From contig CALWJY010000001.1 of the NCBI GenBank assembly GCA_944381135.1, forward strand, positions 26,595 through 90,594: a stretch of 64,000 bases of DNA, read 5' to 3'. The notes below the pieces were generated by a model. It worked only from the letters and a program-made list of their open reading frames with translations. It was not told the DNA's origin and did no database searches. This document shows, piece after piece, positions 1 through 64,000 of the stretch; position 1 is the stretch's first letter, and each line of letters opens with the position of its first letter. The position numbers and the translations under genes are program-made. The stretch comes from an uncultured Clostridia bacterium (GTDB lineage Bacteria > Bacillota > Clostridia > Christensenellales > UBA1242).

Positions 1-10
1 AATAGTTCAT
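1..10 (-). CDS. Probable 5' end of a gene leaving the window on the left
   Basis: On the minus strand an ATG sits at position 10, preceded by a perfect GGAGG (positions 22-18) at 7-nt spacing. Only three codons (M-N-Y) are inside the window, so the product cannot be named. The divergent arrangement with tlyA makes positions 11-241 a two-way promoter region; apart from the tlyA promoter I see nothing else in it. Confidence 0.4.
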
Positions 11-207
11 TTGTTTGCCTCCATTATCAATCTATGTGCATTTTGAAAAAATGTCACTTGTTTTTGAGATTAATTTATTTTATAGAAAAGTGGGGCTAAA
101 ACCACAAACGCACTGAATGAGCACTGATTATATTTTGCCGTTTTGGTTGGTCAATTTTGCATAAAAAATTTTATCTTTGATTTGCGAATGAATTATTTTC
201 TTCCGCT

Positions 208-235
208 TTGCATTTGGTTTTTGTTGTGATATAAT
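208..235 (+). promoter_or_regulatory. tlyA promoter, predicted leaderless
   Basis: An extended -10 (TG-A-TATAAT, TATAAT at 230-235) is preceded by a weaker -35 (TTGCAT, 208-213). The -10 ends 6 nt before the tlyA ATG at 242, so transcription should begin at or beside the start codon. Confidence 0.6.
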
Positions 236-241
236 TGGAAT

Positions 242-988
242 ATGAAAAGATTGGATGTCCTTTTGGTTGAAATAGGTTTGTATCCCTCAAGAGAAAAGGC
301 AAAACAAGCAATTGAAAGTGGAAGAGTTGAAGTGAACGGGCAAAAGGTCACTAAGCCTGCTTTGCTTTTTGATGAAAACTGCACAATCAATGCTCTTCCT
401 TTTGAATTCGTTTCAAGAGGTGGTTTCAAATTGCAAAAAGCGCTTGAGGAATTTGAAATCAATCTGTCTGGACGAACGGTTCTGGATGTTGGGGCGTCAA
501 CGGGAGGCTTCACAGATGTGTGTTTGCAAAATGGAGCAGAAAAAGTTTTTGCGGTTGACACAGGCGAGGGGCAACTTGTTGAAAGTTTGAGAAAAGATGG
601 GCGTGTCGTGAATTTGGAAAATACCAACTTTCTTACGCTTAAAAAAGAAGAATTGAAAGATGTCAGTTTTGTTTGTGTGGATGTTTCCTTTGTCAGTCTG
701 ACGAAACTTGCATGGAAATTTGCAGAATTGTTTGCAGATAATGTCAATTTTGCAGGTGTTGGCAGTGTTGATATTGTTGCACTCATCAAGCCACAGTTTG
801 AGTGCGGACTTCAGTATGCGCGCAAACACAAAGGAGTTGTCAAAGATGAAAAAATCAGGCAAAAAGCAATCAAAGATGTTGTTGATGCTTTTGATGCTGT
901 CGGATTTAAAAATCGAGGAATTGTCACTTCGCCAATTAAGGGCGGAGATGGCAATGTGGAATTTTTGGCTTGGTTTTCAAGCAAGTGA
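242..988 (+). CDS. tlyA: TlyA family rRNA 2'-O-methyltransferase (hemolysin A-like)
   Basis: The 248-residue product begins with an S4 RNA-binding domain (about residues 1-60, start MKRLDVLLVEIGLYPSREKA). An FtsJ-like Rossmann methyltransferase domain follows, with the SAM-binding stretch LDVGASTGGFTD near residue 80 and the KPQFE motif near residue 184. The family 2'-O-methylates rRNA; in Firmicutes this gene often lies near recN and argR, which are not seen here. Length is normal for the family. The ATG lies just after an extended -10 box and has no usable Shine-Dalgarno site of its own. The family assignment is firm; the haemolysin name is historical and not supported as a function. Confidence 0.92.
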   Translation: MKRLDVLLVEIGLYPSREKAKQAIESGRVEVNGQKVTKPALLFDENCTINALPFEFVSRGGFKLQKALEEFEINLSGRTVLDVGASTGGFTDVCLQNGAEKVFAVDTGEGQLVESLRKDGRVVNLENTNFLTLKKEELKDVSFVCVDVSFVSLTKLAWKFAELFADNVNFAGVGSVDIVALIKPQFECGLQYARKHKGVVKDEKIRQKAIKDVVDAFDAVGFKNRGIVTSPIKGGDGNVEFLAWFSSK

Positions 989-1106
989 TTTTTGATTGTT
1001 AATAACTTTTTGTTTTGTCAATTTTATAAATTTAAAATTTAAAAATCGTTCCAGATTTTTTTATTGAAATCTGATGCAAATTTTGCCGTTTTAAATTTTT
1101 TCTTAA

Positions 1107-1907
1107 TCAAACCTTTTGTTTCTTGTTTGGGTTTTTATAGAAAATTCTGGTCAAAGTTTTTGTCATAAAATTGTCGGTGAGGGCTTTTCTGCAGAAATTG
1201 AAGAATTTATATTGTTTGCCAATGATGTAACGAGGTTTAAGATGTTTTTTCTCGCAGATTTTGTGCAACTTTTTGATGGCGTTTTCAGGCTTCATTCTGC
1301 GACTTTCCGTTTTTTCGGTTGGTTTTGTGGAAAGTTCGATTGAATTTCCATATCTCTCATTTGTTTCATAGTTTTTCACTCGGTTGTTTGAGAAATTTGT
1401 TCGGATGTCGCCAGGGCAAATGGAGGTGACTTGAATGTTTGTGTGGCTCAGTTCCATTCTGAGACTGTGGGCGAAACTGTCAACTGCGGACTTACTGGCA
1501 CAGTAGTAAGCCTTAAATGGCAACGGAAACAGACCTGCAGCAGATGAAATGATGACAATTTTTCCGTTCTTCTTCATCATTGGAATGGCATATTTGCAGG
1601 CATTTGCAGTGCCGAAGAAGTTGACCTCAAACTGTTTTTTTGTGTCGCTCTCTTTGAGAAGTTCGACTGCACCACTCAAGCCATAGCCGGCGCAGGTGAT
1701 GAGCATGTCAATTTCGCCATAGTTGAGGAGGATGTCGTCAAAGGTAGATTTCAACTTCTTGTGGTCGGCGACATCAATGGCATAGTCTTTTCCGCTGAGA
1801 GAAATGTCAATCACCTTGTCTCCAAGTTTTTCAAATTTTTCTTTAAGTCCAAGACCAAGACCGCTTGAAGCGCCGGTGATGACAATTGTTCTTTTTTCAA
1901 TTCTCAT
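1107..1907 (-). CDS. Short-chain dehydrogenase/reductase (SDR)
   Basis: The 266-residue classical SDR has the cofactor motif TGASSGLG near residue 11, a CAG in place of NNAG near residue 78, and the catalytic Ser-Tyr-Lys set (IISSAAG, then YYCASK). These show an NAD(P)-dependent oxidoreductase; the substrate cannot be read from sequence. The ATG at 1907 is chosen because GGAGAG lies 6-8 nt upstream; a longer in-frame reading to 1952 lacks such a site. The C-terminus (from about residue 200) is long, Lys-rich and ends KNPNKKQKV. It is a single-gene unit, convergent with tlyA, and no terminator of good quality is visible in the 118 bp between them. Confidence 0.85.
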   Translation of the reverse strand: MRIEKRTIVITGASSGLGLGLKEKFEKLGDKVIDISLSGKDYAIDVADHKKLKSTFDDILLNYGEIDMLITCAGYGLSGAVELLKESDTKKQFEVNFFGTANACKYAIPMMKKNGKIVIISSAAGLFPLPFKAYYCASKSAVDSFAHSLRMELSHTNIQVTSICPGDIRTNFSNNRVKNYETNERYGNSIELSTKPTEKTESRRMKPENAIKKLHKICEKKHLKPRYIIGKQYKFFNFCRKALTDNFMTKTLTRIFYKNPNKKQKV

Positions 1908-2334
1908 AATTTTCTCTCCGTTTTCTTTATGGTTTTTATTTTTTCTTGCCAAATCTAAAGGAATTTGTTTAAAAATTTAATACAATTATATATAAATTTT
2001 CGACATCACGGGATGTTGGAGGTTGCAAGAAGATTGCTTTTCAAGTTTCATCTATTGCTCTTTTAATCATTTTATAACAAAATCTGTTTTTTTCAAAATA
2101 ATTTGACAAATAATTTGGTAAAATGTTAATATAGCATATAATGTGTTTCAAATGAATTGAAAAACATTGGCGCATGGTTTGAGAATTTTTAAATTATGAG
2201 AATTTTTAAATTCGAGAAATTTGAGCAGAGGAAATTTGAATAAAGAGAAATTATGCAAAAATCTTTCAACAAACTGAAAAGGACGTCATCTGAAATTTGA
2301 ATTTTGGAATATTTGCAAACTTTGGAGGGAAAAT
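1908..2334. promoter_or_regulatory. Intergenic region with promoter for the SHOCT gene
   Basis: TTGACA (2103-2108), an 18-bp spacer and TAATAT (2127-2132) form a good sigma-A promoter on the plus strand. The predicted start near 2139 leaves a leader of about 195 nt. The leader holds a direct repeat of GAGAATTTTTAAATT (about 2180-2215). A second TATAAT at 2137-2142 has no matching -35. I see no gene in this stretch. Confidence 0.5.
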
Positions 2335-2859
2335 ATGTATTATATGAACAAAACAAAACGAAACTTAATTCTTGCAGCGGCAATTTTGAACTTAATTGGA
2401 ATCACTGCAAGTTTAGTCCTTTCAATTATATTAATTGTCAATCGTGAAGCAGTGCAGGAATATTTGGAACTTTACTATTTTGTCAGTTATTCCACCAACA
2501 TTGTTTACACAATCATTTCATTTATAATTGGTTTGGTTGGAAGCATTTTGTTGATTTATTCTGTGCGCGCAAAAGGAAAATATTTCAGAAGGTCGCAGGG
2601 GATGTATCTCACAGGTTTCATCATCATAATCTTCTTTGGCGGATTTATTCCTTGGATTTTGCTTTTCATCTCTCTGTTTGTTTCAGATGTGATTGTCATC
2701 AATTCTCGAAGTGAACTTAGAGAAGAAGAAAAACAGGAAATCAAAAACGACCAAGCCTATGAACTCAAAAAGAGAAAAATTGAAGAATTGAAGCGTTTGC
2801 GTGACAGTGGAGAAATCACTGAAGAGGAATATAAACAAAAACTTTTTGAGTTGCTCTGA
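2335..2859 (+). CDS. Four-helix membrane protein with C-terminal SHOCT domain
   Basis: The 174-residue product has hydrophobic segments at about residues 10-33, 45-75, 90-118 (possibly two helices), then a Glu/Lys-rich cytoplasmic linker. It ends in a short domain, KIEELKRLRDSGEITEEEYK, which matches the SHOCT family (a short C-terminal module for oligomerisation or protein contacts). No enzymatic motif is visible. The start at 2335 has GGAGGG 5 nt upstream; a second ATG three codons later is also possible. A hairpin repeat follows and probably ends transcription. Function unknown. Confidence 0.8.
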   Translation: MYYMNKTKRNLILAAAILNLIGITASLVLSIILIVNREAVQEYLELYYFVSYSTNIVYTIISFIIGLVGSILLIYSVRAKGKYFRRSQGMYLTGFIIIIFFGGFIPWILLFISLFVSDVIVINSRSELREEEKQEIKNDQAYELKKRKIEELKRLRDSGEITEEEYKQKLFELL

Positions 2860-2872
2860 TTTTTGAAAAGTT

Positions 2873-2927
2873 TGCATACTACACAAAATATGGTGTATTA
2901 TTCATTGCATAATACACTATATTTTTT
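2873..2927. repeat. Palindromic 55-bp intergenic repeat, copy A (likely bidirectional terminator)
   Basis: The core GGTGTATTAT...ATAATACAC forms a hairpin of about 14 bp with its flanks and is followed by a T-rich run. It closely resembles the element at 60785-60839 and partly that at 33036-33096. It lies between convergent genes, which suits a terminator acting on both strands. Confidence 0.7.
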
Positions 2928-3053
2928 ATTTTCGTGAAATTTTCACAATTTGCAATTTCTTTGAAATTTTGGAGAATTTTTGGAGGATTTTAAGATTTTT
3001 GTTTTTTTATGACTTTTCTTTATGGCTTTTTGGCACACTGTTTTTGAGGTTTG

Positions 3054-3569
3054 TCATTCTTGCTTTTTTAAGACTTCTCTTTTTGATTTAAAAAAGTTTG
3101 TCAAAAGGTCTGAGCACTCCTTTTCATTTTCCTCATCTTGCGCAAAAATGCATTTGTGGTTTAAGCGGTTGCTTGTGAGAATTTGCTCGAAGAGGTTGTC
3201 TTGCGATGTTTTTTCTTTTGCCCCATATGTCACTTTTTCAAGGCGAGCATTTGCAATTGCGCCAGCACACATTGGACATGGCTCAAGTGTGACATATATC
3301 TCGCAACCGTCAAGTCTCCAACTGTGAAGTTTTTTGCAAGCCTTCTCAATTGCCACCACTTCGGCATGCATAAGGGCATTTTGCTTTCTTTCGCGCATGT
3401 TTCGTCCTTTGGAAAGAATTTTTCCGTCTTTCACAATCACAGCACCAATTGGAACTTCTCCTTTTTTGAGTGCCTTTTTTGCTTCCTCAATTGCAATTTG
3501 TATGAAATTTTCTTGAGAAGTTTTGGTTTCTTTTGTTTGCTTTGTTGTTTGTTTTGTTTGTTTGTTCAT
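3054..3569 (-). CDS. tadA: tRNA-specific adenosine deaminase TadA
   Basis: The 171-residue cytidine-deaminase-fold protein has the zinc and catalytic motifs HAEV (about residue 68) and PCPMCAGAI (about residue 97). TadA converts A34 to inosine in tRNA-Arg(ACG). The motif spacing and the NARLEKVTYGAKE region fit TadA rather than guanine deaminase. The first 20 residues are a low-complexity K/Q/T stretch (TKQTTKQTKETKTS) that adds nothing to the fold. The start at 3569 has a GAGG site upstream. It is transcribed alone, divergently from the CPBP pair. Confidence 0.9.
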   Translation of the reverse strand: MNKQTKQTTKQTKETKTSQENFIQIAIEEAKKALKKGEVPIGAVIVKDGKILSKGRNMRERKQNALMHAEVVAIEKACKKLHSWRLDGCEIYVTLEPCPMCAGAIANARLEKVTYGAKEKTSQDNLFEQILTSNRLNHKCIFAQDEENEKECSDLLTNFFKSKREVLKKQE

Positions 3570-3678
3570 TTTTTCCTCAATTTACTTAATTTTTCTTTTT
3601 CTCCATTTCTGTCTTGCTTCTTCTTGTTTTTTATTTGAATATTTTAAACAAAAAATTGATGTTTGTCCAACAGATTGT

Positions 3679-3707
3679 TTGTTTTTTCAAAAATTTTGTG
3701 ATATTAT
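3679..3707 (+). promoter_or_regulatory. Promoter of first CPBP gene, predicted leaderless
   Basis: TTGTTT (3679-3684), a 17-bp spacer and an extended -10, TG-A-TATTAT (TATTAT 3702-3707). The ATG at 3715 follows 7 nt later with no Shine-Dalgarno sequence between, so the transcript should start at the initiation codon. Confidence 0.6.
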
Positions 3708-3714
3708 ATTTTCC

Positions 3715-4731
3715 ATGAGTGACATTTCAGACGCATTAAAACAATATAAACCACGAAATTTCTACTCCATTCGCGACAGCGGAATTGTCTATCTTTGGGC
3801 AATTCTTTTGCCTTTGGTTGTTGGAATTGTTTTTGGATACATCTCCATGTTTATTGCCTCAAATTTTGGCATGGAGTTTGCTGAGGGGAGCAATATTATT
3901 GCGGACCTTTTCGCAAACTATCTTTGGTTCAGCATTCCGTATGCGCTTCTGACGCAAATTGTTTTTGTGTGCCTCTATTTTGTTTTCCACAAAGTCAACA
4001 AAATTTCATATAAAGCCACAACAATTTCTTTCAAAAAAGCAAACATTTGGACGGCTTTTCTTTCAGTTTTGGTGGGCATAATTTGTGTTCTTGGCTTCAT
4101 TTGGTTGATTGAAGGTTGTTTTGGCGCGATGTTTGACCGTATGGGAATTGAAACATCTTCATTGGGGCTTCCTCTCAGCAATGTTGGATGGCTTTTCCTT
4201 AACTTGCTTATTCTTGGTGTTGTGCCGGCAATTTGTGAGGAGTTCATTTTCAGAGGAATCGTCTTCAAAGGACTTCGCGAAAAATTCTCGGGCACGGCAA
4301 GTGTGCTTCTCTGCGGGCTTATGTTTGCACTCATTCACCAAAGCATAACGCAGTTCATCTATCCGTTCATTTTGGGTTGTCTGCTTTCGTTTGTCATGGA
4401 GAAAACCAACAATTTGCTCTACCCAATTCTCATCCACATGTTCAACAATTTCACAACCATAATCATCAGTTTCTTGCAGGAGACGGGCGTCATCACGCTT
4501 TCTTTCAATGTTGCTTGGTGGGGTGTGATTTGTGCAATTTTGATTGCTGTTGCAACTTGCGCACTTTTGTGGGTGATTTATCGTTTCTATCTCAAAAAAC
4601 AGCAAAAACTTGAGGAAGAAAGAAGCGGACAGGTGACACAAGCGCCACCAATTATGGTTGGGAAACTTCCGCTGACAATTGTTTGCGGAATCATCTGCAC
4701 TGTCATCTTGATTGTTATAAATTTACTTTAA
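3715..4731 (+). CDS. CPBP family intramembrane glutamic endopeptidase
   Basis: The 338-residue product has seven or eight membrane helices and the CPBP/Abi signature: EEFIFRG near residue 175, a histidine in FALIHQS near residue 208, and HMFNN near residue 242. The family are membrane-embedded proteases or protease-like proteins (relatives of Rce1). The open frame extends upstream to 3523, but the start at 3715 is preferred because the extra part overlaps tadA on the other strand and the promoter -10 ends 7 nt before this ATG. It is the first gene of a likely three-gene unit with a second CPBP protein and rlmH. Its substrate is unknown. Confidence 0.85.
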   Translation: MSDISDALKQYKPRNFYSIRDSGIVYLWAILLPLVVGIVFGYISMFIASNFGMEFAEGSNIIADLFANYLWFSIPYALLTQIVFVCLYFVFHKVNKISYKATTISFKKANIWTAFLSVLVGIICVLGFIWLIEGCFGAMFDRMGIETSSLGLPLSNVGWLFLNLLILGVVPAICEEFIFRGIVFKGLREKFSGTASVLLCGLMFALIHQSITQFIYPFILGCLLSFVMEKTNNLLYPILIHMFNNFTTIIISFLQETGVITLSFNVAWWGVICAILIAVATCALLWVIYRFYLKKQQKLEEERSGQVTQAPPIMVGKLPLTIVCGIICTVILIVINLL

Positions 4732-4808
4732 GGAGAGTAAGATATTTTAACGAAATGTCTTGCAAGCGTTGCTTGTGAGGCTGACAAAGAAAAACAAGGA
4801 CTTTCGCT

Positions 4809-5996
4809 ATGTCAAAAAGAATTTCATACTTCACCAATCTAATCTATTTTGTTGTGCTTGTGGTTTTTGTTGTGGTCAGGGTTTGTTCTGCCTATGGTCT
4901 TTTTTCTTTTATGGGTGAATATGGCTCATACATCATGAGTTTCATCACGCAAGTTGGAATCATTTTCTTGCTTCCGCTTGTGCTTTTCAAAATGCTGAAC
5001 AAATTTTCTTTCAGAACAACTTTCAATTTCTATGGTTTCAAAAAAGTTTCCTACAAAACCGTGCTTGTTGCAATTGTGCTTGGGGCGGTGGTGTTTCTCT
5101 TGAATGTCTATGTTTCAAGTTTTTTCAACTCCATGATTCAACTTTTCGGCTACACACCATCGTCTTCCTCGTCCTCGCTTCCTGCAACTTGGTGGGTGTT
5201 TGTGCTTAACCTCATTACCACCGCCATTTTGCCTGCAATTTGCGAGGAAACTTTGCACAGAGGCATGCTTTTGAAAGGCAATTCTCAAATGGGCATAAAG
5301 AAAAGCATCATCATTTCGGGCTTTCTGTTTGGACTTCTGCACCTGAACATAGAGCAATTTTTCTATGCCACCATCATTGGTTTGTTTTTGGGATATCTTT
5401 GCTGGGGTTGCAACTCAATCTATCCTTGCATAATTGTGCATTTCATGAACAACGCAATCAGTGTTTTTCTCTCGTTTGCGCAGGCAAAGGGATGGGCAAT
5501 TGGAAACATTCTGAACACTTTTTCAAACTTTGTTCTTCAAAGTGGAGCAATTGGTTTTTTGATTTTTGTGCTTGTTTTGGTGCTTTTTGTGGTGATTGCA
5601 ATTGAACTGACGCGCTTTTTGATTAAAGATTCTTTCAACTACAACTTCGGCAGGCGTCAAAAAGAACTTGCCAACATGGCAATCAGAGACAGTTTTTTCA
5701 GACAAATTGACGACATCAAAAACGACCAACAAGTTGAAAATTCCATCTATTCGACAGATAAAAACATAATTTACATCGATTTTAAAGATTTCTTGGAATT
5801 TGTCAACAAGAATTTTGAAAATCTTAAGAAAGAGGTTGGTGGTGCAGAGAACAAATTTGCTGGTAAGAATGAAAAAATTTCGAAGCAAAAACCAATTGAG
5901 AATGTGGACCTTAAAATCAAAATTTTGATGTGGGGGTCGATTGCGCTTTCGGCGGTGGTCACATTTATGACTTTCATTTGGGGGCTGCTGCGATGA
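4809..5996 (+). CDS. Second CPBP family intramembrane protease-like protein
   Basis: The 395-residue protein is a paralogue of its upstream neighbour. It has about eight membrane helices, the motif EETLHRG near residue 148, LLHLN near residue 178 and VHFMNN near residue 217. A cytoplasmic region of about 100 residues follows (about 275-370), then a final hydrophobic segment. Putative catalytic Glu and His residues are present, so it may be active. AAGGA lies about 7 nt before the ATG. The stop overlaps the rlmH start (ATGA), so the two are translationally coupled. Confidence 0.85.
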   Translation: MSKRISYFTNLIYFVVLVVFVVVRVCSAYGLFSFMGEYGSYIMSFITQVGIIFLLPLVLFKMLNKFSFRTTFNFYGFKKVSYKTVLVAIVLGAVVFLLNVYVSSFFNSMIQLFGYTPSSSSSSLPATWWVFVLNLITTAILPAICEETLHRGMLLKGNSQMGIKKSIIISGFLFGLLHLNIEQFFYATIIGLFLGYLCWGCNSIYPCIIVHFMNNAISVFLSFAQAKGWAIGNILNTFSNFVLQSGAIGFLIFVLVLVLFVVIAIELTRFLIKDSFNYNFGRRQKELANMAIRDSFFRQIDDIKNDQQVENSIYSTDKNIIYIDFKDFLEFVNKNFENLKKEVGGAENKFAGKNEKISKQKPIENVDLKIKILMWGSIALSAVVTFMTFIWGLLR

Positions 5997-6451
5997 TGAC
6001 AATAAATTTGATTTGTGTTGGAAATTTAAAAGAAAAGTTTTCGCGTGAGGAGCAGGCGGAATATCTCAAAAGATTGTCTGCTTTTTGCAAGGTGAATGTT
6101 GTTGAAATTAAAGAACAAAACCAACTTCAACAGCCGGCATTGATTGTTGAAAAAGAGAGTGAGGAAATTTTGTCTCATCTTTCGGGATACATAATTCTTT
6201 GTGACATTGAGGCAAAGGAGAGTTCAAGCCCTGCATTTGCAAAACACTTGCAAGACCTTATGCAAACAACATCCACAATTTCTTTTGTTGTGGGTGGCAG
6301 TTATGGCGTAAGTGAAAAGGTGAGGAAAAAGTGCAATGAAAGAATGTCGTTTTCACCAATGACTTTTCCACACAATCTCTTCCGCATTATGCTTTTGGAA
6401 CAAGTCTATCGCGCTTTCACCATTATCAATGGAAAAACATATCATAAATAG
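5993..6451 (+). CDS. rlmH: 23S rRNA pseudouridine-1915 N3-methyltransferase RlmH
   Basis: The 152-residue SPOUT methyltransferase has the knot motifs GGSYGVSEKV (about residue 100) and FPHNLFRIMLLEQVYRAF near the C-terminus. RlmH methylates pseudouridine 1915 in helix 69 of 23S rRNA. The start is ATG 5993, overlapping the previous stop; ATG 5996 is equally possible. The stop codon TAG (6449-6451) directly touches the structured repeat that begins at 6451. Confidence 0.93.
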   Translation: MMTINLICVGNLKEKFSREEQAEYLKRLSAFCKVNVVEIKEQNQLQQPALIVEKESEEILSHLSGYIILCDIEAKESSSPAFAKHLQDLMQTTSTISFVVGGSYGVSEKVRKKCNERMSFSPMTFPHNLFRIMLLEQVYRAFTIINGKTYHK

Positions 6452-6585
6452 GCGAAAAAACTGCGCTGAGGGCTCACATTTGCCACCTTGTGTCAAATGT
6501 ATCACTTGTACGCTTGTTTTTTCGCCCTCCGCACCAAACGAAAATCTCGCTTACGCTCGATTTTGTGCGGACTCTCTTGCGAAGT
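6451..6585. repeat. Two-hairpin structured repeat, copy 1
   Basis: Hairpin A has an 11-bp perfect outer stem (GGCGAAAAAAC 6451-6461 with GTTTTTTCGCC 6516-6526) and an inner stem ACATTTG/CAAATGT (6476-6482/6494-6500). Hairpin B has CCGCAC/GTGCGG (6529-6534/6565-6570) and AAAATC/GATTTT (6541-6546/6559-6564). A tail ACTCTCTTGCGAAG follows. Copy 2 at 14716-14850 has the same plan with different stem bases. Confidence 0.8.
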
Positions 6586-6613
6586 GGGGCGCTGTGGGCA
6601 AAAAGTGGAATGT

Positions 6614-6740
6614 GAGTTTGAAACTGCGCTGATGGCTCTCATTTCCAAAATTGTCACTCTGAGGCGTCCATGACGCTTTTTGTTAATAGTCATTTCAATT
6701 CATATTTTATCACTCTGAGCGAAGCCCGTTGGGTCTCGGC
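6614..6740. repeat. Fragment of the two-hairpin repeat plus a CTGAGC-type element
   Basis: Around 6618-6640 the sequence GAAACTGCGCTGATGGCTC repeats the start of hairpin A of copy 1 but lacks its partner arm. At 6709-6740 there is an isolated TCACTCTGAGCGAAG...GGGTCTCGG half element like those at 15214 and 56591. Both look like decayed copies. Confidence 0.6.
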
Positions 6741-6822
6741 AACAATAAACAATGTTGATTTGAAAATTAAATAAATAAAAGCTGTCATTGACGGAGATTT
6801 TTTGAAAATTGGCGCAAAATGC

Positions 6823-6851
6823 TTGATTTTTTCTGCGCGGTGTGATATGAT
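6823..6851 (+). promoter_or_regulatory. rpsB promoter
   Basis: TTGATT (6823-6828), a 17-bp spacer and an extended -10, TG-A-TATGAT (TATGAT 6846-6851). The predicted start near 6858 leaves a leader of about 205 nt before rpsB. Confidence 0.65.
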
Positions 6852-6857
6852 GAGGAA

Positions 6858-7063
6858 GTCATTGAAGACAAATTAACACTCAAAGCGTATTTGAAAATCT
6901 GTTGCCTGAACGCATTTGGTCTTTGGTTTGTTTGAATTTTCTTTCGAATTTGACCATTTGCAAAAGTGCTTGTGGACTTTGATGGGCTGTCCTGTGGCAC
7001 TTGGGTGGGTTTTTGAAAATTGAAACTTTGGGGAAGACAAAAAACAAGGAGGTATGAAAAATT
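6858..7063 (+). promoter_or_regulatory. Structured rpsB 5' leader, candidate ribosomal-protein autoregulatory element
   Basis: The long untranslated leader contains a hairpin near 6964-7002, with AAGTGC paired to GCACTT and further GTGG/CC pairing inside. It ends with AAGGAGG before the rpsB start. Long structured leaders before rpsB are common for S2 feedback control, but I cannot match this one to a described class. Confidence 0.35.
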
Positions 7064-7978
7064 ATGTCAGTTATTTCAATGAAACAACTTTTGGAGGCTG
7101 GTGTTCACTTTGGTCACCAAACAAGAAAATGGAACCCAAAGATGAAAAAATACATTTTCACCGCAAGAAATGATATTCACATCATCAACCTCGAACTTAC
7201 TTCAGAACAAGTGGACAAGGCTTATACATTTGTTCGTGACATTGTTGCAAGCGGAAAAAGTGTGCTTTTTGTTGGCACAAAGAAACAGGCTCAAGAGGCT
7301 GTTAAGGAAGAAGCAGAAAGATGTGGAATGTTCTATGTCAACACTCGTTGGCTTGGCGGAACTCTCACAAACTTCAAAACAATCAGAAACAGAATTGAGA
7401 GACTCAACAAACTTAATCAAATGGAAAAGGTTGGAGAATTTGACCTTTTGCCTAAAAAAGAAGTTGCTCTTTTGAAACAAGAAAGAGACAAACTTGAAAA
7501 GAACCTTGGCGGAATTAAGGATATGAGAGATTTGCCAGGCGTTATCTTTGTTGTTGACCCATCAAACGAAAAGATTTGCGTTCATGAAGCAAAAATTTTG
7601 AAAATTCCTGTTGTTAGCCTTGTTGACACAAACTGCGACCCAAGCGATGTGACAGTTGTCATTCCAGGAAATGATGATGCCATCCGTTCTGTCAAATTGA
7701 TTGCAAGTGCAATTGCAGATGCAGTCATTGAGGCAAGAGAAGGCGTTTCCATGAAGAAAGAGGAAGAAGAGGCTCCAGCAGAAGAAAATGTTGACCTTGA
7801 AGCACTTTTGGAACAAGCAAAACCAAGTGTTGAGCAAGCAGAAGCAGGCGAGGAAGAAAAGAAAGCAGCAAAGAAGTCAAGAAAGAAACCTGCCGTGAAA
7901 AAAGAAACAAAGAAAGACGAAAAGTCTGAAGAAAAAGTTGAAGAGAAATCTGAAACCGAAACAAAAACTGAAGAATGA
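7064..7978 (+). CDS. rpsB: Small ribosomal subunit protein S2
   Basis: The start [19 protein letters not shown] is diagnostic of S2, followed by the [16 protein letters not shown] block and [13 protein letters not shown]. At 304 residues it is longer than the usual 230-260. The excess is a C-terminal tail of about 75 residues, nearly all Glu, Lys and Ala (from about residue 228), unlikely to be folded. The ribosome binding site is AAGGAGG, 11 nt upstream. It forms a pair with tsf, 239 bp downstream; no terminator stands between them. Confidence 0.97.
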
Positions 7979-8217
7979 TGATTTTTGTGTCTTAATTTAA
8001 AATCTTAACTTTAAAAATTTCGATTTCTTTAAATCGTCAAAAATTACCAAAAATTGACAGTTTTTCAGATTTCGCTTAAATGCTGAGTTAAAATCTGGAA
8101 ATTTTACATCAAGTGAAGTTGAAAAGCCCAAAATTTAAGAAATAAAAAATAATACATGAAAAAAACACATCTTCAAAATTAATGAGATTGAAAAAGAAAG
8201 AAAAGGAGAATTTGATT

Positions 8218-8871
8218 ATGAGTTTTACAGCACAGGATGTCGCAAAACTTCGCGCTCAAACAGGCGTTGGAATGATGGAATGCAAAAAGGCGCTCACAGA
8301 TGCAAATGGAGATTTTGAAAAGGCAATTGTCCTCTTGAGAGAAAGAGGGCTTAAGGCTGTTGACAAAAAGCAAGGAAGAATTGCCTCTGAAGGTTTGGTT
8401 GCTTCCTACATCCACATGGGTGGAAGAATTGGTGTTTTGGTGGAAGTTAACTGCGAAACAGACTTCGTTGCAAAAAGCGAAGATTTTCAAACTTTGGTTA
8501 AGGATATTGCAATGCACATTGCTGCAGCAAATCCAAAATATGTTTCTGAAAGTGATGTTGACCCTGCAGAACTTGAACAAGAGAAAGAAATTTTGCGTGT
8601 TCAAGCAACAAACGAGGGCAAACCTGCAAACATCATTGAAAAGATGATTGAAGGCAGAATTAAGAAATTCTATGAGGATGTTTGCCTTTTGAATCAACAC
8701 TTTGTCAAGAATCCTGATTTGACAATCAAAGACCTTTTGACAGAAGCAACACTCAAAATTGGCGAAAAAATTGCCATCCGCAGATTTGTTAGATATGAAC
8801 TTGGCGAAGGTTTGGAAAAGAGAAACGACAACCTTGCTGAAGAAGTTGCAAAACAAATGGCAGGAAAATGA
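8218..8871 (+). CDS. tsf: Translation elongation factor Ts
   Basis: The 217-residue product has the UBA-like N-terminal domain ([22 protein letters not shown]) and the core signature VNCETDFVA near residue 77. EF-Ts is the nucleotide-exchange factor of EF-Tu. It is of the shorter bacterial type. ATG 8218 is used because a GGAG site lies 9 nt upstream; an in-frame extension to 8182 would include that site. A strong terminator follows at 8968. Confidence 0.96.
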
Positions 8872-8967
8872 GATTTCATGCTTTTGCAAAAGAACTTGAA
8901 AATTGATGATTTGTTTTGATGCGTCAAGAAATTGAAACAAACTTCAAAAAACAATTAAAATTTGAAT

Positions 8968-8993
8968 TAAACGGCAAATTTGCCGTTTTTTCT
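8968..8993 (+). terminator. Rho-independent terminator after tsf
   Basis: AAACGGCAAA pairs with TTTGCCGTTT and runs into a T stretch. It ends the rpsB-tsf unit. Confidence 0.85.
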
Positions 8994-9005
8994 TTGTTTA
9001 AATAT

Positions 9006-9035
9006 TTGCAAAATGGGTGCTTGGTGTGATAAACT
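9006..9035 (+). promoter_or_regulatory. frr promoter
   Basis: TTGCAA (9006-9011), an 18-bp spacer and an extended -10, TG-A-TAAACT (TAAACT 9030-9035). The leader to frr is about 145 nt. This promoter makes frr and the lipid genes a unit separate from rpsB-tsf. Confidence 0.5.
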
Positions 9036-9187
9036 AAGAAAGTTAGAGCAACAGATTGTTTTTATTTTGAGGTGGAAAAGAGAAGCAAACAGTTAAGGTT
9101 TGTCAAATTTGCATGAAATTAAAATGAAAACAAATGCTTGAACTTTAAAATTTAAACGGGTCACTGACCCAAAAGGAGAAAATTTTT

Positions 9188-9754
9188 ATGGATGAAATGG
9201 TGGCGGAAATTTTTGAAAATTTGAAACAAGATTTGGAAAAAGCATATTCTCACCAACAGAATGAATATCTTGTTATAAGGGCGGGCAGAGCCAACCCACA
9301 CATCTTGGACAAGGTTATGGTGGAATATTATGGTGTGCCAACTCCAATTGTGCAAATGGGCACAATCACGGTTTCAGAAGCGCGCATTTTGAACATCAAT
9401 GTTTGGGACGCATCACAAATCAAGAATGTTGAAAAAGCAATTTCGCAATCTGACATTGGAATCACTCCAACCGATGATGGAAAAACAATCAGACTTGTTT
9501 TCCCAATGTTGACGGAAGAGCGCAGAAAAGAAATTGTCAAAAATGTCAAAAAGATTTGCGAGGAAACCAAAATTGCCATGAGGAATGCACGCCGTGACGC
9601 ACTTGACATGCTGAAAGACCTCAAAAAAGACAGTGCAATTTCTGAAGATGAATTTTCGTCTTACGAGAAAGAGGTTCAAAAGCAAATTGACAAATACACT
9701 GACATGGCTGAGAAACAGGCAGAAGACAAAGAAAAAGAGGTTATGACCGTTTGA
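9188..9754 (+). CDS. frr: Ribosome recycling factor
   Basis: The 188-residue product has RAGRANPHILDKVMVEYYG and the PxLTEERRKE block typical of RRF, and a long C-terminal helix. With EF-G it splits post-termination ribosomes. The ATG has AAAAGGAG upstream. In most Firmicutes pyrH lies between tsf and frr; it is absent here. Confidence 0.97.
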   Translation: MDEMVAEIFENLKQDLEKAYSHQQNEYLVIRAGRANPHILDKVMVEYYGVPTPIVQMGTITVSEARILNINVWDASQIKNVEKAISQSDIGITPTDDGKTIRLVFPMLTEERRKEIVKNVKKICEETKIAMRNARRDALDMLKDLKKDSAISEDEFSSYEKEVQKQIDKYTDMAEKQAEDKEKEVMTV

Positions 9755-9915
9755 TTTTTGGTTTTAATTGATTTTAGGTCAAAATTCAAAAAACGCAAAA
9801 TGTCCGCTTTGTTGTGCGTTTTGTTAATGTTTTCCTTTGTTCTTGCCATTTCAAACTTAAAAACAGCCAAAGAAGCAACCAACAAAAGACCGATATTGAA
9901 ATTTTTTAGGTGGAT

Positions 9916-10626
9916 ATGTTCAGAAAAAAGAAAAAAAACTTAATAAAATTGCCAACTCACATTGCTTTCATCATGGATGGAAATCGCAGGTGGGCGGTTG
10001 CGCGTGGGCTTAACAAGATGATTGGGCACAAACAAGGCGCAATTGCAATGAAAAACATCATTGAAACGCTCATGAAAATTAAAGAAATCAAATATGCTTC
10101 ATTTTTTGCTTTTTCAACAGAAAATTGGAACAGAGACAGGCGAGAGATTGACTATTTGTTTGATTTGATTTATAATTTTGTTGAAGACAATGAGGAAAAA
10201 TATAAAAAAGAAAATGTGAAAGTTGTTGTCATGGGTGACCTTTCGCGTTTTCCACAGAAATTGCAAGACATTTGCGTTCGTGCCATGAAAGAAACTGAAA
10301 ACAACACCGGACTTGTTGTCAATTTGGCAATGAACTATGGCGGAAGAGACGACATTGTGCACGCGGTCAACAAATTGATTGAAAGCGGTGAAAAGAAAGT
10401 GACAATTGAAAATTTGCAGAAAAATTTATATTCTTTCCCGGCTCCAGACATAGACCTTTTGATTCGAACCAGCGGAGAGATGAGAATTTCAAATTTTATG
10501 CTTTTTCAAATGGCATACAGCGAACTTTATTTCACAAAAACTTTCTGGCCAGATTTTGATGAAAAATGTCTGCAGAAAGCACTTGTTGAATTTTCAAAAC
10601 GAAACAGAAGATTTGGAGGAACATGA
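9916..10626 (+). CDS. uppS: Isoprenyl (undecaprenyl) diphosphate synthase
   Basis: The 236-residue cis-prenyltransferase has the catalytic motif MDGNRRWA near residue 20, FSTENW near residue 65 and the RTSGEMRISNF / AYSEL region near residue 190. It makes the C55 carrier for wall synthesis from FPP and IPP. ATG 9916 is preferred over GTG 9910 because AGG precedes it at 5 nt. The stop overlaps the cdsA start (ATGA), showing coupling. Confidence 0.96.
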   Translation: MFRKKKKNLIKLPTHIAFIMDGNRRWAVARGLNKMIGHKQGAIAMKNIIETLMKIKEIKYASFFAFSTENWNRDRREIDYLFDLIYNFVEDNEEKYKKENVKVVVMGDLSRFPQKLQDICVRAMKETENNTGLVVNLAMNYGGRDDIVHAVNKLIESGEKKVTIENLQKNLYSFPAPDIDLLIRTSGEMRISNFMLFQMAYSELYFTKTFWPDFDEKCLQKALVEFSKRNRRFGGT

Positions 10627-11588
10627 TGAAAAACAGAATCTACACATCCATTGCAATTGTCATCACATTGGTGCTTTTGTTTGTGCTTAAAATTTATGTG
10701 AGCGACTATTTCTTTGATGCGTTCTTTGCAATCATTGCGTGCATTGCAGCGTTTGAAATGTCGAGACTTTTGACAAAAATTGGAAAATATAACTTTCAAC
10801 TTGTTGCAATTGCATTTCCAACGCTGCTTTTGGTTGTCAATTTGGTGGGAGTGCATTTCACCACTGTGACGGGTGACATTTTTGTGTTTCTTTACACAAT
10901 TTTGGCTGACATTGGTGTGGCAATTTTGATGTTTTTGGGTGTGTTTTTGTTTGGACTTTGTCGAAAAAAGAAAACTTTGCATGAAATTGGCGTCAGAAAC
11001 CTTACAAACATTTCTGTTGCTGAATTTTCAATCAAAAAGGCGCTGAACACTGCAATCACTTTCATCTATCCAGCATTTTTGTTCTTGTTTTTCAATTTTC
11101 TCAACCACTTCAACATTATGCCACTTGGAAAACTGACGGACATTGGTTCAAATGTCAGCGTTTTTGTGCTCATCACAGCGCTCATCATTCCGATGATTAC
11201 TGACACTTTTGCAATGCTGACAGGTTCTTTGATTGGTGGCAAAAAATTGTGTCCAAAAATCAGTCCGGGAAAGACAATTTCGGGTTCAATTGGCGGTGTG
11301 CTTTGGTGCGTGCTTTTTGGCGCGTGTGTGTATTTGATTTTCGGTTGCATTGAAAGTTTTGCTCCATTCATGGAAGTTTTTCCAATTTGGGCATATCTCA
11401 TCATTGTTTTCATTGGCTCTTGCGTGGCACAGGGCGGAGACCTTTTTGAATCGGTCATCAAACGCCGTGCGGGTGTTTCTGACAGCGGAAAAATTTTGCC
11501 AGGACATGGCGGAATGCTTGACAGGATTGATTCCTACATCTTTATGTCGCCATACATTTTGCTTGCGTTCTGGATTTTCACTCTTTGA
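10623..11588 (+). CDS. cdsA: Phosphatidate cytidylyltransferase
   Basis: The 321-residue protein has about eight membrane helices and ends with the CdsA signature SVIKRRAGVSDSGK...LPGHGGMLDRID. It makes CDP-diacylglycerol from phosphatidic acid and CTP. The usual K-D of the signature (KR....KD) reads S-D here (GVSDSGK), a mild departure. The start at 10623 has GGAGGA upstream and overlaps uppS. No dxr follows, unlike the common Firmicutes order cdsA-dxr-rseP. Confidence 0.94.
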   Translation: MMKNRIYTSIAIVITLVLLFVLKIYVSDYFFDAFFAIIACIAAFEMSRLLTKIGKYNFQLVAIAFPTLLLVVNLVGVHFTTVTGDIFVFLYTILADIGVAILMFLGVFLFGLCRKKKTLHEIGVRNLTNISVAEFSIKKALNTAITFIYPAFLFLFFNFLNHFNIMPLGKLTDIGSNVSVFVLITALIIPMITDTFAMLTGSLIGGKKLCPKISPGKTISGSIGGVLWCVLFGACVYLIFGCIESFAPFMEVFPIWAYLIIVFIGSCVAQGGDLFESVIKRRAGVSDSGKILPGHGGMLDRIDSYIFMSPYILLAFWIFTL

Positions 11589-11836
11589 TGAATTTTGTCT
11601 CAAATTGCGGGTTTGACAAATTTGATTTGCTTTGATTTGCCCTTTCGTTATATTTGCGTCATAAATGCTGAAAATGTGGAAACTCTAAGAAAAGGCGTCT
11701 GAATTTGAAAATGAATTCCTTAAAAATTTTTTGATTTGAATTCTTTTTGAATTTAAAATCTTTGAAATTGGAATCGAAAAATCAAATCGAAAAAATGAAA
11801 CGAAAGACCAACACAAGTGTTTAAAAGGTTTTTGTT

Positions 11837-12967
11837 ATGATTGTTGTTTACATTTTGCTTGCCATAGTCATTCTGCTTTTCATGGTGCTTATCCATGAAT
11901 TTGGACACTATGTTGCAGGCAAAATTTTGAAGTTTAAAATCACAGAATTTTCTGTTGGTTTTGGCTTTCCAATCTTCACGCGAACGAGCAAGAAAACGGG
12001 CGAAAAATTTTCGCTCAGAATTTTTCCATTGGGTGGATATTGCTCTTTTGAAGGCGAGGACGACGAGGGAGAATCTTCTTCTCCAACAGCATTCAACAAT
12101 CAAAAGCCTTGGAAAAGAATCATTGTGTTTTTGGCGGGCGTGACAGCAAACTTTTTGACAGCCATAATTTTTTCTTGGATTTTGCTTTGCACAATTGGAT
12201 ATGATGTTCCGCAAATTGCGCGTTTCAATCAAGTCTACACAAATCCATATCAAGTTGGAGATGTCATCACTCACATTGAGGGACAAAAAATTGATTTTGC
12301 ATTTGGCGGAAATTTTGTTGACCTTGTCACAAGTGAAAAACAGACGGCTTTGGCGCAGTATAGAGAGCAGTATGAGGCAAATGGCAACAGTCTTGAGGGC
12401 GTTGAGGCTTCCTATACATTTGAAATGACTGTCAAGCGTGACGGAGAACTTCAAAATTTGACAATCACAATCTATCCTGTTGTTGAAGTCAACAGCACGA
12501 ATGGTGAAGAATATGTAAATGTCTATACAGGGCTTGAAAGCGCGGAGGGTGAAGACCCTTGCACAGTTGCATATGTCTATGACGCATGGTCGGGCTTTTG
12601 TCGTTCGTTTGAAATGGCATTTGGCTTTGCTTGGGTGGTTCTGAAGAGCCTTTGGATGCTCATTACATTTCAAATTCCAATCACGGAAATGGGCGGAACA
12701 ATTGCCACAATTTCCACAATTGCAACCATGGCGTCACAAAGCATGTCCTACATTTTGGTTTTCATCCCGCTGATTGCGGCGAATTTGGCGGTGTTTAATG
12801 TCTTGCCGTTTCCGGCGCTGGACGGCTCGCATGTGCTTTTCACAATCATAGAGTGGATTCGAGGCAAGCCAATTAATCGAAAAGTTGAGAGCATGATTCA
12901 CTTTGTCGGGCTTTGCATTTTGTTTGGTTTTGTGATTATTGTGGACATATTGCATTTTGTCCTATGA
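11837..12967 (+). CDS. rseP: Site-2 protease, RseP/RasP family zinc metalloprotease
   Basis: The 376-residue membrane protease has HEFGH near residue 22 (zinc ligands and catalytic Glu), a PDZ-like middle region (about 125-215) and the second metal motif NVLPFPALDGSH near residue 320. The family cleaves membrane-bound anti-sigma factors and signal-peptide remnants. It follows cdsA after 248 bp and is closed by the terminator at 12992. Confidence 0.94.
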   Translation: MIVVYILLAIVILLFMVLIHEFGHYVAGKILKFKITEFSVGFGFPIFTRTSKKTGEKFSLRIFPLGGYCSFEGEDDEGESSSPTAFNNQKPWKRIIVFLAGVTANFLTAIIFSWILLCTIGYDVPQIARFNQVYTNPYQVGDVITHIEGQKIDFAFGGNFVDLVTSEKQTALAQYREQYEANGNSLEGVEASYTFEMTVKRDGELQNLTITIYPVVEVNSTNGEEYVNVYTGLESAEGEDPCTVAYVYDAWSGFCRSFEMAFGFAWVVLKSLWMLITFQIPITEMGGTIATISTIATMASQSMSYILVFIPLIAANLAVFNVLPFPALDGSHVLFTIIEWIRGKPINRKVESMIHFVGLCILFGFVIIVDILHFVL

Positions 12968-12991
12968 TTTTTGAATGATGATATGAATAAG

Positions 12992-13018
12992 GAACGGCGA
13001 AATGACCGTTCTTTTTTT
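12992..13018 (+). terminator. Rho-independent terminator after rseP
   Basis: GAACGG (12992-12997) pairs with CCGTTC (13006-13011) and is followed by seven T residues. Confidence 0.8.
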
Positions 13019-13150
13019 AATAAAACTTTTTTATGTAAATTTTCAAAGTTTACAAGAGAGGATGATGTCGTGTCAAGTTTGTTTTTGGTTTGCTTTCTTT
13101 TCTGAGAAGTGATTGTTGTTCTGTGCATTTAAAATTAATTTCATATGTGC

Positions 13151-13179
13151 TTGACAAATTTTCAAGTTTGACATAAAAT
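13151..13179 (+). promoter_or_regulatory. Promoter of the polC-like gene, predicted leaderless
   Basis: A consensus TTGACA (13151-13156), a 17-bp spacer and TAAAAT (13174-13179). The ATG is at 13186, 6 nt after the -10, with no Shine-Dalgarno sequence. This is one of the clearest leaderless candidates in the window. Confidence 0.75.
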
Positions 13180-13185
13180 TGTTGT

Positions 13186-14718
13186 ATGAATTTCCAGCAA
13201 GAGTTTGCCACAAAGTTTGGCGAAAAATATCCAACACTTCAACTTAAAAGCGTTGCGGTCAAGAAAAGCACAGGGGCGTTTTTCATCACTTTTTTATATC
13301 CATCCACCGACACAGAACTTTCTGATGAGCAAAAAAGCGAAATCACGCAGTGGATTTGCCAATTTTTGAAACTTGAAAATCTGCAAGTCAGAGTCAAGTT
13401 TATGCGTGTTTTTGTGGAAGAAAGGCTGATTATGAAGTCGGTTTTGTCTTTCTTTGAAAACAAATATAAATTGATTTCAACCTATCTTTCTGAGAAAAGT
13501 TTTCAAATCAAAATCACACCAATTGATGTTCAGATTGGAGTTGAGGTGAGTTCGAGACTTTTTAATTTCTTCGTGGAGCACAACATTTCGGCAGAACTTT
13601 CAAAACATCTTAAAGACAACTTTTTGGTGGATTTTGTTGTGGAACTTCATGAAAATGCCAACTTGGTTGATGAAGTGGACATCGACAATGTCCAAATGAA
13701 AACGAAATATAAAATTGTTCACAGATATAAAGTTGACATCGTGAAAGAGATTGTAGGCAAAGACATCAATCCGACACCAGAATTTATTTCTTTCATTAAA
13801 CAGCCAAAAAATTCGGTTATCGTTGCAGGCTTTGTTGACAAACTTGAACGTCGAGATTTCATCATCAAAAAAGGCAAACGCGAAGGTCAACAGAAAGCAT
13901 ATTTCAGTTTCAAAATTGATGACGGAAAAGGCAAAATGGACTGCATTTTCTTCTGTGCAAAAAAATATGAAAAAGTGATGGACTCTTTGGAAGACTGCAT
14001 GTTTTTGCTTTTGCGCGGGGATGTCAGACTGAACCAAATGGGCAAACTTTGCCTTTATGTTGATAAAATTGCTTTGGCAAGTCGAACGGAAGAGCCTCAA
14101 GAAATCATAAAACCACAGAAGAGTTATGATGGAAAAGTGGTTGAGGTTGAAAAACTGACCGCCATGGAACAAGACAGCATGTTTGAGCACAAAAACAAAT
14201 ATAACGCCAAAATTATGGGTAAAACAATTGTGGTGTTTGACATTGAAACGACAGGGCTTGACACAAATTCCGACCAAATCATCGAACTTGGTGCTGTGAA
14301 ATTGGAAAATGGAAACATTGTCGAAAAATTTTCCACTTTTGTCAAACCAACAATACGAATTCCGTTTGCTGTTGTTGAACTGACAGGAATCACGAATGAA
14401 ATGGTGGAAGATGCACCACCAATTGAATTTGTCATCAAAGATTTCTATGACTTCACGCGCGGATGTGTTTTGTGTGGACATAATGCAATTGAATTTGACA
14501 TCAAATTCATCAGGCGCGAGGGGGCAAATTTGGGACTTAATTTTGACAATGAAATCATTGACACCATGAATGAGGCTCGTGTTTCAAGGCTTAAAATTTC
14601 GCGTTTCAATTTGGCAACAGTTTTGCGAGCTTTGGGGTTGACAAACGAAGGGGCTCACCGTGCGTGGAACGATGCTTACGCAACTGCTCAGGTGCTTTTG
14701 AAACTAAACGAAGCTTGA
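13186..14718 (+). CDS. PolC-like 3'-5' exonuclease lacking PHP and polymerase domains
   Basis: The 510-residue product has an N-terminal region like that of PolC (about 1-205). An OB-fold resembling the PolC OB domain follows (about 210-300, NSVIVAGFVDKLERRDF...FKIDDGKGKMDCIFF), then a DEDDh exonuclease (about 345-510): FDIETTGLD, GHNAIEFDIKF and HRAWNDAYAT carry all expected acidic residues and the His. True PolC is about 1,430 residues, with the exonuclease inserted in a PHP domain and a polymerase core after it; neither is present. The locus, between rseP and rimP-nusA, is the normal polC site. It could be a reduced PolC or a specialised proofreading or repair nuclease. The stop overlaps a structured repeat. 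Confidence 0.85.
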   Translation: MNFQQEFATKFGEKYPTLQLKSVAVKKSTGAFFITFLYPSTDTELSDEQKSEITQWICQFLKLENLQVRVKFMRVFVEERLIMKSVLSFFENKYKLISTYLSEKSFQIKITPIDVQIGVEVSSRLFNFFVEHNISAELSKHLKDNFLVDFVVELHENANLVDEVDIDNVQMKTKYKIVHRYKVDIVKEIVGKDINPTPEFISFIKQPKNSVIVAGFVDKLERRDFIIKKGKREGQQKAYFSFKIDDGKGKMDCIFFCAKKYEKVMDSLEDCMFLLLRGDVRLNQMGKLCLYVDKIALASRTEEPQEIIKPQKSYDGKVVEVEKLTAMEQDSMFEHKNKYNAKIMGKTIVVFDIETTGLDTNSDQIIELGAVKLENGNIVEKFSTFVKPTIRIPFAVVELTGITNEMVEDAPPIEFVIKDFYDFTRGCVLCGHNAIEFDIKFIRREGANLGLNFDNEIIDTMNEARVSRLKISRFNLATVLRALGLTNEGAHRAWNDAYATAQVLLKLNEA

Positions 14719-14850
14719 CTCGAAAACTGCGCTGTTTGCTCATTTTTGGCATTTCATGCCAAAAAGCATCGCTCTGACGCTTGTTTTCGAGTCATCGCGC
14801 CAGACGAAAATCTCACTGACGTTGCGATTTTGCGCGACTCTCTTGCGAAG
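14716..14850. repeat. Two-hairpin structured repeat, copy 2
   Basis: Hairpin A has a 12-bp outer stem (TGACTCGAAAAC 14716-14727 with GTTTTCGAGTCA 14783-14794) and a 10-bp inner stem (14743-14752/14756-14765). Hairpin B has TCGCGC/GCGCGA (14795-14800/14832-14837) and AAAATC/GATTTT (14807-14812/14826-14831). The tail is CTCTCTTGCGAAG. The outer stems differ from copy 1 yet remain fully paired. The element starts in the stop codon of the polC-like gene. Confidence 0.85.
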
Positions 14851-14887
14851 AATGAGATTCTAAGAGAGATGGTGTTTTTTTAGAAAG

Positions 14888-14980
14888 TAGCACTGCCACA
14901 AAACCGCGCTGTTTGCTTATTTTTGCCATTTCATGCCAAAAAGTTTCGCCCTGACGCTTGTTTTCGGTGGCATTGCCACA
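14888..14980. repeat. Two-hairpin structured repeat, copy 3 (hairpin A only, decayed)
   Basis: GCCAC-AAAAC (14895-14904) pairs with GTTTT-CG-GTGGC (14960-14971) with a 2-nt bulge. The inner stem matches that of copy 2 except for one C-C mismatch. Hairpin B is missing. GTGGCATTGCCAC follows at 14967-14979. Confidence 0.65.
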
Positions 14981-15033
14981 ATTTAAAGAATGCAAATTAA
15001 AAGGGGTTCAAAAAAATTCTTAAATTTTTGGGA

Positions 15034-15172
15034 AAAGGAATGACCAAGCATTTTCCGAGTGCTTGCGAAAAGCAAGCCGAGTTTGAGCGCGGGTCATAAC
15101 GCGGTCGCGACTCTCCTATCGAAGTGGGAGATTCTAAGAAAAAGATGTGTGTTTTAAAAAGTGGCACTGCCA
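15034..15172. repeat. Further hairpin repeat with the same tail
   Basis: ATGACC (15040-15045) pairs with GGTCAT (15092-15097) around an inner hairpin GCTTGC-gaaaa-GCAAGC (15061-15077). The tail GCGACTCTCCTATCGAAG and the next 50 bp resemble the tail of copy 2, including GATTCTAAGA and an AGTGGCACTGCCAC palindrome. Confidence 0.55.
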
Positions 15173-15174
15173 CC

Positions 15175-15347
15175 ATCACTCTGAGCAAAGCCCGTTGTTT
15201 TGAACTTATATTTGTCACCCTGAGCGAAGTCGAAGGGTCTCATGGTGATTAAAAAGGAAAGAGATTCTTCGACACAGCCTGTCGGCTGGCTCAGAATGAC
15301 GAAGAAAATTGCCGAATGTCATTCTGACCGAAGTGGAAGAATCTCGG
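15175..15347. repeat. Cluster of GTCAYYCTGAGC elements (MITE-like)
   Basis: A full element spans 15214-15300: it begins GTCACCCTGAGCGAAG and ends GGCTCAGAATGAC, imperfect terminal inverted repeats, with internal GGGTCTC...GAGATTCTTCGACA also inverted. Half copies lie at 15175-15197 and 15318-15347. Related copies are at 6709 and 56591. No coding capacity. Confidence 0.7.
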
Positions 15348-15434
15348 ACTACACTTAAGGTGGCGGTGGAGCACTAATTTTTAAAAAAAACACAAAATTG
15401 TTATAATAAAATTTTTAATTTTTTGAAAAAATCC

Positions 15435-15463
15435 TTGCTTTTTATGATTTTTTGGGTTATAAT
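15435..15463 (+). promoter_or_regulatory. rimP-nusA-infB operon promoter
   Basis: TTGCTT (15435-15440), a 17-bp spacer and a consensus TATAAT (15458-15463). The transcript should start near 15470, giving a 75-nt leader that includes the hairpin at 15481-15504. Confidence 0.7.
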
Positions 15464-15480
15464 GTTTATATCTTGACATT

Positions 15481-15504
15481 GGAGGGGGCATTTTTGCCTC
15501 CTCC
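15481..15504 (+). promoter_or_regulatory. GC-rich hairpin in the rimP leader
   Basis: GGAGGGGGC (15481-15489) pairs with GCCTCCTCC (15496-15504) around a six-base ATTTTT loop; one pair is G-U. It lies about 40 nt before the true rimP ribosome binding site (TTGGAGG, about 15534) and contains a decoy GGAGG. No T-run follows, so it is not a simple terminator. Confidence 0.5.
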
Positions 15505-15544
15505 TTGTGTTAAAAAGACATTTTTGCAAAAAATTGGAGGAAAA

Positions 15545-16003
15545 ATGGCAAAGATTAAACAAATTTGTGAAGAAAAACTTAAGAGCGTGGTTGAGGAAAT
15601 GGGCTATGAACTTGTGGACGTGGACTATGTCAAAGAGGGCAGTGGAATGAGCCTTATTTTCACCATAGACAAAGATGGTGGCGTGAATGTTGACGATTGC
15701 GAACTTGTCAGCAAACAACTTGACCCAATTCTTGATGAAATCAACCCAACGGAAGACAAACCTTATACACTTGTGGTTTCATCTCCGGGTCTTGACAGAC
15801 CACTTAAGACGGACAGAGATTTGAAACGCAATTTGGGCGAAGAAGTTGAAGTGACTCTCTTTGCAAAACTTGACGGAAAGAAAAAGTTTGTTGGAGTTTT
15901 GGAAAGTTTTGACGAGAAGAATATCACTTTGAAAATGGAAAAAGAAAGCAAGACATTTGAGAGAGAAAAAATTGGCTCAATCAAACTTGTCATCAAATTT
16001 TAA
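15545..16003 (+). CDS. rimP: Ribosome maturation factor RimP
   Basis: The 152-residue protein has MGYELVDVDYVKEG and VSSPGLDRPLKTDRD, both RimP hallmarks, and a C-terminal SH3-like domain. RimP assists 30S assembly. ATG 15545 is chosen for the TTGGAGG 5 nt upstream; the frame is open to 15452 but that part overlaps the leader hairpin. It is the first gene of the nusA operon. Confidence 0.95.
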   Translation: MAKIKQICEEKLKSVVEEMGYELVDVDYVKEGSGMSLIFTIDKDGGVNVDDCELVSKQLDPILDEINPTEDKPYTLVVSSPGLDRPLKTDRDLKRNLGEEVEVTLFAKLDGKKKFVGVLESFDEKNITLKMEKESKTFEREKIGSIKLVIKF

Positions 16004-16013
16004 GGAGAAGAAA

Positions 16014-17201
16014 ATGGTTAATAAAGATTTTTTCAAGGCACTTGACGACCTTGAGGCAGAAAGAAAAATTGATAAGGAAACTTTCATTCAGACACTTGAA
16101 ACCGCTTTGACATCTGCATACAAAAAGATGTATGGCGAGGCAAAATCTGCAATGGTGAAACTCTATCCAGAGCGCAACACCATCAAGATTTATTCCTATA
16201 AAACTGTTGTGGAAGAGCCAGAAGATTTGGACAAAGAAATTTCACTTGCTGACGCACGACAAATCAAGAAGTCATATAAGGTTGGCGACATTGTTGCAGT
16301 TGAAGAAAGTACGAAGGATTTTGGAAGAATTGCGGCTCAAACAGCAAAGCAAGTTGTTATGCAAAAATTGCGCGAAATGGAACGCCAAAATGCTGCAAGC
16401 GAACTTGCTGAAAAAGAAGACGAACTTTTGACAACCGTTGTCAAACGCATTGACGGAGACAATGTGTATGTGCAAATTCCGGGCACAAACACTGAGGGTG
16501 TCATGATGAAAAGCGACCAAATTCCTGGTGACAAATTTAATGTTGGCGACAGAGTTAAAGTGTATGTCAAGAAAATTAAGGACAGTTTCAAAGGTCCACA
16601 AATTCAAGTTTCAAGAAGCAACATTGGATTCCTTAGAAAATTGTTTGAACTTGAAATTCCAGAGGTTGCAAGCGGAGATGTTAAAATCAAAAACATTGCG
16701 CGAGACCCGGGAAATCGTGCCAAAGTTGCAGTTTTCACTGAAAAACAGAATGTTGACCCAATTGGCGCTTGCGTTGGAAACAGAGGAAGCAGAATCAACA
16801 CAATCATCAACGAACTTAACGGCGAGAAGATTGATTTGGTGGAATATTCTGACGACCCACTTGAATATATTGCAAGAGCGCTCAGCCCAGCGAAAGTGCT
16901 TTCTGTTGAGACAAATGACAGTTTGAACATGTCTCAAGTGATTGTTCCTGATGACAAACTTTCACTTGCAATTGGAAAGAGCGGACAAAATGTCAGACTT
17001 GCAGCAAGATTGACAGGGTGGAAGATTGATGTCAAACCGGAAAGCTATCTTAAGCCTGCCGAAACATCTCAAAGTGAAGAGACGGAATATGAACTCACCG
17101 AACTTTCAGACGACACATCGTTTGATATGGGCGACTTGGAAGAACTTGAGCCAATTGAAAATGAATTTGGAGAGTTGGAAGATTTAGATGACAAAGAATA
17201 A
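16014..17201 (+). CDS. nusA: Transcription termination/antitermination protein NusA
   Basis: The 395-residue product has the NusA N-terminal domain (about 1-125), an S1 domain (about 135-200) and two KH domains, with GACVGNRGSRINTI and LAIGKSGQNVRLAARLTGW as the clearest motifs. The last 45 residues are a strongly acidic tail (EELEPIENEFGELEDLDD). NusA binds RNA polymerase and controls pausing and termination. Its start has AAGGAG 7 nt upstream; its end overlaps ylxR by 14 bp. Confidence 0.97.
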   Translation: MVNKDFFKALDDLEAERKIDKETFIQTLETALTSAYKKMYGEAKSAMVKLYPERNTIKIYSYKTVVEEPEDLDKEISLADARQIKKSYKVGDIVAVEESTKDFGRIAAQTAKQVVMQKLREMERQNAASELAEKEDELLTTVVKRIDGDNVYVQIPGTNTEGVMMKSDQIPGDKFNVGDRVKVYVKKIKDSFKGPQIQVSRSNIGFLRKLFELEIPEVASGDVKIKNIARDPGNRAKVAVFTEKQNVDPIGACVGNRGSRINTIINELNGEKIDLVEYSDDPLEYIARALSPAKVLSVETNDSLNMSQVIVPDDKLSLAIGKSGQNVRLAARLTGWKIDVKPESYLKPAETSQSEETEYELTELSDDTSFDMGDLEELEPIENEFGELEDLDDKE

Positions 17202-17469
17202 TCAACCACAAAAACAGCAGAAAGAAAAATTGCGTATGTGCATTGTTTGCAGAGGTCAAAGCGACAAAAGGGAACTTCTTCGAATTGTCAAAAATAAAGC
17301 GGGAGAAATTTTTGTTGATAAAACCGGAAAAGCAAATGGGCGCGGGGCATATGTCTGCAAAAACAAAGAATGCTTTGAGACTCTTTGCAAAAAGAAAGCG
17401 CTGAACCGCGCATTCAAGTGTGAAGTTCCGCAAAGTGTTTATGAAAAAATAGGAGAAGAAATTGAGTGA
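17188..17469 (+). CDS. ylxR: YlxR family RNA-binding protein (DUF448)
   Basis: The 93-residue protein has RMCIVCRGQSDKRELLRIV and GRGAYVCKNKECFE, the typical YlxR core with its cysteines. YlxR lies between nusA and infB in most Firmicutes and binds RNA; reported partners differ between species. Translation is coupled to nusA by overlap. Confidence 0.95.
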   Translation: MTKNNQPQKQQKEKLRMCIVCRGQSDKRELLRIVKNKAGEIFVDKTGKANGRGAYVCKNKECFETLCKKKALNRAFKCEVPQSVYEKIGEEIE

Positions 17470-17761
17470 TTTGAATGGTCTTGTCATGATTGCAAGAAAG
17501 GGCGGTTATGTGATTGTCGGTCAAGACAAATTGGCTGGTTATGAGAAAAAACTCTACCTTCTTTTGCTTGATGAGACGGCGGGAAAATCGCTTGTGCGAG
17601 AGATGAATTTTCTTGCACATAAGAAAAATATTCCGCTTTGTATAGTCAAAAATCTTCCAGAAATTTCGAAAATTCCAAATTGTAAAGTGATTGGAATTAA
17701 AAATAAGAATTTGAGTGATGAAATTTTAAAAGTTTTGGACGAAGTTTCTCACAAAAATTAG
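17462..17761 (+). CDS. ylxQ: L7Ae/YlxQ family K-turn RNA-binding protein
   Basis: The 99-residue protein has the L7Ae-like fold pattern (LNGLVMIARKGGYVIVGQD...KNIPLCIV). In this operon position the family is called YlxQ. The start is a TTG with AGGAG 7 nt upstream, overlapping ylxR by 8 bp. Hypothesised to bind kink-turn RNA; its exact role is unclear. Confidence 0.88.
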   Translation: MSDLNGLVMIARKGGYVIVGQDKLAGYEKKLYLLLLDETAGKSLVREMNFLAHKKNIPLCIVKNLPEISKIPNCKVIGIKNKNLSDEILKVLDEVSHKN

Positions 17762-17814
17762 AACAATTGCCAAAATTGTTTAAAATGTGTAAAATAAATT
17801 TAAAGGAGTATGAA

Positions 17815-20337
17815 TTGGCACAACAATTGAACGCACTTAAAACAATAAACAACATGCAGAGAGATGGTTCTTTGCAAAATCTTTTATTGTCTATTAAGCA
17901 GTCAAGAACTGAAGTTGAAAACTTTTCAAAGCAAATTCAAGAGCAAAAATCAAAACTTCAAGCTTTGGCTTTGGCAAAAGCAAAAGAAGAAGAACAGAAG
18001 AAATTGCAAATTGAAAAAGAAAAAGTGCAGGAACAAAAAGAGCCTGCTTCAGTTTCTGTTGCCTCAGAGAAAAAAGAGGAGCCTAAGAAGCAGATTTTCT
18101 CTCAGGGAAACAACCAAAACAATAACTTCAGAAAATTTGACGGACAGAACAGTGGTGGGCGTTTCCAACAACGCGGAGGCGACAGACAAAGAAATTTTGG
18201 CAACAATTCAAACTCCAACTTTGCCGGCAAGCCAAATGGACAGAAATTTGGGCAAAGACCTGGGCAAAACAACAATGGGCAAAATCGACCAAAAGGTGCG
18301 GGCTCTTTTGTTTCAACAAGAGCAAACAACTTCAAATCTTTTGCTCAACCAACTGAAAGCAGTGCCGTTTTGGCAACAAACGAACGCAATTTTGGCAACA
18401 AAAACAAACAACGCAGAAACATTGATGAAAGTAAAAAAATCAGTGCAAAACAGCGTGCAATGCAAAACAAACAAAACAACATTTTGGTGCTGGATGAGGA
18501 CGGTTTTGAAGAAGAGGCAATGGGTTCAAGAAAACTTGCACGAAAGAAGAAAGAAGTGCAAACTGTTGTTGCTCCAAAAATCACTCATGCAGTTTTAAAC
18601 AGCAGAGAAATCACAGTCAAAGAACTTTCTGAAAAAATTGGAAAGCCTGTGACAGAAATTGTCAAGAAGCTGATGCTTCTTGGGGTTATGGCAACCATCA
18701 ACAGCACAATTGATTTTGACACTTGCGAACTTGTTGCTGGTGACCTTGGTGTGACTCTTGAACTTAAACTTGACAAAACATTTGAAGAAAAACTTATGGA
18801 TGTTTCAAACGAAGCAGACGATGAGAAAGATTTGGTGAAGAGACCTCCTGTTGTCACAGTTATGGGACATGTTGACCATGGCAAGACTTCGCTTTTGGAT
18901 GCTTTCAGAAAGACCAATGTTGTTCAAGGTGAAGCGGGTGGAATCACTCAAAAAATTGGTGCATATCAAATTTCGTTTAATGGCGAAAAAATCACATTTT
19001 TGGACACTCCTGGCCATGCTGCATTCACTTCCATGCGCGCGCGTGGGGCAGAAGTGACAGACATTGCAATTTTGGTTGTTGCTGCAGATGATGGAATTAT
19101 GCCTCAAACAATTGAAGCAATCAATCACATCAAGGCTGCAAATGTGCCAATGATTGTTGCAATCAACAAAATGGATAAGCCGGAGGCAAATCCAGAGCGC
19201 GTCAAACAACAACTTGCAGAGCAAGGAATTTTGCCTGAAGAGTGGGGCGGTGACGCAATTTGTGTTCCAATTTCTGCAAAAACAGGAATGGGTCTTGACG
19301 AACTTAAGAAGATGATTCTTCTTGTTGCTGAGATGCAAGACCTCAAAGCAAATCCAAACAAAATGGCAACAGGAACAATCATTGAGGCTGAACTTGACAA
19401 AAATCGTGGTGCGGTTGCAACTGTGCTTGTTCAAAACGGAACGCTTAAGATTGGAGATTCCATCATGAGCGGAATCACATATGGAAAAGTTAAGGCAATG
19501 TTTGACGAGAATGGAAAAGCGGTCAAGAAAGCAGGGCCATCCACACCTGTGGCAGTCATGGGCTTTAACGATGTTCCAAATTCAGGTGACGCTGTCTATG
19601 CAGTTGAGGAAAGCCTTTCAAAACATGTCATCAGTGAAAGAATCAACAGAATCAAAGCAGAGCGTGCAAAACACACCTCGGGCGTGAGTGCTGATGACTT
19701 TATGAGCAGAATTCATGAGGGCAACTTGAAGAGCCTCAACATCATCATCAAGGCAGACACTCAAGGTTCTGTTGAAGCGCTTAAGGCTTCACTTGAGGCA
19801 ATCAGAAATGATGAAGTTAAGGTTGTGTGCTTGCACAGTGCAGCTGGTGCAATTTCTGAGAGTGACATTGCATTGGCACAAACAACAGGCGCGGTGCTGA
19901 TTGCATTCAATTTAAAAATTCCAAACAAGACACTTCAAATGGCAGAAAATTTGAAAGTTCAAGTGATTGAATCAAAAATCATCTATGAAGTTGTTGACCA
20001 AGTGACAAGACTTTCAAAAGGCATGATGGCGAAGAAATATGAAGAGAAATATATCGGAAGTGCCGAAATCCGTGTTGTTTTCAAATTGTCAAGCGCTGGA
20101 AAAGTTGCAGGAAGCTATGTGCTTGATGGAAAAATTCAGCGAAATGCCATTGCCAAAATTAAGCGCGGAAACGAAATTATTGCTGACACAACAATTGAGA
20201 GTCTTAAGATTGTCAAGGATGAGAAGAGCGAAGTTGCCAAAGGCTTTGAATGCGGAATTAAACTCAAAGACAATGTGGACTTCCAAGAAGGCGACATTTT
20301 GGAATGCTATTTAAAACAAGAAGTTGAAAGAGATTAA
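17815..20337 (+). CDS. infB: Translation initiation factor IF-2
   Basis: The 840-residue product has an N-terminal charged helix, then a low-complexity N/G/Q/R-rich linker (about residues 95-190). The IF2 N-domain (about 260-315) and the GTPase follow, with [17 protein letters not shown] and NKMDKP, then the C-terminal fMet-tRNA-binding domains. The start is read as TTG 17815 because AAGGAG stands 6 nt before it; the frame is open to 17767 and ATG 17785 is another option. It is the last gene of the nusA operon. Confidence 0.95.
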
Positions 20338-20360
20338 AAATTTAATCTCTTTTATTTTTT
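20327..20360 (+). terminator. Terminator overlapping the infB stop
   Basis: AAAGAGATTAAA (20327-20338) pairs with TTTAATCTCTTT (20341-20352), followed by TATTTTTTT. The stem includes the last infB codons. Confidence 0.8.
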
Positions 20361-20640
20361 TGGACGCTTTCAAGGCGCAAAAGGTTTGCAAATTTTGCAT
20401 TTTGTTTTTATTTTTATTTTAAATTTATTTTTATTTTAAATTTATTTTTGCTGGTTTTATTTTTTTTGCTTGTCCTTTGTTTTTTATTGATTTTCGTTAA
20501 TCATTTTCATTTATTTGTATATTTCTTTTTTAATTGTATTTTCGTTTATTTTTGTTTAATTTTTCAAAAATGATTTTTATGATTTTGCATTCAAACTTAA
20601 AATTTTTCTTAAAACACTTTGAGATAATTTGCATTTGGTG
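20361..20640. other. AT-rich spacer with short tandem repeats
   Basis: The region is nearly all A/T and holds two tandem copies of the 17-mer TTTTTATTTTAAATTTA (about 20411-20447). Near its 3' end TAAAATATAAT (20641-20651) is a probable -10 for rbfA. No gene is visible. Confidence 0.5.
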
Positions 20641-20676
20641 GTAAAATATAATCAAATCACAGATTTGGAGGAGAAA

Positions 20677-21042
20677 ATGAATAAGAGAATGGAACGCGCA
20701 AACAGTGAGATTAAAAGGGTGCTTATGGAAATTGTCCAAACAAAAATGAACGACCCTCGACTTAATCAAATTGTCAACATAACAGAAGTTAATGTGACTC
20801 CGGATTTCAAATATTGCAAAGCAAAGGTCAGCGTTTTGGACTTGAAACAAATTGACGAAGTGACAAAAGTTCTTCAAAAAAGTGAAGGCTTCATCAAGAG
20901 AGAACTTGCCAAAGCGGTTGACATGCCTCAAGTGCCAAAAATCAGTTTTGTGGTTGACAAAAGCACTGAAAACGCCATCAGAGTGGAAGAAATTTTGAGG
21001 AATTTAAACATTCCAAGGGAGGAAGATAATGACCAAGAGTGA
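20677..21042 (+). CDS. rbfA: Ribosome-binding factor A
   Basis: The 121-residue KH-type protein has the RbfA N-terminus (RMERANSEIKRVLMEIVQT) and the KCKAKVSVL-like strand (YCKAKVSVLD). It is a cold-shock 30S assembly factor. The ATG at 20677 has GGAGG 5 nt upstream. It overlaps nrnA by 14 bp. Confidence 0.95.
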   Translation: MNKRMERANSEIKRVLMEIVQTKMNDPRLNQIVNITEVNVTPDFKYCKAKVSVLDLKQIDEVTKVLQKSEGFIKRELAKAVDMPQVPKISFVVDKSTENAIRVEEILRNLNIPREEDNDQE

Positions 21043-21997
21043 GGTGCTTAAAACCATCAAGAAAGCAAAAAATGTTGCACTTTTTGCACACAAAAATCCT
21101 GACCCAGATGCATATGGGGCAATGTTTGCAATGCGAGAGGCGCTTGCAAGTTTTGGCGCGCATGCTGATGTTTTTGCAATTAGAAATGAGAAAAGCAATT
21201 TGGATTTAATTTTTCCACTTGATGAAGTCAAAACAAAATTCAATGCGGAAGAATATGACCTTTGCATTATGCTTGACATTTTTGCACTCAAAAGAATTAA
21301 TCCAGAGTTTGTTGATGGTTTACAGAACTCAGAAAAAATCCTCATCATCGACCATCACCATGTTGGCTCGGATGAAAAGGTGGCATCAGAAAACTTTTTC
21401 ATTGAACCGGAAAAATCAGCAACCTGTGAAATTTTGACAGACCTTTTCACAGAATTTAAAATTGAAATCACGCCAAAAATGGCAACATATCTTTGGGCGG
21501 GCTTAATTGGAGACACTGACAGATTTTTACATAACAATTTGTCAAAAAATGTGCTTAAAACTGCTTGCGCTCTGTTTGAACACGGCGCCGACGCACAGTT
21601 TGTCTATGACGCGCTGTTTCGCAGTGTTTCCATGAGGCAACTTGGGCTTAACAAGGCTTTCATCAACAAATTGAAATTTTTGGAAGACGGCAAAGTTGGA
21701 TATGTGATTTTCACTACGAAAGATTTGAAGAAATTGGACATCGACCGCGACAATTTATATACGCTCTATGCTGAAATAGTCAAAATACAGGGCGTTGAGG
21801 CATCATTTTTCATATCGCAAATTGATGAAAAGCACTTTAAAGTCAGCGTCAGAACAAAAGGGCTTGACTCTCTTAAAGTCAGTCACAAAATGGGCGGAGG
21901 TGGACACACTTGTGCTTCTGCTTTTGAATGCAACATGCGTTTGCCTGAAATTAAACGCGCGGTTCACTCTTGGGCGAAAACGATCATAGAAAAGTAG
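21029..21997 (+). CDS. nrnA: DHH/DHHA1 phosphoesterase, NrnA-like nanoRNase/pAp phosphatase
   Basis: The 322-residue protein has the DHH-family metal motifs (NPDPDAYGA near residue 24, IIDHHHVG near 107) and the DHHA1 substrate motif GGGGHTCASAFE near residue 290. NrnA degrades 2-5-nt RNAs and pAp; cyclic-dinucleotide products are also substrates in some species. It follows rbfA with an overlap and precedes truB, the usual Firmicutes order. Confidence 0.92.
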   Translation: MTKSEVLKTIKKAKNVALFAHKNPDPDAYGAMFAMREALASFGAHADVFAIRNEKSNLDLIFPLDEVKTKFNAEEYDLCIMLDIFALKRINPEFVDGLQNSEKILIIDHHHVGSDEKVASENFFIEPEKSATCEILTDLFTEFKIEITPKMATYLWAGLIGDTDRFLHNNLSKNVLKTACALFEHGADAQFVYDALFRSVSMRQLGLNKAFINKLKFLEDGKVGYVIFTTKDLKKLDIDRDNLYTLYAEIVKIQGVEASFFISQIDEKHFKVSVRTKGLDSLKVSHKMGGGGHTCASAFECNMRLPEIKRAVHSWAKTIIEK

Positions 21998-22046
21998 GAA
22001 TTTATTTTTCTCATCTTGGACAGAATGCAGAAAAAAAGGAGATGCG

Positions 22047-22919
22047 ATGCTTAATTTAAATGCACAAAAGGGAAATATGAACGGAATTGTGCTTGTAAAT
22101 AAACCGGCTGGCATTTCCTCGAATGCTGTTGTCAACATTGTCAAGCGGGTGCTTGGTGCAAAAAAATGCGGACATTTGGGAACATTGGACTTGGAGGGCG
22201 AGGGTTTGTTGCCGGTGACAGTGAATGCCGGCACAAAACTTTTTGATTTTTTTCTTGGAAAAGACAAAACCTATGAGGCGGTGTTTGAATTTGGTGTTGA
22301 GACTGACACTTTAGATTTGGCTGGGCAAGTGACAAAGCGTCAAGATTGTTCCATAACGCTTGAGCAAGTTGAACAAGTTTGCAAAGAGATGATTGGAAAA
22401 TATGCTCAAATGCCTCCGCAATATTCCGCAAAAAAAGTGAATGGTCAGGTGGCATATAAGGCAGCAAGGAAAGGTGAAACGGTTGAACTTAAACCCAAAG
22501 AAATTGAAATTTTTTCTTTGAAAGTTTTAAGCGAGGTTGGACACAACATTTTCCGATTTGAAATTTCATGTTCAAGCGGAACATACATCAGAAGTTTGTG
22601 TCGAGATATGGCACAAAAAATGTCAACATGTGGTGTTATGCATTGCATACTACGCACAAGATGTGGACAATTTTACCTCAAAAACGCCTACACGCTTGAT
22701 GAAATCAAAAATGGAAATTTCAAAATTGTTCCGTGTGAGGATGTTTTTGATTTTGCAATTTTGAAACTTGACACCGTTGAGGCGGAGAAACTTTTGAATG
22801 GGCAAACAATTTTCAAAAAGGCCTCAAACGGAACATACAGACTGTTTCAACAAAATGTTTTTCTTGGACTTGGAAAGGTTGAAAACGAGTTGTTGAAAAT
22901 TTCTTTAAGACTTATTTAA
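22047..22919 (+). CDS. truB: tRNA pseudouridine-55 synthase TruB
   Basis: The 290-residue product has GIVLVNKPAG and the catalytic motif GHLGTLDLEGEGLLPV (the Asp of GTLD is the nucleophile), and the YSAKKVNGQ and GTYIRSLCRD blocks. The usual GTLDPxATGLL reads GTLDLEGEGLL, a departure next to the catalytic Asp. Start 22047 has AGGAG at 5 nt; ATG 22077 (MNGIVLV) is the alternative and matches the usual family N-terminus better. Confidence 0.94.
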   Translation: MLNLNAQKGNMNGIVLVNKPAGISSNAVVNIVKRVLGAKKCGHLGTLDLEGEGLLPVTVNAGTKLFDFFLGKDKTYEAVFEFGVETDTLDLAGQVTKRQDCSITLEQVEQVCKEMIGKYAQMPPQYSAKKVNGQVAYKAARKGETVELKPKEIEIFSLKVLSEVGHNIFRFEISCSSGTYIRSLCRDMAQKMSTCGVMHCILRTRCGQFYLKNAYTLDEIKNGNFKIVPCEDVFDFAILKLDTVEAEKLLNGQTIFKKASNGTYRLFQQNVFLGLGKVENELLKISLRLI

Positions 22920-22933
22920 AAAATGGAGGAAAA

Positions 22934-23824
22934 ATGACCGAGGTGCTTTTTGGGCCGTCTGGCAACAGTGAATCATTCTATGCAGAAGGCTTTAAGTCAA
23001 CTTTGGAGACTCCTGGGTGGCTTAAGAAGCAAGGAGAGGACTTGTTTGATGGTGGGCTTGATTTGTTTGAATACAGTTTCGGTCAAGGATATCGCATGAG
23101 CACCGAAAAGGCAGAACAAATTGGAAAAGAATTTGAAAAATATGGAATTGAAATTTCCTTGCATGCTCCATATTTCATCAATTTTGCAAATCCTGACCCA
23201 CTTATGTTTGAAAAGTCATTGGGATACATCAAAACGGGAATTAAATTTATGAAAGCATTTGGGGCAAATCGAATGACTTTTCATTCGGGCTCTTGCGGAA
23301 AAGAAACGCGAGAAAATGCAATTAAACTTTTGACAGAGCGTTTCAAAGAATTTATGCCACTTTTTGAACAAGAACTTGATGCCGACATGTTTTTGTGCCC
23401 AGAAACCATGGGCAAGCATATGCAAATTGGCACATGGAAAGAAATCATCGACCTTTGCACAATTTCAGACAAACTTATGCCAACTTTTGACTTTGGGCAC
23501 ATAAATGCTTGGACGCAGGGATCACTTAAAAATGCTGAGGATTTTCAAAGAATTTTCGACTATTGCTTTGAAAAATTGGGCGAGGAACGCACAAAAAATG
23601 CGCACATTCATTTTTCGAAAATTCAATATGGCGAAAAGGGTGAAATTCGACATCTGACTTTTGAGGACGAAACATTTGGGCCGAATTTTGAACCGCTTTG
23701 CGAGGTTCTTGTCAAAAACAATCTTGCATGTCATGTGATTTGTGAGAGCAACGGAACTATGGCAGAGGACAGCGTTGAAATGAAAAAAGTCTATTTGCAA
23801 CACTTGATAGAGGAAAAAGTTTGA
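22934..23824 (+). CDS. nfo: Endonuclease IV (AP endonuclease family 2)
   Basis: The 296-residue TIM-barrel has the metal-site motifs expected of the family: SLHAPYFINFAN (about 75), HSGS (about 116), PETMGK (about 155), FDFGHINA (about 185), HIHFSK (about 225) and ICESNG (about 270). It cleaves the backbone 5' of abasic sites. GGAGG stands 6 nt before the ATG. The gene lies 14 bp after truB and is presumably cotranscribed with it. Confidence 0.93.
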   Translation: MTEVLFGPSGNSESFYAEGFKSTLETPGWLKKQGEDLFDGGLDLFEYSFGQGYRMSTEKAEQIGKEFEKYGIEISLHAPYFINFANPDPLMFEKSLGYIKTGIKFMKAFGANRMTFHSGSCGKETRENAIKLLTERFKEFMPLFEQELDADMFLCPETMGKHMQIGTWKEIIDLCTISDKLMPTFDFGHINAWTQGSLKNAEDFQRIFDYCFEKLGEERTKNAHIHFSKIQYGEKGEIRHLTFEDETFGPNFEPLCEVLVKNNLACHVICESNGTMAEDSVEMKKVYLQHLIEEKV

Positions 23825-23863
23825 TTTTTGTTGAAACTGCATAAGAAAAGTTTGTCTTTTCTC

Positions 23864-23893
23864 TTGCAAAATGACATAACAGTGTGTTATAAT
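23864..23893 (+). promoter_or_regulatory. efp promoter
   Basis: TTGCAA (23864-23869), an 18-bp spacer and a consensus TATAAT (23888-23893). The leader is about 125 nt. Confidence 0.6.
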
Positions 23894-24026
23894 CAATATG
23901 ATTGGAGTGAAATTTTTGGCTTTTATGTGGGTTTGTGTTTAATGAACGAACTTTGAAAGAAAACATTATAGAAAAAGAAGCAAAATTTCACAAGTCGCAT
24001 AAATTTTAAGACAGGAGAGTGTTATT

Positions 24027-24590
24027 ATGGTTACAGCAGGTGATTTCAGAAAAGGAACAACATTTGAAATGGATGGAGCAGTTTATAATGTCATTGACTT
24101 TTTGCATGTTAAACCGGGAAAGGGTTCTCCATTTGTTCGTGCAAAAATTAAGAATGTCATGACAGGGCAGGTGCGTGAAGACACTTTCAACCCATCTGAC
24201 AAATTTCAAGATGCAGTCATTGAAAAGAAAGAAATGCTCTATCTTTACAACGATGGCGAACTTTATTATTTCATGGACAATGAAACATACGAGCAAATGC
24301 CACTCAACAAAGACGCAGTCGCAGACGCTTTGAATTTCATTGTTGAAAACATGCCAACAACAATGTATATGTATAAGGGTGTGCCTTTTGCAGTCTATCC
24401 ACCAACTTTTGTTGAACTTGAAGTTGTGGACACAGAACCGGGCATTCAAGGTGACACATCAAAAGCGTCCAAAAAACCAGCAAAACTCATCACAGGATAC
24501 ACCATCAACGTTCCACTTTTTGTCAACATTGGAGACATCATCCGTGTTGACACAAGAGACGGTTCCTATATGGAAAAAGTTAACAAGTAA
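24027..24590 (+). CDS. efp: Translation elongation factor P
   Basis: The 187-residue protein has three beta-barrel domains. The tip loop PGKGSPF carries Lys32, the residue that is modified or functions unmodified in different bacteria. Residues around 130 ([20 protein letters not shown]) and the C-terminal [17 protein letters not shown]-type end are diagnostic. EF-P relieves stalling at polyproline stretches. No EpmA/EpmB genes are nearby. Confidence 0.97.
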
Positions 24591-24686
24591 GAGTTTTTGC
24601 AAGGTTTTCAATTTTGCCAAATTTAAACTTTTTGTCGAATTTAATGTATCGTAAATCAATTTGTTTGATTTAACTTATAACAATAG

Positions 24687-24715
24687 AAAACACGGCGCAA
24701 TTGTCGTGTTTTTTT
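24687..24715 (+). terminator. Terminator after efp
   Basis: AAACACG pairs with CGTGTTT around a 10-nt loop, followed by a T run. It separates efp from the convergent thymidine-kinase-like gene. Confidence 0.75.
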
Positions 24716-24787
24716 AAATTATGGTTTTTCATAATGTCTTAGATTAAGATATAATTTGTTTTATTTTTTATTGCCATTCATAAAACA

Positions 24788-25798
24788 TCATTCAGAAATT
24801 GTCTTTTTGATTTGTCTAAGCCATTTTGTCATGGTGCCGTCTTCAATCAGTTCTTTAAGCATGCCAGGGCGTATTCTTTCCATTTTGATGACATAGGAAA
24901 TTAAACTCATGACATAGTCAAAGGATTGGTCTTTGACGGAAATCTTTTTGAGTGCCTGAACATTGTCTGGAACGACAATCATTTTTTCTGGATTGTTGAT
25001 TTCAAATTCGTGAAAATCTTGCACAAAGTTTTTGACATCTTCATCATAGATGACAAAAGGTTTTTGAAGAATGACATTGTCCATCGGGGTGTCGGATGAC
25101 CAATCGCCAGCAGTGTCCATATCTTTGAAAATGGCAAGATATTTCACAATTTGGTTGTTGATGTTGGTGCGCCTGAGTTCTTTTTTGAAACATGCATAGC
25201 AGAGTCCTTGATAGGTGTGTTTGCCTTCTTTTTCTTCATCGACATCAAATGTCAAAAAACCATTGATGAAATGAGCATTCATTGTGGCTTTGTTTTTGCA
25301 ACGGCAATCGGTTTTGATTTCTTGCACGGAATCACTGATTTCCAAAAGGCGCTTTGAGCCCTCAAAGAGTTGTGTGTCAAAATTTACTTTAAGTCCAAAG
25401 CAAAAAACATTGGCGTTTTCAGAAATTTTACGCAGATTTTCAACTTGTATTGTTGTGCAAAGTTGAGCATCTTCAACAACGACAACATCAATCTTTTTGT
25501 CATGACTTTTTTCCTCAAAAAGTTCAACCAAATTGGTTTCAGCTGAAATGGAGACAACTTCAACATCTTCAAATTTTTGCAAGTCGATTTTATTTTTTGT
25601 TTTTGATTTTTTTGCAGAATTTTCGGCGTTTGCATCCGAAAGGGATTCGTGAGATTTTGCTTCAGAAAACTTGTTTTTGGCAGTTGTTTTTATGAAAAGA
25701 ATTGTTGAACCTTTTTCTGCATATGTTTTGCAACATTCTTCTGCAGAATCAACAAAAGAAAATCCAACTGTTCCATATTTAAAGTTTAATTTTGCCAT
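24788..25798 (-). CDS. Thymidine-kinase-like protein without a P-loop
   Basis: The 336-residue protein aligns by eye with type II thymidine kinase. LNFKYGTVGFSF stands where LYFRYG.MNAGKST is expected, VVVVEDAQL where VDEAQF is expected, and CFGLKVNF...FEGSKRLLEISDSVQEIKT matches the region before the lasso. The zinc-site cysteines are kept (CRC, CYAC). The GKS/T of the P-loop is missing and the Asp-Glu pair is swapped, so kinase activity is unlikely. An insert of about 30 Ser/Lys-rich residues (about 40-75) and a C-terminal extension of about 130 residues are unusual. GGAGG lies 6 nt before ATG 25798. It may be a regulatory or binding pseudoenzyme. Confidence 0.75.
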   Translation of the reverse strand: MAKLNFKYGTVGFSFVDSAEECCKTYAEKGSTILFIKTTAKNKFSEAKSHESLSDANAENSAKKSKTKNKIDLQKFEDVEVVSISAETNLVELFEEKSHDKKIDVVVVEDAQLCTTIQVENLRKISENANVFCFGLKVNFDTQLFEGSKRLLEISDSVQEIKTDCRCKNKATMNAHFINGFLTFDVDEEKEGKHTYQGLCYACFKKELRRTNINNQIVKYLAIFKDMDTAGDWSSDTPMDNVILQKPFVIYDEDVKNFVQDFHEFEINNPEKMIVVPDNVQALKKISVKDQSFDYVMSLISYVIKMERIRPGMLKELIEDGTMTKWLRQIKKTISE

Positions 25799-25901
25799 TT
25801 TGACCTCCATAAAGTTGAATTTGCGCAAAACAGGCGATGGGCTGAAATTTAAATGCAAACCTTTCACCAATTGCAAAAGCAACATTCATGCTTTCAGACA
25901 T

Positions 25902-25929
25902 ATGATATCAAATTCTGCATAAAAATCAA
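25902..25929 (-). promoter_or_regulatory. Promoter of the thymidine-kinase-like gene
   Basis: Read on the minus strand: TTGATT (25929-25924), a 16-bp spacer and an extended -10, TG-A-TATCAT (25907-25902). The leader is about 100 nt. Confidence 0.45.
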
Positions 25930-25957
25930 AATGAATAACAAATTTTGCGAGTTTTAT

Positions 25958-25987
25958 TTGGAAAAAGTTTGTTTTTGATGTTAAAAT
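25958..25987 (+). promoter_or_regulatory. lepA promoter
   Basis: TTGGAA (25958-25963), an 18-bp spacer and TAAAAT (25982-25987), about 35 nt before the lepA start. Confidence 0.5.
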
Positions 25988-26028
25988 TGTTATGAAAATT
26001 TTTATTTGTTCATCAAGGAGATTTTGGC

Positions 26029-27834
26029 TTGAAAGATTTAAGTTTAATCAGAAATTTTTGCATAATTGCACATATCGACCATGGGAAAAGCACTCTTGCG
26101 GACAGATTAATTGAAATGACGGGGACTGTTTCTAAGCGCGACATGCAAGATCAAATTTTGGACAGTATGGAACTTGAGCGTGAAAAGGGAATCACAATCA
26201 AACTTGCTCCAACGCGTCTTGTTTATGAATATGCTGGAAAGGAATACATCCTCAATTTGATTGACACACCTGGTCATGTGGACTTCACATATGAAGTTTC
26301 GCGCTCGCTTGCAGCATGCGAGGGGGCATTGCTTTTGGTTGATGCGTCTCAAGGTGTTGAAGCGCAAACACTTGCAAACACCTATTTGGCACTTGACAAC
26401 AATTTGGAAATTGTGCCTGTCATCAACAAAATTGATTTGCCGTCAGCACGAGTTGATGAAGTTAAGGCTGAAATTGAAGAGGTGATTGGGCTTGATGCCG
26501 AAAATTGTCCGTGCATTTCGGCAAAAGATGGATTGAACATCGACCAAGTTTTGCGTGCTGTTGTGGAGCAAATTCCTGCACCAAGTGGAGATGAGAATAA
26601 ACCGCTCAAAGCGCTGATTTTTGACAGCCATTATGACAATTTCAAGGGCGCAATTTGTCTCATCAGGGTTTTTGACGGGTCGGTGAAGCGCGGAGACCGC
26701 ATTTTGATGATGCGCACAGGCAAAATTTTTGAGGCGACCGAGGTTGGAATTTTTGTTCCAAACACAAAAGAAACGGCTGTGCTTTCGGCAGGAGATGTTG
26801 GATATATTGCGGCTTCAATCAAAACAATTTCAGATGTGCGTGTTGGTGACACGGTCACACTTGCTGACAATCCAATTTCGGAAGCGCTTCCGGGTTATAA
26901 AGAAGTTCAACCTGTTGTTTTTTGCGGAATTTTTACTGTGGATGGCGCAAAATATGACGAACTTAAAGACAGTTTGGAAAAATTGAAACTCAACGATGCA
27001 AGTCTGCAATTTTCGCCTGAGGTTTCATCTGCGCTTGGTTTTGGTTTCAGATGTGGTTTTTTAGGACTTTTGCACTTGGAAATCATCACGGAAAGGTTGG
27101 AGCGCGAGTTTAATTTGGACATCATCACCACAGCGCCAAGTGTGTCGTATGTTGTACATAAAACAAATGGCGAAGTGCTTGAAATTTCAAATCCATCAAA
27201 TTTTCCATCGGCGGTTGAGATTTCGCGCATTGAAGAGCCAATTGTGAATGTCAGCGTCTTCACTCCACCAGAGTATGTTGGTGCAATTATGGACTTGTGT
27301 CAAGAAAAACGCGGAATTTATAAAGACATGCAATATATCGACAAGCGCCGTGTTGAGATGAAATATGTTATGCCACTTGGTGAAATCATCTATGACTTTT
27401 TTGACAGTTTGAAGTCCCGGACAAAGGGATATGCAAGTTTTGACTATGAGTTTGCAGGAACGGCACCTGCAGATTTGGTTAAGGTTGACCTTTTGTTAAA
27501 CGGCGAAAAGTGTGACGCATTGTCACTTATTGTGCATAAGGACAAGGCATATTCTCGAGGAAGAGAGTTGACCGAACGTCTGAAAAAAATCATTCCACGT
27601 CAACTTTTCGAAGTGCCAATTCAGGCATGCATTGGAAACAAAATCATTGCGCGCGAAACCATTTCGGCAATGCGCAAGGATGTGCTTGCAAAGTGCTATG
27701 GAGGCGACATCACCAGAAAGCGCAAACTTTTGGAGAAGCAGAAGGAAGGGAAGAAGCGTATGCGAAAAATTGGCTCAGTTGAAATTCCGTCTGAGGCTTT
27801 CATGAGCATTTTGAAACTTGATGACAATAAATGA
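26029..27834 (+). CDS. lepA: Elongation factor 4 (LepA)
   Basis: The 601-residue GTPase has [22 protein letters not shown] and NKIDLP, the EF-G-like domains, and the LepA-specific C-terminal domain with [20 protein letters not shown]. LepA acts on ribosomes during initiation or back-translocation. The start is TTG with AAGGAG upstream. Length is normal. Confidence 0.97.
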
Positions 27835-28019
27835 TTTGTTTCATAAAATCTTCAATGTTCAGAGGTTCAAATTATGCAGTTTATTCAAATTGTGCGACTT
27901 ATGAAATTGATTTATGTCATATTGATTGGATGCGAAGAAAAAGAAAGTAAATGGAAATTCATTAAATAAATTCAAAAAAAGTTGAAAAAAGCTGAAAAAG
28001 AGGCTGAAAAAACGAAAAC

Positions 28020-29114
28020 ATGCAAGAAAAACCAATTTCAATTTATGTTCACATACCTTTTTGTGAGAAAAAGTGCGCCTATTGCGCATTTAATTCTTTT
28101 TGTGCCTCAGAAAAGCAAAAAGAGGAATGTCTTGACTTTTTGTGCAAAGAAATTGCATCCAGAAAAGTTGCTCGACCTGTTGCAACAATTTATGTTGGAG
28201 GTGGGACGCCAAGCGTCTTAACAGAAGAGCAAATTGAGCGTGTTGCAAACGCGATTTATGACAATTTTGATGTTTATGAAGATGCCGAATTCACAATTGA
28301 AGCAAATCCAAATTCCATAACAGAAAATTTGCTCAAGAAATGGAAAAGTTTGAGAGTGAACCGTCTAAGCATTGGCGTTCAGACTTTAAACGAGCGCTCA
28401 CTTAAACAAATTGGCAGACTGCATGACAGAAAAACTGCGCTTGAAAAAGTGAAGTTGGCAAGAAAATTTTTTGCAAATGTCTCTTGCGATTTGATTATTG
28501 GTCTGGAGGGGCAAACCGAGAAAGATTTGTGTAGGGACGCAAAAACACTTTTGGAACTTGGAGTGAAACACATTTCGTGCTATCTTTTGGAGGTCTATGA
28601 AAACACTCCGCTTGCACGCATGATTGCAAATGGCAAGTTTTTACCGCTTGATGAAGAGCAAACCATTTCTGCGTTCAACAAATTGGCAACTTTTCTGCAA
28701 GATGAGGGGATGACTCGCTATGAAATCAGCAACTTTGCTTTTGATGGTTGGGAAAGCAGACACAACTTGAATTATTGGGCGCGAGGAGAATATCTTGGTT
28801 TTGGTTTGTCGGCTCATTCATTTTTAAATGGGAAGCGTTTTCAGAATGCAGAAACGCTGGAAAAATATTCCAATGGAGAGGTTGTTGAAGAAAATCTTTC
28901 GGCAAAAGAAGAGGATGAAGAAAGGGTTATGTTGGGGTTGAGGTGCAATCTTGGAGTTGACTTGTCAACCATTCAAACATATGACATCACCCAAAATGCA
29001 TATTTTGATGAATATCTCTCTCAAGGAATTTTGCAAAGAAAAGGAGACCGACTTTTTCTTAACCCACTTTTTTGGCATGTCAGCAACACAATCATTTCCA
29101 ATCTTCTTCCATAG
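28020..29114 (+). CDS. hemW: Radical SAM HemW-like protein (coproporphyrinogen oxidase homologue)
   Basis: The 364-residue radical-SAM protein has the cluster motif CEKKCAYC near residue 15 followed by F (CxxxCxxCxF), GGGTPS near residue 61, and YEISNFA and NLNYW near residue 240-250, all HemW signatures. HemW is a haem chaperone; the true oxidase HemN differs at the N-terminus. lepA-hemW adjacency is typical of Firmicutes. There is no close ribosome binding site: GAGG lies 16 nt before the ATG, and an in-frame stop just upstream excludes a longer start. Confidence 0.9.
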   Translation: MQEKPISIYVHIPFCEKKCAYCAFNSFCASEKQKEECLDFLCKEIASRKVARPVATIYVGGGTPSVLTEEQIERVANAIYDNFDVYEDAEFTIEANPNSITENLLKKWKSLRVNRLSIGVQTLNERSLKQIGRLHDRKTALEKVKLARKFFANVSCDLIIGLEGQTEKDLCRDAKTLLELGVKHISCYLLEVYENTPLARMIANGKFLPLDEEQTISAFNKLATFLQDEGMTRYEISNFAFDGWESRHNLNYWARGEYLGFGLSAHSFLNGKRFQNAETLEKYSNGEVVEENLSAKEEDEERVMLGLRCNLGVDLSTIQTYDITQNAYFDEYLSQGILQRKGDRLFLNPLFWHVSNTIISNLLP

Positions 29115-29170
29115 AGGAGAATTTTTTCTTAAATGTTTTATTCGGTTTTTAAAAAAAATCATAAAAATGA

Positions 29171-29199
29171 TTGCATTTTTCGTTTTGTTGTGATATAAT
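29171..29199 (+). promoter_or_regulatory. ylxM-ffh promoter
   Basis: TTGCAT (29171-29176), a 17-bp spacer and an extended consensus -10, TG-A-TATAAT (TATAAT 29194-29199). The leader to ylxM is about 35 nt. Confidence 0.65.
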
Positions 29200-29240
29200 C
29201 AAAATGTCAAGTGAAAATACTTGATTTGTTTGAGGTGAAC

Positions 29241-29573
29241 ATGCCAAAAATTGAACTTGAAAATTTTGTGGAATATGGTCAACTGTTTGAAATTTATGGC
29301 AAACTTCTAAGTTTTGACAGGCAAAAAATTTGTGAGGAATATTTTTCTTTCAACATGACAATTGCCGAAATTTCGGATGAGAAAAAAATTTCAAGACAGG
29401 CAGTTTTTGACGCAATTCACAAATCTTGCGAAAAATTGGAGGAGTTTGAAAAAACTCTTGGCATTTTGCAAAACAGAAGAAAACTGACAGATCAACTTGA
29501 GACTATTGCTGTTTTGGCACAAGATTCACCAAAAATCAAAGAAAAAGTCGAAAAAATTTTAAAGGAAATCTAA
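29241..29573 (+). CDS. ylxM: YlxM-family DNA-binding protein, putative SRP operon regulator
   Basis: The 110-residue helix-turn-helix protein has the sigma-70 region 4-like motif ISDEKKISRQAVFDAIHKSCEKL (about residues 43-65, shown here only as a motif). YlxM proteins precede ffh in Firmicutes and Mollicutes. ATG 29241 has GAGGTGA 5 nt upstream; GTG 29211 is an in-frame alternative. Its last base overlaps the ffh start. Confidence 0.85.
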   Translation: MPKIELENFVEYGQLFEIYGKLLSFDRQKICEEYFSFNMTIAEISDEKKISRQAVFDAIHKSCEKLEEFEKTLGILQNRRKLTDQLETIAVLAQDSPKIKEKVEKILKEI

Positions 29574-30886
29574 TGGCATTATTTTCATCGTTATCTGAAA
29601 AATTCAACCATATTTTTTCAAAGCTCACAAAGCGCGGGAAATTGACTGAACTTGAAATCAAGGAAGCTATGCGTGAAGTGCGCATTGCACTTTTGGAAGC
29701 TGATGTCAACTATATGGTGGCAAAAAAGTTTGTTGCTGATGTTTCTGAAAAGGCTTGTGGCGAAGAGGTCATGAAAAGTCTCACGCCGGGGCAGATGGTC
29801 ATCAAAATTGTCAAGGACGAACTGACAAAATTGATTTCTTCTGACAATCAAAAGTTGACAATTGCTTCAAATCCGCCAACCATAATCATGATGTGTGGGT
29901 TGCAAGGTGCTGGAAAAACAACCATGTGCGGAAAACTTGCGGCTTATTTGAAGAAAAGTGGCAAAAAACCATTGCTTGTGGCTTGTGACATCTATCGTCC
30001 TGCAGCAATCAACCAACTTCAAGTTGTCGGAAAAACTGCAAATGTTGAGGTTTTTGAGCGTGGAACTCAAAATCCGGTCAAAACCGCAAAGCAGGCCGTT
30101 GAGCATGCTCGAAAACAAGGCTTTGATGTTGTCATAATTGACACGGCTGGGCGTTTGCACATCAATCAAGAGTTGATGGACGAACTTAAAGAAATCAAAA
30201 AAGAAGTCAAGCCTCATGAAATCTTGCTTATTGTTGACGCAATGACAGGACAAGACGCTGTCACGATTGCTGAAAGTTTCAACAAAGATTTGGACATCAC
30301 AGGCGTTGTTTTGACAAAACTTGACGGCGACACACGAGGCGGTGCGGCACTTTCAATCAAAGCAATCACAGGCAAACCAATCAAATTCTCGGGCGTTGGA
30401 GAAAAAATTGGAGACCTCGAACCATTTCATCCAGACAGAATTGCAAGTCGAATTCTTGGAATGGGCGATGTGCTTTCGCTCATTGAAAAAGCACAAGAGG
30501 CTGTGACGGAAGAGGAAGCGCGCAAGATGACAGAGAAGTTGCGCGAAAACTCATTCACTTTTGAGGACTATCTCACGCAAATGGAAAGTCTGAAAAAGAT
30601 GGGAAGTTTGCAAGACATCATAGGCATGATTCCGGGGCTTTCAAGCAAGATGAAAGGCGTGACAATTGATGAAAAACAATTGCAGACAAACAAAGCAATC
30701 ATCCAAAGCATGACCAGAGAAGAACGCTTGAACCCAGACATCATCAAGGCAAGCAGGCGCAAGAGAATTGCACAAGGAAGTGGAACAACAATTCAGCAGG
30801 TCAACACTCTTCTCAAGCAATTTGAGCAGTCAAAGGAAATGATGAAGATGATGAAAAACAAGAAAGGCTTGCGTGGATTGTTTTAG
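29573..30886 (+). CDS. ffh: Signal recognition particle protein Ffh
   Basis: The 437-residue SRP54 GTPase has the N helical bundle, then GLQGAGKTT, DTAGR, TKLDGDTRGG, and the methionine-rich M domain ending KMMKNKKGLRGLF. It binds signal sequences and the 4.5S RNA. The M domain is at the short end of the family's range. It is cotranscribed with ylxM and probably with rpsP. Confidence 0.97.
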   Translation: MALFSSLSEKFNHIFSKLTKRGKLTELEIKEAMREVRIALLEADVNYMVAKKFVADVSEKACGEEVMKSLTPGQMVIKIVKDELTKLISSDNQKLTIASNPPTIIMMCGLQGAGKTTMCGKLAAYLKKSGKKPLLVACDIYRPAAINQLQVVGKTANVEVFERGTQNPVKTAKQAVEHARKQGFDVVIIDTAGRLHINQELMDELKEIKKEVKPHEILLIVDAMTGQDAVTIAESFNKDLDITGVVLTKLDGDTRGGAALSIKAITGKPIKFSGVGEKIGDLEPFHPDRIASRILGMGDVLSLIEKAQEAVTEEEARKMTEKLRENSFTFEDYLTQMESLKKMGSLQDIIGMIPGLSSKMKGVTIDEKQLQTNKAIIQSMTREERLNPDIIKASRRKRIAQGSGTTIQQVNTLLKQFEQSKEMMKMMKNKKGLRGLF

Positions 30887-31086
30887 AAACACGGAAAGCA
30901 CAAAGACGGCAAAATTTTTTATAACTCAAAGACAAGATCTTTGATTTATATAATGCAATTTGACAAGTTGACAAAAGTTTAAAGCAAATAGGAAACCGTG
31001 GGCGGTGAATTTATGAAGACGCGTCGAATAATTGCAATTCGAAAGAGAAAATCTTTCAAAAATTTCAAATAAAAGGAGAGACGAAA

Positions 31087-31350
31087 ATGGCTGTAAAAAT
31101 CAGACTTACAAGAATGGGAGACAAAAAATCACCTTTCTATCGTGTTGTTGTTGCTGATTCAAGAAGTCCAAGAGACGGCAAATATATCGATTTGATTGGA
31201 ACATACAATCCACTCACAAATCCTGCCGAAATCAAGATTGACAACGAAAAGGCACAAAAATGGCTCAAAAATGGTGCAACTCCAACAGAGACTGCAAAAT
31301 CCATTTTGGTTAAGAGCGGTGCAATCAGTTCAGAATCTGAAAACAAATAA
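31087..31350 (+). CDS. rpsP: Small ribosomal subunit protein S16
   Basis: The 87-residue protein starts [19 protein letters not shown], the S16 signature, with the expected length. GGAGAG lies upstream. A 200-bp gap separates it from ffh; it holds a hairpin TCAAAGA-caaga-TCTTTGA (about 30926-30944) and an isolated TATAAT (30949-30954) without a good -35. Confidence 0.97.
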
Positions 31351-31370
31351 CTTTCAGAAAGGAGAAAGAT

Positions 31371-31601
31371 ATGGACGAACTTTTGAAATTTTTGGTGAAG
31401 AGCCTTGTCGAAAATGAAGAGGCTGTTGAAGTGACCAAAGAAGAGGACGAAAAGGCAATCACCTATCGTGTCAAAGTTGCAGAAAACGACCTTGGCAAAG
31501 TGATTGGAAAAAACGGAAAAACCGCAATGAGCATAAGAACCATCATCAAGTCAATTGCAAACAAACTTCATAAGAAAGTTTTTGTGAAGTTTGAGGACTG
31601 A
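31371..31601 (+). CDS. khpA: KH domain RNA-binding protein KhpA
   Basis: The 76-residue single KH-domain protein has the loop VIGKNGKTAMSIRTII. KhpA pairs with KhpB (Jag/EloR) as an RNA chaperone linked to cell elongation in Firmicutes. Its position between rpsP and rimM is standard. Confidence 0.93.
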   Translation: MDELLKFLVKSLVENEEAVEVTKEEDEKAITYRVKVAENDLGKVIGKNGKTAMSIRTIIKSIANKLHKKVFVKFED

Positions 31602-31638
31602 TTTTTGGATCGAATTTGGAATTGATTTGGGGACGCTT

Positions 31639-32136
31639 ATGGATTTCGTTTGTGTTGGAAAAATCATAAAACCGCAGGGTATCAAAGGGGAAGTGAAAAT
31701 TCTTCCTCTAATTGATATTCCTGCGATTTTTAATGGCAAGCATTCACTTTACATTGAGAAAAAAGAAAGCAAAACAAAGAGTGTATCCTATCGTTTGGGA
31801 TATGCTTATGTTCATTTTGAAGAGATTGCGGACAGAAATGTTGCAGAGAAATATCGCAACAAAAAAGTTTACATCACAAAAGAAGAATTCGAAAAGATTG
31901 CGGTTGATGATTTTCTCATTGAAGATTTAGTTGGCACATTGATTTATGATGAAAAAGGCGAATATGTTGGGCAGATTATGGATGTGACTGACTATGGTTT
32001 TGACGACATTATCATAATCAAAGAAAATGACCATCTCTATGAAGTGCCTTTCAGAAAGGAAATTTTCAAAACAGAAGGCAAGAGAATTTATGTGATCAGA
32101 GCCGAATTTGATGGAGCAAAAATTCCTGAAGAATAA
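31639..32136 (+). CDS. rimM: 16S rRNA processing protein RimM
   Basis: The 165-residue protein has VGKIIKPQGIKGEVKILPL at the start (RimM N-domain) and a PRC-barrel C-domain with EVPFRKEI. It matures the 30S head. ATG 31639 is chosen to match the family start; the frame extends to 31591. Only a weak GGGG site precedes it. Confidence 0.93.
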   Translation: MDFVCVGKIIKPQGIKGEVKILPLIDIPAIFNGKHSLYIEKKESKTKSVSYRLGYAYVHFEEIADRNVAEKYRNKKVYITKEEFEKIAVDDFLIEDLVGTLIYDEKGEYVGQIMDVTDYGFDDIIIIKENDHLYEVPFRKEIFKTEGKRIYVIRAEFDGAKIPEE

Positions 32137-32284
32137 AGTTGTTTTTGCTTTTGAAATCAGTTTGTGTGATGACTTGTCTGTTGATGGGAGGGGAATGAGC
32201 GCTTATCTCATCAATTTTAAATGACAATTCTGACATTTTGAAATTGAATTGACAAATTGACTGATGAAAGATGAGAGGAAAAGA

Positions 32285-33028
32285 TTGAAGATTGACATTT
32301 TGACGCTTTTTCCAGACGCTTTTGCACCTCTTCAAACAAGCATTTTAAACAGGGCGCAAGAAGCGGGGAAATTGCAAATTAACACTGTTAACATCAGAGA
32401 TTTTTCAAAGGATAAACACAAAAAATGTGATGACTATCCTTTCGGTGGTGGGGCAGGCATGTTGATGACTGTCCAGCCTCTTTTTGACGCAATTATGTCG
32501 GTTTGCAAAGATGAGATTGAAGAAGAAAAAGCAAAAAAAGCAGAAGAAAACGCAACCAAGTTTGTTTTGAAAAAAGGGACAAAAATCATTTTTCCATCTC
32601 CATCAGGGGAGGTGCTGACAGCAAAGAAAGGTGAAAGTCTTTCCAAGTTTAAACATTTGATTTTTGTTTGTGGGCACTATGAGGGTGTTGACGAAAGACT
32701 TTTCGACCTTTTTCCAATTGAGCAAATTTCAATTGGCGACTATGTTTTGACCGGTGGAGAACTTCCAACAATGGTCATCATTGACACCTTGTCGCGTTTT
32801 GTTGATGGAGTGATTTCAAAAGAAAGTTTGGAAAATGAAAGCTTTTCAAATGGGTTGTTGGAATATCCGCAATACACAAGACCTCAAACATTTATGGGGC
32901 TTTCTGTGCCTGAAGTGCTTGTTTCGGGCAATCATCAGGAGGTGGACAAGTGGCGCGAAGAACAAAGTTTGAAAAGAACAAAATCAAGAAGAAAAGACTT
33001 GCTTGAAAAATTTAAACGCGAAAACTGA
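32285..33028 (+). CDS. trmD: tRNA (guanine-37-N1)-methyltransferase TrmD
   Basis: The 247-residue SPOUT enzyme has KIDILTLFPDAF at the start, DDYPFGGGAGML near residue 54, and the knot motif ISIGDYVLTGGELP near residue 150. The start is read as TTG 32285, 6 nt after AGAGG; ATG 32264 has no site. A Lys/Glu-rich insert (about residues 75-95) follows the MTVQPL region. In most Firmicutes rplS follows; here rbgA does. Confidence 0.95.
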   Translation: MKIDILTLFPDAFAPLQTSILNRAQEAGKLQINTVNIRDFSKDKHKKCDDYPFGGGAGMLMTVQPLFDAIMSVCKDEIEEEKAKKAEENATKFVLKKGTKIIFPSPSGEVLTAKKGESLSKFKHLIFVCGHYEGVDERLFDLFPIEQISIGDYVLTGGELPTMVIIDTLSRFVDGVISKESLENESFSNGLLEYPQYTRPQTFMGLSVPEVLVSGNHQEVDKWREEQSLKRTKSRRKDLLEKFKREN

Positions 33029-33035
33029 AAATAAT

Positions 33036-33096
33036 ATGCATACAACATAAAGTGTATTATGTATGCATACCACACAAAATGCTGTGTATTATGCAA
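33036..33096. repeat. Palindromic intergenic repeat, copy B
   Basis: ATGCATAC (33036-33043) pairs with GTATGCAT (33061-33068). An overlapping second hairpin pairs TGCATAccACACA with TGTGTATTATGCA (about 33063-33095). The two folds share bases and exclude one another. It shares GCATACnACACAAAAT and GTGTATTAT with copies A and C. Confidence 0.6.
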
Positions 33097-33180
33097 GTTT
33101 TTCCAATCATGCAAAAATTTGACATTGTTTTAAAATTGAAACAAAATTTTGAAATGAAAAAATAAGAAATTGAGGAATTT

Positions 33181-33993
33181 ATGAAAATCAATTGGTTTCC
33201 TGGACATATGAATAAAGCTTTGAGAGACATAAGTGAACAATGCAAAAAAGTTGATGTTGTCACTTATGTGCTTGACGCACGCATTCCTCTTTCTTCTGTG
33301 AATCCAAGCCTTGACAAACTGACACAAAACAAACCGACACTCTATGTTTTCAACAAAATTGATTTGGCAGATGAAAACAGGCTGAAAGCAATTTTGCCAC
33401 AGTTTCGAAGCATAACAACTGATTTTGTGTTGTTTGACAGCACAAAACTTGGGAAAAATTCGGTTGTTTTAAGCAAAATTAAGACGCTTGCGAAAACCAA
33501 ACTTGACAAATATGCAAGCAAAGGAATTAAGGCAACAATCAGAACGATGGTTGTTGGCATTCCAAATTGTGGCAAAAGCACTTTGGTGAACAACTTATGC
33601 AAAAAAGCAAAAACTGTCACAGGCAATCGCGCGGGAGTGACAAAGCGTGGACAATGGTTGAATGTTGCTGATTGCATTGAAGTTTATGACACACCCGGCA
33701 CACTTTATCCAAACATTGAAAATCAAGAAATTGCAAAGAGGTTGGCATATGTGGGAAGTGTTCGTGATGAAATTCTTGATTTTGTTGAACTTGGAAACGA
33801 GTTTTTGAAACTTCTTGCTTCAACATATCCAGACTTGTTGCAGAAAAGATATGGCAATGCTCAGACAGTTGAGGATGTGGCAAAACTCAGAAAATATGTG
33901 TCAAACGGTGGTGAGATTGACCTGGAGCGTGCAGGTAGAGTGATTATTGACGATTTCCGAAAGGGGAGAATTGGAAAAATCACATTAGACTGA
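33181..33993 (+). CDS. rbgA: Ribosome biogenesis GTPase RbgA (YlqF)
   Basis: The 270-residue circularly permuted GTPase starts INWFPGHMNKALR. It has G4 NKID near residue 58, then G1 GIPNCGKSTL near residue 127 and G3 DTPGT near residue 170. RbgA assists late 50S assembly. GAGG lies 6 nt before the ATG. Length is typical or slightly short. Confidence 0.95.
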   Translation: MKINWFPGHMNKALRDISEQCKKVDVVTYVLDARIPLSSVNPSLDKLTQNKPTLYVFNKIDLADENRLKAILPQFRSITTDFVLFDSTKLGKNSVVLSKIKTLAKTKLDKYASKGIKATIRTMVVGIPNCGKSTLVNNLCKKAKTVTGNRAGVTKRGQWLNVADCIEVYDTPGTLYPNIENQEIAKRLAYVGSVRDEILDFVELGNEFLKLLASTYPDLLQKRYGNAQTVEDVAKLRKYVSNGGEIDLERAGRVIIDDFRKGRIGKITLD

Positions 33994-34112
33994 AGCTTAA
34001 AATCTTTTTAAAAACCGAACAAAAAAATGTATCACTAAGATTCAAAAGATTTTTGCGGTTGTTTTTTGAAATTTGATTGAAGTTTTTATTAAAAGTGTTG
34101 AAAGAGGTTTGC

Positions 34113-34481
34113 ATGAAAGCATACGAAAAAGACGTTTCCAAAATGAAAAACAAAATTGAGGGTGAGGGCGGAGAAATCAGCGCTACTCAATTTTTGATTG
34201 ATGAGGGCTATAGAATTTTGCAAACAAATTTCAAAACGAAATTTGGAGAGATTGATATTGTGGCTTTCAAAGACGGCGTGATTGTTTTCGTGGAAGTGAA
34301 ACGCCGTTCAACTTTGGCATATGGAAGACCGATTGAGGCTGTCGACTTCCGTAAGCAACAAAAAATCAGAAAGGTTGCGGAGTTCTATCTGATGATGAAA
34401 CACAAACCCTATGCCGATTGTCGATTTGATGTGATTGAAATTTTGGACAAACAAATCAACCATGTTGAAAATGCTTTTTAA
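34113..34481 (+). CDS. yraN: YraN family (UPF0102) endonuclease-like protein
   Basis: The 122-residue protein has the restriction-endonuclease-like core GEIDIVA...VIVFVEVKRR (E, D, EVK) and the AVDFRKQQKI block of UPF0102. Function is not settled in the family. ATG 34113 has AGAGG 5 nt upstream. It follows rbgA as in other Firmicutes and is closed by the terminator at 34567. Confidence 0.9.
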   Translation: MKAYEKDVSKMKNKIEGEGGEISATQFLIDEGYRILQTNFKTKFGEIDIVAFKDGVIVFVEVKRRSTLAYGRPIEAVDFRKQQKIRKVAEFYLMMKHKPYADCRFDVIEILDKQINHVENAF

Positions 34482-34566
34482 ATTCATTTTAACTTTCTTA
34501 ATAACTGTTTAAGTGCGATTTTAGTTATAAAAAAATAATCTTATCATGTTGTTAAAATTTTTCACC

Positions 34567-34597
34567 AAATGTTTCAGGAATGAAACATTTTTTTTGT
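34567..34597 (+). terminator. Terminator after yraN
   Basis: AAATGTTTCA (34567-34576) pairs with TGAAACATTT (34581-34590) around GGAA, followed by a run of T. Confidence 0.85.
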
Positions 34598-34616
34598 TTT
34601 GTCATATTTATTTGGT

Positions 34617-35804
34617 ATGAAGAAAAAAATTGCACTTATTTATGGCGGTGAAAGTGTGGAGCATGACATATCCATCATCACCGCACTGCAGGTTGTGAAA
34701 AGTTTGCCACCACAACTTGATTTTGTTTTGATTTACATAGACCGCACGGGCAAATGGTGGACGGCTGACAATCTTGACGACATAAAGATTTATGAAGATT
34801 TCCGCAAATTTGCAAAAAGTTTGAGGCAAGTTTCGCTGGTGATGGGAGAAAATAATTTGTTTATAAAAAAACACGGAAAGTTTGTTTATTGGCAAAAATT
34901 GTCTGCGGTTTTAAATTGTTGCCATGGCAGAATTGGAGAAGATGGCTCTCTTCAAGGGGTGTTTCGTGCCTGCAAAATTGCACAAAGTTCTGCGGGAGTG
35001 CTTTCGTCTGCATTGTGTATGGATAAGGCACTCATGAAAGATGTTTTCATTGCAAATGGAATTGAAACACCTGAATTTGTTTGTCTGAAAAAAGACGATT
35101 TTAATGCTTCAATAGAAAATCAACTTGAGGAAGAGGCTTGTCATAAAACGGATGGCAAAACAAAAGATGAGCGCGTCCAAATGCAGGCAATTCAAAACAT
35201 CACTGAAAAGTTGGAATTTCCTTTGATTGTCAAGCCTGCAAATTTGGGAAGTTCAATTGCAATTTCTGTTTGTAAGAATGAAAGCGAACTTGCTGAAGCA
35301 ATTGAACTGTCTTTCAATTTTGACAAAAAAGTTGTCATCGAAAAATTGGTGGAGAATTTGCAAGAGTTTAATTGTGCGTGCTTGTCTTATAAGGGAGATT
35401 TTGTGCTTTCGTCTGTTTCGGAGGTGACAAATAAGGGCGAAATCTATTCCTTTGATGACAAATATCTTTCACGCGAAAGCAAAAATCAGGAGGTCGAAAA
35501 AGAACTTGCGCAAAAAATTAAAGATTTGACAGAGAAGGTCTATAAAACCTTTGATTGCCAAGGAATTGTGCGCGTGGATTTTCTTTTTGACCAAAAGACC
35601 AAAACGCTTTATGTCAATGAAATCAATTCCATTCCGGGTTCTTTGGCATTCTATCTTTTTAAAGATGTGACATTCAAAGAATTGATTTTCGCCGTGATTG
35701 AACAGAGTTTGCTTGACGAGGAGAGTGAGGAAAAACTGATTAAATCTTTTGACAGCGATGCACTTAAAACTTTCGAAAATGTCAGCGGGAAGATGAAAAA
35801 ATGA
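34617..35804 (+). CDS. ddl: D-alanine--D-alanine ligase
   Basis: The 395-residue ATP-grasp enzyme has ALIYGGESVEHDIS at the start, CCHGRIGEDGSLQG near residue 105, KPANLGSSIAIS near 212 and the metal site YVNEINSIPGSL near 340. It makes D-Ala-D-Ala for the wall. No Shine-Dalgarno site precedes the ATG; a -10-like TATTTA (34605-34610) ends 6 nt before it, so this may be another leaderless gene, though the -35 is poor. A Lys/Glu-rich insert lies at about residues 175-195. Confidence 0.95.
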   Translation: MKKKIALIYGGESVEHDISIITALQVVKSLPPQLDFVLIYIDRTGKWWTADNLDDIKIYEDFRKFAKSLRQVSLVMGENNLFIKKHGKFVYWQKLSAVLNCCHGRIGEDGSLQGVFRACKIAQSSAGVLSSALCMDKALMKDVFIANGIETPEFVCLKKDDFNASIENQLEEEACHKTDGKTKDERVQMQAIQNITEKLEFPLIVKPANLGSSIAISVCKNESELAEAIELSFNFDKKVVIEKLVENLQEFNCACLSYKGDFVLSSVSEVTNKGEIYSFDDKYLSRESKNQEVEKELAQKIKDLTEKVYKTFDCQGIVRVDFLFDQKTKTLYVNEINSIPGSLAFYLFKDVTFKELIFAVIEQSLLDEESEEKLIKSFDSDALKTFENVSGKMKK

Positions 35805-35813
35805 AAAGATTTT

Positions 35814-35962
35814 GTGGTTTTATGCAGTGTAGACAAACATGAACGCGGTGTATAAGCGGTTTTATACAGTGTAGACAAACATGGCACTGTGCATAAGTGG
35901 TTTTATGCAATGCATGCGAACATAGGTCTGTGCATAAATTGGGCGCTGTGCATAATATGTCG
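35814..35962. repeat. Tandem 41-42-bp hairpin repeats
   Basis: Three tandem units begin GGTTTTATRCARTG at 35816, 35858 and 35899; the third runs into a partial fourth. Units 1 and 2 share TAGACAAACATG. Within a unit TTATACAGTG pairs with CACTGTGCATAA, so each unit can form a hairpin. The array lies between ddl and murE. Confidence 0.75.
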
Positions 35963-36034
35963 ATTTGAAACTTTTTTTGACTTTGCATCAACATATCAAT
36001 TTTTTCGTATTAAAATGGCTTTAAAGGAGAGAAT

Positions 36035-37495
36035 ATGGTTCTTGAAAAAATCATTTCATCAGATTTTCGTGCTCAGGGGTTGAAACCAGAAGATTTCAGT
36101 TTGGATGTTCCTGGTTTAAGCCGTGACAGCAGAACGACAAAGAAAGGTGACGCGTTTTTCTGCTTGACTGAAGATGAAACTTTGGCACGAGAGCGTTGCA
36201 CTCAAGCCAAGAAGAATGGGGCAAGTGTCGTTTTTTCAAATTTTGATTTTCCAGATGTGATTAAGGTTGAAGATGCTCGAGACGCGTTTGCCAAGGCTTG
36301 TGCAAATTTTTACGAGCGCGTTTGCGACAAAATGAAGATTATTGGTTTGACAGGAACCAACGGCAAGACAACCACAACGCATTTGATTGCCGAAATTCTC
36401 AATCGAAATGGAAAAAAATCTGGCGTGATTGGCACAAACGGAGTTTTTTTTGACAATAAAACAAAACATTGTCCTCTCACAACGCCAGATGCAGATTTTT
36501 TGCACAAAACATTCAAAGAAATGCACGAGGCAGGTGTGGAATTTGTTGTTATGGAAGTTTCCGCACATGCAATTGCACAGAAGCGCATAAATGGAATCAA
36601 TTTTGAGATTGGAATGTTGACCAACATCACGCAGGACCACTTGGACTATTTCAAAACTTTTGAAAAATACGAAAAAACAAAACTAAGTTTTTTCACAAAA
36701 AATCACATGAAAAAAGCGGTGGTGTGTTCTGACGATTTGTCGGCTTGCAAACTTTTGAGAAACTGTGATGTGCCAATTGTGACCTATGGTCTCAAAAACC
36801 CAAGTGATACATTTGCCATTGATGTTTGTTGTTCCATTCAAGGCACGCACTTTGTTGGAAATGTGTGTGATGAGGTTGTCAACATAAAGACCAATTTGAT
36901 TGGTGACTATAATGTTTTAAACAGTCTTGGGGCAATGGCGGTTTGTCACAGTCTTGGTCTTGATGGCAAGCAGTTGGAACAGGGGCTCAATTATGTCTAT
37001 CCAATTGAGGGAAGATTTAATGTCATAAATTTCACAGGGAAAAACATTGTCATTGATTTTGCACATTCGCCAGATGGTTTGAAAAAAGTGTTGGAGACAG
37101 CCAAAACATTGACAGAAGGGAAGCTTTTTGTTGTGTTTGGATGTGGCGGAAACAGAGACAGGGGCAAACGGCACAAGATGGGGAAAATTGCCGAAGAGTT
37201 TGCTGATGTTGTGTGTCTGACCGATGACAATCCGCGAATGGAAAAATCGGAGGACATCATTGCTGACATCGAAATGGGTATGAAAAAAAGTCATTTTGTC
37301 ATACCGGACAGAACAACAGCAATTCGGACAATGATTGACGAAGCAAAGCCCGGAGATGTGCTTGTGATTGCAGGAAAGGGCGCGGAAAAATTCCAAGAGG
37401 TTGGAGAAGAAAAGAAACCTTATAATGATTTTGATGCGGTGTATCAATATTTCAAAGAAAGCGACCCAATTTTAAATCGTGGAAAAGAATATTGA
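36035..37495 (+). CDS. murE: UDP-MurNAc-L-Ala-D-Glu:meso-DAP ligase MurE
   Basis: The 486-residue Mur ligase has GLTGTNGKTTTTHLI near residue 106, EVSAHAI near 170 and the specificity loop DDNPRMEKSEDI near 397. DNPR indicates meso-diaminopimelate rather than lysine. GGAG lies 6-7 nt before the ATG. The next gene should be murF but is not present. Confidence 0.96.
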   Translation: MVLEKIISSDFRAQGLKPEDFSLDVPGLSRDSRTTKKGDAFFCLTEDETLARERCTQAKKNGASVVFSNFDFPDVIKVEDARDAFAKACANFYERVCDKMKIIGLTGTNGKTTTTHLIAEILNRNGKKSGVIGTNGVFFDNKTKHCPLTTPDADFLHKTFKEMHEAGVEFVVMEVSAHAIAQKRINGINFEIGMLTNITQDHLDYFKTFEKYEKTKLSFFTKNHMKKAVVCSDDLSACKLLRNCDVPIVTYGLKNPSDTFAIDVCCSIQGTHFVGNVCDEVVNIKTNLIGDYNVLNSLGAMAVCHSLGLDGKQLEQGLNYVYPIEGRFNVINFTGKNIVIDFAHSPDGLKKVLETAKTLTEGKLFVVFGCGGNRDRGKRHKMGKIAEEFADVVCLTDDNPRMEKSEDIIADIEMGMKKSHFVIPDRTTAIRTMIDEAKPGDVLVIAGKGAEKFQEVGEEKKPYNDFDAVYQYFKESDPILNRGKEY

Positions 37496-37948
37496 TTTTA
37501 AAATCAAGTAAGTCATGGAATTTGCGAAGACTTGCGCGTAAAACTTGAGAAAAGATAAAAAGACAAAACAACAAAATTGAAAATATAAAAAACAAATAAA
37601 TAAAAAATTAAATTAAATTTAAAAACGATTTAATAGAAACAAAAATTAACATAAATTAAAAAAGATTAATAAAAAATTAATAAAAATTAATAAAATTTAA
37701 ATTCTAAATAAAAATATTAATAACTTTATTTTAAACAATTAATCATTCGACAAATTCTGACAAAAAAATGATTGAATCAAAATTATTAATATAGAAAAAA
37801 ATTAGTTTAAAAATTAATTTAAAACTAAAAATTGAAAATTATTAAAAATAAATAATTTAATTATATTTTGAATTTTTGAATATATTAAATATGAATTTTA
37901 TCATTGTTTTTTTAATTGGAAAAATTTCAATATGTTGGAGGTGAAACG
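37496..37948. other. Extremely AT-rich non-coding gap between murE and mraY
   Basis: Positions about 37550-37915 are roughly 90% A/T, far below the surrounding GC, and rich in near-repeats of AATTAATAAAAATTAA. No ORF is credible. It occupies the place of murF in the usual dcw order. The end (37931-37948) holds the mraY site TTGGAGGTGAAACG. Confidence 0.7.
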
Positions 37949-38914
37949 ATGACTGTCAAATTTCTGCTTTGTGGGCTGTGCTGTTTGATTTTTGCAAGTC
38001 TAATTTCTCCGGTTGTGCTTTGGTTTTGCAAAAAGATGCATGCTTCACAAAGCATTTTGCACTATGTGGACAAGCACGCGTCAAAAGAGGGAACTCCAAC
38101 CATGGGTGGATTTATTTTCATTTTGACCCTAATCTTCTCATGTTTCTTTATGTTTTCCGAAAATTCATTTTTGGCATGGTTTGCGCTTGCAGTTACGCTT
38201 GCTTATGCTCTTTTGGGTTTTCTTGATGATTTTCTGAAAGTGCACTATCATCACAACGAGGGTTTGAAGCCATATCAAAAAATCATTGGACAAGTTGGCA
38301 TTGCAGTGATTGTTGCTGTTTTTCTTTTTCTGTCCGAACGGACAGCCCTCACATTTTTCAATCTTCAATTCGACATTGGATGGGGTGTCATTCCGCTTGT
38401 CATTTTGGTGCTTGTGGCAACAGTAAACAGTGTCAATTTGACAGATGGGCTTGATGGGCTTGCTGGTGTGGTGAGTTTTGTTTATGTGCTTGTGTTTGGG
38501 GTGATTTTGGCGCTTGTTGGAACAGTTGAGATGTCAAACATGGCAATGCTGTGTTTTGGTTTGTGTGGCGGAATTTTGGGATTTTTGATGTTCAATTGTT
38601 TTCCCGCAAAAATTTTTATGGGCGACACTGGCTCGTTGGCGCTTGGAGGATTTATTGGCGTGATTGCAGTTTTGGGTGGGTTGGAACTTTTGCTTCCAAT
38701 CATGGGGGTTATGTTTGTGCTTTCTGCGCTCTCTGACATAATTCAAGTTTTGCACTATAAACGCACAAAGAGGAGAGTGTTTTTGATGGCACCACTTCAT
38801 CATCATTTTGAGCAAAAAGGCGTGCATGAAAATCGAATTGTTGTCGTATATATGGTTATAACAACAGCGATGTGCATTGGTGTTCTTGCGGGGGTGATTG
38901 CTGTTGGAATTTAG
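37949..38914 (+). CDS. mraY: Phospho-MurNAc-pentapeptide transferase MraY
   Basis: The 321-residue protein has ten membrane helices with the motifs GTPTMGG (about 44), LGFLDDFLKV (about 88), NLTDGLDGLA (about 163) and the histidine motif APLHHHFE near residue 280. It makes lipid I at the membrane. ATG 37949 has GGAGGTG 6-7 nt upstream; the longer frame to 37916 would include this site. Confidence 0.97.
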   Translation: MTVKFLLCGLCCLIFASLISPVVLWFCKKMHASQSILHYVDKHASKEGTPTMGGFIFILTLIFSCFFMFSENSFLAWFALAVTLAYALLGFLDDFLKVHYHHNEGLKPYQKIIGQVGIAVIVAVFLFLSERTALTFFNLQFDIGWGVIPLVILVLVATVNSVNLTDGLDGLAGVVSFVYVLVFGVILALVGTVEMSNMAMLCFGLCGGILGFLMFNCFPAKIFMGDTGSLALGGFIGVIAVLGGLELLLPIMGVMFVLSALSDIIQVLHYKRTKRRVFLMAPLHHHFEQKGVHENRIVVVYMVITTAMCIGVLAGVIAVGI

Positions 38915-38931
38915 CCAAAGGTGCACAAAAC

Positions 38932-40233
38932 ATGAAATTGAAAAACAAAAAAGTTTTGGTTTATGGCATGGGCGACAGCGGACGAGCCGTCATCAAACTT
39001 CTTCACAAGTTGAATGCCTATGTCAGTTTTTATGATGACGATGTGAAATTTTATGACCAAATTGGCTTCGAACGCCGTCCTGAAGATGTTGATTGGGATT
39101 TGGTTGTGATAAGCCCGGGCATAAAGTGTCTTGGAAATCCACTTTTGAAGGTTTTTGATGAGAGAAAAATTCCGGTGATTTCAGAACTTGATTTGGCATA
39201 TCTTCAAAGCAAAGGCAAGATTGTGGCAATCACAGGGACAAACGGCAAAACAACCGTCAGCATGCTGACACATCGCATTCTCAAAATGGCAGGATTTGAA
39301 ACTTTTTTGTGTGGCAACATTGGGCTTCCGTTTTCATCAATATGCCAACAGACCAACAAAAACAGCATAACCGTGTGCGAGGTTTCCAACTTTCAACTTG
39401 AGCGAAGTGTTTTCTTTCGTGCAAATGTTTCGTGCATCTTGAATGTTCGGCCTGACCATTTGGACAGGCATGAAAGTTTTGCCGAATATGTGCGAGTAAA
39501 GGCTAAAATCGCACAAAATCTTAGGCGAAAAGATGTTTTGATTTTAAATTTGAATGACGAGCAAGCACGTAAATTGGTTTTGCATAAAAATTTTCTTTTT
39601 TTCTCAAAAAATCGTCTCAAAAAAGGCGTTTATGTTTGGAAAAATCAGATTTTTGTCAACAAAAAAAGTGTTTTAAACCTTTCGGATGTTAATCTTGCGG
39701 GACAGAAGAATTTGGAAAATGTTTTGGCAAGTGTGGCAATGGCATCTCGCTTTGGTGTCGAAAAAGGTGTTTATGAAAAAGCAATCAAGTCTTTTTCACC
39801 GCCGGCACATCGAATGGAGGTTGTCGGCAAAATGAACGGTGTCACTTTTGTTGACGACAGCAAAGCCACAAATGTTGCTTCAACCGTTGCTTGTGTTGAG
39901 GCTTTTGGGGATAAACCAATTTGGCTTTTGCTTGGCGGGCTGGGCAAAGAAATTGCCTATGACGAAATTTTTGACTTAAAGCCAAACATAAAAAGGGTTG
40001 TTTGTTTTGGGCAAGAAGGAAATAATATGGCAAATTGTGCGAAAAAGCATGGCTGTGATTGTGCGATTTTTGATAAATTTGATGACGCAGTCAATTTTTG
40101 CATTGAAAATGCGCAAGAAGGTGATTTTGTTTTGCTTTCGCCAGCATGTGCAAGTTTTGATGAATTTTCAAGTTATGCCGAGCGCGGTGAAAGGTTTAAA
40201 TCTTTGATTTTGAGGCGCGCCGATGAAAATTGA
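38932..40233 (+). CDS. murD: UDP-MurNAc-L-Ala:D-Glu ligase MurD
   Basis: The 433-residue Mur ligase has VLVYGMGDSGRA at the N-terminus, AITGTNGKTTVSML near residue 100, NVRPDHLDRH near 175 and the C-terminal LLSPACASFDEFSSYAERGE. It adds D-Glu to UDP-MurNAc-L-Ala. The start has AAAGGTG 8-10 nt upstream. The end overlaps ftsW by 11 bp. Confidence 0.96.
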   Translation: MKLKNKKVLVYGMGDSGRAVIKLLHKLNAYVSFYDDDVKFYDQIGFERRPEDVDWDLVVISPGIKCLGNPLLKVFDERKIPVISELDLAYLQSKGKIVAITGTNGKTTVSMLTHRILKMAGFETFLCGNIGLPFSSICQQTNKNSITVCEVSNFQLERSVFFRANVSCILNVRPDHLDRHESFAEYVRVKAKIAQNLRRKDVLILNLNDEQARKLVLHKNFLFFSKNRLKKGVYVWKNQIFVNKKSVLNLSDVNLAGQKNLENVLASVAMASRFGVEKGVYEKAIKSFSPPAHRMEVVGKMNGVTFVDDSKATNVASTVACVEAFGDKPIWLLLGGLGKEIAYDEIFDLKPNIKRVVCFGQEGNNMANCAKKHGCDCAIFDKFDDAVNFCIENAQEGDFVLLSPACASFDEFSSYAERGERFKSLILRRADEN

Positions 40234-41683
40234 TTTGAAATGGAAAAAAGCATCAACCAAAAACGATGTGCAAATCACAGATGAAATTGGCAAAGAAAAA
40301 GTGGAAGAGAATTTGAAAGGAAATGCAATTTATAAAACAAAACAAAAATTGAAGAATGAACGAAAATCGACTGAATTTGGTCAAATTTTTGCCAAGAAAT
40401 TTGCCAAGCAAAAAGAAAGAGTTTCAAAGCCTGAAGTTGTGCAAAAGACAAAGAAAAAAAGAGAAATAAGAGAAATAAGTTTTCTTGAAAATGCAAAATT
40501 GAGAAAATTTTTCAGTGTGTTTTCCAAGCGAGAATGGCTTGTGATTTTTCTTGTACTGTTGCTTGTTGGCTTTGGGTGTTTGATGGTTTACAGCGCAAGT
40601 TCCTATTCGGCGGGATATCGCTATGGCAACGAATATTTCTTCCTTTTTAAGCAAATTTTTGGCGTTGTGCTTGGAATTTTTGCCATGTTTTTTCTCGCTT
40701 TTGTGGACTATCACATTTTGAAGCGGTTTAAATATTGGATTTTGGCTGTCAGTGTGATTTTGCTGATTTTGGTTTTTGTACCGGGTTTTGGCGTGCAAAG
40801 TTATGGCGCAAACCGTTGGGTGAACATTCTGGGAATTTCCATTCAACCATCAGAAATTGCCAAATTTGCATTGGTGTTATTTTTGGCGTGCTATCTTTCC
40901 GAACAGCATGACAAAATCAAGACATTTAAAGGACTAATTCCTCCGCTTTTGATTGCGGGGCTTTTGTGCCTTTTGGTCATCATTGAGCCAAGCATGAGTG
41001 TGACAATGTGTTTGGGATGTGTGACACTTTTCATGCTTATTGTTGGAGGCATGAGCAAAAAACACACAATCATGTTTTCTTCGGTTGCTGTTGCTGCTGT
41101 TCCTCTTCTCATCATTGCAGAGCCATATCGCTTAAAACGCCTTTTTGCATTTCTTGACCCTTGGGCATCGCCACAAGGTGAGGGTTTTCAACTCATCCAA
41201 TCGCTGTATGGGCTTGGCAATGGTGGCTGGTTTGGTGTGGGACTTTTTCAGTCGCGCCAAAAATATCTCTTTTTGCCGTTTGCAGAATCGGACTTCATTT
41301 TTTCAATCATAGGGGAAGAGCTGGGGTATGTTGGGTGCCTCTGCTTGATGACGGTCTATTTTGTTTTGATTTATCAACTTTTCAAAATTGGACTTAACGC
41401 AAAAGACCGTTTTGGCTGTTTGCTTTCTTGCGGAGTTGCAATCGTGATTGCTGTGCAAATGCTTTTGAACATTGCGGTTGTGACGGGTTCAATTCCGCCA
41501 ACGGGACTTCCACTCCCATTCATTTCAAGCGGTGGAACATCTGTTGCTGTTTTCATGGCAGGCGTAGGCGTGGCATTAAGTGTTTCAAGGCAAAGCAGAA
41601 AAAAGGAGAAAGAAACTTCAAATTTTGTGACACAGTTTTGGAAAAGAAAGAAAATTTTTTCAAGCAGAAGCAACACATTTTGA
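40223..41683 (+). CDS. ftsW: SEDS-family peptidoglycan polymerase FtsW, with long N-terminal extension
   Basis: The 486-residue protein has ten membrane helices with the SEDS motifs YSASSY, GANRW, QPSEIAKFALV, DPWASPQGEGFQL and the end GLPLPFISSGGTS. It polymerises lipid II at the division site with a class B PBP. About 95 residues of Lys/Glu-rich cytoplasmic sequence precede the first helix, which is longer than usual. GAGG lies 7 nt before the ATG. murG, expected next, is absent. Confidence 0.94.
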   Translation: MKIDLKWKKASTKNDVQITDEIGKEKVEENLKGNAIYKTKQKLKNERKSTEFGQIFAKKFAKQKERVSKPEVVQKTKKKREIREISFLENAKLRKFFSVFSKREWLVIFLVLLLVGFGCLMVYSASSYSAGYRYGNEYFFLFKQIFGVVLGIFAMFFLAFVDYHILKRFKYWILAVSVILLILVFVPGFGVQSYGANRWVNILGISIQPSEIAKFALVLFLACYLSEQHDKIKTFKGLIPPLLIAGLLCLLVIIEPSMSVTMCLGCVTLFMLIVGGMSKKHTIMFSSVAVAAVPLLIIAEPYRLKRLFAFLDPWASPQGEGFQLIQSLYGLGNGGWFGVGLFQSRQKYLFLPFAESDFIFSIIGEELGYVGCLCLMTVYFVLIYQLFKIGLNAKDRFGCLLSCGVAIVIAVQMLLNIAVVTGSIPPTGLPLPFISSGGTSVAVFMAGVGVALSVSRQSRKKEKETSNFVTQFWKRKKIFSSRSNTF

Positions 41684-41733
41684 TTGACTTCGCTTGAAAA
41701 TGTTTTTAAAATAAAAAACATAGGAGAAAATTT

Positions 41734-41994
41734 ATGAATGAATATCTCTATGCTTTAAATCTGAAAAATGAATTGGAAAAGTTTAAGAGTGAAAGAATGC
41801 AATGTGATAAGAACTATATTTGCGTTTTTCAATACATTAATCTTGAAATATTGAAAAAAAAGATTTTGGATGTCGGTTTGTTTATGAAAATTTGTCGAAA
41901 GTTTGGGCTTAAGGCTGATTATCCACAAAATCTTGAAGAGTGTTTAAAAGAAGAATATGAGGGCAAAAACTTGATTGCTTTGGTGCTTTATTGA
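41734..41994 (+). CDS. Hypothetical 86-residue protein
   Basis: This is supported by AGGAG 7 nt before the ATG and by its place 50 bp after ftsW on the same strand. The product is soluble and mixed-charge (MNEYLYALNLKNELEKFKSE...), with three Cys and no motif I recognise. Function unknown. Confidence 0.6.
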   Translation: MNEYLYALNLKNELEKFKSERMQCDKNYICVFQYINLEILKKKILDVGLFMKICRKFGLKADYPQNLEECLKEEYEGKNLIALVLY

Positions 41995-42078
41995 TTTCAA
42001 AACGTTAATTAAAAGATTTAAAAATTCACAAAAATTGCAGAAAAATTGGAAAAAACTGCACGAAAATGTGGAATTTGT

Positions 42079-42107
42079 TTTGTATAAATTTAGTTTTGTG
42101 CTAAACT
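42079..42107 (+). promoter_or_regulatory. Promoter of the SGNH lipoprotein gene
   Basis: An extended -10, TG-C-TAAACT (TAAACT 42102-42107), with a weak -35 TTTGTA (42079-42084) at 17 bp. A normal ribosome binding site, CGGAGG, follows at about 42120. Confidence 0.45.
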
Positions 42108-42131
42108 ATTTATATATTTCGGAGGTATGAT

Positions 42132-44567
42132 ATGAAAGAAAAAATCAAAAAAATTGGGAGGGGGAATTTAAGGCTTTTTAGCGTAATTTTGCTTGTCATA
42201 ACATTCCTTCTTCCAATTTTCCTGACAGGATGTGGAGAAAACACTGGTGTCGAATGGTTTTCTGGCACAGAATCACCAAACATTTCTTTTGGAAAAATTG
42301 GAGATTTCTATCTTGATGAAGACGACCACATCATATATAAATTCACTGACAATGGCTGGGTGATGATTGGCCAACTTCAAACTGGTGAAAGCCAAGACGG
42401 ACAGGATGGACAAGACGGAGAGGACGGAACTTCTTTCTTGAGTGGAAATGGTGCACCTGCAAACACGCTCGGAAAAAATGAAGATTTATATTTGAACATC
42501 TCTACATATGATTTATATAAAAAGACAAATGGAAGTTGGTCTTTGATTGGAAACATCAAAGGCGCTGACGGAAGTGATGGACAAGACGGCTCTGATGGCT
42601 CTGACGGACAGCAAGGCGAACCGGGAACACCTGGGCAAGATGGAGCAACCATTCTTTCTGGCGCACTTGACCCAACAACCGAACAGGGAAAAGATGGTGA
42701 CCTCTATTTCAACACCATGTCAAGTGACCTTTTCCAAAAAGTAGATGGAGTTTGGACAAAGATTGCAAACATTCGTGGTGAGGCTGGAGAAGACGGAATC
42801 ACACCACACATCGGTGAGAATGGCAACTGGTGGGTTGGAGATGAGGACACAGGCTATTCCGCAGTTGGCGAGAATGGCGAAAGTTCCACCGTTTCAGTTG
42901 ACGAAGATGGCTATTTGATTATTGACGGTGACAACACAGGCTATAACCTCAACCTCACATCTCAAGAACTCTATGAAAATTTGCAAGGAATCATTGAATA
43001 TGATGATGGTGGTGTGACAGGCTTCAGTGTGGATTATGAATCAGTGGCTGGATATGAGTATCTCAACCAATGGGAATACACAACAAGCGTATTCAGTGGT
43101 TGGGCTGGACTTATTGGAAATCCTGAAACAATTAACGCAATCAAATTCAGAGTGCGTGCAAGAGAGACTGCCATAACGCAAATTGGTGTTGCTTTGGCAG
43201 AAAACGATAGAAACGGAACTCTTGTTGCACAAGGGATTTTGGAAGTGAATGTCCAACCATATGAGGAAGCAGACATCATCTGGCAACTTGACGAAACAAT
43301 TGTAAATGATGGAAATTTAAACTACTTTTTTGGATATTCATGCGACGCTTATGTTGACAAGTTTGGTCTGTGCAGTGCAAACACAATTCCAGAAGATCTT
43401 GTTTCAGGAGAAACTATGACTCGCTATGCTATGAATGGTCGAATTTTGACAGATTTCACAAGTGATTGGAGTCCAACAGAAACAGGTCAGGGCTATGCAT
43501 ATGCCTATATCCCTGTTCAAGTTGGACATATCACAGGCACATTTAAACTTGCCGACATTGTGATTCAAGAAATTTTGGATATGGTGAATGTTGAAGAAGA
43601 ACTCTATCAAAACACCGATTTTGTGCTTCCATCCACCATTTATGGTTATGTTGGACAGAAAATGCAAATCTATTTCCGAAACATCATTGCATACGATTTG
43701 GATGATGTCTATGTGAGAGTGGATTCCACAAACGGAAATCAATATTCAGACCGCTGGGAATACACTCCTGAAACTGCTGAAACATTCAATTTGACAATTG
43801 AACTCTATTCAAAAAATTGGACATTGCTTTCTTCAGAAACTTTTGAAGTTGTGGTCAAGGACACCACTTCTCAAGCATCAGCAACAGCACTTGTGATTGG
43901 TGACAGCACTGTTCAGGCTGGGACTGAAACACAACAGATGTTGACACTATCTGGAAGTGATGAACAATTCGACCTCACATTGATTGGAACTCGCGGAGAT
44001 GGCGAAAATAAACATGAAGGAAGAGGTGGCTGGACTGCAAGTGGTTATGTCACAAACGCTTCAAGTGGAGACCAAACAAACCCATTCTATAACGCCGAAA
44101 CACAGACTTTTGACTTTTCATATTATATGACGCAAAATGGCTATGATACTGAGGGTGTGGATGTGGTGTTCATTCAACTTGGAATCAATGACATTTTTGG
44201 CAGAGTAAACAATTTGGATGAGGGAATCCAAACTTTCATTGACAATATGAAAATTATGATTGAAAGTATCCATGAATATGACTCCACAATCAAAATTGTC
44301 ATCAATCTTATCATTCCATGTGACCAAAATCAAGATTCATACACAGAACCATATGGAAACCAGGCTGCTTGGCTTTTCATGAGAAATATGTATAAAGCAA
44401 ATCAAGCACTTCTTTCAACCTTTGCAGACCAGGAAAATGTCTATCTTTCATGGTATAACGCAGCACTTGATGCTGTCAACAACCAAGGCGGAAATGTTCA
44501 TCCATCAACTGATGGCTATAATCAACTTGGCACACAGATGTATTATTTCTTCAAGGCAATTCTGTGA
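42132..44567 (+). CDS. Secreted lipoprotein with collagen-like linkers and C-terminal SGNH hydrolase
   Basis: The 811-residue protein has a signal peptide ending in the lipobox LTGC (Cys about residue 35). Three similar modules of about 48 residues follow (about 36-85, 103-150, 178-226; pattern SG....GK.GDLY...DLY.K.NG.W..IG), joined by Gly-x-x linkers such as GQDGQDGEDG. A middle region of about 330 residues is unassigned. The last 225 residues are an SGNH/GDSL esterase: IGDSTVQ (Ser about 590), a glycine in GRGGW, LGIND (Asn about 684) and NVHPS (His about 789). The enzyme probably removes ester groups from surface or dietary glycans; the substrate is unknown. Confidence 0.85.
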   Translation: MKEKIKKIGRGNLRLFSVILLVITFLLPIFLTGCGENTGVEWFSGTESPNISFGKIGDFYLDEDDHIIYKFTDNGWVMIGQLQTGESQDGQDGQDGEDGTSFLSGNGAPANTLGKNEDLYLNISTYDLYKKTNGSWSLIGNIKGADGSDGQDGSDGSDGQQGEPGTPGQDGATILSGALDPTTEQGKDGDLYFNTMSSDLFQKVDGVWTKIANIRGEAGEDGITPHIGENGNWWVGDEDTGYSAVGENGESSTVSVDEDGYLIIDGDNTGYNLNLTSQELYENLQGIIEYDDGGVTGFSVDYESVAGYEYLNQWEYTTSVFSGWAGLIGNPETINAIKFRVRARETAITQIGVALAENDRNGTLVAQGILEVNVQPYEEADIIWQLDETIVNDGNLNYFFGYSCDAYVDKFGLCSANTIPEDLVSGETMTRYAMNGRILTDFTSDWSPTETGQGYAYAYIPVQVGHITGTFKLADIVIQEILDMVNVEEELYQNTDFVLPSTIYGYVGQKMQIYFRNIIAYDLDDVYVRVDSTNGNQYSDRWEYTPETAETFNLTIELYSKNWTLLSSETFEVVVKDTTSQASATALVIGDSTVQAGTETQQMLTLSGSDEQFDLTLIGTRGDGENKHEGRGGWTASGYVTNASSGDQTNPFYNAETQTFDFSYYMTQNGYDTEGVDVVFIQLGINDIFGRVNNLDEGIQTFIDNMKIMIESIHEYDSTIKIVINLIIPCDQNQDSYTEPYGNQAAWLFMRNMYKANQALLSTFADQENVYLSWYNAALDAVNNQGGNVHPSTDGYNQLGTQMYYFFKAIL

Positions 44568-44603
44568 TGTTGCTCTCTTTGAGATTTATTTGACATAAAA
44601 AAT

Positions 44604-44636
44604 AAAAAATGGCTTAAAAAATTAAGCCATTTTTTG
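44604..44636 (+). terminator. Terminator after the SGNH lipoprotein gene
   Basis: AAAAATGGCTTAA pairs with TTAAGCCATTTTT, ending in T-rich sequence. Symmetry lets it serve the convergent alkD too, though alkD ends 120 bp away. Confidence 0.85.
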
Positions 44637-44756
44637 TTTGTTTAAGTTTTTTGCTTTTTAAAATTTTTTATTTAACATTTTGGAATTGTTTATTTGTTAT
44701 TTATTATGTTTAACTTCTTTAAGAGTTTTTAATTTGATTTTTTTCTTTAATAAGTT

Positions 44757-45431
44757 TTAATTTAAATTTTCATTTTGCTTTATGCGAAGTGTTGCAAGTT
44801 CGTCCTTTTGTGGTTGGCTGACGCGGAAACTTTCGCGCGCTTTGGAAATTGCTCTGTTTCGTATGAAAGGGTCTTTTTCTTCCGAAATAAACTTCTTTGC
44901 TTTCTCAAAATTGATTGCACAAAGTTCTGCCAAAAGCCATGCTATTGCCATTTTGACATAGTAGCCTTGTGCGGTGATTTTTCGGATGTTTTTCAAAATT
45001 TCATCCACCTTGTCAGTTTTGAGAAAAAAGCGCATAAGTCCAACAATGCCGACACGGACATAAAATTCGCGCTCGTCTGCAAGCAAACTTGTGAGAAATT
45101 GATATGATTTTTCGCCCGTCATCTTCTTTAGGGAGGTGACAATGCAATCACAAGTGCTCCAATTGTCGATGTATGGCAAAACGTTTTGCAGATATTCCAA
45201 CTGCTCATCCTCACTTTTGATGTTTCCAGCCGAAAAACCATAAAGCAAAATTTCTTCGTAAGTTGGATTTGCTTCCAAGTCGATATATTCCGGCTCAATT
45301 TCCTTGGCAAACTTGCGCAATTTCGGAATGCGAACACCAACAATTGCATACTTTGTTGTGACAAACTTTTTGTTGAACTGAGCATATCCAAAATCGGCAT
45401 TTTCGTTTAAAAATTTTCGAATGTTAATCAT
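44757..45431 (-). CDS. DNA alkylation repair protein, AlkD-like HEAT-repeat glycosylase
   Basis: The 224-residue all-helical protein has GVRIPKLRKFAKEI near residue 33, NWSTCDCIV near residue 90 (the W and D of the AlkD family) and the end DPFIRNRAISKARES. AlkD removes alkylated bases from DNA without flipping. The start has AGAG-type sites upstream. It stands alone, 120 bp from the ABC operon end. Confidence 0.85.
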   Translation of the reverse strand: MINIRKFLNENADFGYAQFNKKFVTTKYAIVGVRIPKLRKFAKEIEPEYIDLEANPTYEEILLYGFSAGNIKSEDEQLEYLQNVLPYIDNWSTCDCIVTSLKKMTGEKSYQFLTSLLADEREFYVRVGIVGLMRFFLKTDKVDEILKNIRKITAQGYYVKMAIAWLLAELCAINFEKAKKFISEEKDPFIRNRAISKARESFRVSQPQKDELATLRIKQNENLN

Positions 45432-45532
45432 ATTTTCTCTCTTTGAAATTTAGTGTTTTTGTTTTCATGTATGCAGAAAAAATTTTGAAAAATGCTGATG
45501 GTGGTATGGGGGTGTTTTAAAATAATTTGTTT

Positions 45533-45551
45533 AAAAAGTGGCAGTGCCACC
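45533..45551 (-). terminator. Short hairpin terminator at the ABC gene stop
   Basis: On the minus strand GTGGC-act-GCCAC (45550-45538) is followed by TTTTT. It directly abuts the stop codon (45553-45551). The same GTGGCANTGCCAC palindrome occurs in the repeats at 14967 and 15160. Confidence 0.65.
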
Positions 45552-47734
45552 TATTCTCTTCGCAGGCTTTCCACAGGGTCGAGTTTTGCGGCTTTGCTTG
45601 CAGGATAGAGCCCGGCAACCATGCTTATTCCGATTGAAACCAAAAGTGCAACGGCAAAATACCACCACCTATATGAAATTGGAGCAATGCCAATGGTGTT
45701 TATCAGAACAAGATATACAATCAGCGTCAAAATCACATTGAACACAATTCCAACAACACCGCTCAGAAGCCCAACAAGGAAACTTTCCGATGTGAAAATG
45801 CGCTTGATGTCTTTTCGGCGCGCACCGATTGATTTGAGAACACCAATTTCTTTGGTGCGTTCGGTCACACTCATGTAGAGCACCACCAAAATCATCATTG
45901 CAGACACAAGAAGAGAAATGCATGAAATGACAATCAGCGAGGTGCCAATCACGCTTGACATGTTTATGAACATGTTTGCAAGTTGTTCTTCAATCGAGCC
46001 GGTGTAGCCTTCCATGCCAGCCAGAATTGAATTGATGGCATTTGTGACTTCTTCGGAATCGGTTTTGATGTAAAGCACATTTGGGTCAAGATTTGTGCCT
46101 TGATTTTGATTGAAGAGAGTTTGAAAATAGTTATAGTCAATATACATCACAAGAAAATTCGACATCACAGATGTGTCCACAGTTGCGGTGATTTCTTGAT
46201 GGTCAAATGTCAGATTTGTGCTTTGTCCTTGTGCGTTTGTGAAAGTGAAAGCAATGTCAACTTCACGGTTTGTGCCGTCTTCATTGAAAATGCTTTCGTC
46301 TTCAAAAAGCCTTGCAATGCTTGGCGAAAACATGATTCCGCCTTCCGCTGTGGACATTTCGCCGTCAATGATGTTGGTGTCGGTGTAGTATGGCGGGGTG
46401 GTGTAGAGATAGATGATGTTTTGAAAGGACAAACCGCTTTCAGCCATTTCTGCATCATTAAAATAGTCAACAACAATTCCGTCCGGGTTGTAAATCACTT
46501 TTGCGCCGGTTGTCATTGTCATCATTTGGATGCCGTATGAGATGTTTTCGTCTGTGATTTCAAATTTTTCTTCAAGCAAACCTTCTTGAAATTGTCTGTC
46601 AAGTTCGGCGTTGATGTTTGAAACAAGCCCATCAATTTCTTCTTCCGAGAAAGAATTATATGCAAACATTGATGCCAAATCGCTTGAACTTCCGGTCTTT
46701 GAAATGGTGGCAATTGTTGGGTCGGAATAGGAATTCATGGTTGCGGAGATATAATCCGTGATTCCGGAAGAAAATGACATCATCAAAATCAAACTTCCAA
46801 TTCCAATTGCAACACCAAAAGCCATGAGAAAATTTTTGGTTTTGCTTGCCCACATATTGTGGAATGAAAGGCGGATGGCTTGCCAAAGTGACAGGTTTTG
46901 TTTGTCTTTGGAATTTTTTGCTTTTTTCTTTTTGTCAGATTTTGAAGACGCATTTTCCGCAGTGTCTGTTGTTGCGTTTTCAGTTTCATGTGTGGTTGTC
47001 TTTGAAACATCAACTGCAATTTTTGCTGATTTTGTTTTCTTATATTTTTCATTCTTGTGGTCGCCGGTGATTCTTCCATCAGAAATTTCCACCACACGAG
47101 AAGAAATTGACGCCACTTTTTCGGAGTGGGTCACCATGATGACAAGTTTTCCGCTGTCAGCAATTTCTTTCAAAATCTGCAAAATTTGCATGGAGGTTCC
47201 GCTGTCAAGTGCGCCGGTTGGCTCATCCGCAATGATGATGTCGGGGTCGTTGATGAGGGCGCGTGCAATGGCAACCCTCTGTTTTTGTCCGCCAGAAAGT
47301 TGAGTTGGTTTTTTCTTGAGATGTTCGGAAAGTCCGACGCGGTCCAAAATGTTTTTTGCTCGCTCAACCTTTTCCTTTTCTCCAACATTGGAAAGTGTGA
47401 GGGCAAGGGTTACATTGTCCAAGATGGAAAGGTGAGAAATCAGGTTGAAAGACTGAAAGACAAAGCCGACTTTGTTTTTGCGATATTTATCCAACTCTCT
47501 GTCAGTCAATTTTCCAAGATTTTCTCCACCCGAAATGATTTCGCCGGTGAAATCAGAGTCAAGCCCGCCAATCAAATTCATCAGTGTGGACTTTCCACTT
47601 CCGCTTTCACCAACTATGGAGACAAGTTCGCCTTTTTCAAATTCGACATTGATGTCATAGAGCGCTTGGAAGGTTTCTTTGCCAGCCATTTTATATTTTT
47701 TGTTGACATTGATGAGTTTAAGTTCCTTTTCCAT
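45551..47734 (-). CDS. MacB-type ABC transporter, ATPase-permease fusion
   Basis: The 727-residue protein joins an ABC ATPase (about 1-225: GESGSGKST, LSGGQKQR, ADEPTGALD) to a MacB/FtsX permease through a Lys/Thr-rich linker (about 226-280). The permease has one helix near residue 300, a large extracytoplasmic domain (about 325-585) and three C-terminal helices (SIGARRKDIKRIF loop between). MacB-type proteins drive efflux or lipoprotein/peptide export mechanically. Upstream MarR gene, 31 bp away, forms an operon with it. AAGGAA precedes the ATG. Confidence 0.9.
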   Translation of the reverse strand: MEKELKLINVNKKYKMAGKETFQALYDINVEFEKGELVSIVGESGSGKSTLMNLIGGLDSDFTGEIISGGENLGKLTDRELDKYRKNKVGFVFQSFNLISHLSILDNVTLALTLSNVGEKEKVERAKNILDRVGLSEHLKKKPTQLSGGQKQRVAIARALINDPDIIIADEPTGALDSGTSMQILQILKEIADSGKLVIMVTHSEKVASISSRVVEISDGRITGDHKNEKYKKTKSAKIAVDVSKTTTHETENATTDTAENASSKSDKKKKAKNSKDKQNLSLWQAIRLSFHNMWASKTKNFLMAFGVAIGIGSLILMMSFSSGITDYISATMNSYSDPTIATISKTGSSSDLASMFAYNSFSEEEIDGLVSNINAELDRQFQEGLLEEKFEITDENISYGIQMMTMTTGAKVIYNPDGIVVDYFNDAEMAESGLSFQNIIYLYTTPPYYTDTNIIDGEMSTAEGGIMFSPSIARLFEDESIFNEDGTNREVDIAFTFTNAQGQSTNLTFDHQEITATVDTSVMSNFLVMYIDYNYFQTLFNQNQGTNLDPNVLYIKTDSEEVTNAINSILAGMEGYTGSIEEQLANMFINMSSVIGTSLIVISCISLLVSAMMILVVLYMSVTERTKEIGVLKSIGARRKDIKRIFTSESFLVGLLSGVVGIVFNVILTLIVYLVLINTIGIAPISYRWWYFAVALLVSIGISMVAGLYPASKAAKLDPVESLRRE

Positions 47735-47765
47735 TGGTCATTCCTTTTATTCTAAAAGATTGGCT

Positions 47766-48161
47766 TCATTTAAAAACTTTTATGTTTGTTGAAAACTGAT
47801 TCATCACTTTGACAAAGGTTTTAAGGTCGTTTTCCGAAATTCCTGCAAACAACTTTTCTTCAAACTGTTTGTTGACCTCGTTCACTTTTTCAACAAATTG
47901 CTTTCCTTTTTCCGTCAAAGCAATTTTTTTGTAGATTGGTTTGATGAGTCCTGCCATTTGCATTTTAAGAAGTGTTCGACTGGTGTGAGCCTTATTGCAT
48001 GCGATGTAGGCAGTAAGTTCCTGTTGAGAGTTATAGTCATGTTCCTCCAAAGCTTTTGCAAAAATGACAAAAGACGGCACAAGTTTGTTGTCTGTCAAAA
48101 ATTTGTTGTATGCTTTTTTGATTGTGAGCATTTTTTCCAAATTGTTAAATTCCGATTCCAT
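47766..48161 (-). CDS. MarR-family transcriptional regulator
   Basis: The 131-residue winged-helix protein has the recognition region QQELTAYIACNKAHTSRTLLKMQMAGLI and wing KKIALTEKGKQF. ATG 48161 is used; AAGGA lies 11 nt upstream, rather far. A TTG at 48194 has no site. It probably represses its own operon with the ABC exporter through the palindrome at 48204-48217. Confidence 0.85.
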   Translation of the reverse strand: MESEFNNLEKMLTIKKAYNKFLTDNKLVPSFVIFAKALEEHDYNSQQELTAYIACNKAHTSRTLLKMQMAGLIKPIYKKIALTEKGKQFVEKVNEVNKQFEEKLFAGISENDLKTFVKVMNQFSTNIKVFK

Positions 48162-48203
48162 TTTTTTTATCTTCCTTATTTTCTTGTTTATCAAAATTAT
48201 GTT

Positions 48204-48249
48204 GTTGACAAATCAACTGTATGTTAGCATATTTTTGCATTCATGTCAA
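48204..48249 (-). promoter_or_regulatory. marR operon promoter and palindromic operator
   Basis: On the minus strand: TTGACA (48249-48244), a 17-bp spacer and TAACAT (48226-48221). The perfect palindrome GTTGA-cnnn-TCAAC (48204-48217) falls at the predicted transcription start, an ideal place for autorepression. Confidence 0.6.
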
Positions 48250-48345
48250 ATTTTTTGCGAACAATTCAAATTAAAATTTGAAAAGAAAAAAATCAAGAAA
48301 GAGTGCTTCAGAATGTAAAATTGAAACATATTTATTAAAAAATGT

Positions 48346-48374
48346 TTGTCAAATTTCATGAAGTGTGATATAAT
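48346..48374 (+). promoter_or_regulatory. Promoter of the heavy-metal permease gene
   Basis: TTGTCA (48346-48351), a 17-bp spacer and an extended consensus -10, TG-A-TATAAT (48369-48374). A normal GGAGG follows before the ATG at 48396. Confidence 0.7.
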
Positions 48375-48395
48375 TCTGTGTGTTTTGGAGGCAAG

Positions 48396-49394
48396 ATGGC
48401 AGGAATTTTTGTTGACAGCCTATATGATGCCGTTGTGGACTGCTTAAAAGTTGTTCCAATCCTTTTTCTTGCCTATCTTTTGGTGGCATTTCTTTCTCAC
48501 GACCACAGCCACAAATTTTCTTCTTTCCTTTCAAAAAACAAGAAATCAAGTGTTTTTTATGCTTCTCTTCTTGGATGTGTTCCTCAGTGCGGATTTTCGT
48601 CTGTCATGGCAGATTTATATTCCGAAAGAAAAATCTCCTTAGGCGCACTTGTGGCAGTTTTTGTGGCAACTTCGGACGAGGCAATTCCGCTTATGCTTGC
48701 AAACCCAGACAGCATTGTGGAAATGCTTTTGCTTATTGTAACAAAAATTTTGCTTGCAATATTTTGGGGATATTTGATTGAACTTCTCATTTTTGCATTT
48801 GTGAAACGTAAGAAAAAAGTTCCGGCGGTGGCAGGTGGCACGGATGAACATTTGCATGAAAACACTGCTCATGCTGAAGAACATGAACACGAGCATGTCC
48901 ACGCTGAAGAAGATGCTTTTCATTCTCATCTTCATGAGTGCGGGCACATCCACACCGATTCGTGCAGTTCTTCTTGCGGACATTCACACGGCGATTGCTG
49001 TGGAGACAACATCTTTGTTGACGCTTTCGACCACACTTTGAACATTTCAATCTATATCTTTGTTGCAACTTTCATCATCAACATTGTTGTTGCTTTGCTT
49101 GGAGACAATTTAGGCAACTTTTTGCTTGGAAATTCACCCTATATCCAAATTCTTCTTGCAAGTTTGATTGGACTTATTCCAAATTGTGCATCTTCCATTC
49201 TTTTAGTTGAATTAAATATTGCAGGATTGTTAACATTCCCGGCGCTTGTTGCAGGACTTACGGCAGGAGCAGGTGTTGGACTTGTGATTTTGTTCACCAA
49301 AAACAAAAAACATCCACTTGAAAATTTGGGCATTTTGCTGCTGCAATATTGCATTGGTGTTGTGAGTGGTATATTTTTGACAATCTTCTTCTGA
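48396..49394 (+). CDS. Putative heavy-metal/arsenic permease (ArsP_2-like) with His-rich loop
   Basis: The 332-residue protein has two sets of membrane helices (about 10-135 and 215-332), with CVPQCGFSSV and LIPNCASS as internal-repeat motifs in equivalent places. Between them is a cytoplasmic or external loop of about 75 residues with many His, Cys and Glu residues (EHEHEHVHAEED, HECGHIHTD, CGHSHGDCCGD). This fits the 10-TM heavy-metal exporter family (ArsP_2). The metal is unknown; zinc, manganese or arsenite are possible. GGAGG precedes ATG 48396. It is divergent from marR. Confidence 0.75.
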   Translation: MAGIFVDSLYDAVVDCLKVVPILFLAYLLVAFLSHDHSHKFSSFLSKNKKSSVFYASLLGCVPQCGFSSVMADLYSERKISLGALVAVFVATSDEAIPLMLANPDSIVEMLLLIVTKILLAIFWGYLIELLIFAFVKRKKKVPAVAGGTDEHLHENTAHAEEHEHEHVHAEEDAFHSHLHECGHIHTDSCSSSCGHSHGDCCGDNIFVDAFDHTLNISIYIFVATFIINIVVALLGDNLGNFLLGNSPYIQILLASLIGLIPNCASSILLVELNIAGLLTFPALVAGLTAGAGVGLVILFTKNKKHPLENLGILLLQYCIGVVSGIFLTIFF

Positions 49395-49486
49395 CAAGAT
49401 ATGGAATTGATAATTTGATAGGTGGCGCATTTTGATGAAGGTTGTCTTTGAGGAGTTTGTTGATTGAAAATAAACTGACAAGAGGA

Positions 49487-49603
49487 GGGCAACTTGAGCC
49501 GTGCGTGGCACGGCATGCAACGCGAAAGAAAAAACTGAACCTTGTCGGGTTCAGTTTTTTCTTTCGTGTTGCCCACGCTTTTTCAAAGCGTGGAAAGTTG
49601 CCC
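49487..49603. ncRNA. 117-nt perfect cloverleaf (four-way junction) element
   Basis: The outer stem GGGCAACTT/AAGTTGCCC (49487-49495/49595-49603) encloses three hairpins: GCCGTGC/GCACGGC (49498-49504/49508-49514), a 25-bp stem with one G-U (49517-49541/49548-49572), and CCACGCTTT/AAAGCGTGG (49573-49581/49585-49593). Only five bases lie unpaired at the junction. It is not a tRNA. It lies in the intergenic region 49395-49749, which holds nothing else I recognise. Whether it acts as RNA, a terminator or a mobile DNA element is open. Confidence 0.6.
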
Positions 49604-49749
49604 ATGTTTCTTCGAAGAGGTTGTGTGATGAAATCAATACTCAATCATCAAAAAACATAAAAATTCATTTTCAGAACGCAACAAAAAACAAAATCAATTC
49701 CTCAAATGATGAAAAAATTAAAATAAACAAAAATCAAACAAGACAAATT

Positions 49750-50001
49750 TCAGCCGTTTAAGCCTTGAGACTGGCGCTCCATGTTTTCAACAACAATGTC
49801 TTGAATGTCTCCAAGGCCATCGCAATATTCCAGCACTTTCCAAGGGGTGTTGGTGTGGAAATGAAGACGAATCATCTCATCATCACCAACAACAAGCAAG
49901 CAATCTCCTTCAATGTTGTTTGTTATGTATTCTCTGATTGCTTCATCAGAGAGGTTTTTTCCTTCAATCAAAAGTTGTGTGTCAAACTTAAATTCATTCA
50001 T
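49750..50001 (-). CDS. Free-standing FakA/YloV central (Dak1_2-like) domain
   Basis: The 83-residue product matches the middle domain of the fatty-acid kinase subunit FakA (YloV): FDTQLLIEGK, GDCLLVVGDDEMIRLHFHTN, PWKVLEYCDGLGDI and VVENMERQ. The kinase (Dak2) and C-terminal domains are absent. AGGAG lies 6 nt before ATG 50001, and the start overlaps the upstream DivIVA-like gene by 8 bp, so this is a real coupled gene rather than a fragment. Probably a regulatory or binding module; function unknown. Confidence 0.75.
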   Translation of the reverse strand: MNEFKFDTQLLIEGKNLSDEAIREYITNNIEGDCLLVVGDDEMIRLHFHTNTPWKVLEYCDGLGDIQDIVVENMERQSQGLNG

Positions 50002-50632
50002 TTTCATCTCCTGTTTCGTTATAGAAATCAAATGCTTTCATGATTTCTGACAAATCTTCAGTTGGGTTCAAGGCTTCTTCAAAACTGAAACCACTTTCAC
50101 TTTTTGGAATGTTTTGCAGAGTCTTATTGGTTGTTATGTGAATTTCTTTTGGCGCTTCTTGAACTTTTTTATAGTCCTGCATCTTGTTGAGAAGCATTCT
50201 CATGCTGTCGTTGTCGGAATGGATTGGGCGGGTGATGTCGGACATTTTGTCGAGATTGTCTTTATATCTGTCAAGCATGTTTGAAAATTCTGCCATGATG
50301 TCTTCAAAGTTTTGGTCACGGCGAAGTTGAGGAAATTTGGTGTTGAGTTCGTGCACCAAAAGTTCCAATTTGTCCATGATGAGTTTGTTGAAGTTTTTTG
50401 AACCCTCTTCTTGAAATTTTTTTGCTTTTTCAATGACAGAAAGAGCATTGAGAATGTTTTTCTCTTTGTTTTCAATTTCAGAACGTTCATTCTTCAAATC
50501 CAAGACTTTTTTTTCGCTGTCAAGCGCTTTAAGTTTCTCTTCCATAAGTTTGGATTCATAAGAGACTTTCAGTCTTTGGATGTAACTGTCAACTTCTGTT
50601 TTGTTGTAGCCATTTATTTCTTGTGAAAACAT
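49994..50632 (-). CDS. DivIVA-like coiled-coil protein
   Basis: The 212-residue protein starts MFSQEINGYNKTEVDSYI, matching the DivIVA N-terminal membrane-curvature domain, and continues as a coiled coil (about 20-100). A helical middle and a disordered tail follow. DivIVA-type proteins mark curved membranes and recruit division or polar factors. ATG 50632 is chosen for the domain start; GGAG is 11 nt upstream. It overlaps the membrane-protein gene upstream by 19 bp. Confidence 0.7.
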   Translation of the reverse strand: MFSQEINGYNKTEVDSYIQRLKVSYESKLMEEKLKALDSEKKVLDLKNERSEIENKEKNILNALSVIEKAKKFQEEGSKNFNKLIMDKLELLVHELNTKFPQLRRDQNFEDIMAEFSNMLDRYKDNLDKMSDITRPIHSDNDSMRMLLNKMQDYKKVQEAPKEIHITTNKTLQNIPKSESGFSFEEALNPTEDLSEIMKAFDFYNETGDENE

Positions 50633-51114
50633 ATCATCAAAATCTCCAATATCAATAATACCAAAAAAGGCACAACAAAAGCAATCAAAATTGGGGTGGA
50701 AATCAAATTTTTTGAAAACAAAAAGAAATATAGGCTGACGAAAACAATCGAAAAAGCAACAATAAGGTGGAATTTTTGTCCGCAAAAGAAAAATGTTGCC
50801 ACTGATGCAATCACAAAGGCGATGGCGATGTAGAACGGAGCATAAGAGGCTGTGTCCGTGTGGTGAAACACAAAGCCTAAAATTCCAATGCTGACAAGAA
50901 GTGAGCCGAGATAGAACGAACTGTCAAACTTAAACAGCATGCTTTTGACAAGTTCAAATCCGCCCAAAAAGAGACAAAAACCGAAAAACCACAATGTTGG
51001 ATTTTTTACCCAAAAAATTGAAATGAAAATGTAGGCAACAAAAGAGAGAAATGCAAGCATGGCAAACGCTTTCAAGATGAAACTTTTTTTGATGCCAAGA
51101 AATCTTCCGTTCAT
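50614..51114 (-). CDS. Small multi-spanning membrane protein
   Basis: The 166-residue protein has about six hydrophobic helices with few charged residues between, and no motif I recognise. It heads a three-gene unit with the DivIVA-like protein and the FakA-like domain. It has no Shine-Dalgarno site; its promoter ends 6 nt before the ATG. Function unknown. Confidence 0.7.
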   Translation of the reverse strand: MNGRFLGIKKSFILKAFAMLAFLSFVAYIFISIFWVKNPTLWFFGFCLFLGGFELVKSMLFKFDSSFYLGSLLVSIGILGFVFHHTDTASYAPFYIAIAFVIASVATFFFCGQKFHLIVAFSIVFVSLYFFLFSKNLISTPILIAFVVPFLVLLILEILMICFHKK

Positions 51115-51150
51115 GTTTTAATTATGTTCATCTTGCAAGAAATTAATCAA
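51115..51150 (-). promoter_or_regulatory. Promoter of the membrane-protein/DivIVA operon, possibly leaderless
   Basis: On the minus strand: TTGATT (51150-51145), an 18-bp spacer, CATAAT (51126-51121), then 6 nt to the ATG at 51114. Confidence 0.45.
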
Positions 51151-51171
51151 ACAAAGCCTTTTTCTCACAAT

Positions 51172-51207
51172 AAAAAAGTGGCAATGTCACTTTTTTGCCA
51201 CTTTAAT
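51172..51207 (-). terminator. Terminator after first lgt gene, with alternative fold
   Basis: AAAGTGGCAA (51175-51184) pairs with TTGCCACTTT (51195-51204); on the minus strand it is followed by TTTTTTATT. A second hairpin, AAAAAAGTG with CACTTTTTT (51172-51180/51188-51196), uses the same bases and excludes the first. Confidence 0.7.
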
Positions 51208-51239
51208 TTATTTAAGATTAAGACGCCCAAATACCACTT

Positions 51240-52064
51240 TTATGGGTCGGTTTTGAGTACTTTCATGATTATTTCAAAATTTTTGTCTCTTTTGCGGTGA
51301 TATTTGAAAAAATACCAAACAAGCACTAAGACACCAAAGATGATGAAAATTCCGCTCAAAAGTTGAGAAATGCGCACCGAACCCCAATATAGACTGTCGG
51401 TTCTCAGACCCTCAATCCAAACTCTGCCACTGCCATAGAAGATGAGGTAGAACGCACCAAGCATGCCATAGGTTTTGAATTCAATGCGATATAAAAGCAG
51501 TTCAAGCCCAATGAAAGAGATGAAATTCCACAAACTTTCATAGAAGAATGTTGCCAAATGCCAGCCACTGCCATCAATATAGACAGCAAACGGAAACCAT
51601 TGCCAAGCGGGGTCGGTGACTGCATAGCCATATGCTTCTTGATTGAAGAAATTTCCCCAGCGTCCAAGTGCTTGCCCAAGAATAAGCCCAGGGGCAATGA
51701 TGTCAATCAAAGCAAAGAAATTCTTTTTGTGGATGGCGCAATAAAGCACAACGCCAAGCGCACCACCAATTAAACCGCCATAGAAACCAAGCCCGCCTTC
51801 CCAAATTTTGAACACATCCCAAAAGTTTGTGTAGTAGTCCAAGCGGAAAAGGACATAATAGATTCTTGCGCCAATCACGCAAAGAGGGATGACATAGAGA
51901 GCAAGGACGATGATGTCCTCAGTTTTAAAACCTCTTTTTTTGGCGTTTTTGATTGTGATAAGCACGCCCAAAAGATAGGACAACGCGCTGATGAGTCCAT
52001 AGAAATTTATTCTCAAATTTCCAATTTCAAAATAACTTGGAACAGAAAGCAAAGAGTCAATCAT
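51240..52064 (-). CDS. lgt: Prolipoprotein diacylglyceryl transferase, copy 1
   Basis: The 274-residue protein has seven membrane helices, the signature GRWGNFFNQEAYG near residue 130 and the second conserved Arg region IEGLRTDSLYWG. Lgt moves diacylglycerol from phosphatidylglycerol to the lipobox Cys. ATG 52064 is chosen since the promoter ends 7 nt upstream; the frame is open to 52100. It is one of two tandem copies. Confidence 0.93.
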   Translation of the reverse strand: MIDSLLSVPSYFEIGNLRINFYGLISALSYLLGVLITIKNAKKRGFKTEDIIVLALYVIPLCVIGARIYYVLFRLDYYTNFWDVFKIWEGGLGFYGGLIGGALGVVLYCAIHKKNFFALIDIIAPGLILGQALGRWGNFFNQEAYGYAVTDPAWQWFPFAVYIDGSGWHLATFFYESLWNFISFIGLELLLYRIEFKTYGMLGAFYLIFYGSGRVWIEGLRTDSLYWGSVRISQLLSGIFIIFGVLVLVWYFFKYHRKRDKNFEIIMKVLKTDP

Positions 52065-52100
52065 GAGAATAAGTATATATGTCAAACCACAAAAAGTCAA
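52065..52100 (-). promoter_or_regulatory. Promoter of lgt copy 1, predicted leaderless
   Basis: On the minus strand: TTGACT (52100-52095), a 17-bp spacer, TATACT (52077-52072), then 7 nt to the ATG. No Shine-Dalgarno sequence. Confidence 0.75.
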
Positions 52101-52319
52101 ACAAAATCAGAATGAAAAGAATGTTTTTTGAATGTTTTTGTTGAAACTTGTTTGCTTTTTTTTCAAATATATGTTGAAGCAAAATCGAAAATAAACCAAA
52201 AATAAAAAATGATTAATAAATTTAAAAGAAATGAAAAAGAGATTAAAAACAAAAAAATCAAATTTAAAATCAAAATCAAACAAAAATAGACCGAAAATTT
52301 GCGAATTCTCGGAGATGCG

Positions 52320-53171
52320 TCAAAAATCTTTTTTCAAAACATCCATGATTTTTTCAAAAGGGGTTTTCTTTCGCCTATGAAGAATTGTGCAAAAAAGGAC
52401 ATATCCCAAACCCACCACAGCAAGCAAAATTCCCAAAACAAACGAAATTCGGACATTTCCCCAAAACAAACTGTCAGTTCGCATTGGCTCGATGATTGCC
52501 CTCATGGTGCCATAGAAAATCAGATATATCCCAGCAACCATACCACTATTTTTGAAGCGAACTTTGAAGAGAAGAACCATCAAAAGTGTAAAGCCAATCA
52601 AATCTAAACCGCTTTCATAGAAAAATGTGGCATAGTGCCAGCCCTCGCCACCGCAGTTGCAAATTGGAATGTTGCAATCATCAATGAAAACAGCAAACGG
52701 AAACCATTGCAAAGCGGGGTCGGTGACTGCAAAGCCATATGCTTCTTGATTAAAAAAGTTTCCCCAACGGCTGAGTGCCTGTGCAAGAATAAGCGCAGGG
52801 GCAAGAACATCTGCAAGCGCAAAGAAATTCTTTTTGTGAATCAAACAATAAAGCAATGCTCCAAGCGCACCGCCAAAAAGACCGCCAAAGAAAGCAACTC
52901 CGCCGTCCCAAAACTTCAACATGTCCCAAAAGTTGTCGAAAGTTTCCCATCTGGCAATCACATAATATGCCCTTGCAAAAATTATGAAAAGTGGAACAAC
53001 ATAAAACATCAGCGTGACAATGTTTTCAGAAGAAAATCTTCTTTTTTTGGCAATTTTGAAACAAACAAAAAGTGCCAACAAATATGCCACCGCAACAATC
53101 AAACCATAGAAATTTATGTTTAAACTTCCAATTGAAAACCCGCTTGGAATTGAAAGCGCAAGATTTTTCAT
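52320..53171 (-). CDS. lgt: Prolipoprotein diacylglyceryl transferase, copy 2
   Basis: The 283-residue protein is a close paralogue of its neighbour and shares NFFNQEAYG, the TDPA.QWFPFAV block and RTDSLFWG. The signature's first Gly is Ser (SRWGNFF), and an insert with three Cys (DDCNIPICNCGGEG) replaces a shorter loop. ATG 53171 follows its promoter by 6 nt; the frame extends to 53249. The 255-bp AT-rich gap to copy 1 contains only the copy-1 promoter. Confidence 0.92.
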   Translation of the reverse strand: MKNLALSIPSGFSIGSLNINFYGLIVAVAYLLALFVCFKIAKKRRFSSENIVTLMFYVVPLFIIFARAYYVIARWETFDNFWDMLKFWDGGVAFFGGLFGGALGALLYCLIHKKNFFALADVLAPALILAQALSRWGNFFNQEAYGFAVTDPALQWFPFAVFIDDCNIPICNCGGEGWHYATFFYESGLDLIGFTLLMVLLFKVRFKNSGMVAGIYLIFYGTMRAIIEPMRTDSLFWGNVRISFVLGILLAVVGLGYVLFCTILHRRKKTPFEKIMDVLKKDF

Positions 53172-53206
53172 GCTTAAAGTATAAGAAAAGAAAAAAAATA
53201 TGTCAA
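53172..53206 (-). promoter_or_regulatory. Promoter of lgt copy 2, predicted leaderless
   Basis: On the minus strand: consensus TTGACA (53206-53201), a 17-bp spacer, TATACT (53183-53178), then 6 nt to the ATG at 53171. No Shine-Dalgarno sequence. Confidence 0.8.
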
Positions 53207-53267
53207 ACAATATGATTGACGGCATTATAAATTTTTTTAATTTATACAAAAATTTTCTTCAATTAAT

Positions 53268-53297
53268 TTGCAATATTATATTCTTTTTTGTTAAAAT
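53268..53297 (+). promoter_or_regulatory. Promoter of the large lipoprotein gene, predicted leaderless
   Basis: TTGCAA (53268-53273), an 18-bp spacer and TAAAAT (53292-53297), 6 nt before the ATG at 53304. The intervening bases are ATAAAT, with no ribosome binding site. Confidence 0.65.
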
Positions 53298-53303
53298 ATA
53301 AAT

Positions 53304-56300
53304 ATGAAAAAATTGTTGTTGTCTTTTATGCTTCTCTTGACACTCTTTGCCTTTGCAGGAGGTGGAGCAGTTCTTTTGACGGGCTGTGACGCAAGCCAAT
53401 TTTCAGAGAGTGAGGAGAAAAATTCGGAAAATGACGAAACCTCTGACACAATTGAAGAAACTGAACCATCAGACGAGGAAGATGAAGAAACAACAGGAAA
53501 TCCAACTTATTACTATGGTTTTGGTGGGGCGAAAAACATTCCAGAAACAGACCCTGATGACTATTATTCTACTGGTGGAGGAACTTCTTATCTTTCATAT
53601 CCCAACAGCACTGCTGTTGGAACTGCTCGCTTAAGGCTGAATTCGTCAACGGGAACAATTTTGGCTTCCAATTCAAATAGTTATACCTCTGGTCTTTTTT
53701 ATTATCGATTTACTCGAACAACCTCATCTTTCACGGCATATCTTCAGGCTTCTCCGGCAAGTGGATATCATTTTATTGGCTGGTATGAATATTGGTGGGA
53801 TGACAATGGATCGGATGGTGGAGAGTCAAGCATCACAAGAGTGACATCATCTCAAAACACCACTGTCACCATGTATGGATCAACATCTTCAGGTTTAGGT
53901 TCAGGTGGATCTTTTTATCTTGCATATTTTTGCAGTGAATCTTTGTTTACCACCAACTTGACAATCAACTATGTCAGCAGAACTTCATGTTCAACCTATC
54001 CAAATTTGAAAATTTCTGTCACAAATGGCACGACATCAGCAACATCAATTTCTCGTGGTGGTTCTGCAACAGTCACTCGCTCAGGTTCGGTGTCTTCTGC
54101 AACAGTGAAATTCAGCCTTTCTAACACAACAAATGCTTATTATATGCGCATAGGTGGTGTGCCAACAACATCTAATTACACTCACATTTTCACATCTTCT
54201 GCAAAAACTGACACTTACACATTTTCGTCATCCAGTGATACAACAATAAACATATATATTTATCAGCGGTATACAATTTCCTATAATGTGAATGGCGGAA
54301 GTGGCACGCGACCCAGCACACAATATAAAATTTATGGAAAAAGCATAACTCTTGCAACAAACAATCTGACAAAAGATGCCTACAGTCCAAATGGTTGGAA
54401 CACAAATTCCAGTGGGACTGGAACACCCTATCCCGGCGGAACAACATATTCAACCAATGCAAACAGAACTCTCTATGCATGTTGGTCGCCAATCACCTAC
54501 ACATTGACATTAAATCCAAATGGTGGAACAGTTTTAGGTTCATCCGTCGCAGTCTATCGAAGTTACAACATTGAAGCTGATTCATCAATTTCAAGTGCGC
54601 CATACGATGAAATAACATCACTTCCAACACCAACAAAAAAAGGATATATTTTCAATGGTTGGCGAGCAGGTTCATCCACAGGCAGTTGGACTTCTGGCAC
54701 AGATTATTCTGCAGGCTTATCACTTAGTGGAAGGTATGGTTCTGTCACTTTGACGGCACAGTGGACAGCAGACACATACACTTGGAGTTTGTATGTCATG
54801 ACGCAAACTTCTGGCGGAGGAAGTTATGGATTTTCCACCGCACGAACGGGTGTCAGTGTGACAGTCAGTTACACCAATTCTTCTGGGAATTCTGCTTCAA
54901 GTAATGTGTCGACAAGTTTAATTGAAGTAGGAATACAAGACCACACACTTTCTTTCAGAGCAAGCAGTTCAAATGCAAACTATAAATTCATTGGTTTCAC
55001 AACCTCAAATTCGGCTCCAACACCAACTGAAAACCCTTCAGCAAGCATTTCAGTGACACCAACAGGCAATGTCACGCGCTATGCATGGTTTATGTATGTC
55101 TCAACAAATGAGATTTTAAGTGACAGCGGTGGATTTTACTATGAAGATGGAGAATATCCGCAAACGCGTGTGACAAATCAAACAACAATAAATGCATTGA
55201 ACAGGCTTACAAGTGCAACATATTCAATTTCATACCTAAATGCAAATGGGACAAATTCAACAATTCCTGTTTACACCTACAGCGGTGCACGATATGGCAG
55301 AGCAACAAATCCATCGGGGACAGTTGGGTGGTTTACGGTTGAACCAATCAAGTGGAGAGTTGAGAATGGTTGGACATTCACAGGAAGCAACTTTTTCACA
55401 CTTGGAAGAGAATACATGTACACCGATCGTATGACAATGAGTGTTTGGGCATATTCAACAAATTGGTCGACATATGGAAGTTCAAGCACAAGAATTATTT
55501 CTTGCACCGAGTCTGGCGGTTGGAACATTGAAGCAACAAGCACCTCAAATGGAAACATACGTTTTGCAATTTACGATTCTGGAACAGGGTATAAAAACAT
55601 TGCAACTTCAATTGCATGGTCGAGCTTGTCTTCAGGATGGCATATGTTCACTTTGACTTTTGACGGAACAAACGCAAGAGGATATTTAGATGGACAGTTG
55701 GTTGGAACTTCAAGTGCTTTCAGCAGCGGAAGAATTGGATATAATGCAAACAACACGATTTTTGTTGGTGCAGAGGCTGGTGCAAATGCAACAACTCCAG
55801 CAGGGTCATATTTTGTGGGACAAATTGCCGGACTTTACATTGAAAATTCTTGTTGGAGTGCATCAACAATTCAAGACAGGTTTGAAAGCAGAGACATCAC
55901 AAATTCATTGTCAGGTTGGAGCACTTATGGAACATACAACAGCAATTTTGTTGCAGTCAGCGAACGTGTTCTTGGCTTTGGTGCAATTGAAGAAACACAT
56001 ATGGAAGAGGGTGGCTCATATCGAAATTCAAACATGTATACAAACAATTTGAATGCTTCCAATTCTCAACGCACAAGTGGATATTTGGATTATGCAGCAA
56101 ACACCTCAATTTCGTTTGAAAGTTTTGTAAGTGGAGCAAATTTGGACATTGTGACAAGCACAAGTGTGACATATCAAGGACTTCGTGCAGCTTCTGTTGA
56201 AGAAATTGAAAAAGTTTATGGAGGGATGAACAGCAATTGGCGAGCGCAGTGCAGTGATATGGTTGCCTTTATGCTTGGTGTAAGTGAAGACAGTTATGTT

Positions 56301-56444
56301 GACTATTGGACGCGAGATTTGGGGACAATGCTTGACAATGGAACAATCATCACGGCAGAAAGTGGCGAGGAATCAAACGCTTGGGTGCATGAAGTGCATG
56401 GTGTCCGCTTCTCAATCACTTGCAGTCAAGGAAGCAGTGTTTGA
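53304..56444 (+). CDS. Large surface lipoprotein: Listeria-Bacteroides repeats, split DUF6273-like domain, LamG
   Basis: The 1,046-residue protein has a signal peptide with lipobox LLTGC (Cys about 28) and an acidic Ser/Glu linker (about 30-65). Ser/Thr-rich beta domains follow (about 70-320), then two Listeria-Bacteroides (InlB-type) repeats (about 322-395 and 396-490). From about 605 there is a DUF6273-like start (YYEDGEYPQTRV, VEPIKWRVENG). It is interrupted by a LamG-like lectin domain (about 690-855: MSVWAYS, WHMFTLTFDG, GYLDGQLVG), then resumes (SERVLGFGAIE, RAASVEEIEKVYGG, YWTRDLG, GVRFSITC). Probably a surface adhesin or glycan-binding protein. No enzyme motif seen. Confidence 0.75.
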   Translation: MKKLLLSFMLLLTLFAFAGGGAVLLTGCDASQFSESEEKNSENDETSDTIEETEPSDEEDEETTGNPTYYYGFGGAKNIPETDPDDYYSTGGGTSYLSYPNSTAVGTARLRLNSSTGTILASNSNSYTSGLFYYRFTRTTSSFTAYLQASPASGYHFIGWYEYWWDDNGSDGGESSITRVTSSQNTTVTMYGSTSSGLGSGGSFYLAYFCSESLFTTNLTINYVSRTSCSTYPNLKISVTNGTTSATSISRGGSATVTRSGSVSSATVKFSLSNTTNAYYMRIGGVPTTSNYTHIFTSSAKTDTYTFSSSSDTTINIYIYQRYTISYNVNGGSGTRPSTQYKIYGKSITLATNNLTKDAYSPNGWNTNSSGTGTPYPGGTTYSTNANRTLYACWSPITYTLTLNPNGGTVLGSSVAVYRSYNIEADSSISSAPYDEITSLPTPTKKGYIFNGWRAGSSTGSWTSGTDYSAGLSLSGRYGSVTLTAQWTADTYTWSLYVMTQTSGGGSYGFSTARTGVSVTVSYTNSSGNSASSNVSTSLIEVGIQDHTLSFRASSSNANYKFIGFTTSNSAPTPTENPSASISVTPTGNVTRYAWFMYVSTNEILSDSGGFYYEDGEYPQTRVTNQTTINALNRLTSATYSISYLNANGTNSTIPVYTYSGARYGRATNPSGTVGWFTVEPIKWRVENGWTFTGSNFFTLGREYMYTDRMTMSVWAYSTNWSTYGSSSTRIISCTESGGWNIEATSTSNGNIRFAIYDSGTGYKNIATSIAWSSLSSGWHMFTLTFDGTNARGYLDGQLVGTSSAFSSGRIGYNANNTIFVGAEAGANATTPAGSYFVGQIAGLYIENSCWSASTIQDRFESRDITNSLSGWSTYGTYNSNFVAVSERVLGFGAIEETHMEEGGSYRNSNMYTNNLNASNSQRTSGYLDYAANTSISFESFVSGANLDIVTSTSVTYQGLRAASVEEIEKVYGGMNSNWRAQCSDMVAFMLGVSEDSYVDYWTRDLGTMLDNGTIITAESGEESNAWVHEVHGVRFSITCSQGSSV

Positions 56445-56473
56445 CATGAAACATATAATCAGTTGCCATAAAA

Positions 56474-56704
56474 TCGTCATTCTGACCAAAGTATATTGTT
56501 CTTAACACCCCATACTCGTCACCCCTGAGGTGTCCACGATGCCATCTTTTGCATCAAAAATTCTCACACTCCGTCATTTTAACATTTATCGTCACTCTGA
56601 GCGCAGTCGAAGGGTCTCGGCTGTTTAAAGAGATTCTTCGGCACAACCTTTGAAAAATTGTATTTTCCTGTTTTGTTTAATTTCAAAAGTCGGCTCAGAA
56701 TGAC
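56474..56704. repeat. GTCAYYCTGAGC elements, 56.5 kb cluster
   Basis: A full element at 56591-56704 begins GTCACTCTGAGCGCAGTCGA and ends CGGCTCAGAATGAC, with internal GGGTCTC / GAGATTCTTCGGCACA inverted. Half copies begin at 56476 (GTCATTCTGACC) and 56518 (GTCACCCCTGAGG). The region 56445-56832 has no gene. Confidence 0.7.
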
Positions 56705-56745
56705 GGAAAAGGATGAAATTCTTTGACACAACTGAATAAATTAAT

Positions 56746-56780
56746 AAAAAAAGGGGTTTGAATTTTGAAACCTCTTTTTT
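56746..56780. terminator. Bidirectional terminator between lipoprotein and Rho-like genes
   Basis: AAAAAAAGGGGTTT pairs with AAACCTCTTTTTT around an 8-nt loop; A and T runs on both sides suit termination in both directions. Confidence 0.8.
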
Positions 56781-56832
56781 GTATTTTAGTTTTCCTTAAT
56801 GTTATTTTCGACAATTTGCCTTTTTTTCGATT

Positions 56833-58020
56833 TTACAAGGCAATTTTCTTTGAAATTTTATAAACTGAAGAAACAAACAATTGGTCAAACAAATCTGCTT
56901 GGTCTGCCGTTGTGAAGATTGTTGTGTTTTTGTCTTTTCCGCCAGATTTTGCCAACATCATGAGTTGCTTGATGAGTTCGACAGTTGTTTCAGTGTGTCC
57001 CATAAGAGCCTTTGTGTTGTTTTTGTTTGCATAGTCAACTGCATTTGCAATTGTTGTTATGTCCTCAACAAACAAGGCAAGTTTCAAGCCCTGCTCTTGC
57101 AGGCGCTTTACATTTTCAATGAATGTGTTGAGTGTTTCATTGATTGTGAATGGGCGGTCGTCATAGCGAGAAATGAAGACATTGTTGAAACCAATTTTCT
57201 TGATTGAAGCAAAGTTTTCAAAAAGCACATTTGGAATGAAAGCAATTGTGGCAATTTTGTTTTCGTTAAGAGTTTTGAGAAGTTGTTTAAGTTTTTCATC
57301 TCCGTCAGAAAATTTGCAGTTTTCAACAATATATCTCGAGCCTAAAACAAATTCTTTGTTTCCCAATTTCAGGGTTTCTGTTGGGACAGATTGTTCGTAT
57401 GGGTTTGAAGAATCAACATAGTTTTTGTATGGTTTGAAGTTGACCGTTTTTATGGAATCCACCAAATATTCCTTGTTTGAATTCATCACAATGGCAGTGC
57501 CTGTGATGTAGTCATAAGGTTTGAGTTGAGAGTTTTCGTCTTTTTTGACAAGCACGGTTTTGCCATTATCTTCATTTGTCAAGAAAAATTCTGTTTCATT
57601 TCGGTCAAAAAGCACGCCACGAACTTCAATTGGGAAAAGTTTTTGTTTGACAACTTCATCCTCAACCTGATTGAATGTGACAATTTTTTTGCCGGTGTGA
57701 AGATTTCTTGGTGAATTTGTGACAGAAACATAGTCTTTGCCGGTGATTTGAGAAAGTCCAGCCAAAATTCCTTCAATGTTGGAAAGTTCTTTATATGGTC
57801 TTCCTTGTCTGAGTGGAATTGGTTTCAAATCTTCTCCAGAAATGATTTTGTCCATGACGATTTTGATGTGGTCGTTTCTTTTGAGAATGGTTGGAGAATT
57901 GTCACCAAAAACGCGAGCGAGGGCACGAAGTTCATAAATTCCCAAAGATTCAATCAATGAAAGGCAGTCCTGTTGAGCCTTAGTCAAGTTTTTAAATTCA
58001 TAACCTGGTTTGTTTGTCAT
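56833..58020 (-). CDS. Rho-like protein without a P-loop
   Basis: The 395-residue protein has a Rho N-terminal-like motif (LGIYELRALARVFGDNSPT near residue 25) and a region resembling the Rho primary RNA-binding part. The C-terminal half follows the Rho ATPase by eye: IENVKRLQEQGLKLALFVEDIT matches the helix and Walker B strand IEKAKRLVEHGKDVVILLDSIT, and NTTIFTTADQADLFDQL matches the following strand. The Walker A (GKT) segment is absent and the ATPase is shortened, so it cannot be an ordinary termination motor. AAGGAG precedes the ATG. Position beside murA recalls the B. subtilis murAB-rho region. Confidence 0.7.
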   Translation of the reverse strand: MTNKPGYEFKNLTKAQQDCLSLIESLGIYELRALARVFGDNSPTILKRNDHIKIVMDKIISGEDLKPIPLRQGRPYKELSNIEGILAGLSQITGKDYVSVTNSPRNLHTGKKIVTFNQVEDEVVKQKLFPIEVRGVLFDRNETEFFLTNEDNGKTVLVKKDENSQLKPYDYITGTAIVMNSNKEYLVDSIKTVNFKPYKNYVDSSNPYEQSVPTETLKLGNKEFVLGSRYIVENCKFSDGDEKLKQLLKTLNENKIATIAFIPNVLFENFASIKKIGFNNVFISRYDDRPFTINETLNTFIENVKRLQEQGLKLALFVEDITTIANAVDYANKNNTKALMGHTETTVELIKQLMMLAKSGGKDKNTTIFTTADQADLFDQLFVSSVYKISKKIAL

Positions 58021-58035
58021 AATTTCTCCTTAATT

Positions 58036-58090
58036 TTGTAAAAATTTACAATCTATTTGCAGTATAGCACATTTTCGACAACTTTTACAA
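58036..58090 (-). promoter_or_regulatory. Promoter of the Rho-like gene with palindromic site
   Basis: On the minus strand: TTGTAA (58090-58085), an 18-bp spacer, extended -10 TG-C-TATACT (58066-58061). A perfect palindrome TTGTAAA-AA-TTTACAA (58036-58051) lies just after the predicted start and before the ribosome binding site; it could be an operator or a leader hairpin. The rest of 58091-58303 shows no gene. Confidence 0.6.
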
Positions 58091-58303
58091 GCAAAAGTAT
58101 TTGATTTTTTTAAAAAAAATTGAATAATTCTTTTCAATATTAAATTTGAGTGTTTTGTTTTTTTTGCTGTGTAAAGTCTATACCTTAAGCCCGCCACATA
58201 TGTTTAAGTATCTTTGCGCGTAAATCTAAAATTCTTATATCCTTATTATACATATTTTAGTCCTTTTATGCAAAATTTCCTCTTGTTTTGCAAAAGAAAG
58301 TGG

Positions 58304-58333
58304 CTGACATTCAAAGTTTCAAACACATAAACT
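58304..58333 (+). promoter_or_regulatory. murA promoter, predicted leaderless
   Basis: CTGACA (58304-58309), an 18-bp spacer and TAAACT (58328-58333), 7 nt before the ATG at 58341. No Shine-Dalgarno sequence. Confidence 0.55.
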
Positions 58334-58340
58334 GAATAAT

Positions 58341-59657
58341 ATGAAGAAAAAAACTGAAATGTTGACAAGAAACGAGCATGATGAACGCGAATCTGCTTTT
58401 GAACAATTGAAAATTTATGGCGGGAGAAAGCTTTTTGGTTGTGTGGAAGTTGACGCTTCAAAAAACGCATTTTTGCCAATTCTTGCGGGATGTTTGCTTT
58501 GTGAAGACGAAGTTTGTTTGAAAAACTATGTCAATTTATCCGATTTGGGAAATATGCGCAAAATTTTGAATGTTTTGAATGTCTCATCGTCTCTCAGCGG
58601 GAAAGAACTTTACATAAATCCAAAAAAAATTGAAAATGTCAAAATCACACACGACCTTGCAAGTTTGGTTCGGGCGTCAATCATTGTGCTTGGGGCGCTT
58701 TTGGGACGCTTTAGAGGCGGTGTGATTGCCTATCCGGGAGGTTGCAAAATTGGCTCGCGCCCAATTGACATACATTTGAAAAGTTTTCGCGCACTTGGTG
58801 TCCGAGTGATTGAAAGACACGGTTATATCTATTGCCACGGTCAAAATATGAAAGCAGGAAAGGTGGTTTTGGACTTTCCAAGCGTTGGCGCAACGGAAAG
58901 TCTGATGCTTTGCGGTTGCCTGCTGAACGGCGAAAGTGTCTTCTTGAACGTCGCAAAAGAGCCAGAAATTGTCGATTTGCAAAACTTTTTGAATGCAATG
59001 GGCGCAGATGTTAGTGGCGCGGGGACAGATTGTATTGTGGTTCGTGGGGTCAAAAAGTTGCATGGCGGACAATTTTCTGTCATGCCAGACCGCATTGTTG
59101 CTGGCACATACTTGCTTGCTGCTGCCATTTGTGGCGGAGATGTTGAGGTTGAAAAGACATTTTTCAGACATAATGAAAGTTTGATTTCGTTTCTTAGGCA
59201 AAGCGCTTGCAAAATTGATGTGTTTGATGATAGAATAAGACTGAGAGCGGACAAAAGGCTTTCTTCAATTCCAAAAATCCAAACATTGCCATATCCAAGT
59301 TTTCCAACCGATTTGCAACCTCAAATGATGGTTTTGCAGGCTGTCAGTTCGGGCGTGAGCATCATTCAGGAAAATCTGTTTGAAAACCGCTTTGGAGTTG
59401 TTCCAGAACTGCGGAAAATGGGGGCAGACATTGTCATCAAAGACCGCACGGCATGCGTTGTTGGAGTGGAAAAACTTTATGGCGCAGATGTTTGCGCGTC
59501 AGACTTGAGGGCGGGTGCTGCTCTTGTGCTGGCTGGTTTGAAAGCGGAGGGCTACACAACCATAAGCAACGTTTCATACATAGACCGCGGATATGAGCGA
59601 ATTGAGGAAAAACTTTCACTTTTAGGCGCAGACATCAAGCGTGGGCTTTTCGAGTGA
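58341..59657 (+). CDS. murA: UDP-GlcNAc enolpyruvyl transferase MurA
   Basis: The 438-residue EPSP-synthase-fold protein has DASKNAFLPIL near residue 40 (KN pair binding UDP-GlcNAc), PGGCKIGSRPIDIHLKS near residue 133, GATESLM near 195, and the end DRGYERIEEKLSLLGADI. It does the first committed step of wall synthesis. In the loop that normally holds the catalytic Cys (PGGCxIGxRP) the Cys is present, so fosfomycin sensitivity is expected from family knowledge. An N-terminal extension of about 25 residues precedes the fold. Confidence 0.94.
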   Translation: MKKKTEMLTRNEHDERESAFEQLKIYGGRKLFGCVEVDASKNAFLPILAGCLLCEDEVCLKNYVNLSDLGNMRKILNVLNVSSSLSGKELYINPKKIENVKITHDLASLVRASIIVLGALLGRFRGGVIAYPGGCKIGSRPIDIHLKSFRALGVRVIERHGYIYCHGQNMKAGKVVLDFPSVGATESLMLCGCLLNGESVFLNVAKEPEIVDLQNFLNAMGADVSGAGTDCIVVRGVKKLHGGQFSVMPDRIVAGTYLLAAAICGGDVEVEKTFFRHNESLISFLRQSACKIDVFDDRIRLRADKRLSSIPKIQTLPYPSFPTDLQPQMMVLQAVSSGVSIIQENLFENRFGVVPELRKMGADIVIKDRTACVVGVEKLYGADVCASDLRAGAALVLAGLKAEGYTTISNVSYIDRGYERIEEKLSLLGADIKRGLFE

Positions 59658-59679
59658 AAAGAAGACTTTTGAGTGAAAA

Positions 59680-60696
59680 ATGAAGGTTTGTTTTGTCCGA
59701 ATTGAGAGGGGAATTTTGAACAAAAAACTTATCATCACACTTTCAGTTGTTGTTTGCCTGATTGTAACACTTCTAATTTTGTTTTGGACATTGTTTGGAC
59801 TTTCGTCCGTGACAGTGGAATTTTCTTCAACCATTCAAAACTTGAATGTGACAGAGCAAGAAATTGTTGAGGCGGGGCAGTTTAGAATGGGTGCTTGTGT
59901 GCTTTTTGAGGGTAAGAAGAAGTCTGTTGAAAACATAAACAACCACGCAAGTGAAGACCCAGATTTTGCATATTTACGCGTGGTTAACATTGAGACGATT
60001 TTTCCAAACAAATTTGTCATTCATGTTGCAGAAAGGGAAGAACTCTTTGCTGTTGAGACTGAAAATGGACAAGTTTTGATTTGTGACAGAGAGTTCAGAG
60101 TTTTGCGAATTGAAGATGAGTCAAATGGTGAATATTCCTCCACACAAGACAACGCGATTTTGCTTAAAGGTCTCAGATTTTCAAATCAAGGCATCAAGGC
60201 TGGTGATTTTTTGCAAGTGGAACAAGATGGAATGTTACATATATATTCCACCATGCTTGAAAACAATCGAAATTTGGCACAGCAGCGTGGAAAATTTAAA
60301 GAAATGCAACTTGGAACCTATCAAGATGAAGTGACGGGAAAAGAATATGTTTCTCTTGAACTTACAACCTTTCAAAACCGCAAATTTTTGATTTACAACA
60401 TTGATTTTGCACTTGGAAACAAAATTCAACTGATGTTTGCAACCGAAAGTGCAGTATTCAATCAAAATGTTGACGAGAATGGAAACATCTTGAATTCTGC
60501 AGGTCAAGTTATGTATGTCATGCGAAGTGAAAGCGGAGAGTTGTTGCCATATGACGAGGGGCAAGCAGATGCGGAAAGATTGACGCTTTCATACAGTCTT
60601 CTAAGCCAATGTGCAATCAAGGTTGACAACTTGACTCTTGACGAAAACATAGACCGCACTGAAGAGGACATATATTATAGTTTTGTTCTTCTTTAA
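59680..60696 (+). CDS. FtsQ/DivIB-like division protein with POTRA domain
   Basis: The 338-residue protein has one N-terminal membrane helix (about 17-40) and a POTRA-like domain (about 45-115, FPNKFVIHVAEREELFAV). A beta domain with VLICDREFRVLRIED follows. This order is that of FtsQ/DivIB, though the match is weak. FtsQ scaffolds the divisome with FtsB and FtsL. A TTG start at 59716 with AGAGG at 6 nt is an alternative; ATG 59680 has GAGTGA nearby. murA-ftsQ pairing supports the call. No terminator other than the repeat at 60785 follows. Confidence 0.7.
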   Translation: MKVCFVRIERGILNKKLIITLSVVVCLIVTLLILFWTLFGLSSVTVEFSSTIQNLNVTEQEIVEAGQFRMGACVLFEGKKKSVENINNHASEDPDFAYLRVVNIETIFPNKFVIHVAEREELFAVETENGQVLICDREFRVLRIEDESNGEYSSTQDNAILLKGLRFSNQGIKAGDFLQVEQDGMLHIYSTMLENNRNLAQQRGKFKEMQLGTYQDEVTGKEYVSLELTTFQNRKFLIYNIDFALGNKIQLMFATESAVFNQNVDENGNILNSAGQVMYVMRSESGELLPYDEGQADAERLTLSYSLLSQCAIKVDNLTLDENIDRTEEDIYYSFVLL

Positions 60697-60784
60697 AATG
60701 TGTCGGAATGAAAATTAAATTGCAAAAACATTAAAAAACTTGTGAAAGAGTGTAAATGACGAAGAAACCTTTTTGCCCAAATCT

Positions 60785-60839
60785 TGCATAACACAACAAA
60801 ATATAGTGTATTATTCAATGTATAACACACCATATTTTG
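60785..60839. repeat. Palindromic 55-bp intergenic repeat, copy C
   Basis: TGCATAACACAACAAAATAT is followed by GTGTATTATTCAATGTATAACACAC, very like copy A at 2873. The hairpin ATATAGTGTATTAT/ATAACACACCATAT, with mismatches, lies between the convergent ftsQ-like and SDR genes and may stop transcription on both strands. Confidence 0.7.
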
Positions 60840-60960
60840 TTTTTTTTATTAATTTTTAATTATTCATTCTTATGTGATTTTCAAATTATGAATGGTTTAT
60901 GAAATGTTTTTCTCATATGGTTTTTCATGTTGATTTTTGATTGAAATTAAAGATTTTCAA

Positions 60961-61701
60961 TCATTCCAAAATCAGTCCGCCATCAACAAAAAGTGTTTGT
61001 CCAGTCACAAATGATGCGTCATCACTGCTTAAAAATGCTACACAATTTGCAACATCTTCTGCTGTGCCAAGGCGTTTGAGAGGTGTCATTTCAGCAATGT
61101 CATCTTTTTCTTCTGTTGTCAAGTTGTTGTTCATTTTAGTGTCGATGAAACCGGGTGCAACAACATTGATTCTCACATCCAAATTTCCAAGTTCGTTTGC
61201 CAAAGACTTGCAAAGTCCTGTTAAAGCGCTTTTTGTGGCAGTATATACACTTTCACAAGAACATCCAAATTTTTCAACAAACGAACCAACCAAAACAATG
61301 TTTGCTGGGTGTTTGTTGACTGTCATCTTCACAAATTCTCTCACGCATTTGACTGCAGATTTGATGTTGACATCAAAAAGGTTGTCAATTTCTGAATTTG
61401 TTGTGTCCATGATGAGTGCTCTTTTTTGGGCAACTCCTGCACAGAAAATCAGGGTGTCAATATATGGAAATTCGTCCTCAATTTGACTGAAAACTTTTTC
61501 AATTTCATCTTTTTGTGTCAAGTCGAGTTTGTATGCCTCAACTTTTGTTCCTTCTTTTTTATCTTTCATGAAGTTGTCAATTTCTTTCTTATTTGAATTG
61601 TAGGTGAGTGCCAAGTCTTTTCCGCTTTTAAAAATTTTCTTTGCAACTGCAAATCCAATTTCGCTTGAACCACCAACAATTATTGCTGTTTTTCTGACCA
61701 T
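60961..61701 (-). CDS. SDR oxidoreductase, FabG-like
   Basis: The 246-residue SDR has GGSSEIGFAVAK near residue 10 (a change from the usual TGASxGIG), CAGVAQ near residue 86, YTATKSAL near 150 (Tyr-Lys pair) and the end FVTGQTLFVDGG. The fold is that of 3-oxoacyl-ACP reductase, but no fatty-acid genes are adjacent, so the substrate is uncertain. GAGGG lies upstream of the ATG. It follows degV on the same strand. Confidence 0.85.
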   Translation of the reverse strand: MVRKTAIIVGGSSEIGFAVAKKIFKSGKDLALTYNSNKKEIDNFMKDKKEGTKVEAYKLDLTQKDEIEKVFSQIEDEFPYIDTLIFCAGVAQKRALIMDTTNSEIDNLFDVNIKSAVKCVREFVKMTVNKHPANIVLVGSFVEKFGCSCESVYTATKSALTGLCKSLANELGNLDVRINVVAPGFIDTKMNNNLTTEEKDDIAEMTPLKRLGTAEDVANCVAFLSSDDASFVTGQTLFVDGGLILE

Positions 61702-61840
61702 TTTCTTTTTCCCTCGTTGTTTATTTTTGTTGTTTTGAATGTTTTTTTTGTTGTTGACATCATTCTTTTTATTGTTTTTGAATTTTTCCTTTCAATTGTG
61801 CTTCCAAAAATTCCTAATTCGAAAATTTATTGATAAGAAT

Positions 61841-62683
61841 TTATTGTTCGCAGTTCCAAGCAAGTCCAATTGCAGGACCAACATGGGAGGCAGTGACAGG
61901 ACCAACTTCGCCCTCATAAACCTCAATTTTGTCTCTGTCTGGGCGTTTGCTCAACCATTCATTCACCATTTTCTTCAACATTTCAAAGAATTTGGTGTTT
62001 GCAATGTGGATGATGAAAAGTCTTTTGATTTTTTCAGGAATTGAGGCAACAAGTTCTTTCATTGCTTTTTGCATCCCAAAAATTTTCTTGTCAGTCAAAA
62101 CTCCTCTTCCAAAAGATATGATTGGGCGTATCTGCAAAATTGTGCCAATTGTGGCAGTCACTTTTCCAATTCTTCCGCCTTTTTTGAGATATTCAAGAGT
62201 GTCTGGGATGAAAGAAACTTGGCTGTTTGGCATGAGAGTTTTAATTCTTTCGATGATTTCTTCAACCGTTGCACCTTTGTCACGCATTTCAACTGCTTCC
62301 ATAACAAAACCAAAAAGCGTTTGAACATTCACTCCGCTGTCCAAAACATGCACTTTGCTTGGGTTTTTGCATTCCTCTCTTGCTAAGTTTGCCACGCTGT
62401 TTGTGCCTGAGAGGGTGCTGCTCATTGTCATAACAAAAACATCATCGCCTTTGTCGATGGCTTTGTTATATTCATTCAAAAACAGTTCCAACGATGGTTG
62501 GCTTGTTTTTGGAAAAACTTTAGATTTCACAAAATCTTCAAAAAAGGCATCATATGTGCCTGGATAGCCTTCATCAAACTCTTGGTCTTTATATAAAACG
62601 CGAAGTGGAATGACGGTGATGTCGTGTGCGTCTGCATATTCTTTTGGCACGTATGCCGTGCTGTCAACGATGATTTTAATCAT
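61841..62683 (-). CDS. DegV family fatty-acid-binding protein (FakB-like)
   Basis: The 280-residue protein has IVDSTAYVPKEYA, KTSQPS, MSSTLSGT, and HVGPAIGLAW near the end, all DegV motifs lining the fatty-acid pocket. In the Fak system DegV proteins present fatty acids to the kinase FakA. The free FakA-like domain at 49750 is the only related gene here. AAGGAG precedes the ATG. Confidence 0.93.
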   Translation of the reverse strand: MIKIIVDSTAYVPKEYADAHDITVIPLRVLYKDQEFDEGYPGTYDAFFEDFVKSKVFPKTSQPSLELFLNEYNKAIDKGDDVFVMTMSSTLSGTNSVANLAREECKNPSKVHVLDSGVNVQTLFGFVMEAVEMRDKGATVEEIIERIKTLMPNSQVSFIPDTLEYLKKGGRIGKVTATIGTILQIRPIISFGRGVLTDKKIFGMQKAMKELVASIPEKIKRLFIIHIANTKFFEMLKKMVNEWLSKRPDRDKIEVYEGEVGPVTASHVGPAIGLAWNCEQ

Positions 62684-62703
62684 AAATTTTTCTCCTTTTA
62701 TGT

Positions 62704-62725
62704 GAATGTGATTAACATCACATTC
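62704..62725. promoter_or_regulatory. Perfect palindrome upstream of degV
   Basis: GAATGTGAT-taac-ATCACATTC (arms 62704-62712 and 62717-62725) is a perfect 9-bp inverted repeat, 21 bp before the degV start codon on the minus strand. It could be a repressor operator or leader hairpin. No clear -10 is visible for degV. Confidence 0.5.
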
Positions 62726-63085
62726 GTTTTACTTTTAAATTTACTTTTAAATTTTTCTTTTAGATTTTCTTTTAAGTTTAAGTTTCTGTTTAAATTTTCG
62801 TTTAACCTTAATTTCCAGATTTTCATTCAAGCTTTTTAGTCTTATGCCCTTTAATTTTTCTTAATTTTTAATTTTCTTCTGACAACATCACAAATGCTGT
62901 CAGTGCTCATATTTTCAATTTAAAATGTGATTTTGCTTTCAAGAATTGGAATTCTTGCTTTTTTATTTTATCACATCACTACAAAAATTCAAAACAATTT
63001 CCAAACATTTAAAAATTTGTTGTGTCGCATTTTGTCGTATAAACTTTTCTATTTTAAATTTAATTATGCAAGACTTTTGTTTTTC
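62726..63085. other. AT-rich intergenic region between degV and lysS
   Basis: The stretch 62726-62830 is low complexity with repeated ACTTTTAAATTT-like units. Near 62879-62903 CTGACA-aCAT pairs with ATG-cTGTCAG, a weak palindrome. No gene is visible. Confidence 0.4.
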
Positions 63086-63114
63086 TTGACTAAAAAAGTT
63101 TTATATGCTATATT
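63086..63114 (+). promoter_or_regulatory. lysS promoter
   Basis: TTGACT (63086-63091), a 17-bp spacer and an extended -10, TG-C-TATATT (TATATT 63109-63114). The leader is about 125 nt. Confidence 0.65.
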
Positions 63115-63245
63115 TTTATGTGTAGAGTTGCGCATTTTTGCAAAATATTTTTTGGTTGGACTTTTTTTGTTTTATTGAAATCGAAAGCACCGAAAAATGT
63201 TTGACAAAACTGTGTAAAACTGTGCGAAAAATTTTTGGAGGCAAT

Positions 63246-64000
63246 ATGGAAGAATTATCAAACGAAGTTGACATCAGACGTCAAAAAATTGAAGATTTAA
63301 AGAAAATGGGAGAAATTCCATATAAAGATAAGTTTGAAAGGACTTGCACAATCGGCGATGCACGCGAAAAGATGGGCGAGTACGTCAAAATTGCTGGGCG
63401 AATTGTTTTTCGTCGCATTATGGGCAAGTTTGGTTTTTGTCAAATTCGTGACATTTATGACAAAATCCAAATTTCTGTCGGCAGGAATGAGTTTTCGGAA
63501 GAGGACTATAATTTTTATAAGAAAATGATTGACATTGGCGATTTCATCGGCGTGGAAGGCGAGGTGTATGCAACTCAGACGGGCGAAATCACAGTTAAAG
63601 CGGAAAAAATCACGCTTCTTTCCAAGGCTATGCGTCCGCTTCCTGAGAAGTTTCACGGAATTGCTGACACTGAAATTAAATATCGTCAGCGCTATCTCGA
63701 CCTCATCACAAGCGAAGAATCACGCAAAATTTTCCTCACAAGAAGTCGTGTTGTTTCTTTCATTCGCAGATTTTTGGAGGACAATGGCTTCATTGAGGTT
63801 GAAACTCCAATTTTGCAGACAAGCGTTTCGGGTGCAAGTGCAAAACCTTTCTTCACACATCACAACGCGCTTGACATTGAGTGCAATTTGCGTATTGCCA
63901 CAGAATGTCATTTGAAGCAGTGCATTGGCGCTGGAATTGACCGCGTGTTTGAACTTGGAAAGGACTTCAGAAATGAAGGCATGGACCCATCTCACTTGCA
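63246..64000 (+). CDS. lysS: Lysyl-tRNA synthetase (class II), 5' part
   Basis: The reading frame is open to the right edge (251 codons). It has the OB-fold anticodon-binding domain (about 40-150) and the class II motifs: RQRYLDLI near residue 162, motif 1 with FIEVETPILQ near residue 187, and motif 2 starting RVFELGKDFRNEGMD near the end, which are LysS signatures. GGAGG lies 6 nt before ATG 63246. The gene runs out of the window. Confidence 0.94.
   Translation, partial: MEELSNEVDIRRQKIEDLKKMGEIPYKDKFERTCTIGDAREKMGEYVKIAGRIVFRRIMGKFGFCQIRDIYDKIQISVGRNEFSEEDYNFYKKMIDIGDFIGVEGEVYATQTGEITVKAEKITLLSKAMRPLPEKFHGIADTEIKYRQRYLDLITSEESRKIFLTRSRVVSFIRRFLEDNGFIEVETPILQTSVSGASAKPFFTHHNALDIECNLRIATECHLKQCIGAGIDRVFELGKDFRNEGMDPSHL

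Follow-up and report, generated by a model that had tools for sequence, protein, structure and literature searches.

A conserved RNA structure is usually proven by base changes on both sides of its stems. A stretch of 64,000 nucleotides from an uncultured Clostridia bacterium (the window) carries short repeats that raise the question of whether such changes always have this meaning. The initial annotation described two copies of a two-hairpin repeat whose outer stems differ and are yet perfectly paired, added a third copy as a further variant, and ascribed the changes to selection on the structure, or to a mode of transposition or replication that needs it. We report herein that the hairpin repeat is a real and new family, whose mechanism we infer from the position of its copies, the origin of their arms and the manner in which these arms change.

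The repeat in the window and across the genus

The description of copies 1 and 2 (Table 1) was borne out in all hairpin 1 arms and in hairpin 2. The hairpin 1 arms, GGCGAAAAAAC and GTTTTTTCGCC in copy 1 and TGACTCGAAAAC and GTTTTCGAGTCA in copy 2, form Watson-Crick pairs throughout, and the loop motifs as well as CTCTCTTGCGAAG are present as claimed. Against dinucleotide shuffles, the fold z-scores were -3.3 for copy 2 and -2.6 for copy 1. In the case of copy 3, the GCCAC/GTGGC stem does exist, with one extra C, but it belongs to no full copy; what is present is just the first hairpin of a further unit, which lies 177 bp after the first unit (copy 2). The 3' part of copy 3, GTTTTCGGTGGCATTGCCAC, is also found at another locus (L002), where GTGGC is not mirrored.

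Table 1. Positions of the repeat copies and their host genes in the window
Feature	Position	Strand	Remarks
rlmH (SPOUT methyltransferase gene)	5930-6451		copy 1 begins at its stop codon
rlmH stop codon TAG	6449..6451	+	final G is base 1 of the copy 1 5' arm
Copy 1 hairpin 1	6451..6526	+	arms 6451-6461 / 6516-6526, 11 bp; encloses the conserved core
Copy 1 hairpin 2	6529..6570	+	CCGCAC/GTGCGG; bulge CAAACG (6535-6540)
Copy 1 tail motif CTCTCTTGCGAAG	6572..6584	+	
Truncated start of a second unit behind copy 1, GAAACTGCGCTGATGGCTC...	6620..6645 (about)	+	
Exonuclease/OB-fold gene	13186-14718		copy 2 begins at its stop codon
Exonuclease/OB-fold gene stop codon TGA	14716..14718	+	within the copy 2 5' arm
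Copy 2 hairpin 1	14716..14794	+	arms 14716-14727 / 14783-14794, 12 bp
Copy 2 hairpin 2	14795..14837	+	TCGCGC/GCGCGA; bulge CAGACG
Copy 2 tail CTCTCTTGCGAAGAATGAGATTCTAAGAGAGA	14838..14869	+	
Copy 3 (hairpin 1 of a second unit)	14895..14971 (about)	+	different module downstream; 38.5 bits, model positions 11-72 only

A search of relatives for further copies uncovered the family across the genus, with R1 matches in 42 of the 61 sampled genomes (22 matches in the genome G019). Elsewhere, matches are rare (20 of 297 genomes of the order, 15 of these 20 in the same family), and the carriers that have names are uncultured Clostridia (gut) and one Candidatus Caccovivens. The collection comprises 192 distinct copies, 189 of which were usable for counts of position and pairing. 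A stricter regular-expression search for the cores found 13; a loose one was dropped, its hits being mostly noise. The unit is only about 125-185 nt long, with two hairpins over 120 nt, and has no room for an enzyme gene. Its conserved unpaired motifs are CTGCGCT..GCTC, ATCGC..GACGCTTG and CCAAACG. Units are also arranged in arrays, where they span (A)ACTGC to a tail and the 3' arm is internal to the unit (L104, L092, L080). Presence is patchy: among the loci viewed, the element occurs at 3 of 30 dnaK, 3 of 30 rlmH, 1 of 30 exonuclease and 5 of 30 tRNA-Met loci, and the tree suggests two gains at the dnaK site. The filled and empty loci compared yielded no insertion that could be resolved at both ends against a clean empty site, and no target duplication was seen in them.

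Rfam gave no match in the whole window at the gathering score, and none at E up to 1 for positions 6400-6760. An origin from phages or plasmids was rejected: blastn returned no match for copy 1 in plasmids or for copy 2 in phages, and viral contigs contained no stretch of one exact repeat pattern. No paper on the family was found in the open-access literature, a search which, being restricted to open papers, is no proof of novelty.

Position at gene 3' ends

Many copies lie flush with the 3' end of a gene and read in the same direction as the gene, either behind a tRNA, tmRNA or RNase P RNA, or at a stop codon (rpoB, dnaK, secA, rlmH). A same-strand tRNA precedes 44 of the 189 usable copies, with the inner C at 10-11 nt in 32 of these and with stems that reach the tRNA CCA in 28; an opposite-strand tRNA end occupies that place in only 2 of the 192 copies. 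The RNase P RNA and tmRNA ends were identified by Rfam, and the tmRNA copies sit behind the CCA. The stop codon of an ORF of at least 100 aa lies within 11 nt of 32 of the 189 copies. Neither a tRNA nor an ORF stop is found on the 5' side of 108, some of which are later array units or tRNA-fragment, tmRNA or RNase P cases. The stop is TAG at 14 of the 32 ORF-end copies versus 9 of 56 element-free loci of two genes, the latter counted by eye. In both window genes, the stop codon is partly built from the first bases of the element; the rlmH locus of G019 has the identical 21 bases before the stop, but the stop is TAA, and the exonuclease/OB-fold gene of G074 ends in gaagct-TAA.

The identified host genes are housekeeping genes in their usual order, which disfavours identity with integron attC sites. 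Some copies are internal to operons, in the rpoB/rpoC, secY/adk and rpoA/rplQ gaps and in that between rpsG and an EF-G type gene. These copies lower the standing of a mobile transcription terminator, one that takes the place of the native terminators downstream of genes; we consider this reading improbable even though the 5' arms are A-rich, the 3' arms are T-rich, and element-free relatives, inspected by eye, have terminator-like hairpins and T-runs at the same tRNA-Met place. A terminator scan, whose loop limit of 8 nt would miss such a shape, found none in copies 1 and 2, and the bases mirrored beyond the T-run (GGCG, CTCG, ATTGAATAA) would be unnecessary for termination. If the host derives any benefit, a cap at the RNA 3' end would be likelier than a strong terminator, since a number of copies separate genes that are as a rule members of a single operon. 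The repeat can enter the rpoB-rpoC gap, as well as the ends of tRNA and tmRNA genes, without gene loss, and its aim at gene 3' ends is directly testable.

Pairing and origin of the arms

In an alignment of 21 copies that was built from sequence alone and not fitted to structure, 98.3% of the cells were paired, versus 79.2% in shuffled versions, and two-sided changes were seen in 16 of the 20 pairs; none of 500 shuffles reached the observed values of pairing and two-sided change. Hairpin 1 has as its outer stem an almost perfect inverted repeat, which in gene-end copies typically measures 9-14 bp; the counted stem is short or broken in one rpoB copy (L199) and in L078, L196, L247 and L252. Pairs 5-10 are paired at 94.7% in tRNA copies, 93.2% in ORF copies and 68.1% in copies with neither, versus 55.8%, 48.2% and 39.1%, respectively, with shuffled partners.

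Such figures could mean a structured RNA, i.e., a 3'-UTR or tRNA-trailer element selected for pairing, in which the stem changes are classical compensatory substitutions. The strength of the covariation, the conserved unpaired motifs and the seat behind highly expressed genes all agree with this, as do the paired changes between species at distant orthologous sites (tRNA-Met in four species, and rpoB), which are equally expected from compensatory selection. The latter, together with a preponderance of G-U over A-C in hairpin 2 (12 versus 6), may be compatible with selection on the hairpin. We nonetheless regard a structured RNA as a tentative alternative, against which four properties of the repeat speak. 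First, G-U does not exceed A-C in the hairpin 1 arms (15 versus 17), and both arms change together, as blocks, between near-identical cores (cores 94% identical, with 5 of 10 arm letters in common). Second, arm changes are uncompensated in four orthologous comparisons: dnaK and a Mur-ligase gene between G034 and G035 (the latter change being deduced, with hairpin 1 lost in G035), tRNA-Arg between G005 and G026, and L074/L083.

Third, gene ends are mirrored in the arms. In some copies (dnaK, rpoB, tRNA-Met), up to 10 nt from the end of the host gene reappear in inverted form as the 3' arm. The dnaK ends of G019 and G034 are mirrored over 10 nt, while element-free G024, G003 and G068 have a dnaK end of the same kind without the mirror; rpoB ends are mirrored in G217 and G001. 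Another arm, GAGTGAAAAC, is carried by the element, and occurs at different genes of two sister genomes: at rlmH in G034 (both arms) and G035 (5' arm only, the contig being cut off there), and in G035 also at a helix-turn-helix gene. Fourth, later array units, counted by the rule that they lie on the same strand within 400 nt of the preceding unit (n=35), are mostly unpaired: 29 have at most 6 Watson-Crick pairs, one has 7 and five have 10-12, and three more (L073, L076, L125) reach 8 or 9 when G-U is also counted. Four of the well-paired units (L122, L218, L217, L249) are located behind a tRNA end or a repeated tRNA end, and the fifth (L099) behind a repeated upstream module.

Owing to these properties, covariation alone is weak evidence for a selected RNA here. 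Within the sequences compared, the two-sided changes are overwhelming but appear unlike ordinary RNA covariation, and their cause is ambiguous. As to the interpretation first given, changed bases that stay paired were found genus-wide, and for the same reasons its second half, transposition or replication, fits better than selection on structure.

Variable arms might also arise if a pre-existing 3' arm selected matching gene ends by base pairing, as in the IBS/EBS pairing of introns. Host bases just upstream of gene-end copies do form pairs with a segment inside the element whose location is constant; however, a dnaK-like arm was present in none of the 9 other G019 copies seen, and near-identical cores bear different arms, which makes such target choice very improbable. 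On balance, we think that the repeat is probably a REP-like non-autonomous mobile element at gene ends, with arms that are partly carried and a palindrome that is made or remade by inverted DNA copying. A short two-hairpin element of REP/BIME-type behaviour would settle at gene 3' ends, and DNA copying that folds back across the hairpin (template switching in replication) would create or restore the pairing of its arms, at or after insertion; both arms would thereby change together. Frequent repair of the palindrome after insertion is unsupported, because most later units stay unpaired; repair is thus not quick, and the copying may take place at insertion. In a more specific version, rather unlikely in our estimate, integration itself, and not later repair, writes the final 10 nt or so of the target gene into the element in inverted form (inverted target duplication by fold-back synthesis), and is directed to gene 3' ends by machinery that senses transcription or the 3' ends of RNAs. 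A RAYT-type transposase was rejected as the mover, since the Y1 (RAYT) domain PF01797 was found in only 6 of the 61 genus genomes and not in the repeat's own genome (G000). With its many natural copies and strong covariation of probable DNA-copying cause, the family offers a test set for covariation methods.

Comparison with known systems

REP/BIME palindromes are described as bearing GTAG or CGTC tags (PMC3733652; see also PMC2817692) and as lying near ORF 3' ends (under 20 bp in two species studied), where they often supply a TAG stop (PMC3733652). The Clostridia repeat likewise consists of short extragenic palindromes in many copies, is found at ORF 3' ends and supplies stop codons. It differs in that the arms inspected begin with GGCG, GACT, GAGT, AAG, GTGG and others rather than with either tag, that it has two hairpins in a unit of over 120 nt instead of a palindrome of 20-40 bp, that it sits behind the CCA of tRNA and tmRNA, that its arms may hold host gene sequence, and that its own genome is without a RAYT-type transposase. 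The tyrT repeats of E. coli (RYT, or rtT RNA) are units of about 170-180 bp that follow a tRNA gene in tandem and contain copies of its 3' end; the related units in the Clostridia, in contrast, follow a wide range of tRNA and protein genes in numerous species.

The bacterial MITEs Correia/NEMIS, ERIC/IRU, RUP, RPE and CIR are, as portrayed in PMC2229807, non-autonomous elements of 100-200 bp with long stem-loops. The Clostridia repeat resembles them in all three respects, and CIR has two arms and a linker as well (PMC2229807). However, its inverted repeats lie inside hairpin 1 and not at the unit ends, neither TA ends nor a target duplication came to light in the loci compared, and it is seated at tRNA ends, which the account of MITEs in PMC2229807 leaves unmentioned. 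A precedent for the creation of stems by inverted copying is provided by template-switch hairpins, in which, according to the cases set out in PMC8794818, perfect stems are made or repaired in one reverse-complement copying event that yields multi-base compensatory changes. Those cases are RNA genes, whereas the sequence copied into the arm here may be coding, from the end of a protein gene next to a mobile core.

Structure and distribution of the repeat

The initial annotation described copies 1 and 2 as two-hairpin repeats whose outer stems had changed and still paired, and read this as selection on structure or as structure-dependent transposition or replication. Both copies agree with that description: their outer stems are perfect and different, and each continues into a second hairpin, bulged at CAAACG or CAGACG, and then a common tail. 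Both folds are more stable than dinucleotide shuffles (z of -2.6 for copy 1 and -3.3 for copy 2). Copy 3, presented as a further variant, is actually hairpin 1 alone, from a second unit behind copy 2.

Features of the window and of fetched loci (L-numbers)
Feature	Sequence	Position	Remark
Copy 1, outer stem	GGCGAAAAAAC/GTTTTTTCGCC	6451-6461/6516-6526	perfect pairing
Copy 2, outer stem	TGACTCGAAAAC/GTTTTCGAGTCA	14716-14727/14783-14794	perfect pairing
Related hairpin with CCTTTTCCCAAAAA module	TGCGCTCAAACTCGGCTTGC..GCAAGCACTCGG..GCTTGGTC	15010-15115	also L002, L003, L004; repeated in own genome
Palindrome beside elements	GTGGCAnTGCCAC	14887-14899 (there GTAGCACTGCCAC), 14966-14979, 15160-15173	also L002, L003
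Repeats	CACTCTGAGCGAAG / GATTCTTCG..GGCTCAGAATGAC	6709-6731 and 15206-15300	>10 other places in genome
Last 15-20 nt of tRNA (with CCA) repeated downstream, then element		L059 1050-1760; L218 1300-2500; L217 1300-2300; L090 1281-1560	

In a 21-copy alignment not fitted to the structure, 98.3% of 401 cells pair and 16 of 20 pairs show two-sided changes. None of 500 shuffles attains any of five pairing measures, and slid partners leave 36-55% of cells paired; the covariation proposed initially is therefore real.

With blastn, copy 2 matched 14 of 61 genomes (its own and 13 of its genus), the 24 from other families giving no match. A covariance model (R1), built from the DNA alignment of 21 copies and the consensus structure, matched 42 of 61 genus genomes at E<=0.001, the own genome contributing 13 places. 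Across the order, 20 of 297 genomes matched at E<=1e-5: 12 belong to the genus, 3 to further genera of its family and 5, with weak matches, to three other families. A 21-base pattern of the element occurs in 37 stretches of named genomes (36 uncultured Clostridia bacterium, 1 Candidatus Caccovivens faecavium) and in no viral contig. There was no match in Rfam (window at gathering score; 6400-6760 at E up to 1), nor by blastn of copy 1 against plasmids or copy 2 against phages, and no account of this family was found in the open literature. Since some contigs terminate at copies, some arrays may be misassembled. In a genome of another family of the order (G089; L285, L284, L286), the hairpin-2 module stands alone directly behind tRNA CCA or repeated tRNA 3' ends, and may therefore be the older part of the element.

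Position at the ends of genes

Fetched loci yielded 192 distinct copies, a few possibly one place in two records, of which 189 were usable. A same-strand tRNA (ARAGORN) precedes 44 of the 189, the innermost pair lying 10 or 11 nt past the tRNA end in 32; an ORF of 100 aa or more stops within about 30 nt in 37 (<=11 nt in 32), and 108 have neither. An opposite-strand tRNA end, the only opposite-strand feature covered, lies within 20 nt of 2 of the 192. The stem reaches CCA in 28 of the 44 tRNA copies, falls one base short in 7 and stops earlier in 9. By Rfam, tmRNA stops 1 nt short of the stem in G030 and 3 nt short in G036, and the RNase P RNA of the own genome ends at it. The longest stem that begins immediately after tRNA-Met or tRNA-Trp in relatives lacking the element measures 2-7 bp, near the shuffled level, except for a 13-bp stem behind tRNA-Met of G019 and G015. 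Sites labelled as filled that have short stems, namely G068 (Met, 4), G064 (Trp, 2) and G002 (Trp, 5), are decayed or divergent copies.

Behind the CCA of tRNA-Met in G015 (L326) stands a different flush hairpin, GAGAAAAACTGAG..CTCAGTTTTTCTC, possibly a distant variant. The arrays with repeated tRNA ends resemble the E. coli tyrT repeats. At L059 and L090, tRNA-Trp is separated from the repeated tRNA end by a module, GGGCAGACCGC..GTTGCTCCCGGCTTTGGCTAAAAACAAGC..GCTTGTTTTTTACGCGTC; this module follows tRNA-Trp in several genomes, element-free ones included.

Gene names of the host ORFs are interpretations of Pfam and sequence evidence, with dnaK and secA assigned from sequence; 2 of 20 ORFs in one Pfam scan set lacked a hit. 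Among the hosts are rlmH, an exonuclease/OB-fold protein, dnaK, secA, secY, rpsG, rplA, rpoA, rpoB, tsf, uvrC, an RNA methyltransferase, spoIVA, spoIVB, a Mur ligase and MFS transporters. At L049, L253 and L199 rpoC comes next (upstream rpoB by Pfam in two, by similarity in the third); elsewhere the following ORF is an EF-Tu/EF-G type GTPase after rpsG, adk after secY, dnaJ after dnaK (G019), rplQ after rpoA and frr after tsf. That the element acts as a strong terminator is unlikely, because these pairs are usual operon neighbours. In G035, GTGAATAGTGAATAATGAAGAG directly follows the secA stop (L166/L270), where a sister genome has the element.

Origin and change of the arms

Some arms travel with the element. 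The arms GAGTGAAAAC / GTTTTCACTC are common to rlmH of G034 and a helix-turn-helix gene of G035 (so identified from its translation); rlmH of G035 has the same 5' arm, its contig ending before the 3' arm, and hairpin 2 is nearly identical at all three. In the window genome, arm bases complete the stops TA-G of rlmH and T-GA of the exonuclease gene; TAA follows the same codons in G019 (rlmH) and G074 (exonuclease gene), and the G062 exonuclease gene ends in TAG. TAG is the stop at 14 of 32 ORF-end copies versus 9 of 56 element-free loci, the latter rlmH and exonuclease gene only.

Other arms come from the host. The dnaK end ACAATYGAATAA, or one like it, occurs in carriers and non-carriers, and in G019 and G034 the segment past the core is an exact inverted copy of 10 coding nt, C/T difference included; these 3' arms are demonstrably of host origin. 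Two gains of the dnaK element are the simpler reading, because a four-gene tree joins G019 to G024, G003 and G068 (support 0.999) and G034/G035 to G001, G073, G031 and G013 (0.994), these seven relatives all being element-free. Ends of rpoB are likewise mirrored, as GAATAG in G217 (gene by similarity) and GAGTAA in G001 (outermost pair G-T), with one mismatch in G020 and no mirror in G034. Behind tRNA-Met, element-free G063, G077 and G016 have RTGAAA, versus RTGAAAAAAC plus mirror in four carriers.

In the 161 copies whose arms form 7 or more of 10 pairs, 1474 arm pairs are Watson-Crick, 15 G-U, 17 A-C and 104 other; hairpin 2 has 12 G-U and 6 A-C in 177 copies. Two cores in G019 are 94% identical, their arms sharing 5 of 10 letters, each set perfect. 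Uncompensated changes separate G034 from G035 in the 3' arm at dnaK and, by inference, in the 5' arm at the Mur-ligase gene; others occur at tRNA-Arg (G005/G026) and in the L074/L083 pair. Of 35 later units (same strand, <=400 nt behind another), 29 have 0-6 Watson-Crick pairs, 1 has 7 and 5 have 10-12, four of these five standing after a tRNA end or repeated tRNA end; the unit in front has 9-14 such pairs in 26 of the 35 cases. The arm changes and unpaired later units fit block copying, and the 29 poorly paired units show that repair is not quick. At L269 1380-1800, compared with L198, hairpin 1 is absent from G035 while most of hairpin 2 remains, and the junction bears an 8-bp duplication, TAAGCGAA.

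Proposed fold-back copying and known systems

The mirrored sequences can be read directly in these loci; host sequence would have entered the 3' arm through fold-back copying over hairpin 1, either during insertion or afterwards. Template switching makes and repairs hairpins in a single event (PMC8794818). Features of MITEs, as tabulated in PMC2229807, are shared only in part. REPs with GTAG tags likewise adjoin ORF 3' ends and often supply TAG (PMC3733652), but our element has no GTAG tag at its arms and its own genome no RAYT.
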